A DNA stretch of 64,000 nt from Hyphomicrobiales bacterium (GCA_021775425.1 JAJFHX010000008.1:1-64000), one strand, 5' to 3'. Counted from the stretch's first letter, positions 1 through 64,000 are shown. The notes: generated from the sequence alone by a model not told the origin. Made by a program: numbers and translations.

Positions 1-1
1 G

Positions 2-445
2 GTGAACCTGAACAATCGGGATACCGGGGCTGCTGTTATGACTGTCAACCCATCAACAGGTGTGCCAGAACCACTGGCGATTGAAGCCAACTGGGATGAC
101 GGGTATTTCCTTTCTGCCGGGTTTGAATATGACTACAGCTCGCAGCTGACTTTGCGCACAGGCATTGCTTATGAATGGTCGCCCATTCAAAATGCGACAC
201 AAAGACTTGTGACTGTGCCGGATGCTGACCGGGTGTGGCTCAGTGTCGGGGCGACCTATAAATATTCTGAGCAGACCTCGTTTGACTTTGCTTACACACA
301 TATTTTTGTGGATGACGGCGACATTGTGCGCCCGTCGGGTTATGTGGGCACGTCTGAGAGCTCAGTTGATATTATCGGCGTTAGCATGAAGACGAAATGG
401 GGGGCAGATGGACCTTTGGGACTTTTGAAGGGTCTTTCTAACTGA
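2..445 (+). CDS. FadL/OmpP1-family outer-membrane transport protein, C-terminal part
   Basis: This is the C-terminal 147 residues of an outer-membrane beta-barrel; the start lies left of the window and the GTG at position 2 is only the first codon in frame. The alternating aromatic/polar strands, with phrases such as LTLRTGIAYEWSP, DRVWLSVGATYKYSEQTSFD and FAYTHIFVDD, are typical of the last strands of FadL/OmpP1/TodX proteins. These import long-chain fatty acids or other hydrophobic compounds. The end (GLLKGLSN) lacks the usual terminal aromatic residue of a barrel. A hairpin terminator follows 30 bp downstream. Family assignment is good; substrate is unknown. Confidence 0.8.
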   Translation: MNLNNRDTGAAVMTVNPSTGVPEPLAIEANWDDGYFLSAGFEYDYSSQLTLRTGIAYEWSPIQNATQRLVTVPDADRVWLSVGATYKYSEQTSFDFAYTHIFVDDGDIVRPSGYVGTSESSVDIIGVSMKTKWGADGPLGLLKGLSN

Positions 446-475
446 TTTCATCTGTTGGGGTTTGCTAACGTTGAG

Positions 476-512
476 AAAAAACCAGTCTGACAATAGTCGG
501 GCTGGTTTTTTT
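476..512 (+). terminator. Rho-independent terminator after the FadL-type gene
   Basis: ACCAG (481-485) pairs with CTGGT (502-506). The stem is extended inward by wobble pairs and GAC/GTC, and a T-run follows at 506-512. An A-run precedes the stem, so it may also serve the converging fructosamine kinase gene. Confidence 0.75.
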
Positions 513-531
513 GTTTTGGGCTATCACAGAG

Positions 532-1416
532 CTATCTGATTTTTAGCTTTTCCAGCGTTTGTATGATTGGGGGGAGGTAGGACTGGCCGAAGAGATTGAG
601 GTGGACCAGCGTTGGGTAGAGGTTGTAGAGGTCTTTTCTGATTTTAAAAAAATCCTGATCAATTGGGGTGACAGATTGATAGCCACTAAAGAAATGTTCT
701 CCCATGGTGTGAAACATGGTTATGAATGCCAGTTCGATTTCCTTGTCGGCATGGTAAATGGCGGGGTCAATGAAGCCTGCAAGCTGGCCGTTATTTGTTA
801 AAAGATTGCCGCTCCAGATATCGCCGTGGATCAGACTTGGGTGATCTGGTTCAGGTAGATATGTATCTAATTTATCTGCAAGTGTTTCTATTTTTCTGAA
901 AACCTCGTTTGGCAGAAGGCTGTTGCTGTGGGCAAGTTTCGCCTGAGCCATAAGGCGGTTATCTCTGAAAAAGGGACGCCATGTTGCGGATGGCTGATTG
1001 TCTTGAGGGAGGGGGCCTATTGGTGTTTCATAATGATAGCCATAGTCTTGTTGTTTTAGTTTATGCAATTCTGCCAGTTGTACGCCGCTTTCAAATTCAT
1101 TTTTTTGTGTCAGGCCAGTTTGTGAGAGACTGGTTTGATCCGTTCCAATCCATTGCATGGCGATGAGGTGTTGATCACTCAATAAAACTTCAGGCACCGG
1201 CCAGCCATGTTGATGCAGATCGTTTAACATTCTGGCTTCGGTGGTGAATGTCTCTGTCTCTTGATCAAGATTGCATTTGATGGCGACGAGCTGGCCATTA
1301 TCCAGCCGGGCTTTATAGCCAGTTACGCCAAAACCAGTTGGTATCGTATTTAAAATTTTGCATTGAATCTGATGATGTTCTACCAGCCAGGTTTCTATTT
1401 CTGAAGTGTTGCTCAT
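532..1416 (-). CDS. Fructosamine kinase family protein
   Basis: The 294-residue protein has the fructosamine/ketosamine-3-kinase fold, an aminoglycoside-phosphotransferase-like kinase. Visible features are an ATP-binding lobe (GFGVTGYKARL, with K47 in VAIKCN), the catalytic loop HGDIWSGN (about 197-204), and the metal-binding D in GFIDPAIY (about 214-221). Length fits the family (about 290). Bacterial members phosphorylate sugar-amine adducts and are thought to repair glycated proteins; the true substrate here is not visible. It is transcribed away from the LpxH-like gene and converges with the FadL-type gene. Confidence 0.88.
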   Translation of the reverse strand: MSNTSEIETWLVEHHQIQCKILNTIPTGFGVTGYKARLDNGQLVAIKCNLDQETETFTTEARMLNDLHQHGWPVPEVLLSDQHLIAMQWIGTDQTSLSQTGLTQKNEFESGVQLAELHKLKQQDYGYHYETPIGPLPQDNQPSATWRPFFRDNRLMAQAKLAHSNSLLPNEVFRKIETLADKLDTYLPEPDHPSLIHGDIWSGNLLTNNGQLAGFIDPAIYHADKEIELAFITMFHTMGEHFFSGYQSVTPIDQDFFKIRKDLYNLYPTLVHLNLFGQSYLPPIIQTLEKLKIR

Positions 1417-1673
1417 TTTTATCTGAGACTTTCTAAGAATTCAGCCATGCGGGGGCTTTTATGTAAAACCGGAATAACCTTGTTTAACTGATTGTATTTG
1501 TTATCAACTTAATTTGACAGCTTGGAATTTAGCTTTCCTTTGAACGGGGTTTAAAAAAAACATAAAAAGGAATTTTTCTTGTCACATTCCATGTTTACTA
1601 CATAATATTGTCATATAACTGCAATCTGAATCTGGGAGATCTTCAGTAATGTCCTTTGGGGGAGTTATGCGCC

Positions 1674-2519
1674 GTGTCTGACCTGGAAAAAAAATATAGA
1701 ACTCTGTTTATATCTGATCTGCATCTGGGGCTCGGGGCTTGTCAGGCGGATCTGTTTCTGGAATTTTTTAAAACGGTAAAAGCTGAGAAGATTTATCTTG
1801 TTGGTGACATAATTGATTTTTGGCGCATTCGCCGAAAACCTCAATGGTATCAGTCTCATAATGACGTTATCCAGAAACTGTTAAGACGGGTTCGTAAGGG
1901 GACGGAGATGATTTATGTCCCCGGAAACCATGATGAAATTTTGCGGGCTTATTGCAAAATGGATATTGGTGGTATCAAGATTTTACGGAACGATATTCAC
2001 GAAACGGCTGATGGTCGCAAGTTTCTTATCATTCACGGTGATGAGTTTGACATTGTGGTGAAGCATGCGAGATGGCTCGCTTTGCTTGGTGACTGGTCGT
2101 ATAATGTGGCGCTCTGGCTGAATACTCATTTCAACTGGATCAGGCGGCAGGCTGGTCTGGAATACTGGTCACTTTCTGCTTATCTGAAGCAGCGGGTGAA
2201 ACAGGCGGTTAATTTTATTGGTGAGTTTGAGAATGCGCTTTCGCTTGAGGCGGAACAGAGAAAAGTTGACGGGGTGATATGCGGACATATTCACCAGGTG
2301 GCGATGAAAAAAATTGATGATGTTCTTTATCTGAACACAGGTGACTGGGTGGAAAGCTGCACAGCTCTTGGTGAAACATTTGACGGAAAATTTGAGATTA
2401 TTCGCTGGGTGAACGGGCAGTCTATTATTGAGCGTGAGCTTGATATGCAGGTATTGCCTGATGAGACGCCGGTTGAAAGTGTTGCAGCTAAGAAACCGGC
2501 GATAGAAGATGCCGCTTAG
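1674..2519 (+). CDS. LpxH-like metallophosphoesterase (UDP-2,3-diacylglucosamine diphosphatase family)
   Basis: This is a calcineurin-like phosphoesterase of about 281 residues. The five metal-binding blocks are present in order: SDLHLG (D15, H17), GDIIDFW (about 44-50), GNHDE (about 84-88), IIHGDEFD and CGHIHQ. The family includes LpxH/LpxH2-type enzymes that remove UMP from UDP-diacylglucosamine in lipid A synthesis, but many alphaproteobacterial paralogues paired with a glycosyltransferase are uncharacterised. I chose the GTG at 1674 because GGGGGAG sits nine bases upstream. A TTG at 1656 would add six residues but would begin inside that ribosome-binding site. The stop is followed directly by the next gene's ATG, so the two are co-translated. 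Confidence 0.85.
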   Translation: MSDLEKKYRTLFISDLHLGLGACQADLFLEFFKTVKAEKIYLVGDIIDFWRIRRKPQWYQSHNDVIQKLLRRVRKGTEMIYVPGNHDEILRAYCKMDIGGIKILRNDIHETADGRKFLIIHGDEFDIVVKHARWLALLGDWSYNVALWLNTHFNWIRRQAGLEYWSLSAYLKQRVKQAVNFIGEFENALSLEAEQRKVDGVICGHIHQVAMKKIDDVLYLNTGDWVESCTALGETFDGKFEIIRWVNGQSIIERELDMQVLPDETPVESVAAKKPAIEDAA

Positions 2520-3560
2520 ATGAGGATTTTGATTGCTACAGATGCGTGGGAACCGCAGGTTAATGGTGTGGTTCGGACGTATCAGCGATTAAATGAAGAA
2601 CTTGTCAAAATGGGTCATGAGGTTTTATTCGTGACCCCTTCACAATTTTACACTCTGCCTTGCCCGACTTATCCGGAAATCAGGCTTTCTCTGCTTACCT
2701 CAAGGCATATTCAAAAATACATTAAATCGTTTGACCCTCATGCCATCCACATTGCGACAGAGGGCCCGATCGGATGGGCGACGCGTAAGGCTTGTATGAA
2801 GAGAGGGTTGGATTTTACGACTTCATATCATACACGTTTTCCTGAATATGTGGCCGAACGGGTGCCGGTCCCGGCTTCGTTTATTTATAAACTTGTGCGC
2901 ACCTTCCACAATCGCGGTGTTGGGACGATGGTTGCAACAAAAAGCCTTGCTGCTGAGCTTGAAGGAAAAGGATTTAAAAAGATCCTGCCCTGGACGCGGG
3001 GAGTGAACCTTGAATTTTTCAGGCCATTGGATTGCCGTTTGTTTGGGGCAGGTAAAGTGGCGCTTTATGTTGGCAGGGTTGCACCTGAGAAAAACCTTGA
3101 GGCTTTTCTTGACCTTCAATCAGAGGGTGATGAAAGTTTGCAAAAGGTGATTGTGGGGGATGGGCCCAGTCTGGCTTCATTAAAGCAGCGATACCCGGAT
3201 GTGATATTTACCGGGGCGAAGCAGGGTGAAGAACTGGCGCAGTGTTATAGCTCGGCTGATGTGTTTGTGTTTCCGTCTTTAACGGATACGTTTGGCATTG
3301 TGTTGCTTGAGGCAATGGCTAGTGGTGTGCCTGTTGCGGCGTATCCTGTGACGGGGCCGATTGATGTTGTGGAACATGGTGTTTCTGGCTGCCTCGATGA
3401 AGATTTGAGCCAGGCCATTGCGGATGCGCTAAAACTTGACCCTCTTGTTTGCCGGGCGAAAGCTCTTGAGTTTAGCTGGCGAAACTGCGCTGAAATTTTT
3501 TTGAAGAACCTGGCTGTTGAAGACGAAGACCGTGTGTCTTTGTTGAAAGAGTGTATCTGA
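2520..3560 (+). CDS. Glycosyltransferase family 4 protein
   Basis: This 346-residue GT-B glycosyltransferase begins with the MRILIATDAWEPQVNGVVRT signature of alpha-mannosyltransferase/GT4 enzymes. An N-terminal acceptor domain is followed by the nucleotide-sugar domain, with KVALYVGRVAPEKNLEAF, then the EX7E region (SLTDTFGIVLLEAMASGVPV). The ATG abuts the stop of the metallophosphoesterase gene. This two-gene unit suggests joint action on a membrane glycolipid, but donor and acceptor cannot be read from sequence. The C terminus is slightly short for the family but no domain is missing. Confidence 0.85.
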   Translation: MRILIATDAWEPQVNGVVRTYQRLNEELVKMGHEVLFVTPSQFYTLPCPTYPEIRLSLLTSRHIQKYIKSFDPHAIHIATEGPIGWATRKACMKRGLDFTTSYHTRFPEYVAERVPVPASFIYKLVRTFHNRGVGTMVATKSLAAELEGKGFKKILPWTRGVNLEFFRPLDCRLFGAGKVALYVGRVAPEKNLEAFLDLQSEGDESLQKVIVGDGPSLASLKQRYPDVIFTGAKQGEELAQCYSSADVFVFPSLTDTFGIVLLEAMASGVPVAAYPVTGPIDVVEHGVSGCLDEDLSQAIADALKLDPLVCRAKALEFSWRNCAEIFLKNLAVEDEDRVSLLKECI

Positions 3561-3579
3561 GATTTGTGATGCTGCTGGA

Positions 3580-5199
3580 TTAGCTGAGCAAAACTTCTTC
3601 TTCAATGTCAGTCATATTCTCCAGGTCAACATCCTGTTTTTGCTGTAATTGTTCAGCTGTGATGATGTTTGGATCTTCAGATGTCTGTTCTTCGACTGAG
3701 GTCATGTTTTCTTGCGGCGCCAGGATTTCTGAGGACGCGTCCTCTAAAGAGACATCTTCTGAAGACATGAAAGTATCGGCAAATTCATCAATATTTTCAG
3801 AATTGTCCATGGCTTCTGTGAGGGCGGCAATCTTTTGTTCGATGTCTCTGTTTTCTAAATCTGTGTTTTCTAAATCTGCGCTGTCTAATGACTGAGGTTC
3901 CGGGGTTGCTTGAAAATCGGTCGGAGGCAGGTCTGTATGTATATCAGCCGCCATCATATCTGTTGATGGCTGTTCGAATGATGGTTCTTCATCAAGTGGG
4001 TTCATGGGCTCAATGGAAGATGCTTTCAGGCTTTCTTCTATTTGTGGATCCATTGGATTGCTGATTTCGTCAACTTCATCCATAGGATTAATGGCAGCGA
4101 TTGCATAGCTTTGTGAATCGCTCTCAATGAGTTTATCCATTTCATTAATTTCTAAATTCTCATCAGAAGGAGACGATGCTTCCGCATCTGTAAACTCGAA
4201 ATCCAGATCATCTGAAATGTCGACATTTAGTGACTGCTCGATATCCGGATTTAACGAGGTGTCCATTGCAGCATCGGCTGAGAATTCTTCGGCTATTGCG
4301 CCGGTGGGGGCTTCATCTTCATCAGTACTGATTGTATCAAAGCTGATATCATCAAGATCCGCAGTTTCATCAGTTGTTTTGGCGCTGATCGGAGCATCGA
4401 AATCATCGATTGCATCAAATGACATCATGTCGTCGAGAGATGTATCTTCCTGCTGACCGGCGCTTTCAGTCAGAATATCATCGACAGTGTGTTGTTTGAC
4501 GCCCTTATCATGCAGAGCCGGGCCATTGAGCAGGTGGCTATCCGGGCGCTGTTCACCTTCATCTTTAATTGGTGAATTGCCGTTGTTGACATCTATTTCC
4601 CAGATATCAATCATGGCATTGATGCGGTTTTCAATATAACACAGGGCCTGAACGACTTTTGTTGTACGTTGTCCGGTTATGTCCTGAAACGAACAGGCTG
4701 TGTAAATATCAGTGGTTTTTTCGTCAATGCTGTCGCACGGTGCATTATCTGCGCCAGCTTCGCGCAGGATCCAGGCCGCTTCCTGAATTTCTTCTGCTGC
4801 TTCGAGAATGATGTTGGTGGCATTTTCAGTAGATTCGACAATGGCGCTCAGTTCTTCTGTCGCGTTCATGATCTGGTCTTCTTGCGCATCTTTTGGCTTG
4901 ATGGATTTGATTTCATCGCGGGTTTTGGCGATGGCCTTCGACATCTCAATGATGCTCATGCGGAAGGGGTCGTCCTGATCTGGGGGCGGGGTTTTTTTCG
5001 TGAGGTTCGTCTCAATCCTCTGGATCGCGTTCAGTAATTTTTGAGTATCATCAGGGCGGTTGCGATTGATGTATTCTTCAAGGAACCAGCGGCCACGCGG
5101 ATTTTGCAGTAAAGCACCTTCGATTAGTTTATAATCTTCCTCACTGCTTATTGGCTGTTGATCTGTGGATAGATCAGTGGCTTTGTTATCTTTTGTCAC
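3580..5199 (-). CDS. CheZ-like protein phosphatase with long acidic tail
   Basis: Residues 1-205 contain a predicted long helical hairpin. It ends in FQDITGQRTTKVVQALCYIE (about 171-190), the hallmark of CheZ/CheZ-like CheY-P phosphatases, in which the conserved D and Q of the QDxTGQ motif act on the phospho-aspartate. Residues 206-539 form a highly acidic, low-complexity region rich in D, E, S and T, with repeated NPMDE/NPLDE-like phrases. No chemotaxis or flagellar gene is nearby, so the partner response regulator is encoded elsewhere. The tail is unusual compared with enteric CheZ (about 214 residues). It may be a disordered docking region; that is inference. Confidence 0.75.
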   Translation of the reverse strand: MTKDNKATDLSTDQQPISSEEDYKLIEGALLQNPRGRWFLEEYINRNRPDDTQKLLNAIQRIETNLTKKTPPPDQDDPFRMSIIEMSKAIAKTRDEIKSIKPKDAQEDQIMNATEELSAIVESTENATNIILEAAEEIQEAAWILREAGADNAPCDSIDEKTTDIYTACSFQDITGQRTTKVVQALCYIENRINAMIDIWEIDVNNGNSPIKDEGEQRPDSHLLNGPALHDKGVKQHTVDDILTESAGQQEDTSLDDMMSFDAIDDFDAPISAKTTDETADLDDISFDTISTDEDEAPTGAIAEEFSADAAMDTSLNPDIEQSLNVDISDDLDFEFTDAEASSPSDENLEINEMDKLIESDSQSYAIAAINPMDEVDEISNPMDPQIEESLKASSIEPMNPLDEEPSFEQPSTDMMAADIHTDLPPTDFQATPEPQSLDSADLENTDLENRDIEQKIAALTEAMDNSENIDEFADTFMSSEDVSLEDASSEILAPQENMTSVEEQTSEDPNIITAEQLQQKQDVDLENMTDIEEEVLLS

Positions 5200-5344
5200 T
5201 AGCGCGCGAACCTGTCGTTAAAAAAACTTTTTCTATGTTTGTTCCGATCTTTCATCGTATGTGATTCGGAGGCTTATTTGATGGGCAAAAACTTCAATTT
5301 GCACCTATATGATTTATGGAAAACACTAATAAATAGTTGAATTG

Positions 5345-6562
5345 ATGAAAATAGGCCCTTCCCAAACAATTGATGATGGATTGCAGTTCAAGCTTTCGCT
5401 GTTCTATTTCATGTTATTTTTGAGCATTGGCTGCTACTTACCCTATTTTTCCCTATGGTTAAAAGCGCGCGGACTGGATGGTGATGAAAGCAGTATCATT
5501 CTGGCTGCACCGATGATTATTCGAATCTTCTTTACACCGATTGTTAGCATCTGGGCTGATTTTGAGGGGGATTACCGGAAGATTCTGATCATTCTGACCG
5601 GGGGATCGTTAATTGCAATTGTGGGGCTTGGATTTGTTGACGGGTTCTGGCCAATTTTAATTGTTGCGTCTCTCAATGCGATATTTGGCAGCTCCATCAT
5701 CCCGCTGACAGAGACGATGGCGATGATCGGGGTCAGGGTCAGTCAGCTGCGTTATGGACGAGCGCGGTCTTTTGGTTCGTTCAGTTTTATTGTCGGGAGT
5801 TTGCTTGCGGGTGTGCTGGTTGATTATGCCGGTTCTGAAATTGTGTTGCCTTTTTTGATGGTCGCCGGTTTGGGGATGGTTTTGGCTGCTATCAACCTGC
5901 CCCGGCCACAGGGCAGAGGGCGGGTTCGGCAGGCTGTGGCTGGTGGTCGCTTTTCATTTAACGGGGTGAGGGCTTTGTTGAAGCACCGGTTATTTTGGGT
6001 GTTTCTGATCGGGGCCGGGCTTGGGCAGGGGTGCCATGCATTTTATTACGGGTTTTCTTCAAGGATCTGGCAGGACTTTGGCTATGCTGGCTGGTTGATT
6101 GGTTCGTTATGGACGCTTGGTGTTATATCTGAGATTTTGCTGTTTTTGTTTCTTGGTGACTGGTTGCGCCGGTTTAACCCTTCATTGCTGATTTTGTGCG
6201 GGGCGATAGCAGCGATCTTCCGCTGGGTGATTATGGGGTTTGATCCGCATTTGGTGTTTGTTATTTTTGCGCAGATTTTACATGCGTTCTCATTCGGGCT
6301 GGCGCATCTGGGGACGATTTATTTTATCAACAAGGCTGTGCCTGAAAGCCTGGCTGCGACAGCGCAGGGCATGGGGGCAACGATGAGCGCTGGCATCTTT
6401 ATGGGCGGGGCTGTGCTGATTTCGGGCCCGCTTTATGATGCTGTTAGTTCGCATGGCTATTTTGTGATGGCGGGGATTGCCGGTGCTGGCCTGCTGATTT
6501 CGCTGCTGTTATATCGGCTTTGGGATGGGGAGCTGATGATGGATGAAGGAAAAGGCAGTTAA
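5345..6562 (+). CDS. MFS transporter, HcaT/phenylpropionate-permease-like (MFS_1_like)
   Basis: A 405-residue integral membrane protein with about 12 hydrophobic segments. The N terminus (FKLSLFYFMLFLSIGCYLPY, then FSLWLKARGLDGDE) and the loop RYGRARSFGSFSFI match the 3-phenylpropionate/NusB-like MFS subgroup. The substrate cannot be deduced. The annotated start is the ATG at 5345; a TTG directly before it would add one Met. The gene ends five bases before the converging dipeptide epimerase gene. Confidence 0.82.
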   Translation: MKIGPSQTIDDGLQFKLSLFYFMLFLSIGCYLPYFSLWLKARGLDGDESSIILAAPMIIRIFFTPIVSIWADFEGDYRKILIILTGGSLIAIVGLGFVDGFWPILIVASLNAIFGSSIIPLTETMAMIGVRVSQLRYGRARSFGSFSFIVGSLLAGVLVDYAGSEIVLPFLMVAGLGMVLAAINLPRPQGRGRVRQAVAGGRFSFNGVRALLKHRLFWVFLIGAGLGQGCHAFYYGFSSRIWQDFGYAGWLIGSLWTLGVISEILLFLFLGDWLRRFNPSLLILCGAIAAIFRWVIMGFDPHLVFVIFAQILHAFSFGLAHLGTIYFINKAVPESLAATAQGMGATMSAGIFMGGAVLISGPLYDAVSSHGYFVMAGIAGAGLLISLLLYRLWDGELMMDEGKGS

Positions 6563-6567
6563 TGAGG

Positions 6568-7560
6568 TTAACCCCAGAGTTCACGTGATGGTGGGGTGAG
6601 GACACCGTTATGCTCCAGTAGGCCGTGATCGCGGTCTTTCAGAAGCAGCAAGGGGCCGTCAAGGTCAACCCAGTCGGCATCTTTTGTGAGGACGAAGGCG
6701 GGGGCCATCGCCAGAGATGTGCCGACCATGCAACCGATCATGACTTTCATATCTGCATTTCTGGCGGCCATTAAAGTGGCCAGCCCGTGGGTGAGGCCAC
6801 CGGTTTTATCGGTTTTGATATTAATGGCCTGGTATTTTTCACGGATCGCCTCGATATTATCAATCGTGTGGAAGCTTTCATCAGCGCATAGGGGGACAGG
6901 GGGCGTGAAGTTGCTGAGGATATGGTCTCTGTTTGCGGGTAAGGGTTGTTCGACCAGTTCGATGTTGCAATCATATGCTGTATCAAGAAGGGGAAACAGG
7001 ATGTCTTCGCTCCAGGCTTCGTTGGCATCAACCACAAGGCGGTGCAGCGGCAAGGCCCGGCGGATGGAGAGCATGGCTTCTGTGTCGTTACTGAGGCCGC
7101 CACCGAGTTTAACTTTTAACAAAGGGTGGTACTGGGCGCGAAGGGCGGCTTCGGTCATTTTTTCAGGTGTGTTCAGGGAAATTGTAAAACAGGATAAAAC
7201 AGGTTTCAGCTCTCCCAGATTGGCTAACACAGATGGTGGTTGATTGTGTAATTTGGCTTCAATATCCCAGAGGGCGGCGTCAATAGCATTGCGGGCTGCG
7301 CCGGGGCTCAGAATTTTGGGGAGCTGGTGGCGGGTGATGCCCTGTTCTATCAGCGGGGTGACTTCTTTAATCTGTTTGATGACGGATTTAGGTGTTTCAC
7401 CATAGCGGGCATAAGGAACGGCTTCGCCGTGACCGTGGAGACCATCCTGACGGATTTCGACATAAACCACATCAGCATGGCGTTTGCTGCCTCTGGAGAT
7501 GCGAAAACTCCCATTAATTGGCCATTTTTGACGGGTAACCGTAAGCTTACAAGGTGGCAT
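6568..7560 (-). CDS. Dipeptide epimerase (L-Ala-D/L-Glu epimerase type, enolase superfamily)
   Basis: A 330-residue enolase-superfamily enzyme. The catalytic KxK motif is at K149/K151 (LLKVKLGG). Metal ligands are D178 (VVDANEAW), E204 (ELVEQPLP) and D227 (CADESFH), and the opposite-face lysine lies in NIKTDKTGG (K249/K252). This matches the muconate-lactonizing subgroup enzymes that epimerise L-Ala-D-Glu during murein peptide recycling. The exact dipeptide preference is an inference. It is converging with the MFS gene and has no close operon partner on its own strand. Confidence 0.85.
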   Translation of the reverse strand: MPPCKLTVTRQKWPINGSFRISRGSKRHADVVYVEIRQDGLHGHGEAVPYARYGETPKSVIKQIKEVTPLIEQGITRHQLPKILSPGAARNAIDAALWDIEAKLHNQPPSVLANLGELKPVLSCFTISLNTPEKMTEAALRAQYHPLLKVKLGGGLSNDTEAMLSIRRALPLHRLVVDANEAWSEDILFPLLDTAYDCNIELVEQPLPANRDHILSNFTPPVPLCADESFHTIDNIEAIREKYQAINIKTDKTGGLTHGLATLMAARNADMKVMIGCMVGTSLAMAPAFVLTKDADWVDLDGPLLLLKDRDHGLLEHNGVLTPPSRELWG

Positions 7561-7889
7561 TTTTATTGTTCTTATTTAAAGGGTTGATTGATGAGCCATT
7601 AGATCAAATTGTTTAGAGCAAGTTGTTTGCTGTCACAAGCTGAGAGTGGAAGAAAGCCTGAAATTGTGATGGTTCTACGGCCAGATCAGACGCATGTTTT
7701 TTATAAGTTCTGATAAGACTTTAAAATTGCTTCGTGTGTTTTTTTTGACACTTTAATCCGGCATCTCTTTTAAGTGGTGCCATTTGCAAATGCTGATTAA
7801 TTTTATTGTTTGGCATAGAAATGCTCAGATTTAACGGTTAGTGTGTTTTGGCATTTCGATTTCACCAGGATGCGCACAGGATTGATTTT
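7561..7889. other. Intergenic region upstream of the mla operon
   Basis: About 330 bp between the divergent dipeptide epimerase and mlaE genes. It should carry promoters for both. It is AT-rich with several T-runs, but I see no convincing -35/-10 pair, operator or RNA structure. A TTG at 7848 could extend mlaE by 14 residues, but AGG at 7878-7880 favours the ATG at 7890. Confidence 0.5.
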
Positions 7890-9083
7890 ATGTCGCTTGC
7901 AGAAAACGGTTCCTTTTCAATGTTCGGGAAAAGACAGGCAGAGGTTACAAAGCCGGCTCTTGACTGGAGTAAGGCTGAGCATGGTTTTTTGCTGAAGATA
8001 TTTGGTGACTGGCAGGTTCGCCATGTGCGCCGGATCGCGAAAGAAATCAAAAAGCTCAGATGTGGCACGGGTAAGGCTGGCAATAACCAGCTTTTGATTG
8101 ATATGTCCGGCATCAACAGCCTTGATACCGCCGGGGCGATGCTTATTCTCGATATGAAAGAATATCTGACAGCCAAAGGTTTTGTGGCTGATGTGATTAA
8201 TGCGCGAGAAGCGGACAAGATTTTGTTTGAGCTGATCTCGCGTCACCCTCGTGAAAAAATCAGCACAGAGAAAAAGCAAAGCATGTTGCTTAATCTGGTG
8301 CGAGACCTTGGGGAGACGGTTGTTTCTGTTGGCCGGGATATCATCCAGATTACGGCGATGATTGGTGAGGTCACAACCTGTATTTTAGGGCTGATCATCC
8401 GGCCGTGGCGGTTTCGTTTCACGTCGCTGGTGCATCATATGGAACATGCTGGCCTGAAAGCGGTTTCGATTATCTCGCTTATCTGTTTTTTAATCGGGGC
8501 TGTGATCATGCAGCAATCGATTGAGCAATTGCGGGCCTATTCGGCTGAATATTTTTCTATTGATATGCTGGGTGTGTTGGCGCTGCGGGAAGTTGGCGTT
8601 TTGCTGACCTCGATTATGATTGCGGGTCGCTCTGGCGCGGCGTTTACGGCTGAGATCGGCTCTATGAAAATGCGCGAGGAAGTTGATGCGATGCGCGCGC
8701 TTGGCATCAGCCCTGTTGAAACGCTGATTGTACCAAGGATCCTTGCGTTGGTGATTGCGCTGCCTTTACTGACATTTATTGGCAATATGATGTGTCTGGC
8801 CGGTGGGGCGATGATTGCTTATCAGATGATGAATATTGATTTGCAGTCTTTTGTTGAACGTTTGAATGACGGTGTTGATATTCGCCATTTTTATGTGGGC
8901 ATGATCAAGACGCCATTTGTGGCGGTGATTATTGGCATTGTCGGCACGCTTGAGGGCATGAGAGTAAGGGGCAGTGCTGAATCGCTCGGCGTGCATGTTC
9001 GGGCGTCGGTTGTGAAGGCGATTTTTCTGGTGATTATTCTTGATGCCATGTTTGCTATGGCGCTTACTTCGATGGGAATTTGA
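7890..9083 (+). CDS. mlaE: Mla-type lipid ABC transporter permease with N-terminal STAS domain
   Basis: About 397 residues. The first about 125 form a STAS/MlaB-like domain (LLIDMSGINSLDTAGAMLIL, DMKEYLTAKGF). The rest is the MlaE permease with five or so membrane segments and the conserved cytoplasmic helix GRSGAAFTAEIGSMKMREEV followed by DAMRALGISPVETL. MlaE with MlaF, MlaD and MlaB moves phospholipids between inner and outer membranes in Gram-negative bacteria. Here MlaB is fused to the permease, as is usual in Alphaproteobacteria. It is the first gene of a four-gene operon; the stop overlaps the region of the next gene's possible TTG start. Confidence 0.92.
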   Translation: MSLAENGSFSMFGKRQAEVTKPALDWSKAEHGFLLKIFGDWQVRHVRRIAKEIKKLRCGTGKAGNNQLLIDMSGINSLDTAGAMLILDMKEYLTAKGFVADVINAREADKILFELISRHPREKISTEKKQSMLLNLVRDLGETVVSVGRDIIQITAMIGEVTTCILGLIIRPWRFRFTSLVHHMEHAGLKAVSIISLICFLIGAVIMQQSIEQLRAYSAEYFSIDMLGVLALREVGVLLTSIMIAGRSGAAFTAEIGSMKMREEVDAMRALGISPVETLIVPRILALVIALPLLTFIGNMMCLAGGAMIAYQMMNIDLQSFVERLNDGVDIRHFYVGMIKTPFVAVIIGIVGTLEGMRVRGSAESLGVHVRASVVKAIFLVIILDAMFAMALTSMGI

Positions 9084-9085
9084 AT

Positions 9086-9874
9086 ATGGTTGCCCAGTTA
9101 CAGCCAACGGCACAGCAGATTATTGAAGTCAGGCATCTTAAAAAGCAATTTGGCAGCCAGATTGTTTTTGAGGACCTGAACCTTGATGTGTTTGAGGGGG
9201 AAGTGCTTGGGATTGTTGGTCAATCTGGTGGTGGTAAATCAGTTTTGCTGCGCTGTCTAAACGGGCTTGAGCGGTATTCAGGCGGGTCGATTAGTTTTTA
9301 TGGACAGGATATTGCGCATATGAGCGGCCGTGATCTGCGCCATGTTGAGGCGCGCTCAGGATTGCTGTTTCAGGATGGGGCTTTGTTTTCCGCCCTGACC
9401 GTTTTGCAGAACATTCAAGTGCCGATGCGGGAGCATATTTCGCTGCCGAAAAATATTATGGATGAGCTGGCTTATCTGAAACTGGCGCTTGTTGGCCTGC
9501 CAGCGGATGCGGCGCATAAATTCCCTTCCGAACTTTCTGGCGGGATGCGCAAGCGCGCCGGGTTGGCAAGGGCTTTAGCGCTGGACCCGAAGATTGTGTT
9601 TCTTGACGAGCCGACTGCCGGGCTTGACCCGATTGGCGCGAATGAGTTTGATATGCTTATTCGTGATTTGCAGCGAACTTTGGGCCTTACCGTCTTTATG
9701 GTAACACATGATCTTGATAGTATCTTTGCAATCTGTGATCGTGTGGCTGTGTTGGCTGACAGGCATATTGTGCGGACAGGTGCCCCGCATGAACTGGCGA
9801 AAAACCCGCAGCACCCCTGGATAGAGGCTTATTTTTGCGGCAACCGCGGGCGGGCAGCGCAGAATAGTGAGTAA
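9086..9874 (+). CDS. mlaF: Mla-type lipid ABC transporter ATP-binding protein
   Basis: A 262-residue ABC ATPase. Walker A is GQSGGGKS, followed by a Q-loop (LLFQDGALFSALTV), signature LSGGMRKRAG, Walker B IVFLDEPTAGLDP and switch histidine in VTHDLDS. The phrase FQDGALFSALTVLQNI is characteristic of MlaF/Ttg2A rather than other importers. The ATG at 9086 is two bases past the mlaE stop; a TTG at 9080 would overlap it by four bases. It energises the MlaE permease. Confidence 0.92.
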   Translation: MVAQLQPTAQQIIEVRHLKKQFGSQIVFEDLNLDVFEGEVLGIVGQSGGGKSVLLRCLNGLERYSGGSISFYGQDIAHMSGRDLRHVEARSGLLFQDGALFSALTVLQNIQVPMREHISLPKNIMDELAYLKLALVGLPADAAHKFPSELSGGMRKRAGLARALALDPKIVFLDEPTAGLDPIGANEFDMLIRDLQRTLGLTVFMVTHDLDSIFAICDRVAVLADRHIVRTGAPHELAKNPQHPWIEAYFCGNRGRAAQNSE

Positions 9875-10016
9875 GATAGTGAAAAGAGCGGTGATAGATT
9901 TGGGGTATAATCCGGCTTGGGTTTAAGACTAAGTTTTGCCCTTAGTTTTGCGTAGATTGGGGCTGGGTGTATATTGGTGCAGGGCGTATAGTGGTTAAAT
10001 TGAAGGACTGAAAGTT

Positions 10017-10967
10017 ATGGAAACACGGGCAAACCATCTGTTGATTGGCAGTTTTGTTATCGCTCTGATTATTGCCTGCATCAACTTTACGTTCTGGATG
10101 CAGAAAGGCGGGGTTGAAAACAAAACCCGTGATTATGCGATTTATTTCAATGGTGCGGTAACGGGGCTGAGCCGGGCTTCTCAGGTGCTGTTTAACGGTA
10201 TTCGGATTGGCCGGGTGCATACGATTGAAATTGACCCTGAAGATGCACGCCGCGTTCTGGTTGTGGTTCGGCTGCAAGGTCAGATACCTATTCGCAAAAA
10301 TTCGCAGGCGCAGCTGGTTTCGCAGGCTTTAACAGGTGTTGCGGCCGTGCAAATCACACCTGGTACGGTTGATGAACCATTGCTTATAGCCGGGCTTAAA
10401 AAGGATGAACGGGCGGTGATTGCGGCGTCTCCTGTGGTTTCAGGCTCTCTCACTGAGGCGGTGCCTGAAATAATGGGCAATGCCAATTTGCTATTGAAAC
10501 GGCTGAATACAATTTTATCTGATAATGAGGCTTCTATTCGCACAACCGTGAAAAATATCGAGCTTTTTTCGGCGACCATGGCGGAAAAGCGGGGTGATGT
10601 TTCGACAATTATTTCTGATGTGAAGGCGCTGACAAGTCGCTTAAAAGCCACAGCGGAAAAAATTGATCTGGCTGTTGATCAGGTCTCAGGATTTTTTGGG
10701 GCTGATGGAAACTCCGTGCTGGATGATGCGCGTGCTGCTGCAAAGTCAATAAAGTCCATGGCAGATAATCTGGAAAAATCGCTGGGAAATGGCCCTCAGG
10801 AGGTCATGACAGCGGCTAAAAGAAGCCTGCGGGAATTTGAACTTTTTGCACGTGATGGGCGAAAAGCAGCGCAAAGTCTGGACCGTGTGCTTGAAAAAAT
10901 GGACAGTAATCCGCAAAGTTTCATTTTTGGGGGCGGAAAAGTGCCCGAATACAATCCTAGCAATTAA
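10017..10967 (+). CDS. mlaD: MlaD/MCE-domain periplasmic lipid-binding protein
   Basis: A 316-residue protein with one N-terminal membrane segment (about residues 8-28). An MCE domain follows (IYFNGAVTGLSRASQVLFNG, IRIGRVHTIEID). The long helical C-terminal part would form the periplasmic assembly. MlaD hexamers sit on the MlaEF complex and conduct lipid. The region 9875-10016 before it holds a TATAAT (9906-9911) without a matching -35; co-transcription with mlaEF is the simplest reading. The protein is longer than E. coli MlaD (about 180) but normal for alphaproteobacterial versions. Confidence 0.9.
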   Translation: METRANHLLIGSFVIALIIACINFTFWMQKGGVENKTRDYAIYFNGAVTGLSRASQVLFNGIRIGRVHTIEIDPEDARRVLVVVRLQGQIPIRKNSQAQLVSQALTGVAAVQITPGTVDEPLLIAGLKKDERAVIAASPVVSGSLTEAVPEIMGNANLLLKRLNTILSDNEASIRTTVKNIELFSATMAEKRGDVSTIISDVKALTSRLKATAEKIDLAVDQVSGFFGADGNSVLDDARAAAKSIKSMADNLEKSLGNGPQEVMTAAKRSLREFELFARDGRKAAQSLDRVLEKMDSNPQSFIFGGGKVPEYNPSN

Positions 10968-11233
10968 TCGACAAATCAAGTATGTTTAGCCCTTGAATAG
11001 AGGGAAACGTGCATTTATCCACCATTTTTACTGTTTTGGGTGAATGTGTGAGGCTTTAATGCTGCCTTTCGTATGAAAAATATCGGGCTTTTAGATTGAA
11101 TTCTGGCTGGTATTTTCAATTTGAAGTGTTCATGAAGCAGCAAGAATTAGCTGTTATGTAGTTGAGAGTAATCGCGTGTGAGTAGCTTGGGCCAATTGAG
11201 GTTTGGTCGGCGTTGTGGGGGCCGGAGAGTAGT

Positions 11234-11986
11234 ATGATCCGTGAGGGATGCCATATAGGGTTTCGCCTGGTTTGCCGAATTGTTTTTCTGGCAATGGGAC
11301 ATGCGTGCGGGCTTTTGTCTCAAAAGTTTCCGAAAATAAGCTTTAATCTTCGTAGTCTTTTTAACTTCGCCGGTGTTCTGGTGATGCTGTTTGCGCTTGG
11401 CGGTTGTTCGCTTTCAGGGGCTGTTAAGGGTGCGCTTTCCAGCGGTGATCCTTCTAAAACCTTTGATCTTGTGCTTGATCGCTCATTGATCAGCCGGGCG
11501 GGTCGGCTTGACACGCAGCTTGTTGTGCAGGTGCCAACGGCTGTTCGGGCGCTGGCTGGCGATAATATTCTGGTGAAGCCATCACCAAATGTTGTGACCT
11601 ATTACGGTGGTGCTGTATGGGGAGACCGTTTGCCAAAGCTATTGCAGGCGCGAATTGTTGAGGCTATTCAGGCAACAGGACGTTTTCGCGATGTAAGTGA
11701 TGGCAGTGACCGGATTAGCGGTGATGTGACTTTATCAAGCACGATTGAAGCGTTTCAGGTTGATGTCGTGGGTGAACGCGGTGCTGCCAATGTGGTGTTT
11801 TTTGCAAAGCTTATTCATGTGGCATCTGGCAAGGTTTATGCGAGCCGGAGTTTTAAAGCTACCGTTTCGGCACCAAGCCGGGAAGTTGAAGCGGGTGTTG
11901 ACGCGCTGAATGAAGCGATGAATATCGTGCTTCGGGATATGTCGCGCTGGGTTGTTAAGCGTGGACGTTTAAGGATTGCGTCTTAG
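11234..11986 (+). CDS. ABC-type transport auxiliary lipoprotein (PqiC/LptE-like component of the Mla operon)
   Basis: About 250 residues of the ABC_trans_aux family (PF03886-like), the outer-membrane lipoprotein partner of MCE transporters. The lipobox LGGC places the lipidated Cys at about residue 58, after a hydrophobic run (FAGVLVMLFALGG). The body has FDLVLDRSL, LPKLLQARIVEAIQATGRF and a C-terminal helical region, as in PqiC. The ATG at 11234 has GGAG six bases upstream. The 57-residue stretch before the Cys is far longer than a normal lipoprotein signal, so translation may start further in although no good internal start is visible. It probably links MlaD to the outer membrane. Confidence 0.8.
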   Translation: MIREGCHIGFRLVCRIVFLAMGHACGLLSQKFPKISFNLRSLFNFAGVLVMLFALGGCSLSGAVKGALSSGDPSKTFDLVLDRSLISRAGRLDTQLVVQVPTAVRALAGDNILVKPSPNVVTYYGGAVWGDRLPKLLQARIVEAIQATGRFRDVSDGSDRISGDVTLSSTIEAFQVDVVGERGAANVVFFAKLIHVASGKVYASRSFKATVSAPSREVEAGVDALNEAMNIVLRDMSRWVVKRGRLRIAS

Positions 11987-12089
11987 TTCTTTCTGAATGG
12001 TTTTCTTATTGCTCTGCAGTTAATTTAGCTCGCACCTTATCAAGTAAAATTCATTATCACTTTTCTAATTTTCTATTATTGTCGCTGCC

Positions 12090-12575
12090 ATGATTATACG
12101 CGGTGCAAAAATGGAAGATGTTCTCCCTTTATCAGAGCTTTGTTTTCTGTCGAAAGCATATTGGGGCTATGATGACGTGTTTATGGCGTGCTGTAAGGCT
12201 GAACTGAACTTTTATCCAGAAGACATTGGTTCCACAATTATTGGCATTGCTATCGAAGATGAGAAGATGCTCGGCGTGGCGCAACTGATTGATAATGGTG
12301 AGAGGGTTGAGCTTAATAAGCTGTTTGTGCACCCATTAGCGATGCGGCGCGGGGTGGGTGTAAAGCTGTTTCGCTGGGCTGTTGACCAGTATCTTTTAAA
12401 TTATGCTTTGCTCTCACAGCAGAATGAAGAGACGGGGTTCGGGATTGTTGCTGACCCTTTTGCGAAGGATTTTTATCTCAAGCAGGGGGCAAGGCTGATC
12501 GGTCATGTGCTTTCAGAAACAAGAGAGAACCGCTGGTTGCCGTTGTTTGTTTATGAGCCGGGATCAGGTGCGTGA
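12090..12575 (+). CDS. GNAT-family N-acetyltransferase
   Basis: A 161-residue single-domain GNAT protein. The acetyl-CoA site is seen in NKLFVHPLAMRRGVGVKLFR (motif A, R/Q-x-x-G-x-G/A form), followed by the beta5/alpha4 region FYLKQGARLIGHV. The N terminus IIRGAKMEDVLPLSEL is the usual first strand and helix. The substrate is not predictable. No clear ribosome-binding site precedes the ATG. It stands alone between the mla operon and ndk. Confidence 0.8.
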   Translation: MIIRGAKMEDVLPLSELCFLSKAYWGYDDVFMACCKAELNFYPEDIGSTIIGIAIEDEKMLGVAQLIDNGERVELNKLFVHPLAMRRGVGVKLFRWAVDQYLLNYALLSQQNEETGFGIVADPFAKDFYLKQGARLIGHVLSETRENRWLPLFVYEPGSGA

Positions 12576-12693
12576 ACTGTCGATGTTAATTTGCTGAAAC
12601 GGGTGTTTTTCAGAATGAGTTTTAGCTCTTGTACATTCTGGCTGGCAGGGCTATAAGCGGGCCACCAAGTTATTATAATTTAAAGGGGTCGTT

Positions 12694-13116
12694 ATGGCTG
12701 TTGAGAGAACACTTTCTATTGTTAAACCTGATGCTACTGCACGCAACATCACTGGTAAGGTGATTGCCAAGCTGGAAGAAGCCGGTTTGCGGGTGATTGC
12801 ACAAAAACGTGTGCGCTGGTCACGAGAGCAGGCTGAGAAATTTTATGAAGTGCATAAAGAGCGCCCGTTTTATGGTGAGCTGGTTGATTTTATGACTTCT
12901 GGTCCCATTGTTGTTCAGGTGCTTGAAGGTGAAGATGCCATTGCGAAAAACCGCGAAGTTATGGGCGCGACAAACCCTGAAGAAGCAGCACCCGGCACAA
13001 TTCGCAAAGAATTTGCTGAAAATATTGAACGCAATACCGCGCACGGTTCTGACAGTGCTGAAAATGCAGCCATTGAAATTGCGCTGAACTTTTCTGACGA
13101 TGAGATTGTTGGCTAA
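12694..13116 (+). CDS. ndk: Nucleoside diphosphate kinase
   Basis: A 140-residue protein, full length for the family. It transfers the gamma-phosphate of ATP to NDPs through a phosphohistidine. The active-site His117 lies in [18 protein letters not shown] at the N terminus, [11 protein letters not shown] and [14 protein letters not shown] are diagnostic. A good GGGG Shine-Dalgarno precedes the ATG. It is followed by a terminator at 13155-13199. Confidence 0.98.
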
Positions 13117-13154
13117 GCGGGAATATCTGTAACTCCCGTTTGATGTTACAATAT

Positions 13155-13199
13155 AGGGCTCCTTCTTTCTGCAATGGCAGATGGGAAGGGGCCTTTTTC
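13155..13199 (+). terminator. Rho-independent terminator after ndk
   Basis: GGCTCCTTC (13157-13165) pairs with GAAGGGGCC (13185-13193) with one wobble. An inner CTGC/GCAG pair and a T-run at 13194-13198 complete it. It lies inside an upstream extension of the ynfA reading frame, which argues against the long form of that gene. Confidence 0.8.
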
Positions 13200-13235
13200 A
13201 TTTGGGATAATTTATTAACCAGCGAAGTGAATTTT

Positions 13236-13562
13236 ATGTCTGCAATACTGATATATATCGCGGCGGCAGTGGCTGAAATTGCTGGATGTTTTGCATTCTG
13301 GGCGTGGTTACGTCTTGGGAAATCTATTTTCTGGCTTATCCCGGGATCAGCGGCGTTGATGATGTTCGCATTGTTGCTCAGCTTTAGTCCGGCTGCTTTT
13401 GCAGGGCGGGCTTTTGCGGCATATGGCGGGGTTTATATTGCCGCTTCACTTGGGTGGTTATGGCTGATTGAAGGGCATCGCCCGCTTTTATCTGATTTTT
13501 TCGGCGCGGCAGTCACTTTGGCGGGTGCGGGAATTATTTTATATGGTGCCCGTTTCGGGTGA
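13236..13562 (+). CDS. YnfA/UPF0060-family small membrane protein
   Basis: 108 residues with four predicted membrane helices, the standard size for YnfA, an SMR-like small integral membrane protein. Diagnostic phrases are [40 protein letters not shown] and the C-terminal [13 protein letters not shown]. Some homologues have been linked to drug efflux; the function here is open. I chose ATG 13236 because it gives family length and lies after the ndk terminator; a TTG at 13140 would run through that terminator. Confidence 0.9.
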
Positions 13563-13596
13563 GAAGATCACTATGCAGAGACATTGAATAAGATTG

Positions 13597-13632
13597 CAAA
13601 AAGGGCGGCTTTCATCAGCCGCCCTTTTTTGT
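13597..13632. terminator. Bidirectional terminator between ynfA-like and hypothetical gene
   Basis: AAGGGCGGCT (13601-13610) and AGCCGCCCTT (13617-13626) form a perfect 10-bp stem with a 6-nt loop. It has A-run and T-run flanks, so it can work on both converging genes. Confidence 0.9.
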
Positions 13633-13671
13633 AAATAGTCATATTGTAAAAGACAAAATGAGAAATCTAAA

Positions 13672-14121
13672 TTATTCAGATTTGTTTTTGCCGGCGATAA
13701 TTGTGTCTGTTCTTACCGCGTTCAGGCCTTCTTTCTGGTAAGTCTCATAGGTGACTTGCTGAATGCCTAGTTTTTCATAATTGATGGCGTAGTAACCATC
13801 CCACATATGGACAACAGCGTGCTGGTGGGTTTTGTTTTTCACAAGATCATCTGCCAGCAGGCCGACATATATCGTTGGCTCAGATTTGTACTGGTATTTA
13901 TACAGATTTAAGCCGTTTTCTAGTGTTGTCAGTTTTTCAATGTTTCTTTTTATTCTTCTCTCTGAAAGTTCAGTCAATTTCACAAGAGAAGTCTCCAGCC
14001 GGTTTTGTGATTTGGCCTGATGGATGCCATCATAAAAACCAAGCGCACCCAGAAAGGTGGCGACCAGAGCTGCCATAGTTACTGATTTTATAATCCTCCC
14101 AGATTTAATCAGTTTGCTCAT
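13672..14121 (-). CDS. Hypothetical membrane-anchored protein
   Basis: 149 residues with no family that I recognise. One hydrophobic segment near the N terminus (about 14-32, VTMAALVATFLGALGFYDGI) would anchor it. A coiled-coil-like stretch follows (LETSLVKLTELSERRIKRNI), then a compact soluble part with IYVGLLADDLV and VVHMWDGYYAINYEKLG. AGGAGA ten bases upstream of the ATG, a terminator downstream and low overlap with neighbours support a real gene. A CATCATT/AATGATG inverted repeat (14162-14182) lies just upstream of the start and could be an operator. Confidence 0.65.
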   Translation of the reverse strand: MSKLIKSGRIIKSVTMAALVATFLGALGFYDGIHQAKSQNRLETSLVKLTELSERRIKRNIEKLTTLENGLNLYKYQYKSEPTIYVGLLADDLVKNKTHQHAVVHMWDGYYAINYEKLGIQQVTYETYQKEGLNAVRTDTIIAGKNKSE

Positions 14122-14285
14122 TTCGATAAATTCTCCTTTGAATCATCTTTCCGTCCGGCTGCATCATTGCATAAAAATGATGGCCAGATGTTGTTTCGAT
14201 TGTGGGTAAGTGAAAGAGTTATGACATGTTGATTTAAGGCAACAAGGTGCTTTTGGAGGGCATCAATTTTGCTGGTTTTGCTTAT

Positions 14286-14325
14286 TAAAAAGGCAGGGAG
14301 AGTTGTTTGAAACTCTTCCTGCCAA
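14286..14325 (-). terminator. Terminator of the first P450 gene
   Basis: GGCAGGGAGAGTT (14292-14304) pairs with AACTCTTCCTGCC (14311-14323), 13 bp with one wobble and a 6-nt loop. Read on the minus strand it is followed by TTTTTAAT, a proper terminator for the P450. Confidence 0.85.
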
Positions 14326-14362
14326 ACGGGTAAATTTTAAAGCATTGATTGCTTTCAATAAT

Positions 14363-15721
14363 CTATTTTCGTTCCGTAATTTTGAACGGCAGGCCGCCTT
14401 TTGGTGTCAGTGTGACGGTGGCGTTAAGCTGGATCGGATCGCCAATATATTCCGGCTGAAACCGTTTGAGAAGTGTTGGCAGCGCCAGGCAGATTTCCAG
14501 AAATGAGAATTGCCCGCCAATGCAGGAGCGTTTGCCAGCGCCAAAGGGAAGGTAGCTGTATTTAACGCGGCGCTTCATTCTGTCTGGTGAGAAACGATCC
14601 GGGTCGAATTTTTCGGGGTCGTTCCAGTATTTTGAACTGTGATGCGCGGCATAGGTGCACATCACCATTTTATCACCGGCTTTAATTTCGTGTCCTTCAA
14701 TGACATCATCTTCCTCTGCCACACGAATAAGGGCCCAGATGGGTGGGAACATGCGCAGAGTTTCCTGAGCGACATTTTTGGTATAGGTCAGCTTCTGGAT
14801 GTCTTCGATGGTCGGGTCTCTGTCTCCATAGACTTCTTCTGCTTCGGCGAGAATTTTCTCTCTTATTTCTTCATGCTGGGAAGCGATGTAGAAGGTCCAT
14901 GCCAGTGTGAGGGCGGTGGTTTCTGTACCGGCCCAGAGATATTGTTTCAGTTCGTCAATGACTTGTTTTTCATTGAATTCAGGGATGTCTTCATTTTCTT
15001 TGGCATTGAGCAGCAGGCTCATCAGGGTCTGTTCGCGGGTGGTGAGCGGGTCTTCACCCAATACCATTTCAGGAACTGACCACCAGGTTTCAACTGCTTT
15101 TGCCGGATCGACTTCTGAGATGTCTTTCAGCTCACCTGACTGACGGCCAAGGCGAATTGATTTATGGCTTGAGACATCAGTGTAGGTTTTTACGGCTTTG
15201 AACACGAAGTGCGGATTAAATGGCATTTTACGGTCAAACAGGGCGCGGCAAACCATATCAGCAGCCAGGGTCCAGGTTTCTTCAACCATTTCTATGGTTT
15301 CACCAGAACTGGCGAGTTCTGAGAAGCGGTCACATTTGGCGTTGATGGCCTCAACCAGAAACGGGAAATATTCGTCAAACGCTTTTGGGTGAAAGGCCGG
15401 TTGCTGTGGCGTGCGGATGTTTTGCCACAAGGCGCCGTCAACCGTGATCATTGAATCGCCGAAAATGGGCCGGATGCCATCAAAATATTTGGTGTAATTG
15501 TCACTGTTGGTAACCAGAACCCTGCGAAAATGTTCGACATCGCTCATGAACCAGAGTTTCTGGCCTTTCAGGTTGATGGGAATAACGCCACCATATTTTT
15601 CACACATATGCATGACCACCTGCATGGGGTTTTTACCCTTGAGGAGGGGTGTTAGCTTGAACCAGATGCTTTGTTCTTCGCCCAGGTCATGTGACTGTTT
15701 CTGCACGTCCGCTACGGCCAT
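14363..15721 (-). CDS. Cytochrome P450 (CYP4/CYP102-like group)
   Basis: A 452-residue soluble P450. The heme loop FGAGKRSCIGG gives Cys400 as the thiolate ligand. The I-helix AGTETT (264-269) carries the acid-Thr pair for oxygen activation, and ETLR (320-323) is the K-helix ExxR. The sequence resembles the fatty-acid/alkane type more than the short CYP153 or CYP107 types, but substrate is inference. No ferredoxin or reductase gene is adjacent. GAGGT sits four bases upstream of the ATG. A putative FNR-like site lies about 240 bp upstream. Confidence 0.92.
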   Translation of the reverse strand: MAVADVQKQSHDLGEEQSIWFKLTPLLKGKNPMQVVMHMCEKYGGVIPINLKGQKLWFMSDVEHFRRVLVTNSDNYTKYFDGIRPIFGDSMITVDGALWQNIRTPQQPAFHPKAFDEYFPFLVEAINAKCDRFSELASSGETIEMVEETWTLAADMVCRALFDRKMPFNPHFVFKAVKTYTDVSSHKSIRLGRQSGELKDISEVDPAKAVETWWSVPEMVLGEDPLTTREQTLMSLLLNAKENEDIPEFNEKQVIDELKQYLWAGTETTALTLAWTFYIASQHEEIREKILAEAEEVYGDRDPTIEDIQKLTYTKNVAQETLRMFPPIWALIRVAEEDDVIEGHEIKAGDKMVMCTYAAHHSSKYWNDPEKFDPDRFSPDRMKRRVKYSYLPFGAGKRSCIGGQFSFLEICLALPTLLKRFQPEYIGDPIQLNATVTLTPKGGLPFKITERK

Positions 15722-15958
15722 TTTTACCTCTTAACGCTTTCATACTCTTATATATTTTGCTGATGCATATGATTATCTATCTGCTTGTAATACAGGGGCG
15801 AATTTATTCGGTTTTGCCTCTGACTTGCAAATTAAAAGCTCCAGCTCAGGCTCAGATCCGTCGGGCCTTTTATATATGCTTAATCTTATCTTCGACCTAA
15901 CATTACTCTGGCCCTGATGTCTAGGGCAAAGGATGGCATATAGTTACCATGTGATGTC

Positions 15959-15972
15959 CTGATTTGGATCAA
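15959..15972. promoter_or_regulatory. FNR/FixK-like inverted repeat
   Basis: CTGAT-TTGG-ATCAA differs by one base from the FNR/FixK consensus TTGAT-N4-ATCAA. It sits in the 322-bp gap between purN and the P450 gene (15722-16043), about 240 bp from the P450 start, which is far for a class II activator. Nothing else in that gap is clear except a GCCCT/AGGGC hairpin at 15911-15927. Confidence 0.35.
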
Positions 15973-16043
15973 AAACCCGGTTATTTAAATGAAATATGCA
16001 GTTTTCTTGCCAGAGCGGGGAATTGTTACAGAGATTCAAGGTT

Positions 16044-16703
16044 TTATTTTGTCAGGGGCGGGGAGAATAACGGGGCTTGTTGAATGCCATTTCCAGTTTG
16101 GATGAGCCGCTCACCAACGATTTTTGCCTTTCCTGAGGCAACTTGCCTCAGAGCTTCAGGATAGAGCTGATGTTCGGCTTGAAGAACCCTGTCTGAAAGT
16201 GTTTCAACAGTATCTTCGGGGCGGATTTCTACGGCGGCCTGAGCGATAATCGGGCCGGTATCCATCTCGAAACGGACAAAATGCACAGTGCAGCCGGTGA
16301 TTTTTAAATTTCCATCAAGTGCGCGCTGGTGAGAATTGAGCCCTTTTAAAGCCGGGAGCAGTGAGGGATGAATGTTGAGTTGTCTGTTATACCAGGTTTC
16401 AACGAATTGCTGGCTATGCAGGCGCATGAAACCGGCATTGCATAAAAGTTCAACTCCTGCTTCTTCAAGAGCATGGGTGACCTTCTGGTCAAATTCTTCT
16501 CTTGTCTGATAATCTTTGTGGCTGATGGTTTTTGTTTTGATATTGCTGTCTTTGGCAAGCTCCAATCCCTTTGCCTTTGGGTTGTTTGAGATGACGAGGA
16601 CTATTTCAGCCGGGTAATCAGGTGCTTTTGCGGCGTTGATCAGGGCTTTCATGTTTGAGCCCCGGCCAGAAATGAGGATGCCGACCTTTCGTTTTTCCGT
16701 CAT
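16044..16703 (-). CDS. purN: Phosphoribosylglycinamide formyltransferase
   Basis: A 219-residue GART enzyme that formylates GAR with 10-formyl-THF in purine synthesis. Visible are ISGRGSNM (phosphate binding, about 11-18), the catalytic N110 and H112 in NIHPSLLPAL, and D148 in FEMDTGPII. Its ATG shares one base with the purM stop (TGATG at 16701-16705), so it is translationally coupled to purM. Confidence 0.97.
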   Translation of the reverse strand: MTEKRKVGILISGRGSNMKALINAAKAPDYPAEIVLVISNNPKAKGLELAKDSNIKTKTISHKDYQTREEFDQKVTHALEEAGVELLCNAGFMRLHSQQFVETWYNRQLNIHPSLLPALKGLNSHQRALDGNLKITGCTVHFVRFEMDTGPIIAQAAVEIRPEDTVETLSDRVLQAEHQLYPEALRQVASGKAKIVGERLIQTGNGIQQAPLFSPPLTK

Positions 16704-17788
16704 CAGGCAAAACTCAACTGATTTCTGGATTGGAAGGGGGTGTCACTTTTGGTGATTTCACCAATCAGGGTGGCGGTTTCTCCTTCCCCATTAAAGAGGG
16801 AAATGAGATGGTCAGCTGTTTCAGCTTCTGCAATCACGACCATGCCAACGCCGCAGTTAAAGGTGCGGATCATTTCAGCTTCAGAGATATTGCCGAGTTG
16901 TTTTAGCCAGCCGAATACGGGTGATGGTGTAATTCGGGCAAGATCAACCGAAGCACTCAGACCGTTGCTCAACACGCGGGGGATGTTTTCAATCAGCCCG
17001 CCGCCGGTGATATGGGCGAGGGCATTGATGCCGCCGATTTCTTTCAGAGCTTTTAATATCGGGCGGACATAGATGCGGGTCGGAGTGAGGAGGGTTTCTC
17101 CAATGGTTTTATTGCTGTCAAATGGTGCGGCGTTATCAAGAGTGAGGTTTGCGTGTTCTATGATTTTACGCACCAATGAAAAGCCGTTTGAATGGACGCC
17201 ATTTGAGGCGAGGGCGATGATCTGATTGCCTTCGCTGATAGTTGATTTCGGGAGCAGGGCGCCACGCTCGACGGCACCAACGGAAAAGCCGGCGAGATCA
17301 TAATCACCTTCTTCGTACATGCCGGGCATTTCAGCGGTTTCACCGCCAATCAGGGCGCAGCCAGCAATCGCGCAGCCCTCGGCGATGCCTTTAATGACAG
17401 CTTCGGCGACGCCGTTTTCAAGTTTACCGCAGGCAAAATAATCTAAAAAGAAAAGTGGTTCGGCGCCCTGTACAATCAGGTCATTGACGCACATGGCGGT
17501 GAGGTCAATGCCAACTGTGTGGTGTATGCCTGTATCTATGGCGATTTTCAGTTTGGTGCCAACACCATCATTGGCTGCGACCAGCAAGGGGTCTTTAAGG
17601 CCGGTTTGTTTCAGATCAAACAAGCCGCCGAAACCACCGATATTGCCGAGTACACCGGGGCGATGTGTTGATTTGATCAGCGGTTTGATGGCGTTGACCA
17701 GCTTATTGCCTGCGTCAATATCAACACCAGCATCGCGGTATGTCAGACCTTGTTGGTTTGGGCTTTCATCATCTGTTGGGTTTGTCAT
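16703..17788 (-). CDS. purM: Phosphoribosylformylglycinamidine cyclo-ligase
   Basis: 361 residues from the ATG at 17788 ([10 protein letters not shown]); a longer frame to 17911 exists but adds a Lys/Pro-rich stretch not found in PurM. The protein makes AIR from FGAM using ATP. Landmarks are [56 protein letters not shown] and [15 protein letters not shown]. It is the first gene of the purM-purN pair and divergent from the DUF2066 gene. Confidence 0.96.
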
Positions 17789-18181
17789 TACTATAGTGGC
17801 TTTCTTAATGGGGTGTTGATGACCCGATTTTGCTTTTGCCTGATTGGTAGGTATTAGCGTTATTCCGCAGGGCTTATCAAGTGTTGATGTGCTTTGAGGC
17901 TTTAAACGCACATTTAAAGGCCTGTTGCTTCTCTTGCAATGGAATTGGCCTTTAAAAACTAAATCTTTTGTTGGTTGATGGATTTTTCATGAATTTGGGG
18001 ATGGAGCCGGGTGATTTTCTGCTTTTGATGGAGTTGGCGGCCTAAAAATGCCAAAAAGGTTTATAAAGCTCTGGCTATTCTTCGTTTCAACTATAAGTCA
18101 GGAATGCGCAAGTTCATTTGTAAAATTGTTGCAGTATGGCGTTGGTGTGTTGTCCGATAAAGGTAAGCGGGACTGTTTGGT
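17789..18181. other. Intergenic region between purM and the DUF2066 gene
   Basis: About 390 bp between two divergent genes. It must contain both promoters. The first 120 bp stays open in the purM frame but does not look like PurM. I see no purine-responsive riboswitch core, operator palindrome or terminator here. Confidence 0.4.
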
Positions 18182-19396
18182 ATGAAAACGCATATTTTAA
18201 AAATTGTGAGACCTGGCTGGGTTCTGGCGGGTGTTATCACTTTTTTGATGTCTGGTGCAGGTTCTATTGTGCTGGCACAGCAGGGACGTGCTGACAATGA
18301 CACTCTGTTTGTGGTTTCAAATTTTGAGGTCTGGGCAGAGGCGAAAAATGCCGTTGCCGCGAAAAAAGCGGCGATTGAAGATGGTAAGGTTGTTGCCTTG
18401 TCTCAATTGTTGAAGCGTTTGACACTTTACAGCAGCTATAAATCGCTGCCAGAGCCCACATCTGAAGAAATATCCCGGATGGTGACATCGCTTTCTGTAC
18501 AAAATGAGCGGAACTCATCGACGGAGTATCTGGCCAATATGGGGTTTAAGTTTTCATCAGATGCGGTGAAAAAACTATTACAGCAAAATGGCATTCCTTA
18601 TTGGGACCGGCAGGGTGAAGAACTTACAGTTGTACCGATTGTAGATGGCAGTCTGCTTGAATCATTGCCGGGACAGAAAAAATCCATCATGAGTACGAAG
18701 GAATGGGCATCTAGCTGGGAGACGCTTGACCTTCAGCATGCACTTGTGCCGGTGAAGCTTGGTGAGCGGCTGGCGGTGATTGATGATGCCGTTTTAAATG
18801 CTCTTATTCGCAGTGAGCCGGTGGCACTGGAAGGGCTTTACAAAGCTTATGGCGGCAAGCCTGTTGTTGTGGCGTTGCTTTCTTCAGCGCAGGAGAAAAG
18901 CAAAATCCGGCTAACTGTGATTGGCCGGGATAGCATTGGTGAGATTGCTTATAAGCGTGATCATGTGCTGACAGGTTCGCGCTATATTGATGCCGCGGAC
19001 CTTGCGGCTGAGGTTGCGCTTGGTATGTTTGAACAACGGCTGAAACTTGTAAAAGTGCGCGGCAGTGTTGTGGCGCGCCGTGAACCTGTGGAAGTTTTGC
19101 CCTGGAAAACAAAAACGCAGGCTGACGCGCCAATCGTAGGGTGGCAGAGTGAAGTTGGGGAACGGCGCATAGTGATGCATGTTGATTTTTCAGGGTTGCA
19201 ACACTGGCAATCCATCCGCCAGAGATTATCTCAAATTCACGGGATGGAAGAATTAACAATCGAAAAGCTTTCAGCGCGCGGTGCTGATATCAGCTGTTTA
19301 TTTCCAGGGGGTGCTGAAGCGCTGGGGCGGGAAGTGGCAAGCCTTGGTATGAGCATGCAGCCTGATGGAGATGGCTGGGTGTTGCTGGCGAATTAA
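18182..19396 (+). CDS. DUF2066 domain-containing secreted protein
   Basis: 404 residues with a signal peptide (about 1-35, hydrophobic VLAGVITFLMSGAGSIVLAQ). DUF2066 proteins are of unknown function and are often found beside purM, a PerM-family gene and hda, exactly as here. Visible family-like features are the N-terminal AAIEDGKVVALSQLLKRLTL, LKRLTLYSSYKSLP and the internal TVVPIVDGSLLE. The conserved linkage to cell-cycle and purine genes is known; the role is not. Confidence 0.78.
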   Translation: MKTHILKIVRPGWVLAGVITFLMSGAGSIVLAQQGRADNDTLFVVSNFEVWAEAKNAVAAKKAAIEDGKVVALSQLLKRLTLYSSYKSLPEPTSEEISRMVTSLSVQNERNSSTEYLANMGFKFSSDAVKKLLQQNGIPYWDRQGEELTVVPIVDGSLLESLPGQKKSIMSTKEWASSWETLDLQHALVPVKLGERLAVIDDAVLNALIRSEPVALEGLYKAYGGKPVVVALLSSAQEKSKIRLTVIGRDSIGEIAYKRDHVLTGSRYIDAADLAAEVALGMFEQRLKLVKVRGSVVARREPVEVLPWKTKTQADAPIVGWQSEVGERRIVMHVDFSGLQHWQSIRQRLSQIHGMEELTIEKLSARGADISCLFPGGAEALGREVASLGMSMQPDGDGWVLLAN

Positions 19397-19581
19397 TTTG
19401 CTGCCATTTCTTCACTCACAGCTTGTCAGTTCAGGTTTGCTCCTATTCTGCTGTGTTTTTGCAGCCTCTCCCCACGATATACCTTCAATCTTGGCCATAT
19501 TATTTTTGTTGGTCTGATCGGTTGTTTATGGGGTATATTTAAAATTAAGGAAAAAAAGCAGTTAAACGGGTTAGGGAATTT

Positions 19582-20646
19582 ATGTCTGTACGGGAAAAAA
19601 CGATTATATTCTGGAGTTTTGTCGGGGTTTTGCTGATTATTGGCATGATCTGGCTGAAACCTATTTTACTACCCTTTGTTGCAGGGGCTGTCATTGCTTA
19701 TCTTCTCAACCCGATTGCAGACAGACTTGAGAAATTAGGGCTATCCCGCTTTTTTGCCACCTTACTCATTCTCATTATTTTCACCGTGCTGATTGTTTTG
19801 CTGCTGGTGACGGCGTTGCCGTTTCTGGTGCGGGAAACCAGAGATCTGGCTGTGGCACTGCCCCAGCATATGGAGAATTTCAGAGAGTTTGTCGGCCATT
19901 ATTATAAATCGCTATTTGGTAAAGAGCTGACAGACATCGAGTTTGGGTTTGAAGATGCGATGCGCCGGTTTGCTGATAGTTCTTCACTGAAGCTGGGGGC
20001 GTTTCTTCGGCATTTGTGGGATGGCAGCCTGGCACTGGTGAATATGATTTCTCTGTTTGTTATCACGCCGGTGGTTTCGTTTTATCTGCTGCTGGACTGG
20101 AACAAGCTTGTAGAGCGGGTTGATAATTTATTGCCGCGCGATCACCTTGGGGTTTTACGCGGGCTGGCGCATAAAATTGACCGGACACTGAACGGCTTCA
20201 TGCGCGGGCAGTTGACCGTTTGTTTTATTCTGGCCTGCATATATTCAATTGGCCTGATGCTGGTTGGGTTGAAGCACGGGTTTTTGATTGGGGTTATAGC
20301 CGGGGCGCTTAGTTTTATGCCTTATATTGGTTCAGCGATTGGGCTTGTTTTATCGCTCGGGATGGGTGTTGCTCAATTCTGGCCTGACTGGGTTTCTATT
20401 CTGATGGTGTTTGGTGTGTTTGTCACAGGGCAGTTAATTGAGGGTAATTTTCTACAGCCGAAAATTATTGGCGACCAGGTGAATTTGCATCCTGTCTGGC
20501 TTATTTTTGCTTTGTTTGTGTTTGGTTATCTGATGGGGTTTGTTGGTTTGCTTGTGGCAGTGCCGCTCGCGGCAACAATCGGTGTGCTTGTCAGATTCGG
20601 GATCGAGAATTATCTCGATAGCGATGTGTATCGGGGCAAGAAGTAA
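19582..20646 (+). CDS. AI-2E/PerM family transporter
   Basis: 354 residues, with about seven to eight membrane segments. Family marks are KPILLPFVAGAVIAYLLNPI near the N terminus, and FMRGQLTVCFILACIYSIGL and LVGLKHGFLIGVIAGALSFM in the second half, and VTGQLIEGNFLQPKIIGDQ late. Some members export autoinducer-2 or act as Na+/H+ antiporters; no substrate is inferable. It sits between DUF2066 and hdaA in the usual order. Confidence 0.88.
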   Translation: MSVREKTIIFWSFVGVLLIIGMIWLKPILLPFVAGAVIAYLLNPIADRLEKLGLSRFFATLLILIIFTVLIVLLLVTALPFLVRETRDLAVALPQHMENFREFVGHYYKSLFGKELTDIEFGFEDAMRRFADSSSLKLGAFLRHLWDGSLALVNMISLFVITPVVSFYLLLDWNKLVERVDNLLPRDHLGVLRGLAHKIDRTLNGFMRGQLTVCFILACIYSIGLMLVGLKHGFLIGVIAGALSFMPYIGSAIGLVLSLGMGVAQFWPDWVSILMVFGVFVTGQLIEGNFLQPKIIGDQVNLHPVWLIFALFVFGYLMGFVGLLVAVPLAATIGVLVRFGIENYLDSDVYRGKK

Positions 20647-20672
20647 AGCAATTTGCTTAAAAGTAGTCATCT

Positions 20673-21422
20673 ATGATTGATAAAAATGATCCTGACACGC
20701 CTATTAAGCCTGTCAAGCCAGTGGCAGAGCAACTGATTTTGGATTTCCAGCACAGGCCTGCTCTTGGGCTTGAGGATTTTTTTGTTTCCTCTTCTAATCG
20801 TGCGGCGATTGAGCTGATTGACAACTGGCCAGACTGGCAGATGTCGGCTGTATATCTGGCCGGGCCTAAGGGTTCTGGCAAAAGCCATCTCGCGCATGTG
20901 TGGCAGGTTTCTTCTGGTGCCGTCATTTTCAGCGCGTCTGAATTTTGTGCAGAAGATATCTCTGGGCTGGAGACGATTTCGGCTGTTGTGATTGAAGATC
21001 TGGATAAAGGTATTCAGGACGAAAAATCTTTATTTCATCTGATCAATCTTAGCCGCGAGAAGGGGTTTCATATCCTTTTTACCGGGGCGGCTGGTCCGGG
21101 ACAGATTGAAATTTCTTTACCTGATTTGCGCTCGCGAATTCGCGCTTTGACGGTAGTCAGCATTGATGCCCCTGATGAAATGCTGCTTCGGACGATGATG
21201 ATCAAACAGTTTGAAGACCGGCAGGTGGAAGTGAGCCCGCAACTGATTGAATATCTGCTTCCGCGTATGGAGCGCTCTTTTGAAGGGGTTGGTCAGTTGG
21301 TTCAGTTGCTAGACAGAGCGGCGCTTTCTTCAGGCCGGAAACTGACCCGGCAATTTGCCGGTGAAATTCTCAGAAAGAACAGTTCCGGGGAGCGATCTGA
21401 ACATGGTGGCAGAGCTGACTAA
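20673..21422 (+). CDS. hdaA: DnaA-related regulator of replication initiation (HdaA)
   Basis: 249 residues of the DnaA AAA+ domain without the C-terminal DNA-binding domain. Walker A is GPKGSGKS (64-71) and Walker B VVIEDLD (105-111). The arginine-finger region is LPDLRSRIRA. EQLILDF (19-25) resembles the beta-clamp binding motif of Hda. Hda/HdaA with the clamp stimulates hydrolysis of DnaA-ATP and so limits re-initiation. It starts 26 bp after the PerM-type gene. Confidence 0.88.
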   Translation: MIDKNDPDTPIKPVKPVAEQLILDFQHRPALGLEDFFVSSSNRAAIELIDNWPDWQMSAVYLAGPKGSGKSHLAHVWQVSSGAVIFSASEFCAEDISGLETISAVVIEDLDKGIQDEKSLFHLINLSREKGFHILFTGAAGPGQIEISLPDLRSRIRALTVVSIDAPDEMLLRTMMIKQFEDRQVEVSPQLIEYLLPRMERSFEGVGQLVQLLDRAALSSGRKLTRQFAGEILRKNSSGERSEHGGRAD

Positions 21423-21501
21423 TATTTAATCGGCTCTCATCTTTCAACCTCTATATGACCCGAAAAATCACAGCTTCTGCTGGTTTTTATGATAAAATAT
21501 G

Positions 21502-21533
21502 ACAAAACTGTCATATTTACAAAACTGTTATAT
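21502..21533. repeat. Tandem operator-like repeat upstream of ppk
   Basis: Two 15-bp copies, ACAAAACTGTCATAT (21502-21516) and ACAAAACTGTTATAT (21519-21533), have one mismatch and a 17-bp period. The first is part of a perfect inverted repeat, ATATGACA-AAAC-TGTCATAT (21497-21516). They lie in the 334-bp gap between hdaA and ppk. The CTGTCAT core recalls a Pho box, but the spacing differs from the usual 11 bp. The rest of the gap has no clear feature. Confidence 0.5.
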
Positions 21534-21756
21534 GTTAGTGCTATATTCGGTTTTATAGCCCGTTTTCATTGTGTTTTTTGAATATAAATTCCATTGAATT
21601 TTGACATCGCGGCTATGTGTGAAATTTTGTCCTGACTGAACATGTGACAGACTAAGTGTTGATCCGTGTTTCAGAGGGCTTTTTTCTTATAGGGCTCTGG
21701 TCTTTTTGGGCTGAGCATTCCCCGGATATATCTGAAAAAATTTAAAGAGCGCGATA

Positions 21757-23937
21757 ATGGAACAAAATGTTGAAGCGATACTTTCTGGACCAGAGAGATT
21801 TTTTAACCGTGAGCTTTCCTGGCTGGAATTTAATAAGCGAGTGTTAGAGGAAGCGGGAAACCCTTCTCATCCTTTGCTTGAAAGATTACGCTTCTTATCC
21901 ATTTCGGCTTCGAATCTTGATGAATTTTATATGGTCAGGGTGGCGGGTTTGCGTGGCCAGGTGCTGGCTGGTATTCAGACGCAAAGTCAGGATGGTTTAA
22001 CGCCGAAGGAACAGATGCGTGAAATCGGCCTTGCTGTTGCTGAACTGAGTGATGACCAGCAATCAAGATGGGCTGACCTGGCGAAAGAGCTGCTGCAGGA
22101 AAAGATCCATGTGGTCAATGCTGATGAGCTTTCGGGTGATGAATCTGACTGGCTTGATAATTATTTTATGACGCAGATTTTCCCGATACTGACGCCGATT
22201 GCGGTTGACCCGGCGCATCCGTTTCCGTTTATCCCAAATCTTGGATTATCGATTGCGCTTTCTTTAAAGCACGGGCCGGCAAATTCAATGCGGGCGCTGG
22301 TTCCGTTGCCACCACAATCTGACAGGTTTGTTCGTTTACCAGAAGCAAAGGGCCGGGCGAAATTAAAGCCAATCCGGTTTATCAGAATTGAGACTGTGAT
22401 TTCTCATTTTGCAGGGCGGCTGTTCCCAGGGATGGAAATTCTGGCACAAGGTGCGTTTCGCTTGCTGCGTGACAGTGATATTGAGATTGAAGAAGAAGCG
22501 GAAGATCTGGTGCGGTTGTTTGAGACGGCTCTTAAACGGCGGCGGCGCGGGTCTGTTATCCGACTTGAGATTGATGCGACGATGCCGGAAGATCTGCGCC
22601 AGTTTGTGATCGGCGAACTAGAAGTGCAGGAAAATGAAATTTTCATTCAGGAAGGTTTGCTTGGATTAAGTAACACGTCAGAGCTGATTGTTGATGAACG
22701 CCGTGATCTGGTGTTTCCTTCATTTACCAAGCGGTTTCCTGAGCGGATTATGCGCCAGCACAATGGTGATTGTTTTTCAGCCATTAGTGAAAAAGATTTT
22801 GTTGTTCACCATCCTTATGAATCCTTTGATGTGGTGTTGCAATTTCTAAAGCAAGCCGCTCTGGACCCGGATGTGGTTGCGCTGAAATGGACGCTATACA
22901 GAACAAGTAAAAACTCACCGATCATTCAGGCGCTGAAAGAAGCGGCTGAGGCGGGTAAATCTGTGACGGCAGTTGTTGAGCTGAAAGCACGATTTGATGA
23001 GGCAGCGAACATACGCTGGGCGAGAGATCTGGAGAGTGCCGGAGTGCACGTGGTTTATGGATTTTTTGAACTGAAAACCCATGCCAAATTGTGTCAGGTG
23101 CTGCGGCGTGAAAACGGGCAACTAAAGACTTATTGTCACCTTGGTACCGGTAATTACCATCCGCAAACGGCCAAGGTTTATACGGACCTTTCATATTTCA
23201 CAACGGACCCGGCGATTGGGCGCGATGTGACACGGATTTTTAATTTCATCACAGGATATGCTGAGCCAGTCGGTTTAGAAGCGATGGCGACGTCTCCTTT
23301 TAGTTTGAGGGAACGCATCCTAAGCCATATTGAAGAAGAGATTGAACATGCCAAGGCTGGCCGTCCGGGGGCCATCTGGATGAAATTAAACTCGCTTGTG
23401 GATAATAAGGTGATTGATCACCTTTATATGGCGAGTTCCCATGGGGTACAGATTGACCTGGTTGTTCGGGGAATTTGCTGTTTAAGACCGGGGATGGCCG
23501 GGCTTTCTGAAAATATCCGGGTGAAGTCTATAGTTGGGCGTTTTCTTGAACATGCACGAATTTATTGTTTTGGCGGCGGGCATGGATTGCCTTCTGATGA
23601 AGCAAAAGTTTATATTAGTTCTGCTGATATGATGCAGCGGAATCTAAATCGCCGGGTTGAGGCGATTATCCCCATTAAGCCCGGAACTGTGCATGAACAG
23701 ATTTTAAACCAGATAATGGTTGCCAATTTGAAAGACAATCAGCAAAGTTGGCTGGTAAATAGTGATGGATCATCAACTCGTATTCAATTGGCAGCCGGGG
23801 AAGAGCCGTTTAACGCTCAAGATTATTTTATGACAAATCCGTCTCTTTCTGGAAGAGGCAAGGCTTTGAAGAAGAATTTTCCGCCAAGAATAACGAAAAA
23901 AGGTAATGGCGACAAAAATATTGAGATTAAAGAATGA
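21757..23937 (+). CDS. ppk1: Polyphosphate kinase 1
   Basis: 726 residues, normal length for PPK1, which polymerises ATP gamma-phosphate into polyphosphate reversibly. The N-terminal [17 protein letters not shown] is diagnostic. The phospholipase-D-like catalytic region contains [20 protein letters not shown], a histidine in [11 protein letters not shown] (H461), and [16 protein letters not shown] at the C-terminal side. It overlaps the ppx reading frame by 32 bases in the longest form of ppx. Confidence 0.97.
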
Positions 23938-25474
23938 TAAGAATGGCGGTGTTTTACCCAATATGAAACCGGTTGCGGTTATTGACATTGGGTCAAATTC
24001 TGTTCGTCTGGTGGTGTTTGAAGGTGCGAAACTAACACCAATTCCTCTCTTTAACGAAAAATGTCTGTGTGGTCTTGGCCGTGAAATGGCTTCGACCGGC
24101 AAGCTTGGCGAAGATGCCGTTGAGCGGGCGCTGATGGCGCTGCGCCGATTTCGCACTCTGGTTGATCAGATTGGGGTTACTGATATTCGGGTGATTGCGA
24201 CGGCGGCAGCCCGTGAGGCTGAAAATGGCCCGCAATTCATTGCTGACGCTGAAGCGATCTGCCGACAGAAAATTGAGGTGATTTCAGGTTCAGTTGAGGC
24301 TGAGCTGGCAGCTGCCGGGGTGCTGGCTGGCGACCATCAGGCGGATGGTCTTGCCGGTGATATGGGCGGCGGAAGCCTTGAGCTGATTGATATTTCGAAG
24401 GGTGAACTTTCAGCTGGGGAAACGCTGCCTCTTGGTGGGCTGAGGCTGATTGATTTATCTGATAATAACATGAAGCAGGCGCGCAAAATTGTAGATGAAG
24501 AGCTTGCGAAGATTGAGTGGCTGAAGAAGGGGAAGGGGCGCCCTTTTTATCTGGTTGGCGGGACATGGCGGGCTTTTGCCAAGCTGCATATGTCTTCAAA
24601 TGATTACCCGCTGCGCGTGCTGCATGGGTATAAAATCAGTTCTGAAAGCGCGGCGGAATTTGCGGGCCAACTATCTGAAGCGGAAGAACTGAAAGATATC
24701 AAGGGGATTGAATATATCTCGAAACAAAGGCGCCCTGTTGTCCCGTTTGGGGCACTGGTGCTTGAGCGAATTATTAAGCTGATTGAGCCTTCAGAAATCA
24801 TCACCTCAAATTATGGTGTCAGGGAGGGGGTACTTTACAGTCTTCTAACCAAATCTGAACTTTCAAAAGATCCTTTGTTGTCTGCTTGTGAAGATCTGGC
24901 GTCTTTGCGGTCCCGGTCGAAAGATCACGCGATTGAACTTTGTCAATGGACGGATAAAGTTTTTGAAGCCGACGGGTTTTCTGAGACGCCAGAACAGAGG
25001 CGACTTCGTCACGCGGCTTGTCTCATTTCTGATATTGGTTGGCGTACGCATTCTTCTTTCCGTGCAGAGCGAACAATGGCCTCTATTGCTTATAGTGTTT
25101 TTTCCAGCATTGATCATCCGGGGCGTGCCTTTTTGGCACTGAGTAGCTATTTTCGACATAATGGACCAAATTCGGACAATTTTGACCAGTTTTTTGCCAG
25201 TCTGCTTGATGCAAAAATGTTGCAGCGGGCGAGAACTGTTGGTGGGGCCATTCGTGTGGCGCATATGATTTCAGCCGGTGTGACCGGGATTATTTCTAAA
25301 ACACCGATGTTTCATGAGGACGGTAAGCTGGTTGTTGAGTTGCCACACCCTTATGATGCCCTCGACGGAGAACGGCTGGAAAAGCGTTTGCGCAGCCTAG
25401 GAAAGCTTTTAAGCCTTGAAACTGAGCTTCGGGTCAATTCTGACAGCCGGTTTTTCAGTTTTCTTAATTTTTAA
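23906..25474 (+). CDS. ppx: Exopolyphosphatase/GppA-type phosphatase
   Basis: 522 residues of the ASKHA-fold Ppx/GppA family. [19 protein letters not shown] (phosphate-1 loop) and [13 protein letters not shown] (phosphate-2) are visible, with a C-terminal HD-like helical part. It degrades polyphosphate and possibly pppGpp. Two starts are possible. The ATG at 23906 has AAGG only two bases upstream and gives a 32-base overlap with ppk1. The ATG at 23963 begins MKPVAVID with a weak GGCGGTG. Overlap indicates co-expression with ppk1. Confidence 0.93.
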
Positions 25475-25640
25475 GGCCAAAGCCGGTCGTGTCTTATCTG
25501 GTTGATGGTTGCAACCTGATTAAGCTTAACAGTTAACCACTATTGTTCATCTCACTCTTCAAAAATTTCTGAAAAGCCACTTCTGGCATGGCTGTTGCCT
25601 CTATCCACTTTAAGTATTGTTATATTTGGAGTGGTTTGCT

Positions 25641-26573
25641 GTGAGCGAGCTTTATCGAAAATTACGGATTGAGGTGACTGCCTCCCAGGCTGATATCAGA
25701 CGGGCTTATCATAAGCTTGCGCTGATGTATCATCCTGACCGTAATCTTGGGGATAAACTGGCTGAGGCTGAGTTTAAAAATATCGTCTCTGCATTTGAGG
25801 TTTTGGGGGACCCTAAGCAAAGGGCGCTTTATGATCTTGGTCGGATTGATGATCAGGGGCGCCCTTTGCCGCGCAGAAGCTGTGACACGACACGCAGTGC
25901 TGATAATGATGAGAAAAGTGCAGCGAGTTCGACTGAGAAACAATCATCTCAAAAAGATACAACCTCACATCATGATAAGGGCGGTGATGCTGGCAAGACT
26001 TCTTCGCGCGATAATATCTATTTTGATGAAACGGCAAAAACCGCTTATATGCGGGAAAAACAATACCGGATGTCGATTGATTTTGTTGAAGCCTGTATTG
26101 GCACAACCAAACATGTGCGGCTACCTAACAAGGCTGAATTTAAAATCAACATTCCGGCCGGGGTTAAAACGGAACAACGACTTCGGGTCAAGAGCCCGGG
26201 TGTGAACGGGAAACCGTTTGTTGTTAAAATCCGCGTTGAACCACACCCGCTCTTTACCCGCCAGGGTGAGGACATTCATCTTGAAGTACCGGTGACGCCC
26301 TATGAGTGTTATTTTGGGGTTGAGCTTGATGTGCCGACCATACATGGCCCGGCGAAGGTGGTTATTCCTGCCAACGCGAAAGATGGTGATGAGATCACCA
26401 TGAAACACAAGGGGCTGCGCCGTGGTTTTGAAGCGCATGGCCACCAGATTGTGGTGGTGCGGGTGGTGCTGCCGAATGTCTGGCCGGATAGTGTGAAAAC
26501 GGCGATGGCAGACTGGCGCAAACTCGCGCCTTATAACCCGCGTGGGAAAATTATGCGGTTATTGGCTGGGTAG
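25641..26573 (+). CDS. DnaJ-like (CbpA-type) co-chaperone
   Basis: 310 residues from the GTG at 25641, which has GGAG nine bases upstream. An N-terminal J domain with the HPD motif (MYHPDRNLG) recruits Hsp70. A Ser/Thr/Lys-rich linker follows, then a C-terminal peptide-binding region (FVEACIGTTKHVRLP, VPVTPYECYFGVELDVPTIH, AKDGDEITMKHKG). There is no cysteine-rich zinc domain, so this is a type II, CbpA-like protein. Its DnaK partner is not in the window. Confidence 0.9.
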   Translation: MSELYRKLRIEVTASQADIRRAYHKLALMYHPDRNLGDKLAEAEFKNIVSAFEVLGDPKQRALYDLGRIDDQGRPLPRRSCDTTRSADNDEKSAASSTEKQSSQKDTTSHHDKGGDAGKTSSRDNIYFDETAKTAYMREKQYRMSIDFVEACIGTTKHVRLPNKAEFKINIPAGVKTEQRLRVKSPGVNGKPFVVKIRVEPHPLFTRQGEDIHLEVPVTPYECYFGVELDVPTIHGPAKVVIPANAKDGDEITMKHKGLRRGFEAHGHQIVVVRVVLPNVWPDSVKTAMADWRKLAPYNPRGKIMRLLAG

Positions 26574-26593
26574 TTTTTAGTTTATCTCTCAGG

Positions 26594-26830
26594 TTTTTTT
26601 GCGCTTCAGTTGCCCACATCGCATCCGCGCTTTTTCAAACGCTGAAGCGTTTGAGCCTACTTTTTTAGTCGGGCTTCAGATGCCCACATAGCATCCGCCT
26701 GTGTGCGGCGTTAAGCGTCGGGGGCTGCTTTCCGGGATCAGTTTATCCGTACTCGCTACGCTCCGTTCGGATTGATTTTGTGATCGGGCCGCAATGCGTG
26801 TTCCACCCTTTTTCAAGGGTGGAACTTATG
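26594..26830. repeat. Composite intergenic repeat region A (direct repeats, TGAA-loop hairpin)
   Basis: Two direct repeats of GCTTCAG[T/A]TGCCCACAT[C/A]GCATCCGC lie at 26603-26628 and 26673-26698. Between them, 26635-26654 forms a hairpin TCAAACGC-TGAA-GCGTTTGA, followed by GCCTAC. GTGCGGCGTTAAGCGTCGG follows at 26703-26721. The hairpin plus GCCTAC and the GTGCGGCG module recur at 34341-34386. A perfect 10-bp hairpin, TTCCACCCTT/AAGGGTGGAA (26801-26824), lies just downstream of the converging small gene but has no T-run. Confidence 0.7.
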
Positions 26831-26847
26831 CTTCGGGGATCGGGTGT

Positions 26848-27129
26848 TTAGTAGCTGTAATATGTACCGCCGCACCATTTGCCGACTTTAACCCAGCGTT
26901 TCACTTTGCGGCCATGGTAGTCTGACCAAACCCAGATTTTGCGGAATTTAGGTTTGCAGTGGTAGTCGTAATTGTAATCGTAGTGATATCCAGTGTGGTA
27001 CTTAAAGAATTTGTGGTGATGTTTTTTCCATCCACCGGCACTTGCACCAGTGACTGAAGCACCCAAAGCTACTACACCAAGTGCTGCGACGGCGAAGGTT
27101 GTGATTGCTGTTTTTTTAATTTTCATCAT
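26848..27129 (-). CDS. Small secreted basic/aromatic protein, hypothetical
   Basis: 93 residues from the ATG at 27129, where GGA lies eight bases upstream; ATG 27147 would add six. A signal peptide (KKTAITTFAVAALGVVALGA) ends near ASAGG. The mature part is about 60 residues and rich in His, Lys, Tyr and Trp (KKHHHKFFKYHTGYHYDYNY). It has two Cys and a C-terminal TYYSY. I know no function; a surface or metal/ligand-binding role is only a suggestion. It lies beside the repeat region. Confidence 0.65.
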   Translation of the reverse strand: MMKIKKTAITTFAVAALGVVALGASVTGASAGGWKKHHHKFFKYHTGYHYDYNYDYHCKPKFRKIWVWSDYHGRKVKRWVKVGKWCGGTYYSY

Positions 27130-27501
27130 TTTATTTATCCATTTCATTTTTTAATAATTTTGATTTTTGTTTATCTGTTGCGCTCGTCTGCGCTGTTGAT
27201 GATCAGACATTACGAAATGATGAAAAAATAAAATGTGTGAAATATCACATGATGAAAATTGTTGAGGGAGATGGGTTTGCTTTTACTCTCACGGTTTTTT
27301 AGTTTTGCTTCAGTATGTCTGCCAGCAACCCTATTATAGGTTTTGAGAGTTACGCCCTGAATAAGGGCGAAAATTATTATTCTGGATGTTATTGACTATG
27401 GACTACAGCTTTGTGCCTGTAGCAGATTTCACATCAATTGCGCAACGGATTGGCTGTCGACACAGCTAACCGCATACTATAAATCGTTAATCAAAAGTCA
27501 C
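27130..27501. other. Intergenic region between two minus-strand genes
   Basis: About 370 bp upstream of the small secreted protein gene and downstream of the VWA gene. It holds a short hairpin CGCCCT-GAATA-AGGGCG near 27355 with no T-run on the minus strand. ATGTGTGAAATATCACAT around 27233 is a partial inverted repeat. No gene of useful length is seen. Confidence 0.4.
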
Positions 27502-28788
27502 TCAATTTAAAGTAATCGTTTGGTTTTTACCATTTTTGATCGTGAATGGATAACGCTTATCGTTATGTTCCAATTCATACTGACCTTCGAGAAGGGTTGC
27601 ATTTGATCTGATAGCTGAAACGCTGATGATCTCTTTGCCTGACATGTTATAAATCGAGCGGCTGTTCACTGGTAAACCTTTAAAGGTAATTGAGCCGGCA
27701 GGTACTTTGGTGGTTTTCCCGGGTTGCAATTCCACCTTGACCGACATGGTACCAAACATCACCTTGAAGGTGGAGGGCATCAAGTTCATGCTTTTGCTTC
27801 TGGAGGACAGCTTGCTAATTTCTTTATCTGTCTCCCAGTCAAGAATTTTATGTCCCTTGAAACTCGCATTGGGTACGTAAAGTATTCCAGTTTCTATGGT
27901 CGTTACTTTTCCGTTTTCTACTTCAATTCCGCGCCAGTAAGCATTGCCGAACTTCACCCTATAAATTCCTTCCGGAAGAGAAATTGCTGGTGTAACCGAA
28001 CTGAGATGCCCAACTTCTTCATCCGTGACTGAATTGAAAACTGCGTGACGACTTGCTGATGGGTTGATCAATTGTAGTGTGCCCGGCTTTTTAACTTCAG
28101 GCTTCACAGGCTCTGGGGCTTTAATTTTAGTGGACTTTATCGCAGTAGAAAGACTTTCACTCAGTTTCTTTACGTCTGACGCCTCATAGTAATTGCCACG
28201 ACCATGTTTTGCCATACATTGCAGCTCATAACGGGCAGCAACATCAACTGCAAAACCAATTGTATGGACGACAAGATTAGCATCTGCTGCTGCGAGTGCT
28301 TTGGCAACAGCACAAGGATCACCTTTACATGTCTCTTTACCATCACTCACCAAAATTACGATTCGTGATTTAGCTTCGGACTCTGTTTTCAGATCGGTAG
28401 CAGCCTGCTCTAAAATATCACTAATTGGGGTGTAACCCTGGGCTTTAAGTTCACGTGCTTTTGCTATGACATTTGACCGGTTATTATTTAGTGCCTGGTA
28501 GCTGGTCAATTGTTGTATATCTGCGCAATTTTTTTTGCTTCGATGAGATTGGTGGCCATAGGCCCAAAGCGAAAGGCGTACATCCCCAGCAGTTGCATTT
28601 GTAAAAGTTTCAACGGCATCTTTAGCGGCGTTGATCCGGCGCTCTCCACTCGATAACTTTGCCTGCATTGAACCGGAGGCATCTAAAATTAATGCGACAC
28701 TTTTCTCAGTAGCTTTCACCAACCCTATCATCTGAAGTGTAATTATAATTGTTAGGATCGCGACAACGTATAACTTACGAAAAATCAT
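27502..28788 (-). CDS. Secreted VWA-domain protein
   Basis: 428 residues. A hydrophobic N terminus (LYVVAILTIIITLQMIGLV) acts as signal or anchor. A von Willebrand A domain starts with the MIDAS LILDASGSM (D36, S38, S40); RIVILVSDGKETCKGDPC is a later strand. After residue about 230 come three repeated beta-rich modules of about 65 residues with phrases such as LPEGIYRVKFG, LMPSTFKVMFG and LEGQYELEHN, probably carbohydrate- or protein-contact domains. Function is unknown; periplasmic or surface location is inferred. GGAAAG precedes the ATG. Confidence 0.8.
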   Translation of the reverse strand: MIFRKLYVVAILTIIITLQMIGLVKATEKSVALILDASGSMQAKLSSGERRINAAKDAVETFTNATAGDVRLSLWAYGHQSHRSKKNCADIQQLTSYQALNNNRSNVIAKARELKAQGYTPISDILEQAATDLKTESEAKSRIVILVSDGKETCKGDPCAVAKALAAADANLVVHTIGFAVDVAARYELQCMAKHGRGNYYEASDVKKLSESLSTAIKSTKIKAPEPVKPEVKKPGTLQLINPSASRHAVFNSVTDEEVGHLSSVTPAISLPEGIYRVKFGNAYWRGIEVENGKVTTIETGILYVPNASFKGHKILDWETDKEISKLSSRSKSMNLMPSTFKVMFGTMSVKVELQPGKTTKVPAGSITFKGLPVNSRSIYNMSGKEIISVSAIRSNATLLEGQYELEHNDKRYPFTIKNGKNQTITLN

Positions 28789-29076
28789 GTTTCATTACTT
28801 TCCGGGGAACACCAATAAACCCCAGTTAAACTCGGGATTTAACTTCTAGGATGTGCATAATACCATTAAATCATTAGATTTAATTAAACAGGGCAGGGAG
28901 CTTTTTAAACGCTTTTGCTATAAAATATTAAGACACTGACTATGTGACTTTGCTTTTATATGAAGTGATGTTTTCAAATAAAAACAGTGAGATAAGCTCG
29001 GGCAATCAGTTTAATGACTGCTTATATTTTTTAATGCTTCGTTCTGTTTATCGTCTCACGAGTGTAACTGATGAGG

Positions 29077-30243
29077 TTACTCAGCCCTATAGTCAGGGTG
29101 TTCTATTGTCTGGACGCGTTGATCTTTGACTGTGAGGAGGAGTTCGCCGCGTTTGATGCGCAAGGCGGGGACGCCGAACAGTTCTTTGCGCCAGCCACTG
29201 AGTGCTGGGATGTCAGCATTGTCTGACAGGGCGAGTTTTTCCAGATCAGCAACTGAGGCTATCATTTTGGGCGCAACACCATTTTCTGCGGCGACGGATT
29301 TTAAGAGGACGCGCAACAGCTCGCAAATGGCCAGGGTTTGTGCGTCAAGCGGCGTGCCTTTTTTCAGCGGCGGGATGGTTTCCAGATCTTTGCTTTTGCC
29401 GCGCAATATGGCATCCACGACCTGTTTGCCTTTGTCTGATCTGGCAAAGCCTTCTGAGACGGCTCTTAAGGCACCAAGGTCTTTGGTGTTGGTTGGGGCC
29501 TGATTGGCAATGTCAAACAGGGCATCATCTTTCAGGACGCGTCCTCTTGGGATATTGGCGCTTTGGGCGAGTTTTTCGCGCCATTCGGCCAGCTCCATTA
29601 ATATGCCAAGGGCTTTCCTTGATTTGACCCGCATTTTCATGCGTTTCCAGGCGTCTTCCGGTTGGATGTCGTATGTTTCCCTGCTGGTCAGGGTTTTCAT
29701 TTCTTCTTCCAGCCAGGAAGAGCGCTGGCTATTTTCAAGGTCTTTTTTCAACCGTTTGTAAATATCGCGCAAATAGGTGACATCGCCAATCGCGTAGGTG
29801 AGCTGTTTGTCACTTAAGGGCCGTTTGGCCCAATCTGTGAAGCGGGACGATTTATCAACTTCATTATCGGTGATTTTTTTTACCAGCATTGAATAGCTGA
29901 CCTGTTCACCAAAACCGCAGACCATGGCAGCGACCTGACTGTCAAAAATCGGGGCTGGTACTTCGCCGGATAGATTAAAGAAAATTTCCACATCCTGCCT
30001 TGCGGCGTGAAAGACCTTTGTGACCTGCCGGTTGGTCATCAGCTCAAACAGGGGCTTTAAGGAGATGCCATCGGCCAATGGATCAATAATGGCTTCTTCG
30101 TCGTGAGACGCGATCTGGATGAGGCAGAGATCTGGCCAATAGGTACTTTCTCGCATGAATTCTGTGTCAACGGTGACGTAATCATGGGTGCTTAGTCTGC
30201 TACAGAGGGCGGCGAGGTCATTTGTGGTGGTAATTATTTGCAT
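29077..30243 (-). CDS. rnd: Ribonuclease D
   Basis: 388 residues. The N-terminal DEDDy 3'-5' exonuclease domain has VDTEFMRE (D26, E28), HAARQDVEIF and YAIGDVTYLRDIY, which include the metal ligands and the Tyr. One or two HRDC domains follow. RNase D trims tRNA and other structured RNAs. It is divergent from aspS; rnd beside aspS is common in Alphaproteobacteria. Confidence 0.94.
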   Translation of the reverse strand: MQIITTTNDLAALCSRLSTHDYVTVDTEFMRESTYWPDLCLIQIASHDEEAIIDPLADGISLKPLFELMTNRQVTKVFHAARQDVEIFFNLSGEVPAPIFDSQVAAMVCGFGEQVSYSMLVKKITDNEVDKSSRFTDWAKRPLSDKQLTYAIGDVTYLRDIYKRLKKDLENSQRSSWLEEEMKTLTSRETYDIQPEDAWKRMKMRVKSRKALGILMELAEWREKLAQSANIPRGRVLKDDALFDIANQAPTNTKDLGALRAVSEGFARSDKGKQVVDAILRGKSKDLETIPPLKKGTPLDAQTLAICELLRVLLKSVAAENGVAPKMIASVADLEKLALSDNADIPALSGWRKELFGVPALRIKRGELLLTVKDQRVQTIEHPDYRAE

Positions 30244-30518
30244 CTGGACGCTTTGTGATTATTATTGCTGAAAATTCTTACAGGGTTCACTCAATTTTCA
30301 TTGATTTTTCTCTTTATCAATAGCGCAAGCATCTTGACAAACATAGCCCCTCATGCGCTTTTCCCGCATTATCAGGTTTTATTTCCCGGTAAAGCTGTGT
30401 TGCGTGCTGGTTTGGGCTGTTTTTATCAGGCGAACCTCTGTATGAAAGCAATATATTTTTTAAAACCGAACTTCAGGGTGAGAGTTACATTATGAAATCG
30501 ACAGGTGAGCAATCTTCT

Positions 30519-32303
30519 ATGGCAGACATTCATGACTACAGGAGCCATACATGCGGCGCGCTTCGGGCATCTGATGTAGGCAATACTGTCAGATTATCAG
30601 GCTGGGTGCACCGGGTGCGTGACCATGGTGGGGTTCTGTTTATTGATCTACGCGATCATTATGGCGTGACCCAATGTGTTTGCGACCCTGATAGCCCCGT
30701 TTTCAGTCAGATTGAAAATGTGCGGGCCGAGTGGGTTATTCGTATTGATGGTGAGGTTAAAGCGCGTGATGATGAGAGTCTGAACAAAACTTTGCCAACC
30801 GGTGAAGTTGAAATTTACATTCGTGATATGGAAGTGCTTGGCGCGGCCAAGGAGCTGCCGCTGCCTGTATTTGGTGAGCCGGACTACCCGGAAGATATTC
30901 GCCTGAAATACCGTTTTCTCGATTTGCGGCGCGAGACGCTGCACAATAACATCATGAAGCGGGCGGAGATTATTTCTTCTATGCGGCGGCGGATGATTGA
31001 AGCCGGATTTTTTGAATTTCAAACCCCGATCCTGACTGCATCAAGCCCTGAAGGAGCGCGGGACTTTCTTGTGCCGAGCCGGATGCATCCGGGTAAGTTT
31101 TATGCTCTGCCGCAAGCACCACAACAGTTCAAGCAGTTGATCATGATGGCCGGGTTTGACCGTTATTTCCAGATTGCGCCTTGTTTTCGCGATGAAGATG
31201 CGCGGGCTGACAGAAGCCCGGGTGAGTTTTATCAGCTTGATATTGAGATGAGCTTTGTGACGCAGGAAGATGTTTTCCAGGCGGTGGAACCCGTTTTACG
31301 TGATCTGTTTGTTGAGTTTGCTGACGGTAAAGAAGTGACAGAAAACTTCCCCCGGATTCCATATAAGGAATCTATGGAGAAATACGGAAATGACAAACCG
31401 GATTTGCGCAACCCAATTGTGATGGAAAATGTAACGGAGCATTTTGCCGGTTCCGGTTTTAAAATCTTTGCCGGGATGATTGATAAAGATCCTGAAGTGC
31501 GTGTCTGGGCTATTCCGGCGCCGACGGGTGGTTCGCGTGCGTTTTGTGACCGGATGAACAGCTGGGCGCAGGGTGAAGGCCAGCCGGGGCTTGGTTATAT
31601 CTTCTTTAAAGACGGGGCTGGGTCTGGCCCGGTTGCGAAAAATATCGGTGAAGAGCGCACGAAAGCGATTGCTGATCAGCTTGGGCTTTCTGATGGGGAC
31701 GCGGTGTTTTTTGTTTGCGGTCAGCCGAAGAAATTTTTTGAATTTGCCGGTCAGGCGCGGGTGCGGATTGGTGATGAGCTGGAACTTTCTGAAACGGAAG
31801 GTTTTAAATTCTGCTGGATTGTCGATTTCCCGATGTTTGAATATAACGAGGAAGAAAAGCGGGTTGATTTCTCGCATAACCCGTTTTCAATGCCGCAGGG
31901 CGGGCTTGAGGCTCTGGAGACACAAGACCCTTTAACGATCAATGCGTATCAGTATGACATTGTCTGTAATGGGGTGGAGCTTTCTTCTGGCGCGATCCGG
32001 AACCATAAGCCGGATATTATGGAAAAAGCGTTTGATATTGCCGGCTATGACAAACAGGTGCTGGAAGACAAGTTTGGCGGAATGCTGCGGGCCTTGCAAT
32101 ATGGCGCGCCGCCACACGGTGGGATTGCACCTGGTGTGGACCGGATTGTGATGCTGCTTTGCGGTGAGCCGAACATTCGGGAAGTGACAATGTTCCCGAT
32201 GAACCAGCAGGCGCAGGATCTTCTGATGAGTGCGCCTTCTGATGTCTCTGCCAGCCAGCTTAGAGAACTTCACATCAGGTTGAATCTGCCAAAAGAGAGC
32301 TGA
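30519..32303 (+). CDS. aspS: Aspartate--tRNA ligase
   Basis: 594 residues of bacterial-type class II AspRS. An OB-fold anticodon domain ([20 protein letters not shown]) is followed by motif 2 ([21 protein letters not shown]), a GAD insert and motif 3 ([13 protein letters not shown]). The start at 30519 ([14 protein letters not shown]) matches the family and has AGGTGAG nine bases upstream. An ATG at 30492 with its own GGTGAG would add nine residues. Confidence 0.97.
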
Positions 32304-32587
32304 TTTGAAGCTGGCCGTTAGTTTTGCTTAAATGCTATGTAAAGCGATGTAATCACTTGCGAATTGTTCTGATTTCAGATTGATATGATCACTGATTGAC
32401 AAGGGCTTTGCAGTGGGCTTAGGCTTGTGACGTATGCCAATTTTGATATTTGATTTAGCATTGTAACTGAGGTTGTGAAGAGCCTTTCAAAACTTCTTAA
32501 TTCAGGCGCCGGGCTGGCTGTTGTTGTTCTGGATATGTTGACCCAGCACCAGTTTAGTTTGCGCTTTCAGCGGCATTTCAGGATATC

Positions 32588-33526
32588 ATGCTTGAAATAT
32601 TTATTATCGTTGCCCCCGTTTTTATTGTCATCGCCAGCGGCTATCTTGCGTGTTCAACCAATTATTTAAGCCCCTCAATATCTGATAATATCAACGCGCT
32701 CACCGTTAAATTCACTGTGCCTGTGTTGTTGTTTCGGGCGATGTATAATCTCGATTTCAGCGCGGCTCTTGATCTGAATATGCTGATCAGCTTTTATACC
32801 GGCGCGATTACGAGCTTTATTCTCGGTACATTTCTGGCGCGGGTGGTCTGGAAGCGGACGCCGGGTGAATCTGTTGCGGTTGGCTTTTGCGGATTTTTCT
32901 CAAATGCGGTGCTGTTGGGTTTGCCGATCGTTGAGCGTGGTTATGGGGCCGAGGCAATGACACTGGCGTTCGGTATCATCGCATTTCACTCACCCTTTGT
33001 TTATGCGGTTGGCATCACCTCGATGGAGCTGGCGCGGCGGGATGGCAAGCCACTTGGCGAGACATTATTTGCGACCTTTAAATCGATTTGTTCAAACTCA
33101 CTGATGATCGGTATTTTTATTGGTGTGATGTTTAATCTATTGGGTATTAAGATGTTTCAACCGCTTAGCGTTGCGGTTGATATGATCGCCAGTGCGGCAT
33201 TGCCGATCGCGGTGTTTGGCATCGGCGCGGCGCTGACGAATTATACGATTAAATCTGAGATATCAGAAAGCCTGGCGATTTCGGCGCTGACGCTGCTGGT
33301 TTATCCGGCGGTGGTGTTTCTATTTACGCACTTCATATTCGGAATGCCGAAGATCTATGTTCAGGCGGCGGTGACGATTGCTTCCATGCCGGCGGGGTTG
33401 AATATTTATATTTTTGCGTCGATGTATAACAGGGCGGTTGCTTTGTCGGCCTCTGTTATCCTGATCAGCACAGTATTATCCGTGCTTTCCATAACCATGT
33501 GGCTTAGGATATTGAACACGCTTTGA
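32588..33526 (+). CDS. AEC-family transporter
   Basis: 312 residues, about ten membrane helices, of the auxin efflux carrier/malonate-transporter-like family. N-terminal PVFIVIASGYLACSTNYL and a central break, then SVAVDMIASAALPIAVFGIGAAL, mark the two inverted halves. Bacterial members move small carboxylates or amino acids. Nothing nearby indicates the substrate. Confidence 0.85.
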   Translation: MLEIFIIVAPVFIVIASGYLACSTNYLSPSISDNINALTVKFTVPVLLFRAMYNLDFSAALDLNMLISFYTGAITSFILGTFLARVVWKRTPGESVAVGFCGFFSNAVLLGLPIVERGYGAEAMTLAFGIIAFHSPFVYAVGITSMELARRDGKPLGETLFATFKSICSNSLMIGIFIGVMFNLLGIKMFQPLSVAVDMIASAALPIAVFGIGAALTNYTIKSEISESLAISALTLLVYPAVVFLFTHFIFGMPKIYVQAAVTIASMPAGLNIYIFASMYNRAVALSASVILISTVLSVLSITMWLRILNTL

Positions 33527-33548
33527 GAAGTGTGCTGAATAATCAGAC

Positions 33549-33893
33549 TTAATCCAGATAAAATTCGAAGCGAAAGTAGCCGGGGCCGAACGGGTCCATC
33601 TGATATTCGAAAATATCGAGATATTCTCTTTGAACGGCCCAGCGGCAATTGCCTTCGCAATCCAGCCAGTGTCCGTTCGGGAGCCGGGCTTCAAGATTGC
33701 CGAAGCGGGGGGCTCTGCGAATGGGGGCGATGATGTATTTATTCGGGCTGAAGCGGCTTTCAATGCGCATTTTGCCGTAATATTTGTAACCGCCCTGATA
33801 TTTATATTTTTTGGCATGGCCGATTGAAGAAGACAGGCCGGTGACGGCAAGACACAAGGTTGCGATTGCGAATAACTGAATAGCTCTTTTCAT
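33549..33893 (-). CDS. Secreted hypothetical protein
   Basis: 114 residues with a clear signal peptide (residues 1-27, ending SSIGHA). The mature protein is short with Tyr/Lys/Gly-rich start (KKYKYQGGYKYYGKM). A compact part follows with two Cys in LDCEGNCRWAVQREYLDIFE. AGAGAG precedes the ATG. No family is recognised. Two Cys in a short loop suggest a disulfide in the periplasm. Confidence 0.65.
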   Translation of the reverse strand: MKRAIQLFAIATLCLAVTGLSSSIGHAKKYKYQGGYKYYGKMRIESRFSPNKYIIAPIRRAPRFGNLEARLPNGHWLDCEGNCRWAVQREYLDIFEYQMDPFGPGYFRFEFYLD

Positions 33894-34211
33894 GTTTGTC
33901 TCTCTTTAAAGTCTTCCAAATACGTAAATCTTCAATATCAAGGTTGCTATGAACTTACAATATGCGGGTTAGATGTATTTCAGACAATAAATTTTAAGCG
34001 TTAATCTGGCCTTAAATGAGGAAAAATCACTGTCTCGGGCTGATATTTTTTATCTGGTTCGGATATGACACATTTTTATGATGCTTCATGGTCGGCTTGC
34101 CAGGTTGGAAAAAGGTTCATATCCGAGTTTTTGGGGCTTGCGAACTTTGAGGGTTGGCGTTAAACATTCATGTTTCAATTCCTCAATCATTTCAATGATT
34201 GTGCGTTTTTC
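33894..34211. other. Intergenic region upstream of tRNA-Leu
   Basis: About 320 bp between the divergent secreted-protein gene and the tRNA. It must hold the tRNA promoter, but no strong -35/-10 pair is evident. No protein gene is seen. Confidence 0.4.
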
Positions 34212-34300
34212 GCGGGCGTGGTGGAATTGGTAGACACAAGGGACTTAAAATCCCTCGATTGGAAACGATCGTGCCGGTTCAAGTCCGGCCGCCCGCACCA
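34212..34300 (+). tRNA. tRNA-Leu (UAA)
   Basis: Acceptor GCGGGCG (34212-34218) pairs with CGCCCGC before the encoded CCA (34298-34300). The D-arm, anticodon stem AGGGA/TCCCT with loop CTTAAAA, a long variable arm and the T-arm GCCGG-TTCAAGT-CCGGC are all present. The anticodon UAA is at 34246-34248. The long variable arm fits class II tRNA-Leu. Confidence 0.97.
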
Positions 34301-34340
34301 AATGCGTAGCATTTGGAAGATTTTCTCTCTCACGGCTATT

Positions 34341-34440
34341 TCGGCGCTGAAGCGCCGAGCCTACGAGGTGCGGCGCTAAGCGCCGGACGCCGCTGAAGAA
34401 GCGGGGCGCCATGTTCGCCAGCTGAAGACGCTGGCTTCCT
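34341..34440. repeat. Intergenic repeat B: four successive hairpins with TGAA/TAA loops
   Basis: In the 268-bp gap after tRNA-Leu (34301-34568) four hairpins follow each other: TCGGCGC-TGAA-GCGCCGA (34341-34358), GGCGC-TAA-GCGCC (34372-34384), CCGCT/AGCGG (34390-34404) and GCCAGC-TGAAGAC-GCTGGC (34117 offset of the line, i.e. 34417-34435). The first two, with GCCTAC and GTGCGGCG, match region A at 26635-26721. No T-run follows directly, so this is not an ordinary tRNA terminator, though the final TTCCTTTTTC could serve. Confidence 0.75.
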
Positions 34441-34568
34441 TTTTCGTGTGGTAAAATCTCGTTGATGCTTAGTTATTGCTTTGTTTGGGCTGATCATGTT
34501 CGCAAAGTTGAAGTTGGTTTGCTTCCTTTTTAAAAAATTGGTTCTTGCGTGAGAAAAGATGGGTCGTT

Positions 34569-34892
34569 TTATTTTGTTAGTTCAAGACCTTCCTTTATCT
34601 GTTTCTTTGCGTAGTGGATTTCGTTGGCTGAGAGGGCTGTTTGGCTGAGGAGTGCTGTGATGGTGGATAGGATTAGCATCCATATATGATACTGCGTCGC
34701 ATTGATTAACGTTACTCTGGCTGTTTCTATGAACAGGGTAAAAGCGCCGGTCAGGATCAAAGTTAACAAGCGGTGACTCCAGATTGGTTGAAAACAAAAA
34801 ATCTCACCAACTGCTATCTGTTTTCGGCGGTTCATTTCAATGCCGAGAATGATGGCGAATGGAATGATAGCGACTAAGAACCAGTTTATCAT
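34569..34892 (-). CDS. Small hypothetical membrane protein
   Basis: 107 residues with three likely membrane segments: FLVAIIPFAIILGIEM, LLTLILTGAFTLFIETARVT and IWMLILSTITALLSQTAL. A charged tail (YAKKQIKEGLELTK) follows. AGGAG seven bases before the ATG is a strong ribosome-binding site. I recognise no family. It is alone between tRNA-Leu and the lytic-transglycosylase-like gene. Confidence 0.6.
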   Translation of the reverse strand: MINWFLVAIIPFAIILGIEMNRRKQIAVGEIFCFQPIWSHRLLTLILTGAFTLFIETARVTLINATQYHIWMLILSTITALLSQTALSANEIHYAKKQIKEGLELTK

Positions 34893-35112
34893 GCTCTTTC
34901 TCCTGCCTGGTGTTGTGCTTTCTTATCTGTCGTTTTTTAAGTGCAAAAAAGTTCAAAAATTATTTCTCTTTATTGAGGTCGCTACACTTTCATTTGCAGA
35001 AGGCTGTGCCGGTAAGCGAGGTGGATATATGGGGATATAGGGAATGAGGCGTGTTGGTTGGGGGTGGTTGCCTTTAAGCTTTCAGTTCAGTGGATTGATT
35101 CGCTTTACTTAA

Positions 35113-35889
35113 ATGTCGATACGACAAGATGGCTGGCAGGATATGGCGCTTGGACCTTTTCTTTCTCTTGTAAAATTTTTTGACAAAATTGGGCTTTCTG
35201 CTCGAAGACCGTTCTGTGCCACTTTGTTGATTATTACTTTGCCGCTGTTTCTTACAGCCTGTGGCACGGGTAAGATGCCTGATTTATTTGGTCAGATCAC
35301 GTCTATCAATTCAACGCCTGAAATCACCACTGGTTCGATTCTGCCAGTGGCGCGCTGGGACAGGCATGATGACGGCAAGACCTGGACCAGATACACAGCC
35401 ACAGCACTGAATAATTACGGGCAGGGGTTGATCAGTTCTGCGCCAAAAGACGTTGCGCAATATTGCCCTTCATACGCCGGGCTTCAACCTCAACAACGGC
35501 GCGCTTTCTGGATCCATCTGATTTCGGCATTGTCAAAATATGAAAGTAATTTTGACCCCAGTGTTAAATTTGATGAGACAACGGTTGACCCAAAAATGAT
35601 TACTGTTTCCGGTCAGCCGATTATCAGCCGTGGTCTTTTGCAGATTTCTAAAGAAAGCGCCAATGGCTATGGGTGCAAGATTAATGAAGCTTCCCAGCTT
35701 CATGATGCCAACACAAATTTAAGTTGCGCCGTTCGTATTCTCGACAGATGGATTACGAGGGATGGTGTGATTTCTGGCCGGGTTGATGCCGGTTGGCGCG
35801 GAGCCGCCCGCTATTTCAGCCCGTTTCGGGATGATAATAAGCGGCAAGCGATGCAAACGCTTAGTCAGAATTTGTCATTTTGTCGCTGA
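35113..35889 (+). CDS. Lytic-transglycosylase-like lipoprotein
   Basis: 258 residues. The lipobox LTAC puts the lipidated Cys at about residue 50, after a hydrophobic stretch (ATLLIITLPLFLTA). The mature part has an SLT-like core: LISALSKYESNFDPS with the candidate catalytic Glu144, then SRGLLQISKESANGYGC and AVRILDRWITRDG. This fits the goose-lysozyme/SLT fold that cleaves peptidoglycan. The classic GLMQ is here GLLQ. An ATG at 35143 would shorten the N terminus and leave a more typical signal length. No operon partner. Confidence 0.72.
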   Translation: MSIRQDGWQDMALGPFLSLVKFFDKIGLSARRPFCATLLIITLPLFLTACGTGKMPDLFGQITSINSTPEITTGSILPVARWDRHDDGKTWTRYTATALNNYGQGLISSAPKDVAQYCPSYAGLQPQQRRAFWIHLISALSKYESNFDPSVKFDETTVDPKMITVSGQPIISRGLLQISKESANGYGCKINEASQLHDANTNLSCAVRILDRWITRDGVISGRVDAGWRGAARYFSPFRDDNKRQAMQTLSQNLSFCR

Positions 35890-36050
35890 GTTTAGGGCTT
35901 TAGCTGCCTGAATCCTTTTTGTTGTTCACCTGCATTCACCATTACAATTAAATTGACTATTTTTCGTATTTGCAACCATTTAAGGTGCTGCAATTGCGTG
36001 GGGTTTCGGTCATTTTCTGGCCTATTGCCGGGGTTGATTGTTTTTTTGGA

Positions 36051-36085
36051 TTGAACGGTTTTTGTAATATGTATTGATCGTTCAA
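36051..36085. promoter_or_regulatory. Inverted repeat upstream of fhs
   Basis: TTGAACG (36051-36057) and CGTTCAA (36079-36085) are perfect complements separated by 21 bp, about 90 bp before the fhs start. They could be an operator or an RNA stem. I could not match the leader to a known THF riboswitch. Confidence 0.3.
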
Positions 36086-36176
36086 AATGATAAATGCTAC
36101 CCCTATTGATGACTTTGGAGCGGCTCTTTGCCGTGTACTGCATAAACTAACCAGAATTTGAGGAAGATAAAGAATT

Positions 36177-37853
36177 ATGTCTTTTAAAACTGACATTGAG
36201 ATCGCACGTGAAGCGAATAAGAAACCCATTCAGGACATTGGTGCGAAACTTGGTATTTCTCCTCAGGATCTGGTGCCTTATGGGCATGACAAAGCAAAAG
36301 TGAGTGCCGAATTTATCAAACGCCAGGCCGACAAACCAAATGGCAAGCTTATTCTGGTGACGGCGATTAACCCGACGCCGGCTGGTGAGGGCAAAACGAC
36401 AACAACTGTCGGTCTTGGGGATGGGTTAAATGCGATTGGTAAAAAGGCGGCGATTTGTATCCGCGAAGCTTCGCTTGGTCCTTGTTTTGGCATGAAAGGC
36501 GGGGCTGCCGGTGGTGGCTATGCTCAGGTTGTGCCGATGGAGGAAATGAACCTGCATTTTACAGGTGATTTCCATGCCATTACTTCGGCGCACTCTTTGC
36601 TTTCTGCGATGATTGATAATCATATCCATTGGGGCAACAGCCTTGAGATTGATTGTCGGCGCATTGTCTGGAAGCGTGTGGTTGATATGAATGACCGGGC
36701 GCTTCGGGATATTACCTGCTCGCTTGGCGGGGTGCCGAACGGTTTCCCGCGGCAGGACGGGTTTGATATTACCGTTGCGTCTGAGGTGATGGCGATTTTG
36801 TGCCTTGCACTTGATGTGAAAGATCTGCAAGAGCGGCTCGGCAATATCATTATTGGTTACACGCGCACGCGAAAGCCGGTGACCTGTCGGGAGCTGAAAG
36901 CTGACGGGGCGATGACCGTTCTACTGAAAGATGCGATGCAGCCGAACCTGGTGCAGACATTAGAAAATAACCCGGCCTTTGTGCATGGCGGGCCGTTTGC
37001 CAATATCGCGCATGGTTGTAATTCTGTGGTGGCGACAAAAACGGCGTTAAAACTGGCTGACTATGTTGTGACAGAGGCTGGCTTTGGTGCTGACCTTGGT
37101 GCTGAAAAATTTATGAATATCAAATGCCGGAAAGCTGGCATTGCGCCTTCTGCGATCGTGATTGTTGCGACCATCCGGGCGATGAAGATGAATGGCGGCG
37201 TTGCAAAGCAGGACCTTGCGGCAGAAAACGTTCAGGCGGTGAAAGACGGTTGCAGTAACCTTGGGCGTCATATTGAAAATATCAAACAGTTTGGTGTGCC
37301 GGCTGTTGTTGCGATCAACCATTTCCACGGCGATAGCGAGGCGGAGATTGCGGCCTGTAAAGATTATGTGGAATCGCTTGGTTCGGAAGCGATTGTCTGT
37401 AAGCACTGGGCGGATGGCTCGAAGGGAACTGAAGTTCTGGCGCGGCGGATTGTTGAAATTTCTGATGCTGACACGGCGCAGTTCCAGACGCTCTACCCGG
37501 ATGAAATGCCATTAATTGAGAAAATTGAAACCATTGCCAAGCGGATTTACCGGGCTGATGAAGTGATTGCGGATAAGAAAATTCGCACACAGCTGAAACA
37601 ATGGGAAGAGGCCGGGTTTGGTCATTTTCCTGTTTGTATGGCGAAGACACAATATTCGTTTACAACAGACCCGAACCGGCGCGGCGCACCAAACGGGCAT
37701 AGCCTGCCGATACGCGAAGTGCGGCTTTCAGCCGGGGCCGGGTTTATTGTTGTTGTCTGCGGTGAGATTATGACGATGCCCGGATTACCGAAAGTGCCTT
37801 CGGCTGAAAATATCATGCTGAATGATGAGGGGCTGATTGAAGGGTTGTTCTAA
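36177..37853 (+). CDS. fhs: Formate--tetrahydrofolate ligase
   Basis: 558 residues, full length. It makes 10-formyl-THF from formate, THF and ATP. The P-loop [11 protein letters not shown] (66-76) is diagnostic; [20 protein letters not shown] and [14 protein letters not shown], and [12 protein letters not shown] at the C terminus, match the family. The 10-formyl-THF could feed PurN. A good GAGGAAG precedes the ATG, and a strong terminator follows. Confidence 0.97.
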
Positions 37854-37855
37854 TC

Positions 37856-37892
37856 ATTTTACCGGCGGTGATTTTATCACCGCCGGTAAAAT
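37856..37892 (+). terminator. Strong terminator after fhs
   Basis: ATTTTACCGGCGGTGA (37856-37871) and TCACCGCCGGTAAAAT (37877-37892) form a perfect 16-bp stem with a TTTTA loop. T- and A-runs within the ends allow bidirectional termination. Confidence 0.9.
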
Positions 37893-37895
37893 TCA

Positions 37896-37979
37896 GGCTT
37901 GTCTGATTTCATGGTTTGCCAGACATTTTATCTGGCTGGAACAGAAGAGACATGATTAAGTTTTGCTATCAGACAAGCC
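37896..37979. repeat. 84-nt cruciform-like element
   Basis: GGCTTGTCTGAT (37896-37907) is the perfect complement of ATCAGACAAGCC (37968-37979). They enclose 60 nt with an inner hairpin GCCAGA/TCTGGC (37918-37936). It lies between the converging fhs and TPR-protein genes, after the fhs terminator. It could be a short mobile-repeat remnant or a structured RNA. Confidence 0.5.
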
Positions 37980-38025
37980 ATTCCTCTTGAAGACTGTAAA
38001 GTTTCAGCCTTTTAAATTTGTTGGA

Positions 38026-38559
38026 TTAGTAGTTGTAGCCTTTGCCGGTATCGATAGCTTTATAAAGGGCGACTTCTGGCCAGCTGCCTTTACCGCCACG
38101 GGCGCGGATTTCTACCAACTGGTCGATGGCTGCTTCCATTTTACCTTCTGCGACATAGCCCTGGCCCATATATGAGCGGGCAAGAAGGTTGTTCGGGTCG
38201 GCTTTTAATGCGGCGGTGTAGAATATATGACCTTCATTGATGCGGCCGGCTTTGCGGTTGTTGAAGCCATAATATGTCAGAACGCGGCTGTCATTCTGGT
38301 TGGTCACGGCTGCCAGAACTTTGTTTGAATTGTCATACTGGCCATCATATGAAAGTTCGCGGGCTGCGCTTAAACGTGTTTCATCATCTAGAGTTTTATG
38401 AGATGCGGAAACACATTTTTTAGAAGTGCTATCCCAGACAGTTCCGTTTTTGCAAACCTTGGTGGTTTTGGTTTCTTTGGGAGGTGAGTCAAAATCTGAC
38501 CCTGCTGCATGTGCTGAAATGGGGAGGAGTAGAGCTGTGATGAAGATTAGAGTTCTCAT
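38026..38559 (-). CDS. Secreted TPR-repeat protein
   Basis: 177 residues with a signal peptide (MRTLIFITALLLPISAHA). After a low-complexity start and a short Cys pair region (VCKNGTVWDSTSKKC), helical repeats of TPR type follow: LTYYGFNNRKAGRINEGHIF, YTAALKADPNNLLARSYMGQ, GYVAEGKMEAAIDQLVEI. It is likely a periplasmic adaptor of unknown partner. The gene converges with fhs. Confidence 0.75.
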   Translation of the reverse strand: MRTLIFITALLLPISAHAAGSDFDSPPKETKTTKVCKNGTVWDSTSKKCVSASHKTLDDETRLSAARELSYDGQYDNSNKVLAAVTNQNDSRVLTYYGFNNRKAGRINEGHIFYTAALKADPNNLLARSYMGQGYVAEGKMEAAIDQLVEIRARGGKGSWPEVALYKAIDTGKGYNY

Positions 38560-38954
38560 GTCATTAGTCCTTATATATCAAGTTTAAAATCTGGTTTTAT
38601 TAAAGGGTCGATGATTGTTTTGAGCGTCCTCTAAACGTTTGACCTTGAATTTGTTTGGCTTTGAATTGCCTCACATGAAGGTTACGCGGTGGCCTGAAAA
38701 AAATTCTCAGAAACATTAAAAAAATTTAATTTTTCTTTTTTTATTTTTCTCGGCCAAAAAATTCCTGACCTTTGAAATTCTTTGTCACTTTATATATAGG
38801 CCTTAATCTGGGTTGGATTTGGGCCGATATAGAATGAATGTCCGAGGGGTTATACTTAGATTGAAAATAAACCTGCTGATCGGAGAATTTTTTTGTGGCT
38901 GGTGCGTAACCTTTTTAGAAGAACATTAATGAACTCGAAGCCGTTGGATTGAAT
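38560..38954. other. Intergenic region upstream of the ECF sigma gene
   Basis: About 395 bp, very AT-rich in 38700-38760. It separates the divergent TPR-protein and sigma-factor genes. ECF genes are usually autoregulated, so a sigma-specific promoter is expected here, but without a second target I cannot fix its motif. No ORF or stable hairpin stands out. Confidence 0.4.
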
Positions 38955-39545
38955 ATGGTTTGCACTGCCCTTCAAATGGATTACCTTAAGCCTGAGTTGG
39001 CTTTTGCCAGGGGCGTGGTTTTAACGGGTGTTGAGGAACCAGTGACGATACCAGATCAGTTCAGAGCGGATATCCTGTTGCTGTTGCCTCGTTTGCGGCG
39101 GTTTGCCTTTTCGCTGACACGGTCTGGACCGGATGCGGATGACCTGTTGCAGGATGCCTGTATATCGGCTCTCGCAAACTGGCAGCAATATGACGCGGCA
39201 CAGCCTTTCGACCGGTGGATGTTTAGAATTGTTCGGAACAGCTGGATCAGTGAAATCAGAAAACGCAAGGTGCGGCTTGGTGAAGGTAATGTGCCAGCGG
39301 AAGATGCGAGTGAACTGCAAACTGAACAGGTGGCAGACGTTTCCCTTGAAGTGAAAGATGTGATGGGGGAAGTTGCTCATTTGCCTCAGGAATTATCCCA
39401 GCCATTATTGCTGGTTTGTGCTGAAGGGTACAGCTATCAGGAGACGGCAGACTTACTTGATGTGCCGAAGGGCACTGTAATGAGCCGGATCCACCGGGCG
39501 CGGAAACTGCTTATGGTTCAACTTAAAGAAGAGAAAGGGGCTTAG
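38955..39545 (+). CDS. ECF-type RNA polymerase sigma factor
   Basis: 196 residues. Region 2 is seen in PRLRRFAFSLTRSGPDADDL, LQDACISALANWQQY and FDRWMFRIVRNSWISEIRK. Region 4 is in VCAEGYSYQETADLLDVPKG, TVMSRIHRARKLL, the HTH that reads the -35 element. An extra 30 or so residues precede region 2. The following gene encodes a membrane anti-sigma factor directly after the stop, so this is a signal-responsive pair. Confidence 0.92.
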   Translation: MVCTALQMDYLKPELAFARGVVLTGVEEPVTIPDQFRADILLLLPRLRRFAFSLTRSGPDADDLLQDACISALANWQQYDAAQPFDRWMFRIVRNSWISEIRKRKVRLGEGNVPAEDASELQTEQVADVSLEVKDVMGEVAHLPQELSQPLLLVCAEGYSYQETADLLDVPKGTVMSRIHRARKLLMVQLKEEKGA

Positions 39546-39547
39546 TG

Positions 39548-40468
39548 ATGACTGACATTTCTGTAAAATTAAGCGCCTATCTTGATGGGGAGCTGGATGA
39601 AGATGAAGCGCGCCTTATTGAGGCTCAGCTTGCAGATGACCCATTGTTACAGCAAGAGCTGGATGAGCTTGTGGAAGCTAACTCGATTGCGCTTTTAAGT
39701 TTTGAGAATATGCTACACGAGCCAATTGAACTTTCTGTGGCTCAATCGATTAAGACGGCAGATGAAACGGATGCCATTCCGGATTTTGAAGCAGATGTGA
39801 CAGCTAACGAGCGTAAAGTAATTGATGGGGTTTTTGACCAGCCTTCTGTTAAGCGTCAGAGGGATGCTGATCAACAGCAGCTGGCGGTGAGATCACCGCT
39901 CTGGCGTTCAATGGCGGCGAGTTTGATTTTATTTTTGCTAGGCGGTGCCGGTGGTTACACGCTGCATAAGGAGATGTTTGCTGGCGGGGCTCCTGTTGAG
40001 ATTGCGGCTGTTGAAAAAAGGGGTTGGCTGAAAGAGATTGCTGATTACCATGCTGTTTATTCAACAGAAGAGCGGCACCTTGTTGAAGTGCGCGGTGATA
40101 AGAAAGAGCATCTGACTAACTGGCTTGTGAAAAAAACCGGCGCATCATTTCAGGTGCCTGACCTGAGTGGTCTTGGTTATGTTTTTGAAGGCGGACGGTT
40201 GCTGGTTGCTGATGGGCGTCCGGTTGCTCAGCTGATATACAGAGATAAAGACGCGACTGTGGTGGCGCTTTGTATTCAGAAAATGCCTGCTGGTATGTTT
40301 AGCGATAAATCTAAAGATCAGATTGGTGCGGCTGATATGAAGAAAAACACCATTAAAGATTTTGACTTTTTCTCCTGGGCTTCCGGGGCGGTACATTATG
40401 TTGTGGTTGGACCGAATGGAAAAACCGAGCTTGAGAAAATTGCACTTGAGGCGGCGCGACATATATAA
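39548..40468 (+). CDS. Transmembrane anti-sigma factor
   Basis: 306 residues. The N-terminal SAYLDGELDEDEARLIEAQL is the typical sigma-binding helical start of anti-sigma factors without the zinc HxxxCxxC. One membrane segment lies at about 121-138 (SMAASLILFLLGGAGGYTL). The periplasmic part is about 165 residues. The ATG follows the sigma stop by two bases. The exterior domain should sense the signal that frees the sigma factor; the signal is unknown. A TCTGAG/CTCAGA hairpin follows the gene at 40471-40488. Confidence 0.85.
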   Translation: MTDISVKLSAYLDGELDEDEARLIEAQLADDPLLQQELDELVEANSIALLSFENMLHEPIELSVAQSIKTADETDAIPDFEADVTANERKVIDGVFDQPSVKRQRDADQQQLAVRSPLWRSMAASLILFLLGGAGGYTLHKEMFAGGAPVEIAAVEKRGWLKEIADYHAVYSTEERHLVEVRGDKKEHLTNWLVKKTGASFQVPDLSGLGYVFEGGRLLVADGRPVAQLIYRDKDATVVALCIQKMPAGMFSDKSKDQIGAADMKKNTIKDFDFFSWASGAVHYVVVGPNGKTELEKIALEAARHI

Positions 40469-40621
40469 ATTCTGAGCTTTCACTCAGATTATTGTTACAA
40501 GAAAATTTCTATTCTTAATCAAAAATTAAACGGTGTCCCGTTATAGATCACATGTTCGTGAGTTTCTCCCCGTTGGGTGATGTTGCTTTTGTTGTGTCGA
40601 TTTGTATAGGGGTATGTTGCG

Positions 40622-42007
40622 TTGCTTTTATCAAGGCGTCAGTTTTTGTCCGGCTGTTCCAGTGTTGCGCTTGCCTCTCTTGGGGGCTGTGCTGGGAACT
40701 TTGGAAGCCAGCATTCTTATCTTACCAATATTGTTGCTCCCTCAAACGTTGATGAAGTTTTTCACTGGACGGATGTTGCCTTGCAGGCACTCCGGGACCA
40801 GTTGATTGCGCCGCCGATGGCATCACGGGCGATGGCGATGGGCCATGTGGCGGGCTTTCTTGCTGTTAATGGTATTGAGAAAAAATATGAAAACAGCTAT
40901 TCGATCGGTCCGGCGCCGCTAGGGGCTGACCCGGCTGTGGCATATGGTGTTGCTTCGGCAACGGCTTTTGCTGAACACTTGCAACAACCACTTTTATTCG
41001 ATCAGATGAGTTTTCTTTCACGCTATCCGGCTGGTGAGGCGAAAACTCTTGGTGAGGCCTGGGGCCGGAAAGTTGGTGATTTTGTTGTTCGTATGCGCAC
41101 GAATGACGGGGCAGAACCGAGCAAAGCCAATTATTATTTAAGACGCTACCCGCGCCGGCAGGATTCTTTGCGCTGGCGACCAACGGGGCCTTTGTTTGAT
41201 TCTGGTGCGACGGAACCTTCGTTTAGAGAAAGCTACCACCGTGGGTTATTGCCGGGCTTTGGGCAGGTGAAACCATGGGCGATTTCTTCTGCGTCTCAAT
41301 ATATTGCGAGTGATTTTTATGACCCGGCCAGCCCGGAGTTTGCACGTGAATATGAGATGGTTAAGGAGCTTGGGTCTTCTGACAGTGCCAGCCGGACTGA
41401 TGACCAGACTGAGATTGCGTTTTTCTGGGAAGACGGACCGTGGGGTGTCACGCCGCCGGGGCATTTTTCACTGATTGCAATGCAGTTGTTTCAGCATTTA
41501 AACCTTTCAAGAGTCGATAAAGCGCGGGCGATGGCACTGGTGAGTATGGCTATGGCCGATTCAGCGATTGCGACATGGCACTCGAAATACAGCCATGACA
41601 TTATTCGTCCTGAAACGGCGATCAGATACCGTGCTGCGCAATTTGGTAATGCTGACCCACGCGTTGCTAGCAGGCGGGACTGGAAATCGCTGATCCCGAC
41701 ACCGCCATTTCCTTCTTATACGTCCGGACACTCAGCTTTTGGTGCCTCTGGCGCGAGGATTATTGCGCATATTATCGGGCGTGACCGGGTGAGTTTTTCC
41801 AAGAAAGCTTCGGATACTGTGATCTGGCCGGATCATCTTTCAGGTGTGACGCGGCACTGGAACAGCCTTTCTGAAGCGGCTGCCGAAAATGGCATGAGCC
41901 GGATTTATGGCGGTGTGCATTGGATGCGTGACAATGTTGAAGCGTTGCGCGCCGGGCGAGAGATTGCCGACCATGTGATTAAAACCAAGTTTCGGAGAGC
42001 GGTCTGA
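40622..42007 (+). CDS. Vanadium-dependent haloperoxidase-like (PAP2 superfamily) Tat lipoprotein
   Basis: 461 residues from a TTG with AGGGG nine bases upstream. The twin-arginine motif SRRQFL at residues 4-9 and the lipobox-like SLGGC suggest folded export and lipidation. The vanadate/phosphate site is complete: K322-x6-R329-P (KYSHDIIRP), S368-G369-H370 in PSYTSGH, and R427-x5-H433-x3-D437 (RIYGGVHWMRD). Such proteins are haloperoxidases or acid phosphatases; the long form and KxxxxxxRP spacing fit the V-haloperoxidase-like group. It overlaps the next gene by one base. Halide specificity cannot be read. Confidence 0.85.
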   Translation: MLLSRRQFLSGCSSVALASLGGCAGNFGSQHSYLTNIVAPSNVDEVFHWTDVALQALRDQLIAPPMASRAMAMGHVAGFLAVNGIEKKYENSYSIGPAPLGADPAVAYGVASATAFAEHLQQPLLFDQMSFLSRYPAGEAKTLGEAWGRKVGDFVVRMRTNDGAEPSKANYYLRRYPRRQDSLRWRPTGPLFDSGATEPSFRESYHRGLLPGFGQVKPWAISSASQYIASDFYDPASPEFAREYEMVKELGSSDSASRTDDQTEIAFFWEDGPWGVTPPGHFSLIAMQLFQHLNLSRVDKARAMALVSMAMADSAIATWHSKYSHDIIRPETAIRYRAAQFGNADPRVASRRDWKSLIPTPPFPSYTSGHSAFGASGARIIAHIIGRDRVSFSKKASDTVIWPDHLSGVTRHWNSLSEAAAENGMSRIYGGVHWMRDNVEALRAGREIADHVIKTKFRRAV

Positions 42008-43077
42008 TGTTTTTTCAAGTTAGTAACAAAGTATTGAAAAATAACTCTTCCAGTTTGTTTCGATATTTCGTTGGTTGTTCACTGGTCAGTTTATTGAGCT
42101 TTATGCCATCCCAACTGGTGAGCGCGCAGCAGGCTTTTGCCCAGAATGGCGGACTGAACCCCGATAATCTTTCATTCTTTGAAGAGCCGCTGGCGTTTGA
42201 ATTATTTGGTGCGACGGTGAGTTATAATCATCTGTTTGATCTGCCGGTGGTGCATAATTTTAAAACGGATAAAACTGACCTTGAGCCGAAGTCCAACTTC
42301 AGGGTGAATATTGAGCGGCAATTACCGAACTCATTGACGATTGGTGCGACTTATTTTGGCTCTTATGATGAGCGTGAGCAGGACGAGTATGATGACCGCT
42401 GGGAAGTATATGCGCAGAGCATCTGGGGGCGCCTTGCTGTTGGTGAAGTCAATGAAGGGGTGAGAGAGACCACCCGCAGATGGCGCGGCACGGGCAATGC
42501 TGATCTGGAATTTGATGATGTTCTGGCGACGCTTGAAGAAGAAGATAACGGTTTTTTCTATAATATCAGGCTTTCGGCATTTATTTTAAGTGCCGGTGTG
42601 GATGAGCATGGCAACAGTGACTTTGGCTTAACTTATGAGCGGCCGAATAAATATACTGATATACGCTTTTCTGGCCGGTTTACGAATTCTGAAATCAGAT
42701 CGCTGGATGGTGGCACTTTGTTTGAGACCTATGCAGGCGGACTTGTGGGTCAGGTTGAGTATGGCAGTCTGGCGCTTGATCTTGGAGTTGGTGTTGAGCA
42801 TTTTGACAGTGCTCGGGCTAGTGGAACGCGTAGTTATATTTCAGCCGGTGCGCATTATAAGGTCAGGCGGCTGACATTATCTGCTGAGGCCCATTGGGGT
42901 GAAACTGACGGGCATGAAGAAAAAAGCGTTGCGCTTGGGGCAAGATATGATCTGGCGCGGGGTTTATCTGTCAATTTGGGATATAATTATGCCAAATCTG
43001 ATGCGGCGATAGATGGGATTGTGCTGCAGAATGTTGAGAAGTCAGAATTTATAACGTCTTTACGTTATGAGTATTGA
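42007..43077 (+). CDS. Outer-membrane beta-barrel (porin-like) protein
   Basis: 356 residues with a signal region (VGCSLVSLLSFMPSQLVSAQ). Alternating amphipathic strands follow, such as FRVNIERQLPNSLTIGATYF, SLALDLGVGVEHFDSAR and GLSVNLGYNYAKSD, ending in SLRYEY. It has the look of a Gram-negative porin of about 14-16 strands, though I cannot name the family. The ATG shares one base with the haloperoxidase-like stop (TGATG), so the two are translationally coupled and probably function together in the envelope. Confidence 0.75.
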   Translation: MFFQVSNKVLKNNSSSLFRYFVGCSLVSLLSFMPSQLVSAQQAFAQNGGLNPDNLSFFEEPLAFELFGATVSYNHLFDLPVVHNFKTDKTDLEPKSNFRVNIERQLPNSLTIGATYFGSYDEREQDEYDDRWEVYAQSIWGRLAVGEVNEGVRETTRRWRGTGNADLEFDDVLATLEEEDNGFFYNIRLSAFILSAGVDEHGNSDFGLTYERPNKYTDIRFSGRFTNSEIRSLDGGTLFETYAGGLVGQVEYGSLALDLGVGVEHFDSARASGTRSYISAGAHYKVRRLTLSAEAHWGETDGHEEKSVALGARYDLARGLSVNLGYNYAKSDAAIDGIVLQNVEKSEFITSLRYEY

Positions 43078-43174
43078 TCGGTTTATTCAATTTCCCGCCA
43101 CAAATTTATGACTTTTTCGTTTTCTACTATGAGGGATGTTTTGGTTTGATTCTTTTTTAAAGGAAATGCCGGAT

Positions 43175-44404
43175 ATGCTGACAAAAGTTGAAAACATTCA
43201 TAAATTTGACCTTTCGGGGCAGGCTTTTAAGCGTGATCCTTTTCCAACCTTTCAGGCCATGCAGGAGAAGGGCGTTTTTGTAAAATCAAAAATGCCACTG
43301 ATTGGTGAGGTAACTTATGTGACCCGCCAATCTGCTGCCAAAGCTCTTTTGAAACGCAGTGATCTTTTTTCGGTCGATTTTGGCCGGGTGAAGGGCTCTT
43401 TTTTGTTGCATATGCTGACCAGAATGCCGGGCCTGCGCCCGCTTATGGATAATATGATGCAAAATGATGACCCTAAGCACCGGCGTTTAAGAAAGCTGGT
43501 TGACGGGGTGTTCAGGCGGCAGGAAATTCAAAAATTAGTACCAAAAATAGAAATTATTGCGAACCAGTTATTTGATAATTTCATACATTCAGATGATAAA
43601 GATGTGGTGCGCCATATTGCGCGGGATTTGCCGCTTGCGGTAATTTGTGAGTTGCTTGGATTGCCGCAGCGGGACCGGCCAAAATTTACAAGCTGGATGA
43701 GGTATGTGGCTGAAGATCATTCTTTAACCGGGATGATGAGTTTATTGCCCTCTGTCTGGCGGATTAACAACTATCTGAAACTCAAGTTTGAAGAGCGCTG
43801 CCTTGAACCACGGGATGATTTGATATCTGACCTTGTGAATGCGGAAGAAGATGGTGACCGGCTTAGTGAAGATGAACTGCTGGCGATGTGTTTTCTATTG
43901 TTTGTGGCTGGGCATGAGACGACGGCGCATCTGATTAGTGGTGGCGTGCTTTCGCTTATAGAAAACCCGGAACAACTTGAGCTGCTGCGCCAGAAGCCAG
44001 ATTTAATGCCACTGGCTGTTGATGAATTGCTGCGGTTTGTTTGCCCTGTGCAGATGTCGAAACCAAGATATCCGATAGAAGATTGTGAGTTTGAGGGGGT
44101 GCGGTTGAAAAAAGGTGAGCCGGTACTGGCGCTGCTCGCTTCAGCCAATATTGACCCGGATGAATTTGATACCCCTTTGGAGCTGAATGTCGGGCGGGAG
44201 CATAACCCGCATCTGGCACTTGGTGGTGGCCCGCATTTTTGCCTTGGCGCGTGGCTGGCGAAAAGTGAGATGGAAATTATGTTGAAGTGTATTTTAGAAA
44301 GGCTGCCAGTCCTGGCACTGGCCTGCCAATCAAAGGACCTTCATTGGACCAGCCGCACGGGGTTGCGGGCGCTCAGGTCTTTACCGCTCAGCATTAAAAA
44401 CTGA
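43175..44404 (+). CDS. Cytochrome P450 (bacterial class I type)
   Basis: 409 residues from the ATG at 43175, which has AGGA ten bases upstream; an ATG at 43136 would add 13 residues with a poorly spaced site. The heme loop LGGGPHFCLGAWLAK gives the Cys ligand at about 356. The I-helix FVAGHETTAHL and ExxR in AVDELLRFVCPV are present. The form fits the soluble CYP107/CYP109-like group that uses ferredoxin partners. No redox partner is adjacent. It starts about 100 bp after the porin-like gene, on the same strand, and may be part of the same unit. Confidence 0.93.
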   Translation: MLTKVENIHKFDLSGQAFKRDPFPTFQAMQEKGVFVKSKMPLIGEVTYVTRQSAAKALLKRSDLFSVDFGRVKGSFLLHMLTRMPGLRPLMDNMMQNDDPKHRRLRKLVDGVFRRQEIQKLVPKIEIIANQLFDNFIHSDDKDVVRHIARDLPLAVICELLGLPQRDRPKFTSWMRYVAEDHSLTGMMSLLPSVWRINNYLKLKFEERCLEPRDDLISDLVNAEEDGDRLSEDELLAMCFLLFVAGHETTAHLISGGVLSLIENPEQLELLRQKPDLMPLAVDELLRFVCPVQMSKPRYPIEDCEFEGVRLKKGEPVLALLASANIDPDEFDTPLELNVGREHNPHLALGGGPHFCLGAWLAKSEMEIMLKCILERLPVLALACQSKDLHWTSRTGLRALRSLPLSIKN

Positions 44405-44422
44405 AGGAAGCGGGTTTTTAGA

Positions 44423-47400
44423 TTATCCGGCTTCGGAGATGGGTGATTTTGCATTGGCGAGTTCTTTTTCGAGCTGATCACCTGCTTCGCTGCGTGGTTT
44501 GCTGACACCCGCGATCAACATATAAAGTGCCGGGGTTAAAAACAGCGTGAAGATGCCGGCCATGCCAAGGCCGCCAAACACGACCCAGCCAATGGCTGCT
44601 CTTGATTCTGAACCGGGGCCTGCGCCTAGAATGAGTGGTAGACCGGCGAGGATGGTTGAGAGCATTGTCATCATGATGGGGCGGAGGCGCACACGTGATG
44701 CTTCTTGCGCTGCCTGATAGACACTTCGTCCGTGTTCTCTTAACTGGTCAGCAAACTCAACCATCAGGATGGAGTTTTTCGCCATGATGCCGATCAGCAT
44801 CAGGATGCCGATCTGGCTGTAGATGTTAATAGATGTGCCAGTGAGCGCAAGGGCAAAGATTGCGGCGCAGATGCCGAAGGGGACTGTCAGAAGAACAATG
44901 ATCGCGCTGGCGGCGCTTTCAAACTGCGCTGTCAGCACTAGGAACACGACGAGGATGGCGATGAAGAATGTTATGGTTGAGCCATCTGAGGTTTCGTTTA
45001 ATGCTTCGGCTTCATCCAGCAATAAAAGAGATGTGCCCGGTTTGAGTACTTTTTCAGCGACATTTTCAATGGCTGTGACGGCTTCTCTTAATGTGAAGCC
45101 TTCAGCCGGGTCGGCGGATATTTCAATGGCTCTGCGCTGGCCGTGTCGATCAAGCTCAGCGGCGACGGCATATTCACGGAATTTGACCAACTGTGATAAA
45201 GGCACCATCTGGCCGGAACCGGCGCGGACGTAAAGGTTTTTAATATCTGTTGGTGAGGTGACATCACCCGGGCGGGCTTCCAGAATGACGGGTACGATCT
45301 TATCGTTAACGGTCAGTTCTGCAACTTCGTCATTATCAACAAGGACTTTCACGGTTGTTGCCAGTTCTTCAATTGAAACACCGATGTCAGCTGCCTGACG
45401 GCGATCAATATCTACCGAAAGCTGGGGTTGTGTTGCCCTGAATTCCACGCGGAAATTGGAAAGTTTTGGTATGTCGGTTTCCATTGTGCGAACGAATTCT
45501 TCGGCGGTGACCGCAAGCTGGTTATAGTCCGGGCCAACGATGGCAAACTTTAAGCCACCATCTGCGCCTCTCAGGCCAAGGCTGTTGCCACGAACGGCGC
45601 GCACCTGTGAGCCTGGTATCTGACTTAAAGGTTTTTTGATTTCACCGATGATCTGGCCTTCTGATTTTGTTCGTTTGGACCAGTCGGCTAATGGGGCTTC
45701 AATGGAACCGCGGTTTGGATCCCAGCGGCCAGAGACAGAGAAAATATTTGTGATAATGCCCTGGTCCTGATAGCTGTGCAGAATTTTTTCAACTTCTTCA
45801 ACCTGACGGTCTGCATAGTCAATTCCTGTGCCATCCGGGCCAACGAGGCGAATTTTAATCAACCCGCGATCTTCTTCGGGGACGAGTTCTTCACCAAGGG
45901 TTGAGTAAACAATGGCGCCGCTGGCGGCTACTATAAAGCAGATTCCGATCAGAACCAGAGGCGCTGCCAGTACTTTATTCAGCAACCAGACATAAACATT
46001 TTGTAGCCCGCCGCCAATTTTGTTCAACATACCCATCAAGAGGCTTTCTCTTGTTTTTTCGGGTGTCGGGAGGCTGGCGGCCATCATCGGACAGATTGAA
46101 AGGGCGACAAAAGATGAGATGACGACTGTGATCGCAAGTACAAAGCCGAATTCGGTAAACAGCCGGCCTGCTGTTGAGGGCAGGAATGAAATCGGCAAAA
46201 AGACTGAAATAAGCGTCGCAGTTGTTGCGATAATGGCGAAGAAGACCTGCCTTGCACCCAGTACTGATGCGGCTTTTCCGGGGATGCCCTGGGCTCTTAA
46301 CCTTTGAATGTTTTCAAGCACCACGATGGCGTCATCGACAACTAGGCCGGTGGCCAATACGAGGGCCAGCAGCGTGACGAGGTTGATTGAAAATCCAAGC
46401 ATCCAGATCGCGGCTATGGTGCCGGTTAAAGCGATTGGTATGGCAACTGCTGGGATTAACGCGGCGCGCCACTGGCCAATGAAGAGGGCAATGACGGCGA
46501 CAACAATAATCACAGCTAATATGAGACTGATCAGGACTTCATAGATTGCGCCTTCAATGAAGATTGCGTCGTTTGAAATGATGTTGATAGTGGCATCATC
46601 TGACTGCTTGTTAATTTTGCTGATGAGCTTTTTCACGTCCTGCGAAATGGAGATGGTGTTGGATTCTGCTTGTCGGACGATGCCCATATTAATCACTGTC
46701 CGGCCATTGAGGCGGGTGTAATTTTCCGCTTCTGCCGGGCCAAAGGAAGCTGAGGCGACGTCGCTGATACGGACCGGGTCTCGAAGGATAAGATCCTCGA
46801 CCTGTTTTGGTGAGGTGACAGAGGCGTTGGCACGCACAATGACCTCCTGATCACCGGATTTGAAACTGCCGGCGGGAACATCAAAACGGGCGGTTTTGAG
46901 AACGTTGACAACATCTGCGACCGTGAGCTGGTAACTGGCCATTTTCAACGGATTGAGAATGACACGTAGTACCCTTTGCCTGTCACCATTGAGATTGACA
47001 TCTGCGACCCCTGTAACGGAGGTCAGTTCCGGTACGATTTCATCTTCAACGCGGCGGGTTAGCTCATCAATTGAGAGGGTGTCACTGTGGATGGCGAGCT
47101 GGATGATTGGGCTGGCATCAGCGTCAGCTTTAATGACGAATATGTCTTCAACCCCTTCGGGGAGCTCTCTTTCTACCCGGCTGACGGCTTCGCGGATGTC
47201 ATTTGCAGCGTCAATCAGATTAACTTCAGGGTTGAACTCGGCGCGGATACGCAGGTTGTTTTCTTCACTGGAGGAGCGCACGGCTTTCACGCCATTGACC
47301 CTTGCGACAGCGGCTTCGATGACGCTGGTGATTTCTGCGTCGATTGTTTCTGGTGAGCCACCGGGGTAATTGGCGCGCACGGTCACGATGGGTCGGTCAA

Positions 47401-47551
47401 TATCGGGAAGTTCGCGGACTTCGACGCCGAAGATGGCGCCAAGACCGGCTATGATGATCAGCAGATTGATGACAATCACCAGATAGGGGCGACGAACGCT
47501 TAATGCGGGAAGGTCATCCGTTTTAACTGACTTTGTTTCCGCTTCTGCCAT
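44423..47551 (-). CDS. RND efflux transporter permease (HAE-1 type)
   Basis: 1042 residues, twelve membrane segments, two large periplasmic loops, typical of AcrB/MexF-like pumps. The proton-relay Asp pair is in LATGLVVDDAIVVLENIQR (TM4). VRANYPGGSPETIDAEITSVIEAA and the late LIGIMAKNSILMVEFADQLR are characteristic. Homology is nearer to the VexF/MdtC-like short RND group than to classic AcrB, but the drug range is unknown. It follows the adaptor gene by 15 bp in one operon; no outer-membrane channel gene is adjacent. Confidence 0.94.
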   Translation of the reverse strand: MAEAETKSVKTDDLPALSVRRPYLVIVINLLIIIAGLGAIFGVEVRELPDIDRPIVTVRANYPGGSPETIDAEITSVIEAAVARVNGVKAVRSSSEENNLRIRAEFNPEVNLIDAANDIREAVSRVERELPEGVEDIFVIKADADASPIIQLAIHSDTLSIDELTRRVEDEIVPELTSVTGVADVNLNGDRQRVLRVILNPLKMASYQLTVADVVNVLKTARFDVPAGSFKSGDQEVIVRANASVTSPKQVEDLILRDPVRISDVASASFGPAEAENYTRLNGRTVINMGIVRQAESNTISISQDVKKLISKINKQSDDATINIISNDAIFIEGAIYEVLISLILAVIIVVAVIALFIGQWRAALIPAVAIPIALTGTIAAIWMLGFSINLVTLLALVLATGLVVDDAIVVLENIQRLRAQGIPGKAASVLGARQVFFAIIATTATLISVFLPISFLPSTAGRLFTEFGFVLAITVVISSFVALSICPMMAASLPTPEKTRESLLMGMLNKIGGGLQNVYVWLLNKVLAAPLVLIGICFIVAASGAIVYSTLGEELVPEEDRGLIKIRLVGPDGTGIDYADRQVEEVEKILHSYQDQGIITNIFSVSGRWDPNRGSIEAPLADWSKRTKSEGQIIGEIKKPLSQIPGSQVRAVRGNSLGLRGADGGLKFAIVGPDYNQLAVTAEEFVRTMETDIPKLSNFRVEFRATQPQLSVDIDRRQAADIGVSIEELATTVKVLVDNDEVAELTVNDKIVPVILEARPGDVTSPTDIKNLYVRAGSGQMVPLSQLVKFREYAVAAELDRHGQRRAIEISADPAEGFTLREAVTAIENVAEKVLKPGTSLLLLDEAEALNETSDGSTITFFIAILVVFLVLTAQFESAASAIIVLLTVPFGICAAIFALALTGTSINIYSQIGILMLIGIMAKNSILMVEFADQLREHGRSVYQAAQEASRVRLRPIMMTMLSTILAGLPLILGAGPGSESRAAIGWVVFGGLGMAGIFTLFLTPALYMLIAGVSKPRSEAGDQLEKELANAKSPISEAG

Positions 47552-47566
47552 TTTGAGTTACTCGCT

Positions 47567-48688
47567 CTAATTGCTGAGGCTGGTAGTCGAAAGAGGTGGT
47601 TCTATAAAGGAGACTTTTGAGCCTTCTCTTAATCGCTGTACGCCTTCAACGACGACCAGATCACCTTTTGAAAGTTTGCCATCAATGATGATGGTGCTAT
47701 TCAGGCGTCTGACAATGCGGACAGGGATTTTTTCTGCCTGCCCTTTGGAAACTTTCCAGACATGGCTTTTGCCTTTTGACCACAGTAAGGCCAGCTCTGG
47801 CACCAGCGGGTAGGTTTTGCCTTTCAAGCGGACTTCTGTGGTGAATGACATGCCAGGTCTTAACAGATCTTCTTTATTATCGAGAACGGCGCGCACTGTG
47901 ACTGAGCGGTTTTGCGGGTCGATGCGGCTGTCGATCTGATCGATTATTCCTGTGAAAGTTTTTTGCTCATAGTTCGGGGTACGCGCATAAATTTTATCGC
48001 CTGCCTTCACGCGCGAGAGAAACAGCTCGGGGACTCTGAATTCAACGATAATTTCTGAGCGATCATCCAATGTCATAAGGGCGGTTGTTGTGGTGACGCG
48101 GTCACCTGCTTCAACTTTTGGGATGCCGATGATGCCGTTAAAAGGAGCGATAACACGTCTGTCTCTTAAGGCTTCTTCAGCTTGTCTCAGTTCTATTTCG
48201 GCTCTTTTCATGAGGTTTTGAGCGTCATCAACATTAGCGGCTGAATTGATGTTCTTTTTGCGCAGCTCTTTGGCGCGCACCATGAGCCGTTCGGATTCGA
48301 TTAATTTCGTTTCGGCGACTCTTTTGGCGAGTTCGGCTGTTTTCGGGTCAAGCTCCAGGAGGATGTCACCCTGCTGGACCTTTGTTCCGGTTTCAACATT
48401 AAACTTTGTGATTTCGCCGTTGGTTTCAGGATAAAGGGTGATGAATTTTTTTGCCCGGCCTGTGCCGAGGGCTTCAATAATTTCGTTATTTGCGGCGCTG
48501 GAAACGCGTTTGACCACAACAGGTAATTCCTGACTGCGTTTGGACTTTATGGGTTCCTGTTCACCTGTTGGGGCGATGCGGGCAAAGACATCACTTAGGT
48601 GGTCTTTATATTGCCACAGGAAAACTGAGGCCAGAATCGACGCACTTAGAAAAATAAGCTGTAAGACTAATGATATAGTCCGTTTCAT
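47567..48688 (-). CDS. RND efflux periplasmic adaptor (membrane fusion protein)
   Basis: 373 residues from the ATG at 48688, with GGAG seven bases upstream. A signal/anchor (ISLVLQLIFLSASILASVFL) is followed by a lipoyl half-motif (LYPETNGEITKFNVETGTKV), a helical hairpin (VAETKLIESERLMVRAKELR), a second lipoyl half (IAPFNGIIGIPKVEAGDRV), beta-barrel and membrane-proximal domains. It bridges the pump and an outer-membrane channel. It is the first gene of the two-gene operon. Confidence 0.92.
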   Translation of the reverse strand: MKRTISLVLQLIFLSASILASVFLWQYKDHLSDVFARIAPTGEQEPIKSKRSQELPVVVKRVSSAANNEIIEALGTGRAKKFITLYPETNGEITKFNVETGTKVQQGDILLELDPKTAELAKRVAETKLIESERLMVRAKELRKKNINSAANVDDAQNLMKRAEIELRQAEEALRDRRVIAPFNGIIGIPKVEAGDRVTTTTALMTLDDRSEIIVEFRVPELFLSRVKAGDKIYARTPNYEQKTFTGIIDQIDSRIDPQNRSVTVRAVLDNKEDLLRPGMSFTTEVRLKGKTYPLVPELALLWSKGKSHVWKVSKGQAEKIPVRIVRRLNSTIIIDGKLSKGDLVVVEGVQRLREGSKVSFIEPPLSTTSLSN

Positions 48689-49052
48689 TTGATCGCTCCG
48701 CAAACATTACAAATAAAGCGCTATTGTTATAATACAGGAATAAAGATGATTTATGTCTCTTACCTACATTTGCACCGCTATGTGGCTGCTATAACTCAGA
48801 ATAAACGGGATATTATACCAGCCGGTAATTTACTCCACTTAATACGAGGTTAAAAGTAAATATCCGTCGCGAATAATATGGTTTATTTTTCTGCAAGAAT
48901 TTTGCCATGTGTGTTTTCAGCATTTATCGTTAAAAAGAATAACAAATACAAGTTGTTAAATTGATAATCGGATCTTTTTATTTGTATCCGTAGCTGTCTG
49001 GCTGCTGCCGGTTTATGCAGTACCTTGGATCTGAGAGATATTTTTAGGCCAG
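48689..49052. other. Intergenic region between RND adaptor and GntR genes
   Basis: About 360 bp. On the minus strand it is the 3' side of the GntR gene and the promoter side of the RND operon. A weak CGGAT/ATCCG hairpin lies around 48968-48990. No strong terminator or regulator gene for the pump is visible. Confidence 0.4.
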
Positions 49053-49778
49053 CTAGCGTAATTTGGCGACATATTTCAGATTATCAGTCGTGCAATAACT
49101 GATGCGCCGCTCGATCGGGGTTTGTTCAATGTCTGCGGCGATGCGGTCTATGACCAGAAGGGGGGCGCCTTCTTTCAGATTCAGCTCTTTTGCCTGTTTT
49201 TTTGTCGCGACGCTGGCTGTCAGATTTTCTTCCACCTCTGATACAGTGATGGCGTAATCTCGCTGATAAAAATCATAGAGTGTGTTTGGCAGGTTTTTCT
49301 GAAGCTCAAGACCGGAAAACAATTTTCGTGGCAGGATGATCAATTCATCAATGATCGGATTGTTGTTATGGGTTCTCAATCTGGTGATTTCTATGATCTC
49401 TTCACCGGGCTTTAGTTTCAGTGATCTGGCCACTTCTTTACTGGCGCGGTTGATTTTCAGTTTTGATTTACCTGTGCCGGGTTCTATGCGATTGCCGTTG
49501 GCTTCATATATCTGGAAGAATTTAAACAGAACCTGCGTTGAGGTGTGTTCTGTGACGTAGGTGCCTTTGCCCTGTCTTCTTTCGATGATTGAATCATCTG
49601 CCATGGTGTTGAGGGCTTTTCTTACCGTGCCCTGGCTGACGCCAAGTTCAGCCGCCAGGCTCATTTCACTTGGAAGGGACTGGCCCGGGCTCCATGTGCC
49701 TGTGTGAATGCGCTCGATCAGGATATCCCTGACCTGGGCATAAAGGGGCCGGGCATCGGGTTTTATAGTATCTAACAT
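49053..49778 (-). CDS. GntR/HutC-family regulator, likely of the sulfolactate genes
   Basis: 241 residues. The N-terminal winged HTH (LPSEMSLAAELGVSQGTVRK, ALNTMADDSIIERRQGKGTY) is followed by a UTRA ligand domain (KPGEEIIEITRLRTHNNNPI to APLLVIDRIAADIEQTPIE). ATG 49778 has GAGGGG five bases upstream. It is divergent from suyA, so it probably controls the suy/slc genes with sulfolactate or a breakdown product as effector. The name suyR would be reasonable but is inference. Confidence 0.88.
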   Translation of the reverse strand: MLDTIKPDARPLYAQVRDILIERIHTGTWSPGQSLPSEMSLAAELGVSQGTVRKALNTMADDSIIERRQGKGTYVTEHTSTQVLFKFFQIYEANGNRIEPGTGKSKLKINRASKEVARSLKLKPGEEIIEITRLRTHNNNPIIDELIILPRKLFSGLELQKNLPNTLYDFYQRDYAITVSEVEENLTASVATKKQAKELNLKEGAPLLVIDRIAADIEQTPIERRISYCTTDNLKYVAKLR

Positions 49779-49884
49779 TTTCACCCCCTCTGTTTGTTTT
49801 TAACTGACCAGTGTTTTCCGGATGCTTACTTGAAATTGCATTGCAGTTTTCCGGCAGGCTCTGGGTTAAAATACTGAGTTAAAT

Positions 49885-49898
49885 ATAAGTTATCTTAT
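49885..49898. promoter_or_regulatory. Candidate operator near the GntR gene
   Basis: ATAAG-TTAT-CTTAT is an inverted repeat of the same half-sites as the one before suyA, about 107 bp upstream of the GntR-family start. Its placement fits autoregulation. Confidence 0.35.
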
Positions 49899-50053
49899 AC
49901 TGAATGGTAAATTGTATTTTCGTTATCTTCCGATTTTGCCACAGGATAAGCTGTTCATTTCTTTTAAGTCGTTGTGCTGTGAATATTTTTTTAGCAAATG
50001 CCAAAATAAGCGGCGCTGGACTGTTGACTCTATGGCCTTGTTATATATTATAG

Positions 50054-50067
50054 GTCTTATATAAGAC
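50054..50067. promoter_or_regulatory. Candidate operator before suyA
   Basis: GTCTTAT-ATAAGAC is a perfect 14-bp palindrome 55 bp upstream of the suyA start. It shares CTTAT/ATAAG half-sites with 49885-49898. The 343-bp gap between the GntR gene and suyA contains both and nothing else clear. Confidence 0.5.
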
Positions 50068-50121
50068 ATATGAGCTTATTATGATCATTTTATCAAAACA
50101 ATCAAACAAAAAGAGGTTTTT

Positions 50122-50409
50122 ATGTCAGAACCACACTTTCTTGTTCACTCGCCGAAAGACAATGTTGGCGTCGTTGTCGTCGAAGATTTAAAGGCTGGAA
50201 CAGAGATGCTTGGTGTCATCACCGAAACGGATACTACGATTAATGTCAAAGCTCTGCATGATGTGCCGATTGGGCATAAGGTTGCGCTTCAGGAGCTGAA
50301 AGAAGGCGACACCATTATTAAGTATGGTGAAGATATTGGTCGGATGATTGGCGCTGCTGAAACGGGCGGCCATGTTCATGTTCATAACCTAAAAACAAAA
50401 CGCTGGTAA
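50122..50409 (+). CDS. suyA: (2R)-sulfolactate sulfo-lyase, small (alpha) subunit
   Basis: 95 residues of the SAF/UxaA-N domain. With SuyB it eliminates sulfite from (R)-sulfolactate, giving pyruvate. The sequence [39 protein letters not shown] and [10 protein letters not shown] matches the SuyA group rather than the small part of altronate dehydratase. The assignment also rests on its neighbours suyB, slcC, comC and suyZ. AGAGG precedes the ATG and suyB follows after ten bases. Confidence 0.88.
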
Positions 50410-50419
50410 AGGAAGACGA

Positions 50420-51589
50420 ATGTCAGAATATAGTTTTAAAGGATATCGCCGGGAAAATGGCCGTGTTGGTGTTCGTAATCATGTGATTATTTTACCAGTT
50501 GATGATATTTCAAATGCTGCCTGTGAATCTGTTGCGAACAATATTAAAGGCACGATGGCTCTGCCGCATGCTTATGGCCGGTTGCAGTTTGGTGAAGACC
50601 TTGAATTGCATTTCAGAACCATGATTGGTACCGGCTCTAACCCGAATGTGGCCGCTGTTATCGTGATTGGCATTGAGCCGGGCTGGACCAACCGGATTGT
50701 TGAGGGCATTGCCAAAACCGGCAAGCCGGTGACTGGATTTTCTATTGAGCAGAATGGTGACATTGCGACTGTTGCAGCCGCATCCTGGAAAGCCAAAGAA
50801 TATGTCCATTGGGCTACTTCTTTAGAGCGCGAAGAATGCGATATTAAAGATCTCTGGGTTTCAACGAAATGCGGCGAGTCTGATACAACAACGGGTCTTG
50901 GTTCATGCCCGACCGTTGGTAATATGTATGATAAGCTTATTCCGCGCGGCGTTTATGGTGTGTTTGGTGAAACATCTGAAATCACCGGTGCTGAACATCT
51001 TTGTAAGGCGCGCGCTGCATCGCCTGAAATTGGTGATAAGTTCATGGCCACTTGGCAGGCATATTCGGATGATGTGATTGACGCGCATAAAACTGATGAC
51101 CTTTCTGAATCTCAGCCGACAAAAGGCAATATTGAAGGTGGTTTGACGACCATTGAAGAAAAAGCGCTCGGCAATCTTGAGAAAATTGGTCACAATTCAA
51201 AATATATTGATGTTCTTAAGCCTGCTGAAGCACCTGAAAAAGGGGCTGGCCTTTATTATATGGATACATCTTCAGCGGCTGCTGAATGTGTCACCTTAAT
51301 GGCGGCTGCCGGGTATGTTGTCCACACTTTCCCGACGGGTCAGGGCAATGTTGTTGGTAACCCGATTGTGCCGGTTGTAAAAATTTCTGCTAATCCACGG
51401 ACTGTGCGGACGATGTCTGAACACATCGATGTTGATGTTTCTGGCATTCTGAAACGGACTATGACGCTGGATACTGCAGGGGATGCACTGATCGAAAATA
51501 TACTAAAAACAGCAAATGGTCGTGCAACAGCTGCTGAAGTTCTTGGGCATAGAGAATTTTCAATGACGAAACTTTATCGAAGTGCTTAA
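50420..51589 (+). CDS. suyB: (2R)-sulfolactate sulfo-lyase, large (beta) subunit
   Basis: 389 residues, the exact length known for SuyB. The UxaA-type catalytic domain shows [58 protein letters not shown] and [14 protein letters not shown]. These blocks agree closely with what I recall of the Paracoccus enzyme. With suyA it desulfonates sulfolactate to pyruvate and sulfite. Altronate dehydratase is the alternative in the superfamily; the gene neighbourhood makes SuyB more likely. Confidence 0.92.
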
Positions 51590-51666
51590 GTAGTTCATAC
51601 TCAATATTAATTCTGCTCAAATATGAACAGTGATTTTTCTTGTAAATTCATAAGGGAGGAAAACTT

Positions 51667-52626
51667 ATGAAACTTCTGTCTAAAAGTTTTATGGCTATTG
51701 CAACGGCATTGCTCACCGTTTCGGCGGGTGGTGCTTATGCGGCTGATTATCCTGACCAGCAGGTGAATTATGTTATTCCGTTTGGTCCGGGTGGTGAGTC
51801 TGATATTACCGCGCGGCATCAACAGCCATATTTTAAAAAGCTGTTTGGTCAAAACCTGGTGATTTCATATAAGCCGGGCGGCGGCGGTGCTGTTGGCTGG
51901 TCTCAGCTTAATAAAATGAAAGGTGATGGTTATAATATTATGGGCATCAACCTGCCGCATATCATCATCAAGCCACGACAAAAAAATGTTGGTTTTACAA
52001 CTGAAGATATCGTTGGTGTTTATATTTTCCATTATACACCCGATGCGATTGTCGTGAAAAATGACAGCCCATTTAAAACTTTGCAGGATCTGGTTGATTT
52101 TGCCAAGAAAAACCCAGGCCAGTTGACACTGTCAGGTTCAGGTAAAGGGACTGCCAACCATCTGGCACAAGTTAACTTTGACAAGCAAGCTGGCATTAAA
52201 ACCACTTATGTTGCCTTTAAAGGCACGGGTGCGGCTGTGCAGGCTTTGCTTGGTGATCAGGTGAAGGCTGAATGGGGTTATACTTCTGTTGGTGCAAAGC
52301 ACGCTGAAAAAGTGCGTATGCTTGCGGTTGCGATGGATAAGCGTCATCCTAAATTTCCGGATGTGCCTACTTTTAAAGAGCTTGGCTTTGACCTTGTTTC
52401 CGGTGCTTATCGCGGCATAGCTGTGCCAAAGTCAACACCTGAAGATATTCGCAAAAAACTTTCTGACGCAATTGGCAAAATCAATGCTGATCCTGAATTC
52501 CAGAAGCGGATGATTAATGACGGCATGGCTTTGCTTGATGTTGATTATGCTGGAATGAAAGCTTTTATTGACGAAAAAACAAAAAGCTATGTTGAAGCTG
52601 CCAAAGCTGGTGGTGTTCTGAAATAG
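51667..52626 (+). CDS. TctC-type (TTT family) substrate-binding protein
   Basis: 319 residues with a signal peptide (SKSFMAIATALLTVSAGGAY, cut near AYA-AD). The mature start DYPDQQVNYVIPFGPGGESD, and TLSGSGKGTANHLAQVNFDK, fit the Bug/TctC family. It is the periplasmic receptor of a tripartite tricarboxylate transporter. Between suyB and slcC it most likely binds sulfolactate, as the SlcHFG system described for Chromohalobacter. GGGAGGAAAA before the ATG is a very strong ribosome-binding site; a hairpin follows the gene. Confidence 0.9.
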   Translation: MKLLSKSFMAIATALLTVSAGGAYAADYPDQQVNYVIPFGPGGESDITARHQQPYFKKLFGQNLVISYKPGGGGAVGWSQLNKMKGDGYNIMGINLPHIIIKPRQKNVGFTTEDIVGVYIFHYTPDAIVVKNDSPFKTLQDLVDFAKKNPGQLTLSGSGKGTANHLAQVNFDKQAGIKTTYVAFKGTGAAVQALLGDQVKAEWGYTSVGAKHAEKVRMLAVAMDKRHPKFPDVPTFKELGFDLVSGAYRGIAVPKSTPEDIRKKLSDAIGKINADPEFQKRMINDGMALLDVDYAGMKAFIDEKTKSYVEAAKAGGVLK

Positions 52627-52649
52627 GCTTTATTGCTCTGGTGGAGGAG

Positions 52650-52677
52650 CTATAACAAGGCTATTGTTTTGTTATAG
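52650..52677 (+). other. Hairpin between TctC- and TctA-type genes
   Basis: CTATAACAA (52650-52658) pairs with TTGTTATAG (52669-52677), 9 bp with a 10-nt loop. It lies in the 236-bp gap after the binding-protein gene. It has no long T-run, so it probably stabilises the upstream mRNA or attenuates rather than fully terminates. A second GGGCTGA/TCAGCCC pair spans 52682-52732. Confidence 0.5.
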
Positions 52678-52862
52678 AAACCGGGCTGAGATTTGCTGAT
52701 TGAGGTTTACCTTACTGGCAGGTTTCAGCCCTTTCCATCCGCAACACTTTCGTAAATAATCTATTGATAATGCTATTGGTCATTTGAGCTGGTTGTTCTG
52801 GTTCTGATGTGATTGAAAGACTGAAAAAAAACTAATAACCAAATTCTGGGGGTTCATCATTT

Positions 52863-54371
52863 ATGCCAGGGACTGAGTACATTCTTGCGGCACTTTCGCC
52901 GACCAATATACTACTGGCTCTTGGCGGCGTGATTGCGGGGACGGTGATTGGTTCGCTACCCGGTTTGACAGCGACCATGGCGATTGCTGTTCTTGTGCCG
53001 ATTACTTTCACGATGGACCCGGCATCCGCTTTGATTATGCTTGGTGCGATTTACACCGGTGCCGTATATGGCGGTGCTTATTCTGCTATATTGTTGAACA
53101 CGCCTGGCACTCCTTCTGCTATTGCGACGACTTTGGATGGTTATCCAATGGCGAAAAAGGGTGATGGTGACCTCGCGGTTACTCTTGCCTGTATTGCGTC
53201 CGTATTTGGCGGGCTAGTTGGCGCTGCATTTTTGTTGATGCTGGCACCGCCGCTTGCTGCAATTGCGCTGGCTTTTGGCCCGGTTGAATATTTCTGGCTG
53301 GCGATTTTTGGTTTAACACTTATTTCTGCGCTTTCAGAAGGGAATTTGCTGAAAGGCCTGATTGGTGGCTGTTTCGGCATGCTTTTGGCCTGTATCGGGG
53401 TGGCTGAAATCAGCGCTGATGTGCGGTTGACGTTTGGCTCTGAATTGCTTTTGGGCGGGGTGGAGATTATTTCAGCATTGATCGGACTTTATTGCATCCC
53501 CGTGCTGATTGACCTTGTGGCGACGCCTGACCGACATCTGAATGTTTCTGGTGAAAGCCGTGGCATCAGGCTCAAAGAAGCTTTGGTAATTTCCTTAAAG
53601 GGAAAATGGAATCTAATCCGCAGCTCTGTTATCGGCACGGTGGTTGGTATCTTGCCGGGTGCTGGTGGGTCAATTGCCGGGCTTGTTTCTTATACTGAAG
53701 CGCGGCGTGCTTCCAAAAACAGTGAAATGTTTGGCAAGGGCGCGCCTGAAGGTATTCAGGCGGCTGAATCTGCCAATAATGCGACGGTTGGTGGCGGTTT
53801 TATTCCGACATTAGTGCTTGGCATTCCAGGGACGCCGCCTGATGCGGTCATTCTCGGGGCGCTGCTGGTGCAGGGTGTTCGGGTTGGGCCGAATTTGTTC
53901 ACCGCGGAAAGTTCTATCGTTTACACCTTTATCACCGGTTTGTTTCTGGCGACGGTGCTGATGCTGCCGACGGGGTTGATTATTGGGCGCTATGCTTACA
54001 GAACGATCATCAGTGTGCCGAAATCAATGCTGGTGGCAACGGTTGCTTTCATGACGATGATTGGCACTTATTCGATCAGAAACTCAGTTTCTGATGTGTT
54101 CGTGATGATTGTGCTTGGCATTATGGGCTGGGTTCTGAACCGGTTTGGTTTTCAGCCTTCACCGATTGTGCTTGGGCTTATTCTCAGCCGGATCGCTGAG
54201 CAGGGGTTTGTGCAATCCTGGACAATTGCTTCTGCAACGGGCGGCTATTTCCAGATGTTTTTCGGGCGTCCGATCTCACTTGGCATTATCGCTGCGATCA
54301 TTCTTTCATTGTTCGGGCCATTGTTGATGCGCCGCTTTCAATTAAAGCAGGAGATGAACAATGCCGAATAA
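52863..54371 (+). CDS. TctA-type large membrane subunit of TTT transporter
   Basis: 502 residues, about eleven to twelve membrane helices. The family marks GTVIGSLPGLTATMAIAVLV, GAIYTGAVYGGAYSAILLNT, PGTPSAIATTLDGYPMAKKG and the mirrored GIPGTPPDAVILGALLVQGV are clear. It is the channel-forming subunit of the sulfolactate uptake system inferred from context. It overlaps the small subunit gene by 11 bases. Confidence 0.94.
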   Translation: MPGTEYILAALSPTNILLALGGVIAGTVIGSLPGLTATMAIAVLVPITFTMDPASALIMLGAIYTGAVYGGAYSAILLNTPGTPSAIATTLDGYPMAKKGDGDLAVTLACIASVFGGLVGAAFLLMLAPPLAAIALAFGPVEYFWLAIFGLTLISALSEGNLLKGLIGGCFGMLLACIGVAEISADVRLTFGSELLLGGVEIISALIGLYCIPVLIDLVATPDRHLNVSGESRGIRLKEALVISLKGKWNLIRSSVIGTVVGILPGAGGSIAGLVSYTEARRASKNSEMFGKGAPEGIQAAESANNATVGGGFIPTLVLGIPGTPPDAVILGALLVQGVRVGPNLFTAESSIVYTFITGLFLATVLMLPTGLIIGRYAYRTIISVPKSMLVATVAFMTMIGTYSIRNSVSDVFVMIVLGIMGWVLNRFGFQPSPIVLGLILSRIAEQGFVQSWTIASATGGYFQMFFGRPISLGIIAAIILSLFGPLLMRRFQLKQEMNNAE

Positions 54372-54831
54372 GGATATGGGACGTGATTTTTATACGCCAT
54401 TAATGGGTGTGTTTTTTATTGCTGTTGCGGGCATTACATTCTGGGACACGACAAGTTACACGGACCCGGATTCTTATGTATTTCCCCGCGCTGTGGCGCT
54501 GGTAATGACAGGGCTTTCAATTGCGCTGATTGTGCAATGGCTGATTGTCAGGCCGAAATCAGAACTGGATTTAACCGGCGCGAATTTCAGGCGCATTGGG
54601 CTGGTTGTGCTGATGCTTGGGGCCTCACTGCTGATGCCGTGGCTCGGGTTTTTACTCACCGGGCTTATATTGTTTATCTCCCTGATTTTTATCGCCATGT
54701 ATGACCCGTGGACGCCAGCCAGACTGGTGATTTATCCGCTGATCGGGGCGGGGATGGTGTTTGGGTTTTATTTTATTTTCAAGAACCTGCTGCTTGTTCC
54801 CTTGCCGGTTGGTTCATTGTTTGGTGGCTGA
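54361..54831 (+). CDS. TctB-type small membrane subunit of TTT transporter
   Basis: 156 residues with four predicted membrane helices, of the TctB family. FYTPLMGVFFIAVAGITFWD, TDPDSYVFPRAVALVMTGLS and the C-terminal FYFIFKNLLLVPLPVGSLFG are typical. The ATG lies inside the end of the tctA-type gene, so the two are translated together. Confidence 0.88.
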   Translation: MPNKDMGRDFYTPLMGVFFIAVAGITFWDTTSYTDPDSYVFPRAVALVMTGLSIALIVQWLIVRPKSELDLTGANFRRIGLVVLMLGASLLMPWLGFLLTGLILFISLIFIAMYDPWTPARLVIYPLIGAGMVFGFYFIFKNLLLVPLPVGSLFGG

Positions 54832-54904
54832 TTATTGAATTTATCCGGTTGCCAACTTAGTTATCATTTCTTTTGATTTTCTCAATTTTACTATGGAGTA
54901 TTCA

Positions 54905-55840
54905 ATGGCTTTCGTCATTATTTCCGAGTTCATGGACCTTGATGCCGTGAACAGTTTAAAGGAGGACTTTGATGTTCTCTATGATCCAGAACTTGTCGAT
55001 GACCCGGCAAAGTTGCTGGCTGCGATGAAAGAGGTTGATGCGCTTATTGTGCGCAACCGCACACAGGTGACGGCGGAAGTTCTGGAAGCAGCGCCGAATT
55101 TAAAGGTTGTGGGCCGGCTTGGTGTCGGACTTGATAATATTGACCTTGAAACAGCGAAAACGCGCAATGTAAAAGTTTGCCCGGCATCCGGGGCGAATGA
55201 TCTGCCGGTTGCTGAATATGTAATCAGCACAGCGATGCAATTGCTGAGGACGTCTTATAGTTCCAATGATCAGATGATTAAAGGTGAATGGCCACGCCAG
55301 GCGCTGATTGGTTATGAGTTTTCTGGCAAGGTGATGGGGCTTATCGGTTTTGGTGGTATTGCGCAGGAAGTTGCCAAACGGGCCATTGCGCTTGGCATGT
55401 CGGTTGCCGCTTTTGATCCATATAAAGATGAAAATGATGCGGCATTTCAAATGGCGCAACGCTGCGCCACGATTGATGAGCTGTTAGCTGCTGCTGATGT
55501 GGTGAGTTTGCATGTGCCTTTAACTGAGGGAACCCGCGGACTGATCGGTAGCTCTGAGATTGAAAAAATGGGCGAAAGATCTGTTCTTATTAATACGGCC
55601 CGGGGCGGTGTTGTTGATGAGGCTGCCCTTGCGGAAGCTTTGCGGAACAAGCAAATTGCGGGGGCGGCGTTGGATGTATTTGAAACTGAGCCATTAACGG
55701 CGGAAAGCGCTGAGAAATTTACCGGATTGGCGAACTTAATACTGACGCCGCATATCGCGGGTGTGACAGTGGAAGCCAATGTAAGAGTGAGTGCCGTTAC
55801 AGCTGAGAACGTGCGAAATGAATTAATGAGGAAAGCATGA
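54905..55840 (+). CDS. slcC: (S)-sulfolactate dehydrogenase (D-2-hydroxyacid dehydrogenase family)
   Basis: 311 residues from ATG 54905, with GGAG seven bases upstream. A D-isomer 2-hydroxyacid dehydrogenase: NAD site GLIGFGGIAQEVAKRA, catalytic Arg region in NTARGGVVDEAAL, and the His in LTPHIAGVT. By family it resembles SerA, but it lacks the ACT domains. Its position between the TTT transporter and comC matches slcC, which oxidises (S)-sulfolactate to sulfopyruvate. It overlaps comC by four bases (ATGA). Confidence 0.85.
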   Translation: MAFVIISEFMDLDAVNSLKEDFDVLYDPELVDDPAKLLAAMKEVDALIVRNRTQVTAEVLEAAPNLKVVGRLGVGLDNIDLETAKTRNVKVCPASGANDLPVAEYVISTAMQLLRTSYSSNDQMIKGEWPRQALIGYEFSGKVMGLIGFGGIAQEVAKRAIALGMSVAAFDPYKDENDAAFQMAQRCATIDELLAAADVVSLHVPLTEGTRGLIGSSEIEKMGERSVLINTARGGVVDEAALAEALRNKQIAGAALDVFETEPLTAESAEKFTGLANLILTPHIAGVTVEANVRVSAVTAENVRNELMRKA

Positions 55841-56850
55841 CTGAACAATATTATCAAAAAGATCATTTACTCGATCTGGTCACAAAAGTGCTGGTTGCAA
55901 ATAATACATCAGAGGCGAATGCGCGAACTGTGGCGGATGCTTTGGTGCAAGCGCAGATTGACGGGCAATATGGCCACGGGCTATCACGCATTCCTTCCTA
56001 TTCAGGCCAGGCGAAAGTCGGCAAAGTTGATGGTCATGCAACTCCTTCAATTGAAGAAGCTGGCTCTGCTGCGTTTCGCGTTGATGCAAAATGCGGGTTT
56101 GCTTATCCGGCGATGGCACTCGCGACTGAAAAGCTGCTTGAAAAAGTAAAAACGTCAGGCATTGCAGCGGCGACGGTGTATAACTCTCATCATTTTGGAA
56201 TTGCCGGTTATCACACGGAGAAACTGGCCAATGAAGGCATGGTGGGCATTCTTGTAACGAACAGCCCGAAAGCGATTGCGCCATGGGGCGGGATATCTGG
56301 TGTGTTTGGCACTAACCCGATTGCTTTTGCAGCGCCTCGAAAAGATACGGCGCCGCTGGTGATTGATCTTTCTCTCAGCAAGATTGCGCGGGGGAAAGTT
56401 ATGGTGGCTTCTCAGGAAGGGCGGCCTATTCCAGACGACTGGGCGCTTGATGTTGAAGGTAAGCCGACAACAGATGCGGATGCCGCGTTAGCTGGCACAA
56501 TGCTGCCAATGGGTGACGCGAAAGGTGCGGCTCTGGTGCTGATGGTTGAAATTCTTGCTGCTGCTGTTTCTGGTGCGCAATTTGGATTTGAGGCGTCTTC
56601 GTTGTTTAACTCTGATGGCCCGCCACCACGGCTTGGTCACACTTATATCGCGCTGAACCCTGAGCTGTTGTCTGGTGGTGGGTTTGTTGAACGGCTAGAA
56701 GTGCTGCTTGAAGCGATTACCACGCAGCCGAATGTGCGGCTACCCGGTCAACGCCGGTTGGATGGGCGTGCGATGGCCAATGAAAAGGGAATTTCTGTTC
56801 CTGATAATTTATATGAAAAGGTGACAGCGATGTTGCCGGATGCAGCGTAA
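55837..56850 (+). CDS. comC: (R)-sulfolactate dehydrogenase (malate/lactate dehydrogenase-2 family)
   Basis: 337 residues of the Ldh_2/ComC family, NAD(P)H-dependent, with the catalytic His in YNSHHFGIAGYHTEKL. FGTNPIAFAAPRKDTAPLVI and MPMGDAKGAALVLMVEIL-like blocks match the family (PMGDAKGAALVLMVEILAAA). ComC reduces sulfopyruvate to (R)-sulfolactate. With SlcC it acts as a racemase for sulfolactate, feeding SuyAB. The start overlaps slcC (ATGA). Confidence 0.86.
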   Translation: MTEQYYQKDHLLDLVTKVLVANNTSEANARTVADALVQAQIDGQYGHGLSRIPSYSGQAKVGKVDGHATPSIEEAGSAAFRVDAKCGFAYPAMALATEKLLEKVKTSGIAAATVYNSHHFGIAGYHTEKLANEGMVGILVTNSPKAIAPWGGISGVFGTNPIAFAAPRKDTAPLVIDLSLSKIARGKVMVASQEGRPIPDDWALDVEGKPTTDADAALAGTMLPMGDAKGAALVLMVEILAAAVSGAQFGFEASSLFNSDGPPPRLGHTYIALNPELLSGGGFVERLEVLLEAITTQPNVRLPGQRRLDGRAMANEKGISVPDNLYEKVTAMLPDAA

Positions 56851-56879
56851 GTTCAGGAATTTGCAGGAATAATTATTGA

Positions 56880-57905
56880 ATGGCCGATCAGGGTTCTCAA
56901 TTAAAAAACCGGCTGGAAGGATTTTCTGGCCGGTTGCGCCCTTTATTGCCGGGGCTGTTGCTGGCCGGAACGATTGCGGCGGCGGCGTCGTTTCTTTCTG
57001 AACATTATGCCACACCTGTGATGTTGTTGGCATTGCTCATTGGCATGGCATTTAACTTTCTCGCTGAGGATGAGAAATGCCAGAAAGGGATTGAGTTGGC
57101 GGCGAAAGATCTGCTCCGGTTTGGAATTATTCTGCTTGGGGCTCGGATCACACTTGGTGATATCAGCTCGCTTGGAATAACAACATTTTTTACCGTGATC
57201 GGTCTGATCGGACTGACAATTGGCAGTGGTTTTTTGTTTGCTAAACTGTTTAACCGAGGCTGGCGGTTTGCTATTTTAACCGGTGGGTCAGTTGCCATTT
57301 GCGGGGCTTCTGCTGCTTTGGCTATGGCTGCGCTGATACCAGCCAATGACAAGACAGAGCGCAATACGCTGTTTACAGTGATTGCAGTGACAACGCTTTC
57401 AACTGCGGCGATGGTGCTGTATCCGATCCTTTTTTCAATGTTTGATTTAACGCCGCGGGAAATGGGTTTTCTCATTGGGGCGACCATTCATGATGTGGCG
57501 CAGGTGGTTGGGGCGGGGTATTCGATTTCGATTGAAACAGGTGACACGGCGACAATCGTCAAACTGCTCAGAGTGGCTATGTTGCCTGTGGTGCTTGTTG
57601 TTTTGTTGATGACTTTACCGCAAACGAAAGAAGGGGCCGGGCGCCCACAACTGCCATTTTTTGTGGTTGGCTTCTTACTGGTTGTTGCGGCAAATAGTTT
57701 TGGATTTATTCCGCAGCCGGTGATTGCTGTGTTAATTGAGATGTCGCGCTGGTGTCTGATTGTGGCGATTTCGGCGCTGGGTGTGAAAACGTCTATGCAG
57801 AAAATGCTTCAGCTTGGGTTTGGTCATGTGGCGGTGGTTTTTGCTGAGACCGTATTCTTGTTACTCCTGGCGATATTCGCGGTTAAAACTTTTCTGGTGA
57901 TTTAA
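56880..57905 (+). CDS. suyZ: Putative sulfite/sulfate exporter (YeiH/UPF0324 family)
   Basis: 341 residues, about ten membrane helices. The family blocks LPGLLLAGTIAAAASFLSEH, DLLRFGIILLGARITLGDI, GGSVAICGASAALAMAALIP and GATIHDVAQVVGAGYSIS are clear. YeiH-family proteins next to suyAB are known as SuyZ, the inferred exporter of the sulfite or sulfate made in desulfonation. It ends the plus-strand unit 114 bp before the converging matAB gene. Confidence 0.85.
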   Translation: MADQGSQLKNRLEGFSGRLRPLLPGLLLAGTIAAAASFLSEHYATPVMLLALLIGMAFNFLAEDEKCQKGIELAAKDLLRFGIILLGARITLGDISSLGITTFFTVIGLIGLTIGSGFLFAKLFNRGWRFAILTGGSVAICGASAALAMAALIPANDKTERNTLFTVIAVTTLSTAAMVLYPILFSMFDLTPREMGFLIGATIHDVAQVVGAGYSISIETGDTATIVKLLRVAMLPVVLVVLLMTLPQTKEGAGRPQLPFFVVGFLLVVAANSFGFIPQPVIAVLIEMSRWCLIVAISALGVKTSMQKMLQLGFGHVAVVFAETVFLLLLAIFAVKTFLVI

Positions 57906-57931
57906 CCAGACTAGGGTCTGTTGCAAAACTG

Positions 57932-57976
57932 ATAAAAAAGGCTTCAGAAGATGAACAACCTTCTGAAGCGTTTTGT
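57932..57976. terminator. Bidirectional terminator between suyZ and matAB
   Basis: GCTTCAGAAG (57941-57950) and CTTCTGAAGC (57960-57969) form a perfect 10-bp stem with a 9-nt loop. AAAAAAG precedes and GTTTTGTTG follows, so it can end both converging operons. Confidence 0.9.
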
Positions 57977-58018
57977 TGTGTTCGATTTAAACTGACAGGA
58001 AAGAGATCAGATTAAAGG

Positions 58019-60874
58019 CTATTGCTGAAACGAGTTTTCATATTCATTGCGCAATAGATTTTTTTGTACTTTGCCCATGGTGTTTCTTGGTAGTTCATCG
58101 ACAATGACCAGCTTTTTGGGCTGTTTGAACCGGGCGAGGTTTGCGCCCAAAGCTTCTTCAATGCTTTCGAGGTTGATTTCATCCTTGTTGTTTTTCACAA
58201 GGATGCCAACAACGCTTTCACCAAAATCAGGGTGGGGCACGCCGATGACGGCGCTTTCCAGGACACCTGGTTGTTCATCCAGGATAAGCTCAATTTCTTT
58301 TGGATAGATATTATAACCACCAGAGATGATCAGGTCTTTATCGCGGCCAACGATGATGATGTAACCATCTTCATCAATTTTGGCGAGATCACCTGAAATG
58401 AAGAAACCATCTTCGCGGAATTCTTCCGCGGTTTTTTCCGGCATTTGCCAATAGCCTTTAAATACATTGGGCCCGCGCACTTCGAGAACGCCAGTATCCC
58501 CATTGGGGAGTATTTCTCCTGTGTCTTTATCGGTGATTCTGACTTCAACACCTGGCAGCGGAAAGCCGACAGTGCCCGGTTTTCTTTCGCCATCAAATGG
58601 GTTTGATGTGCTCATGTTGGTTTCTGTCATGCCGTAACGCTCAAGGATGCGATGGCCGGTGCGTTCTTCAAATTGCACATGGGTTTCAGCCAGTAAGGGA
58701 GCGCTGCCGGAAATGAACAGGCGCATGTGGCTGGTCAGCTCTTTGTTAAAGCGCTCATCGCTGAGTAATCTGGTATAGAAAGTCGGGACGCCCATCATGC
58801 TTGTGGCCTTTGGCATATATTCAACAAAGGCATCAAGATCAAGTTTCGGCATGAAGATCATCGACCCGCCAGCAAGCAGGGTGACGTTGCAGGCGACAAA
58901 GAGGCCGTGGGTGTGGAAGATCGGCAGGGCGTGAAGGAGCACGTCTTTTTCGGTAAACTGCCAGTAGTCAACCAAAGCCTGAGCATTGGAAAGGAGGTTG
59001 TTCTGGGTCAGCATGGCGCCTTTTGAACGGCCTGTTGTGCCTGATGTGTAAAGGAATGCGGCGAGGTCATCTAAGGAGCGAGCAACGGTTGGGAAGGTGT
59101 CTGGCAGTAACTCTGAAAAGTCTTTAAAGCTGCCTTCGCCGTTTGCGTCAAGCGTTTGCAGTTGTGAGCCGCATTTTTCTGCGATCTCTGTCAGGGCCGG
59201 CTGATTTTTACTGGAACATACCAGAAGTTTTGCGCCAGAATTTTCAAGGAAGTAGGAAATTTCCTGCGCTGTGTAGGCTGTGTTTAGTGGCAGGAAGATG
59301 ATGCCGGCCTGAACGGCGGCAGCATATACGGCCAGAGCTTCGGGTGATTTATCGATCTGGACGGCAACACGGTCACCTGCTGATAGCCCCATGGCTGTCA
59401 TGGCGTTGGCGAATTTTGCTGTCAGTTTCAGAAATTCGTCATGGGTGATGATGCGGCCGTCAATGAGGTGCAGGAAGGGGGTGGTTTTTCCTGTATGGCG
59501 TCCGAATAAAGTATCGAAAAGGGGGTTCGTCATCACACTTTCTCTTTCTATTTCTTTAGTCTCTGGCTCGGTTATAGTGAGCTCTTCGGCTTGTTCTGCT
59601 AACGCTTTTACTTCTTTTGAGGCGACGACCTCTTTTTCAGTTGCGAAGGTTTCATGGTTTTCAGCTATCAGTTTGAGGTCATACATATAATTGACCATGG
59701 TGCCATAGGATTGTCTGATACCGTTGGCGGAGAGGTCTGCTTTGGTGTGAACCTTATGGACCATGGCGCCGTTATTCAGATGGAAACGGGCGACCGGGTC
59801 GAGTGGCAGACCTGTTTTGTGTTTTGCTTCCAGCAAATAAGAAGCGGCGAGGGATTTTAAATTTTCTTCGTTTTCGATATTTACAATATTGCCTGTTGCT
59901 TCCACCCATTTGCTCAAACCCGGGATGGGTGAGAGGGTGACGAATGTTTTGATGTTAGGCAATTCGGGTGCGAGGTCAGAGACAACCTGTTTGATCAGTG
60001 AGTTGCCAAATGAAATGCCGGCCAGCCCTTCCTGACAATTGGAAATAGAATAAAAAACGGCGGTGTCAGCTTCACTGGCTGAAAGGGGTTCCCGGTTTTC
60101 AGCGAGCACATCCTGAATTGAAGAGGGGATGCCTTTGGTGAGGGCGACTTCAACGAAAATCAGCGGTTCCTCGGCCATTGAAGGGTGGAAGAAAGCAAAG
60201 CAGCGGCGATCTTCAGGTTTGAGACGTCTTCTTAAATCATCCCAGCTGTCAATGGCGTGAACGGCTTCATATTCGATGATTTTTTCAAGAATATTTGCCG
60301 GACTGTTCCAGCTTATTGGCTGGAGGACCAGAAAGCCGCGGTTGAACCAGGAAGCAAAGAGGTGGCGGAAATCAAGATCTACCTTGCCGAGGGTTTCATC
60401 TTCTCTGACAAAATTCAGCAGGTCTTTTCTCAGTTCGACGAGCATCCCTGTGGAGCCGGGCACCTGATTGAGACGGCGGGCGAGTTCCTGTCGTTTTGGT
60501 TCGGCGGTTGTCATGAACTGACGATATGAGTGTTTTGAAGGCTCGCTGATGTAGGCATCCAGTGATTGCTGAACGGCTTTAATGTCAAGATCCAGCTGGT
60601 TGTTCAGATAGCGGAAAAAGCTTCTTTTGCCCTCTTCGTCACTTTCGTTGTAGCGCTCAAGAATTTTACAAGCAAGGGTGATGCCTGAAACCTCACCCTG
60701 ACTTGTAAGCAGGTTCTGACACAGCTCTTCTATGGTTTCCTGTTTTGCATCGGGGCGGGCCAGATCAAGTGTGTAGGTTTTTGTGCTGTCAAATAATTTT
60801 GAGAGGGCTTTGTTTTTGTCATAGAGAGTAGACAAAAGATCAGACAGCCTCCTCATATAATTATCCATATTCAT
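58019..60874 (-). CDS. matAB: Malonyl-CoA decarboxylase - malonyl-CoA synthetase fusion (MatA-MatB)
   Basis: 951 residues in one open frame. Residues 1 to about 405 are malonyl-CoA decarboxylase: the Ser region YSISNCQEGLAGISFG and the His region ARFHLNNGAMVHKV correspond to its catalytic site. An acidic linker of about 40 residues (KEVVASKEVKALAEQAEELT) follows. From Met448 (59533) the rest is a full 504-residue malonyl-CoA synthetase of the acyl-adenylate family: LYTSGTTGRSKGAM, RYGMTETNMSTSNPFDGERK (with the malonate-type Arg), GRDKDLIISGGYNIYP and the Lys in PRNTMGKVQKNLL. One chain would turn malonate plus CoA and ATP into acetyl-CoA and CO2. The ATG at 60874 overlaps the matM stop (ATGA). 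Confidence 0.92.
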   Translation of the reverse strand: MNMDNYMRRLSDLLSTLYDKNKALSKLFDSTKTYTLDLARPDAKQETIEELCQNLLTSQGEVSGITLACKILERYNESDEEGKRSFFRYLNNQLDLDIKAVQQSLDAYISEPSKHSYRQFMTTAEPKRQELARRLNQVPGSTGMLVELRKDLLNFVREDETLGKVDLDFRHLFASWFNRGFLVLQPISWNSPANILEKIIEYEAVHAIDSWDDLRRRLKPEDRRCFAFFHPSMAEEPLIFVEVALTKGIPSSIQDVLAENREPLSASEADTAVFYSISNCQEGLAGISFGNSLIKQVVSDLAPELPNIKTFVTLSPIPGLSKWVEATGNIVNIENEENLKSLAASYLLEAKHKTGLPLDPVARFHLNNGAMVHKVHTKADLSANGIRQSYGTMVNYMYDLKLIAENHETFATEKEVVASKEVKALAEQAEELTITEPETKEIERESVMTNPLFDTLFGRHTGKTTPFLHLIDGRIITHDEFLKLTAKFANAMTAMGLSAGDRVAVQIDKSPEALAVYAAAVQAGIIFLPLNTAYTAQEISYFLENSGAKLLVCSSKNQPALTEIAEKCGSQLQTLDANGEGSFKDFSELLPDTFPTVARSLDDLAAFLYTSGTTGRSKGAMLTQNNLLSNAQALVDYWQFTEKDVLLHALPIFHTHGLFVACNVTLLAGGSMIFMPKLDLDAFVEYMPKATSMMGVPTFYTRLLSDERFNKELTSHMRLFISGSAPLLAETHVQFEERTGHRILERYGMTETNMSTSNPFDGERKPGTVGFPLPGVEVRITDKDTGEILPNGDTGVLEVRGPNVFKGYWQMPEKTAEEFREDGFFISGDLAKIDEDGYIIIVGRDKDLIISGGYNIYPKEIELILDEQPGVLESAVIGVPHPDFGESVVGILVKNNKDEINLESIEEALGANLARFKQPKKLVIVDELPRNTMGKVQKNLLRNEYENSFQQ

Positions 60875-62187
60875 TGTGTGGGTCCCATTACGTAGGTTGG
60901 TAGCCATGTGGCAATTTCAGGAAAGACACAGATGATTAAGATGGCGATCACCATGCAGGCGACATAAGGCAACGATCCGGTGAGGATTGTTTTTAATGAA
61001 ATGTCAGGGGCGATGCCGTTAATCACATAAAGGTTGAGTCCGACAGGCGGTGAGATCAGCCCGATTTCCATGTTGATGGTCAGGATGACAGCAAACCAGA
61101 TCGGGTCAAAACCGGCAGTTGTGATGATTGGCAACAGAATTGGTGCAGCCATCAGGATGACGGCAACCGGTGGCAGGAAGAAGCCGGCGATCAGCAGGAA
61201 GATGTTGATGGCCAACATCAGCACCCAGCGGTTGACATCCAGCGTGCCGATCCATTCTGCAATGGCCTGTGTGATAAAGAGGCTTGAAAGCATATAGGAA
61301 AATACACCGGCAGCCGCGATGATGAACAGGATCATGATGCTTTCTCTGGTGGAATCCCGCAGGACAACCCAGAGATCTTTCGGGTTCCATAATTTATAAA
61401 TGATCATTGCGACGATGAGGCATAATAATGCACCAATGGCGGCGGTTTCTGATGGGGTGGCGACACCGCCATACATCGAATAAAGCACGCCAAGGATGAT
61501 GAGCAGGAATGGCAGCACGCGGGGGAGAATTTCAAATTTCTCTCTCCAGCTGTAATTTCCGGCTGTTAGCAGTTTCTGGTCGCCTGATTTCCAGGTTGCG
61601 TATAGTGACCAGGCCATAAACAGGCCAACCAGCAATAGCCCCGGGAAGACGCCGGATAAAAATAAGCGACCGATGGATGTTTCAGTGGCGATGCCATAAA
61701 CAATCATGGTGACGGATGGCGGGATGAGGATGCCTAGCGTTCCGCCTGCGGCGATTGAGCCGGCTGCAACACCATCGGGATAGCCACGTTTGCGCATTTC
61801 AGGAATGCCCATTTTACCAATGGCGGCACAGGTGGCCGGACTTGAGCCAGACATGGCTGCAAAGAGCGCGCAGGCGCCAAGGTTAGAGATTACGAGGCCG
61901 CCCGGAATGCGGGTTAACCAGCGTTCCAAGGCTTCATAAAGGTCTGCACCGGCTCTGGTTGAGGCGATGGAAGCGCCCATTAAAATAAACATCGGGATGG
62001 CAAGCAGGGCGAAATTGTCGAGTTTGCCAAACAGAATTTCGGGCATGAGTTCTAATGATCTGGTTCCGTCAAAAACAATCAAAAAACCAGCGGATACGAC
62101 CAGCAGGCCAATCGCGACTGACATGCCCGAGAATAGTACGAGGATGGTGATTATGGCGACGAGGGCGCCGAGTAGAATAGGATCCAT
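60871..62187 (-). CDS. matM: TRAP transporter large permease (DctM/MatM type)
   Basis: 438 residues, about 12-13 membrane segments, DctM family. GMSVAIGLLVVSAGFLIVFD, FALLAIPMFILMGASIASTR, GSSPATCAAIGKMGIPEMRK and GLISPPVGLNLYVINGI are typical. GGAGG precedes the ATG. It overlaps the matQ-type stop by one base and the matAB start by four. Malonate as substrate follows from the matPQMAB order, not from sequence. Confidence 0.9.
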   Translation of the reverse strand: MDPILLGALVAIITILVLFSGMSVAIGLLVVSAGFLIVFDGTRSLELMPEILFGKLDNFALLAIPMFILMGASIASTRAGADLYEALERWLTRIPGGLVISNLGACALFAAMSGSSPATCAAIGKMGIPEMRKRGYPDGVAAGSIAAGGTLGILIPPSVTMIVYGIATETSIGRLFLSGVFPGLLLVGLFMAWSLYATWKSGDQKLLTAGNYSWREKFEILPRVLPFLLIILGVLYSMYGGVATPSETAAIGALLCLIVAMIIYKLWNPKDLWVVLRDSTRESIMILFIIAAAGVFSYMLSSLFITQAIAEWIGTLDVNRWVLMLAINIFLLIAGFFLPPVAVILMAAPILLPIITTAGFDPIWFAVILTINMEIGLISPPVGLNLYVINGIAPDISLKTILTGSLPYVACMVIAILIICVFPEIATWLPTYVMGPTQ

Positions 62188-62735
62188 TATTTTTCCTCCA
62201 GGCCGAAAGGCACATCAATTCTTAAAATGATGGCCGTCAGATCAGCCAGTAACTGTAATAATAATAAACCCAGACCAACTGGAATGGAGAGATAGGGGAT
62301 CCATAAACGGACCGCCCAGACTGTGTCTGATTTCCAGCCTTTGCTCATAGCAAGGTGCCAATATTCATAGCCATACCAAAGCATGACAGCGATCATAAGA
62401 GCGGAGGCGGACAGGGTGAATATTGCGAGGATGCGGCGCAGAGATGGTTTTAACAATATGGGGAAGAGGTCTACATTCACATGACCGCGAAGCAGCTGAA
62501 CATAAGAAAGACCGACCATGGTTGCAGAAATGACCAGGTAAATTACCATTTCGGTTTGCCAGACTGTGGATTGGTTCAGCACAAATCTGACGAAAATCAT
62601 CTGGCAGGTGATGGCGACTGATGCGACGATCATGCCGGCGGCGACCCAGCCAGCGAGGGTGGAAATTGCGGCTACAGCTTTTAAAAAAACATTGTCCCCT
62701 GTCTTGGCTGCGGCGGCAGAGCTGTGTGAAGACAT
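62187..62735 (-). CDS. matQ: TRAP transporter small permease (DctQ/MatQ type)
   Basis: 182 residues with four predicted membrane helices, DctQ family. FVLNQSTVWQTEMVIYLVIS, GLSYVQLLRGHVNVDLFPIL and LWIPYLSIPVGLGLLLLQL are typical. Stop and matM start share one base (TAATG). It sits 228 bp after the binding-protein gene, with a hairpin in between. Confidence 0.87.
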   Translation of the reverse strand: MSSHSSAAAAKTGDNVFLKAVAAISTLAGWVAAGMIVASVAITCQMIFVRFVLNQSTVWQTEMVIYLVISATMVGLSYVQLLRGHVNVDLFPILLKPSLRRILAIFTLSASALMIAVMLWYGYEYWHLAMSKGWKSDTVWAVRLWIPYLSIPVGLGLLLLQLLADLTAIILRIDVPFGLEEK

Positions 62736-62913
62736 TGTCTACCTCTTTATAATTGGTTTTGCTTTGTTTGGTTATGGTGTGATTATTGGTATTCAATATT
62801 ACACAAGGATAAAGGCCATTTCTAAAAGGTAAAGGCTGGCTCTTGATTTATGATCCTTCGCGTGCGGGTCAGGCTGAGTGCAAAATTCAATAATTTGTTT
62901 TATTTCAAATAAT

Positions 62914-62948
62914 TATCCCGGAAAGGTGAGAAGCACTTTTCCGGGATA
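62914..62948 (-). other. Hairpin between matP- and matQ-type genes
   Basis: TATCCCGGAAA (62914-62924) and TTTCCGGGATA (62938-62948) pair, extended inward by wobble and GTG/CAC. It lies just after the binding-protein stop on the minus strand. The sequence behind it is AATTATTTG, a poor T-run, so partial termination or mRNA protection of the binding-protein message is likely. Confidence 0.6.
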
Positions 62949-62962
62949 AATGTTTTTGATTA

Positions 62963-63949
62963 TTATTCTACAGCAAGGGCTGCGTCGAGAAGTGCTTGCC
63001 CGTCTGGCACACTTTCAAGGAATTTTTTGTAAGATGTTTTCTTAGCGATTGCGCGCCATGCTTCAAAATCAGCGGCTGACATCTGAGCAATTTCAACACC
63101 TGCATCTTTAAAGACTTTTGCGGAAGCTGCATCCTGCTTTTTGGCTTCTTCAAGATAATAAGCTTCAGCTTTTGCTGAGGCGGCTTTCAGGGCTGCTTTT
63201 TGCTTATCATTCAGATCGTCAAAAGTTGATTTGTTCATCAACAATGGCTGATACATGAACCAAAGAGCAACGTCACTTGCTGGAGTGTAGCATTTGACCT
63301 GCTCATAAATGCGGTATGACACAAATGAAGATGATGATGTGTTAGCTGCATTCAACACGCCGGTTTGCATGGCGTTGTAGATTTCTGATGATGCCATTGA
63401 AGCAATTGAAGCGCCAGCACCTGCCAGCATTTGTTCAAACGCTTTACCGGCTGCACGGGTTTGCAGACCTTTTACATCATCAGGTTTGGTGATGCATTTG
63501 TCTTTACCGGCAAAACCACCAGCGAGATAACCGTGAACCAGAACCATGACATCGTCAGACGCCATTTTTTCTTCAATCATTTCCATGAATTTAGATTTGT
63601 TCAAACGTGCAGCGTGGTCATGATTTTTTACCATGCCTGGCATCAGAGTGAGGTTGTAAGCTGGTTGTTGTCCGCCTGCATATGACAATGGAAACACTGT
63701 CATGTCCAATTGGCCGCGGCTTAGTGGCTTATACTGTTCTTTTGGTTTGAACAGTGATTTTGATGGAAAAATTTTAATTGTGAGGTCAACATTTGCTTTG
63801 GCGACTTCGTCAGCGACGATTTGAGCCACTTTGTGGCGGATGTCTTTTGTTGACCATTGATGTGATAAACGAAGTTCTTTTGCGCTTGCAACTGAACTTC
63901 CTGCTACGAGAGCAATTGCTGCTGTTGCAGCAATTAGTGTTGATTTCAT
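62963..63949 (-). CDS. matP: TRAP transporter substrate-binding protein (DctP/MatP type)
   Basis: 328 residues from ATG 63949, with GGGAGGAA upstream. Signal peptide STLIAATAAIALVAGSSVAS ends at ASA-KE. The mature DctP fold shows LRLSHQWSTKDIRHKVAQIV, DEVAKANVDLTIKIFPSKSL and the substrate Arg block GLQTRAAGKAFEQML. In the order matP-matQ-matM-matAB it should bind malonate; other C3-C4 acids cannot be excluded. It is the first gene of the operon. Confidence 0.88.
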   Translation of the reverse strand: MKSTLIAATAAIALVAGSSVASAKELRLSHQWSTKDIRHKVAQIVADEVAKANVDLTIKIFPSKSLFKPKEQYKPLSRGQLDMTVFPLSYAGGQQPAYNLTLMPGMVKNHDHAARLNKSKFMEMIEEKMASDDVMVLVHGYLAGGFAGKDKCITKPDDVKGLQTRAAGKAFEQMLAGAGASIASMASSEIYNAMQTGVLNAANTSSSSFVSYRIYEQVKCYTPASDVALWFMYQPLLMNKSTFDDLNDKQKAALKAASAKAEAYYLEEAKKQDAASAKVFKDAGVEIAQMSAADFEAWRAIAKKTSYKKFLESVPDGQALLDAALAVE

Positions 63950-64000
63950 TCGATATTCCTCCCATTTCAACCGGGTTTATTGACTAAGGTTGATTGTTGA

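Follow-up and report, generated by a model that had tools for sequence, protein, structure and literature searches.

The described enzyme with a solved structure that comes closest to the haloperoxidase-like protein considered here is the vanadium iodoperoxidase of Zobellia galactanivorans (PDB 4cit/4usz), which is similar to it over nearly its full length (4cit being the best PDB sequence match with a single-sequence E of 1e-23 and a profile E of 6e-34; fold E 2e-12), has the same ligand spacing and the motifs PPFPxYTSGHS and SRxYGGxH in common with it, and is about 23% identical to it when the structures are aligned. In this comparison, which on the Zobellia side was made by protein alone, the present family is distinguished by a Tat/lipobox leader and a coupled gene for a predicted porin. 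The vanadium chloroperoxidase of Curvularia inaequalis has residues (K353, R360, S402-G403-H404, R490, H496, W350 and F397) with equivalents in our enzyme, although the latter is shorter, has weaker overall similarity and is of the bacterial lipoprotein type with regard to export. The plasmid-encoded vanadium-dependent haloperoxidases of Phaeobacter are likewise alphaproteobacterial and belong to the same superfamily (about 25% identity), but the gene next to the Phaeobacter haloperoxidase gene (L110 5980-8457) codes for a hydrophobic, DoxX-like membrane protein and not for a barrel; no literature on the Phaeobacter enzyme with iodide was found. Haloperoxidase-like domains are also carried by larger proteins, including an Ig-like-domain protein of about 2,900 aa on a Rhizobium etli plasmid (L111 2695-11430); further plasmids of Rhizobium and of Nostoc have similar matches within multi-domain proteins, and one genome (G195) contains a tandem pair of haloperoxidase-like genes (L035 7208-10568).

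The protein encoded by the following gene shares its predicted fold and an inward segment resembling loop L3 with V. cholerae OmpT, the R. blastica porin and Omp32. Unlike the general 16-strand porins, it has a motif of its own and its strong matches are always found by a haloperoxidase gene, while no sequence match to solved porins was detected, even by profile.

The window, i.e. the whole stretch of DNA analysed, comprises 64,000 nucleotides from a Hyphomicrobiales bacterium (GCA_021775425.1, JAJFHX010000008.1:1-64000). The five genes which the original prediction had placed at 38955-44404 are all present there as ORFs on the + strand, each supported by a Pfam match: Sigma70_r2/r4 (E 4e-16 and 6e-14), zf-HC2 for the anti-sigma factor (5e-6), PAP2 (8e-10), Porin_4 (1e-8) and p450 (2e-28). 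The P450 gene ends 19 bases from a convergent gene (Table 1).

Table 1 Features of the locus, with positions counted from the first nucleotide of the window
Feature	Position	Strand	Remarks
ECF sigma factor	38949-39545	+	Pfam Sigma70_r2/r4; neighbour, outside the conserved pair
Membrane anti-sigma factor	39545-40468	+	zf-HC2-type N-terminus, one hydrophobic segment; neighbour only
Hairpin TCTGAG-CTTTCA-CTCAGA	40471-40488	+	Just 3' of the anti-sigma stop; possible weak terminator
Vanadium-haloperoxidase-like protein, 461 aa	40622-42007	+	PAP2, TTG start; core of the conserved pair
Stop/start overlap TGATG	42005-42009	+	Enzyme TGA shares one base with barrel ATG
Predicted 16-strand porin (barrel), 356 aa	42007-43077	+	Porin_4; core of the conserved pair
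Cytochrome P450, soluble bacterial, CYP107-like	43136-44404	+	p450; neighbour only
RND efflux pump	44423-48703		Convergent to the P450 gene

The conserved haloperoxidase-barrel pair

In every one of the 11 alphaproteobacterial genomes in which they were detected, namely that of the window and ten others (G001, G006 and G043; G305, G370, G418, G438, G531, G579 and G980), the haloperoxidase and barrel genes adjoin each other and have the same orientation. G001 and G006 are carriers from the window's own family, which consists of one genus with 8 genomes, and G043 is a carrier from another family of the order. Strong matches to the barrel and to the enzyme fall into the same four genomes of the order sample and into the same seven, the window's included, of the 289 genomes of the class sample, the latter having a probability of about 3e-14 if the two genes were independent, a figure that overstates the case since the genomes are related. 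The larger class sample added G980, where the genes are paired as well, and the phylum sample of 398 genomes yielded no strong member beyond the window's own. Every strong barrel match adjoins a haloperoxidase gene, and no barrels of this kind were found beside other alphaproteobacterial haloperoxidases. The weak barrel matches in G495 and G412 were rejected as members: the flanking sequence retrieved for them contains no haloperoxidase gene, and they resemble distant porins. Searches of plasmids returned no barrel and only distant relatives of the enzyme, and no enzyme was found in viral contigs. In G006 (L006 1562-2987) the barrel gene is intact and the frame of the enzyme gene is broken, which may reflect either decay or an assembly error in this fragmented genome of 550 contigs.

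The barrel start is located -1 to +4 nt from the enzyme stop in each of the 10 junctions read, and the TGATG overlap in the window suggests translational coupling of the two genes, so that, together with the adjacency in 11 of 11 genomes, the coupled envelope pair of the original prediction is supported. The pairwise identities of the enzyme and the barrel correlate with r = 0.92 over nine genomes, a value which overstates co-evolution since such pairwise values are phylogenetically non-independent.

Predicted functions of the two proteins

The AlphaFold model of the barrel has a porin fold (pLDDT 80.5), the nearest solved structures being V. cholerae OmpT (E 7e-12), followed by the R. blastica porin and other 16-strand porins, from which the strand number of 16 is borrowed. 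The Porin_4 score is above the cut-off, and the features of a general porin are all represented, including a predicted 16-strand barrel, an inward constriction loop, a signal peptide and a C-terminal aromatic residue; all barrel members listed end in Y or F, as is usual for outer-membrane proteins. The best conserved stretch is ExTRRxRGxGN..L at residues 154-167 (E154-x-T-R-R-x-R-G-x-G-N-x-x-L167), which is situated in a long segment between two strands (147-181), at the position that the constriction loop L3 occupies in general porins. The conserved arginines might hint at anion selectivity, which is only a guess because the segment contains acidic residues besides the basic ones.

The enzyme begins with MLLSRRQFLSGCSSVALASLGGC, which includes the twin-arginine motif SRRQFL and the lipobox LGGC, i.e. 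the twin-arginine, lipoprotein-type leader that had been claimed for it; the twin-arginine motif is present in nine of the nine members listed, the lipobox being weak in some of them (AGGC, TAGC). The statement that every vanadate-site residue is kept proved correct too, with K322, R329, S368-G369-H370, R427 and H433 all in place and spaced as in vanadium haloperoxidases (K and R 7 apart, SGH, R and H 6 apart). The other eight full-length members listed have the same ligands, and these, as well as W319 and F363, are kept in every member that covers them.

PAP2 acid phosphatases carry the same vanadate-site residues as vanadium haloperoxidases, and for this reason the ligand residues alone are not proof of a haloperoxidase. 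The main rival explanation is therefore a phosphatase-porin unit, likened to an anion porin that cooperates with a phosphatase in the periplasm, in which a PAP2-fold lipoprotein would hydrolyse periplasmic phosphate esters and the porin would take up phosphate or phosphate esters. Apart from the common site residues, such a unit is consistent with PAP2 being the best Pfam match of the enzyme and with the arginine-rich motif in the presumed constriction of the barrel. It is at odds with the full-length sequence relatives, since all 12 PDB sequence matches are vanadium haloperoxidases or homologues so named and acid phosphatases are missing from them, as well as with the fold neighbours of the enzyme model, which, at a low mean pLDDT of 62.7, has haloperoxidase chains at ranks 1-10 (E <= 3e-6) and acid phosphatases only from an E of about 0.08. 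In addition, W319 and F363 align with VCPO W350 and F397 in pairwise alignments. The score of the enzyme for the Pfam domain VCPO_2nd is just under the cut-off (26.8 against 27 bits), the domain being matched by 10 of 10 members at E <= 0.01, and no NCBIfam match was obtained. Neither sequence nor fold gave a class A acid phosphatase or PAP2 phosphatase as the closest relative. Overall similarity, in full-length sequence and predicted fold, supports separating the enzyme from the PAP2 phosphatases and placing it with the vanadium haloperoxidases, and the phosphatase-porin unit is accordingly disfavoured and considered unlikely.

The sigma factor, anti-sigma factor and P450 genes

The sigma factor has regions 2 and 4 and is followed by a membrane-anchored anti-sigma factor in the next gene, as is the case for an ECF pair, the two genes overlapping by one base (39545). 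The zf-HC2-type N-terminus of the anti-sigma factor (39545-39700) contains no cysteines and is therefore not the usual HxxxCxxC zinc-binding anti-sigma domain. The P450 gene is on the same strand, as predicted, whereas the sequence does not reveal whether it belongs to class I, as had also been stated; neither a ferredoxin gene nor a reductase gene was seen beside it. A second cytochrome P450 with a higher score is encoded on the - strand of the window (14366-15721), and these two are the only P450 matches in the genome.

The original prediction had joined all five genes into a single system. When the same order was sought in ten other alphaproteobacterial genomes, only the haloperoxidase and the barrel recurred: none of the other loci scanned had a counterpart of the sigma factor, the anti-sigma factor or the P450 next to the pair, and a conserved five-gene system was rejected on that ground. 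The remaining neighbours of the pair vary between the lineages examined. The same evidence bears on the proposal of one sigma-controlled operon of five genes, in which the ECF factor would induce haloperoxidase, porin and P450 together for halogenation or oxidation in the envelope. The shared strand of all the genes, the gap of only 58 nt without a clear terminator between the barrel and P450 genes, and another ECF-type system preceding the pair in G001 would fit with it. Besides the lack of linkage elsewhere, it is contradicted by the closest P450 in the genus, which is a lone gene in G003, a genome without the pair, and by the 153-nt gap between the anti-sigma and haloperoxidase genes, which includes the hairpin (39 nt, z -2.9). 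This hairpin may separate the sigma operon from the pair as a possible weak terminator, and the approximately 130 bases from it to the enzyme gene are probably the enzyme's own promoter region. The GGAAC/CGT-type ECF promoter has a single match in the window, far off and fewer than expected by chance, and a looser pattern gave none upstream of the sigma factor, haloperoxidase or P450 genes, although the motif searched may not be that of this sigma factor. Neither conserved linkage nor a shared promoter motif thus points to a regulon of this sigma factor, the promoter half of this argument being the weak one as GGAAC/CGT is perhaps not its motif. A single operon of all five genes is, on balance, quite improbable.

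In G001 (L005 6405-13564) the pair is located downstream of a FecI/FecR/STN-TonB-receptor set on the same strand and faces a haem-uptake-like locus on the opposite strand. The FecI-type sigma factor is of a different type, and its position before the pair could be a coincidence. Another ECF system preceding the pair in that genome leaves room for ECF control in general; control by the neighbouring sigma factor in the window is a bare possibility.

It is less probable still that the haloperoxidase and the P450, in a halogenating tailoring step, modify one secondary metabolite that the barrel exports, given that no biosynthetic core gene is apparent among the window's ORFs, that the P450 is unlinked to the pair elsewhere and that the neighbourhoods of the pair vary among the lineages examined, even though the solved structures nearest to the P450 are the polyketide P450s PksS and PikC and there are natural-product pathways in which bacterial haloperoxidases can work in a site-specific manner (PMC8407465). 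According to the best reading, the conserved unit does not include the sigma pair and the P450, which would have come to lie next to it by chance or through local recruitment.

A proposed two-gene envelope module

We consider it probable, with a likelihood of roughly 60%, that the two genes form a dedicated haloperoxidase-porin unit of the cell envelope, the sigma pair and the P450 gene being outside it. The cell-surface halogenation or oxidative system originally envisaged would thus survive as an envelope pair of haloperoxidase and porin and lose its sigma-linked P450 part. More tentatively, at somewhat below even odds, the pair may be an undescribed enzyme-pore unit, a self-contained bicistronic alphaproteobacterial cassette in which a lipid-anchored vanadium haloperoxidase has its own outer-membrane porin feeding it halide or peroxide or venting the hypohalous product.

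Both proteins are placed in the envelope because of the Tat motif, the lipobox and the predicted outer-membrane pore encoded by the same message. The first gene would produce a vanadium haloperoxidase which the Tat system exports in folded form and which a lipid anchor holds in the periplasm, most probably on the inner side of the outer membrane, and the second would produce, from the same message and by termination-reinitiation, a dedicated outer-membrane porin with the conserved arginine motif carried by its constriction loop. Judging from this anatomy, the porin would let halide, plus hydrogen peroxide or a small anionic substrate, into the periplasm, where the vanadate enzyme would use hydrogen peroxide to oxidise the halide, most likely iodide or bromide, to hypohalous acid. 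The latter may halogenate or oxidise organic compounds of the envelope or ones that are exported or incoming, or the system may merely consume peroxide.

Vanadium haloperoxidases, porins, ECF pairs and P450s are all of known kinds, and it is the strict haloperoxidase-porin pairing that appears to be new, no description of it having been found in the papers searched, among which subscription journals were mostly missing. To our knowledge, the role of non-biosynthetic vanadium haloperoxidases in free-living bacteria is poorly known. Since the conserved unit consists of two genes and not five, the pair is the right target for experiments. A strict pair of enzyme and porin would show in concrete and testable form how halide might be oxidised within the Gram-negative envelope, and it may have a bearing on the cycling of iodine and bromine, on defence against peroxide and on the quenching of chemical signals.
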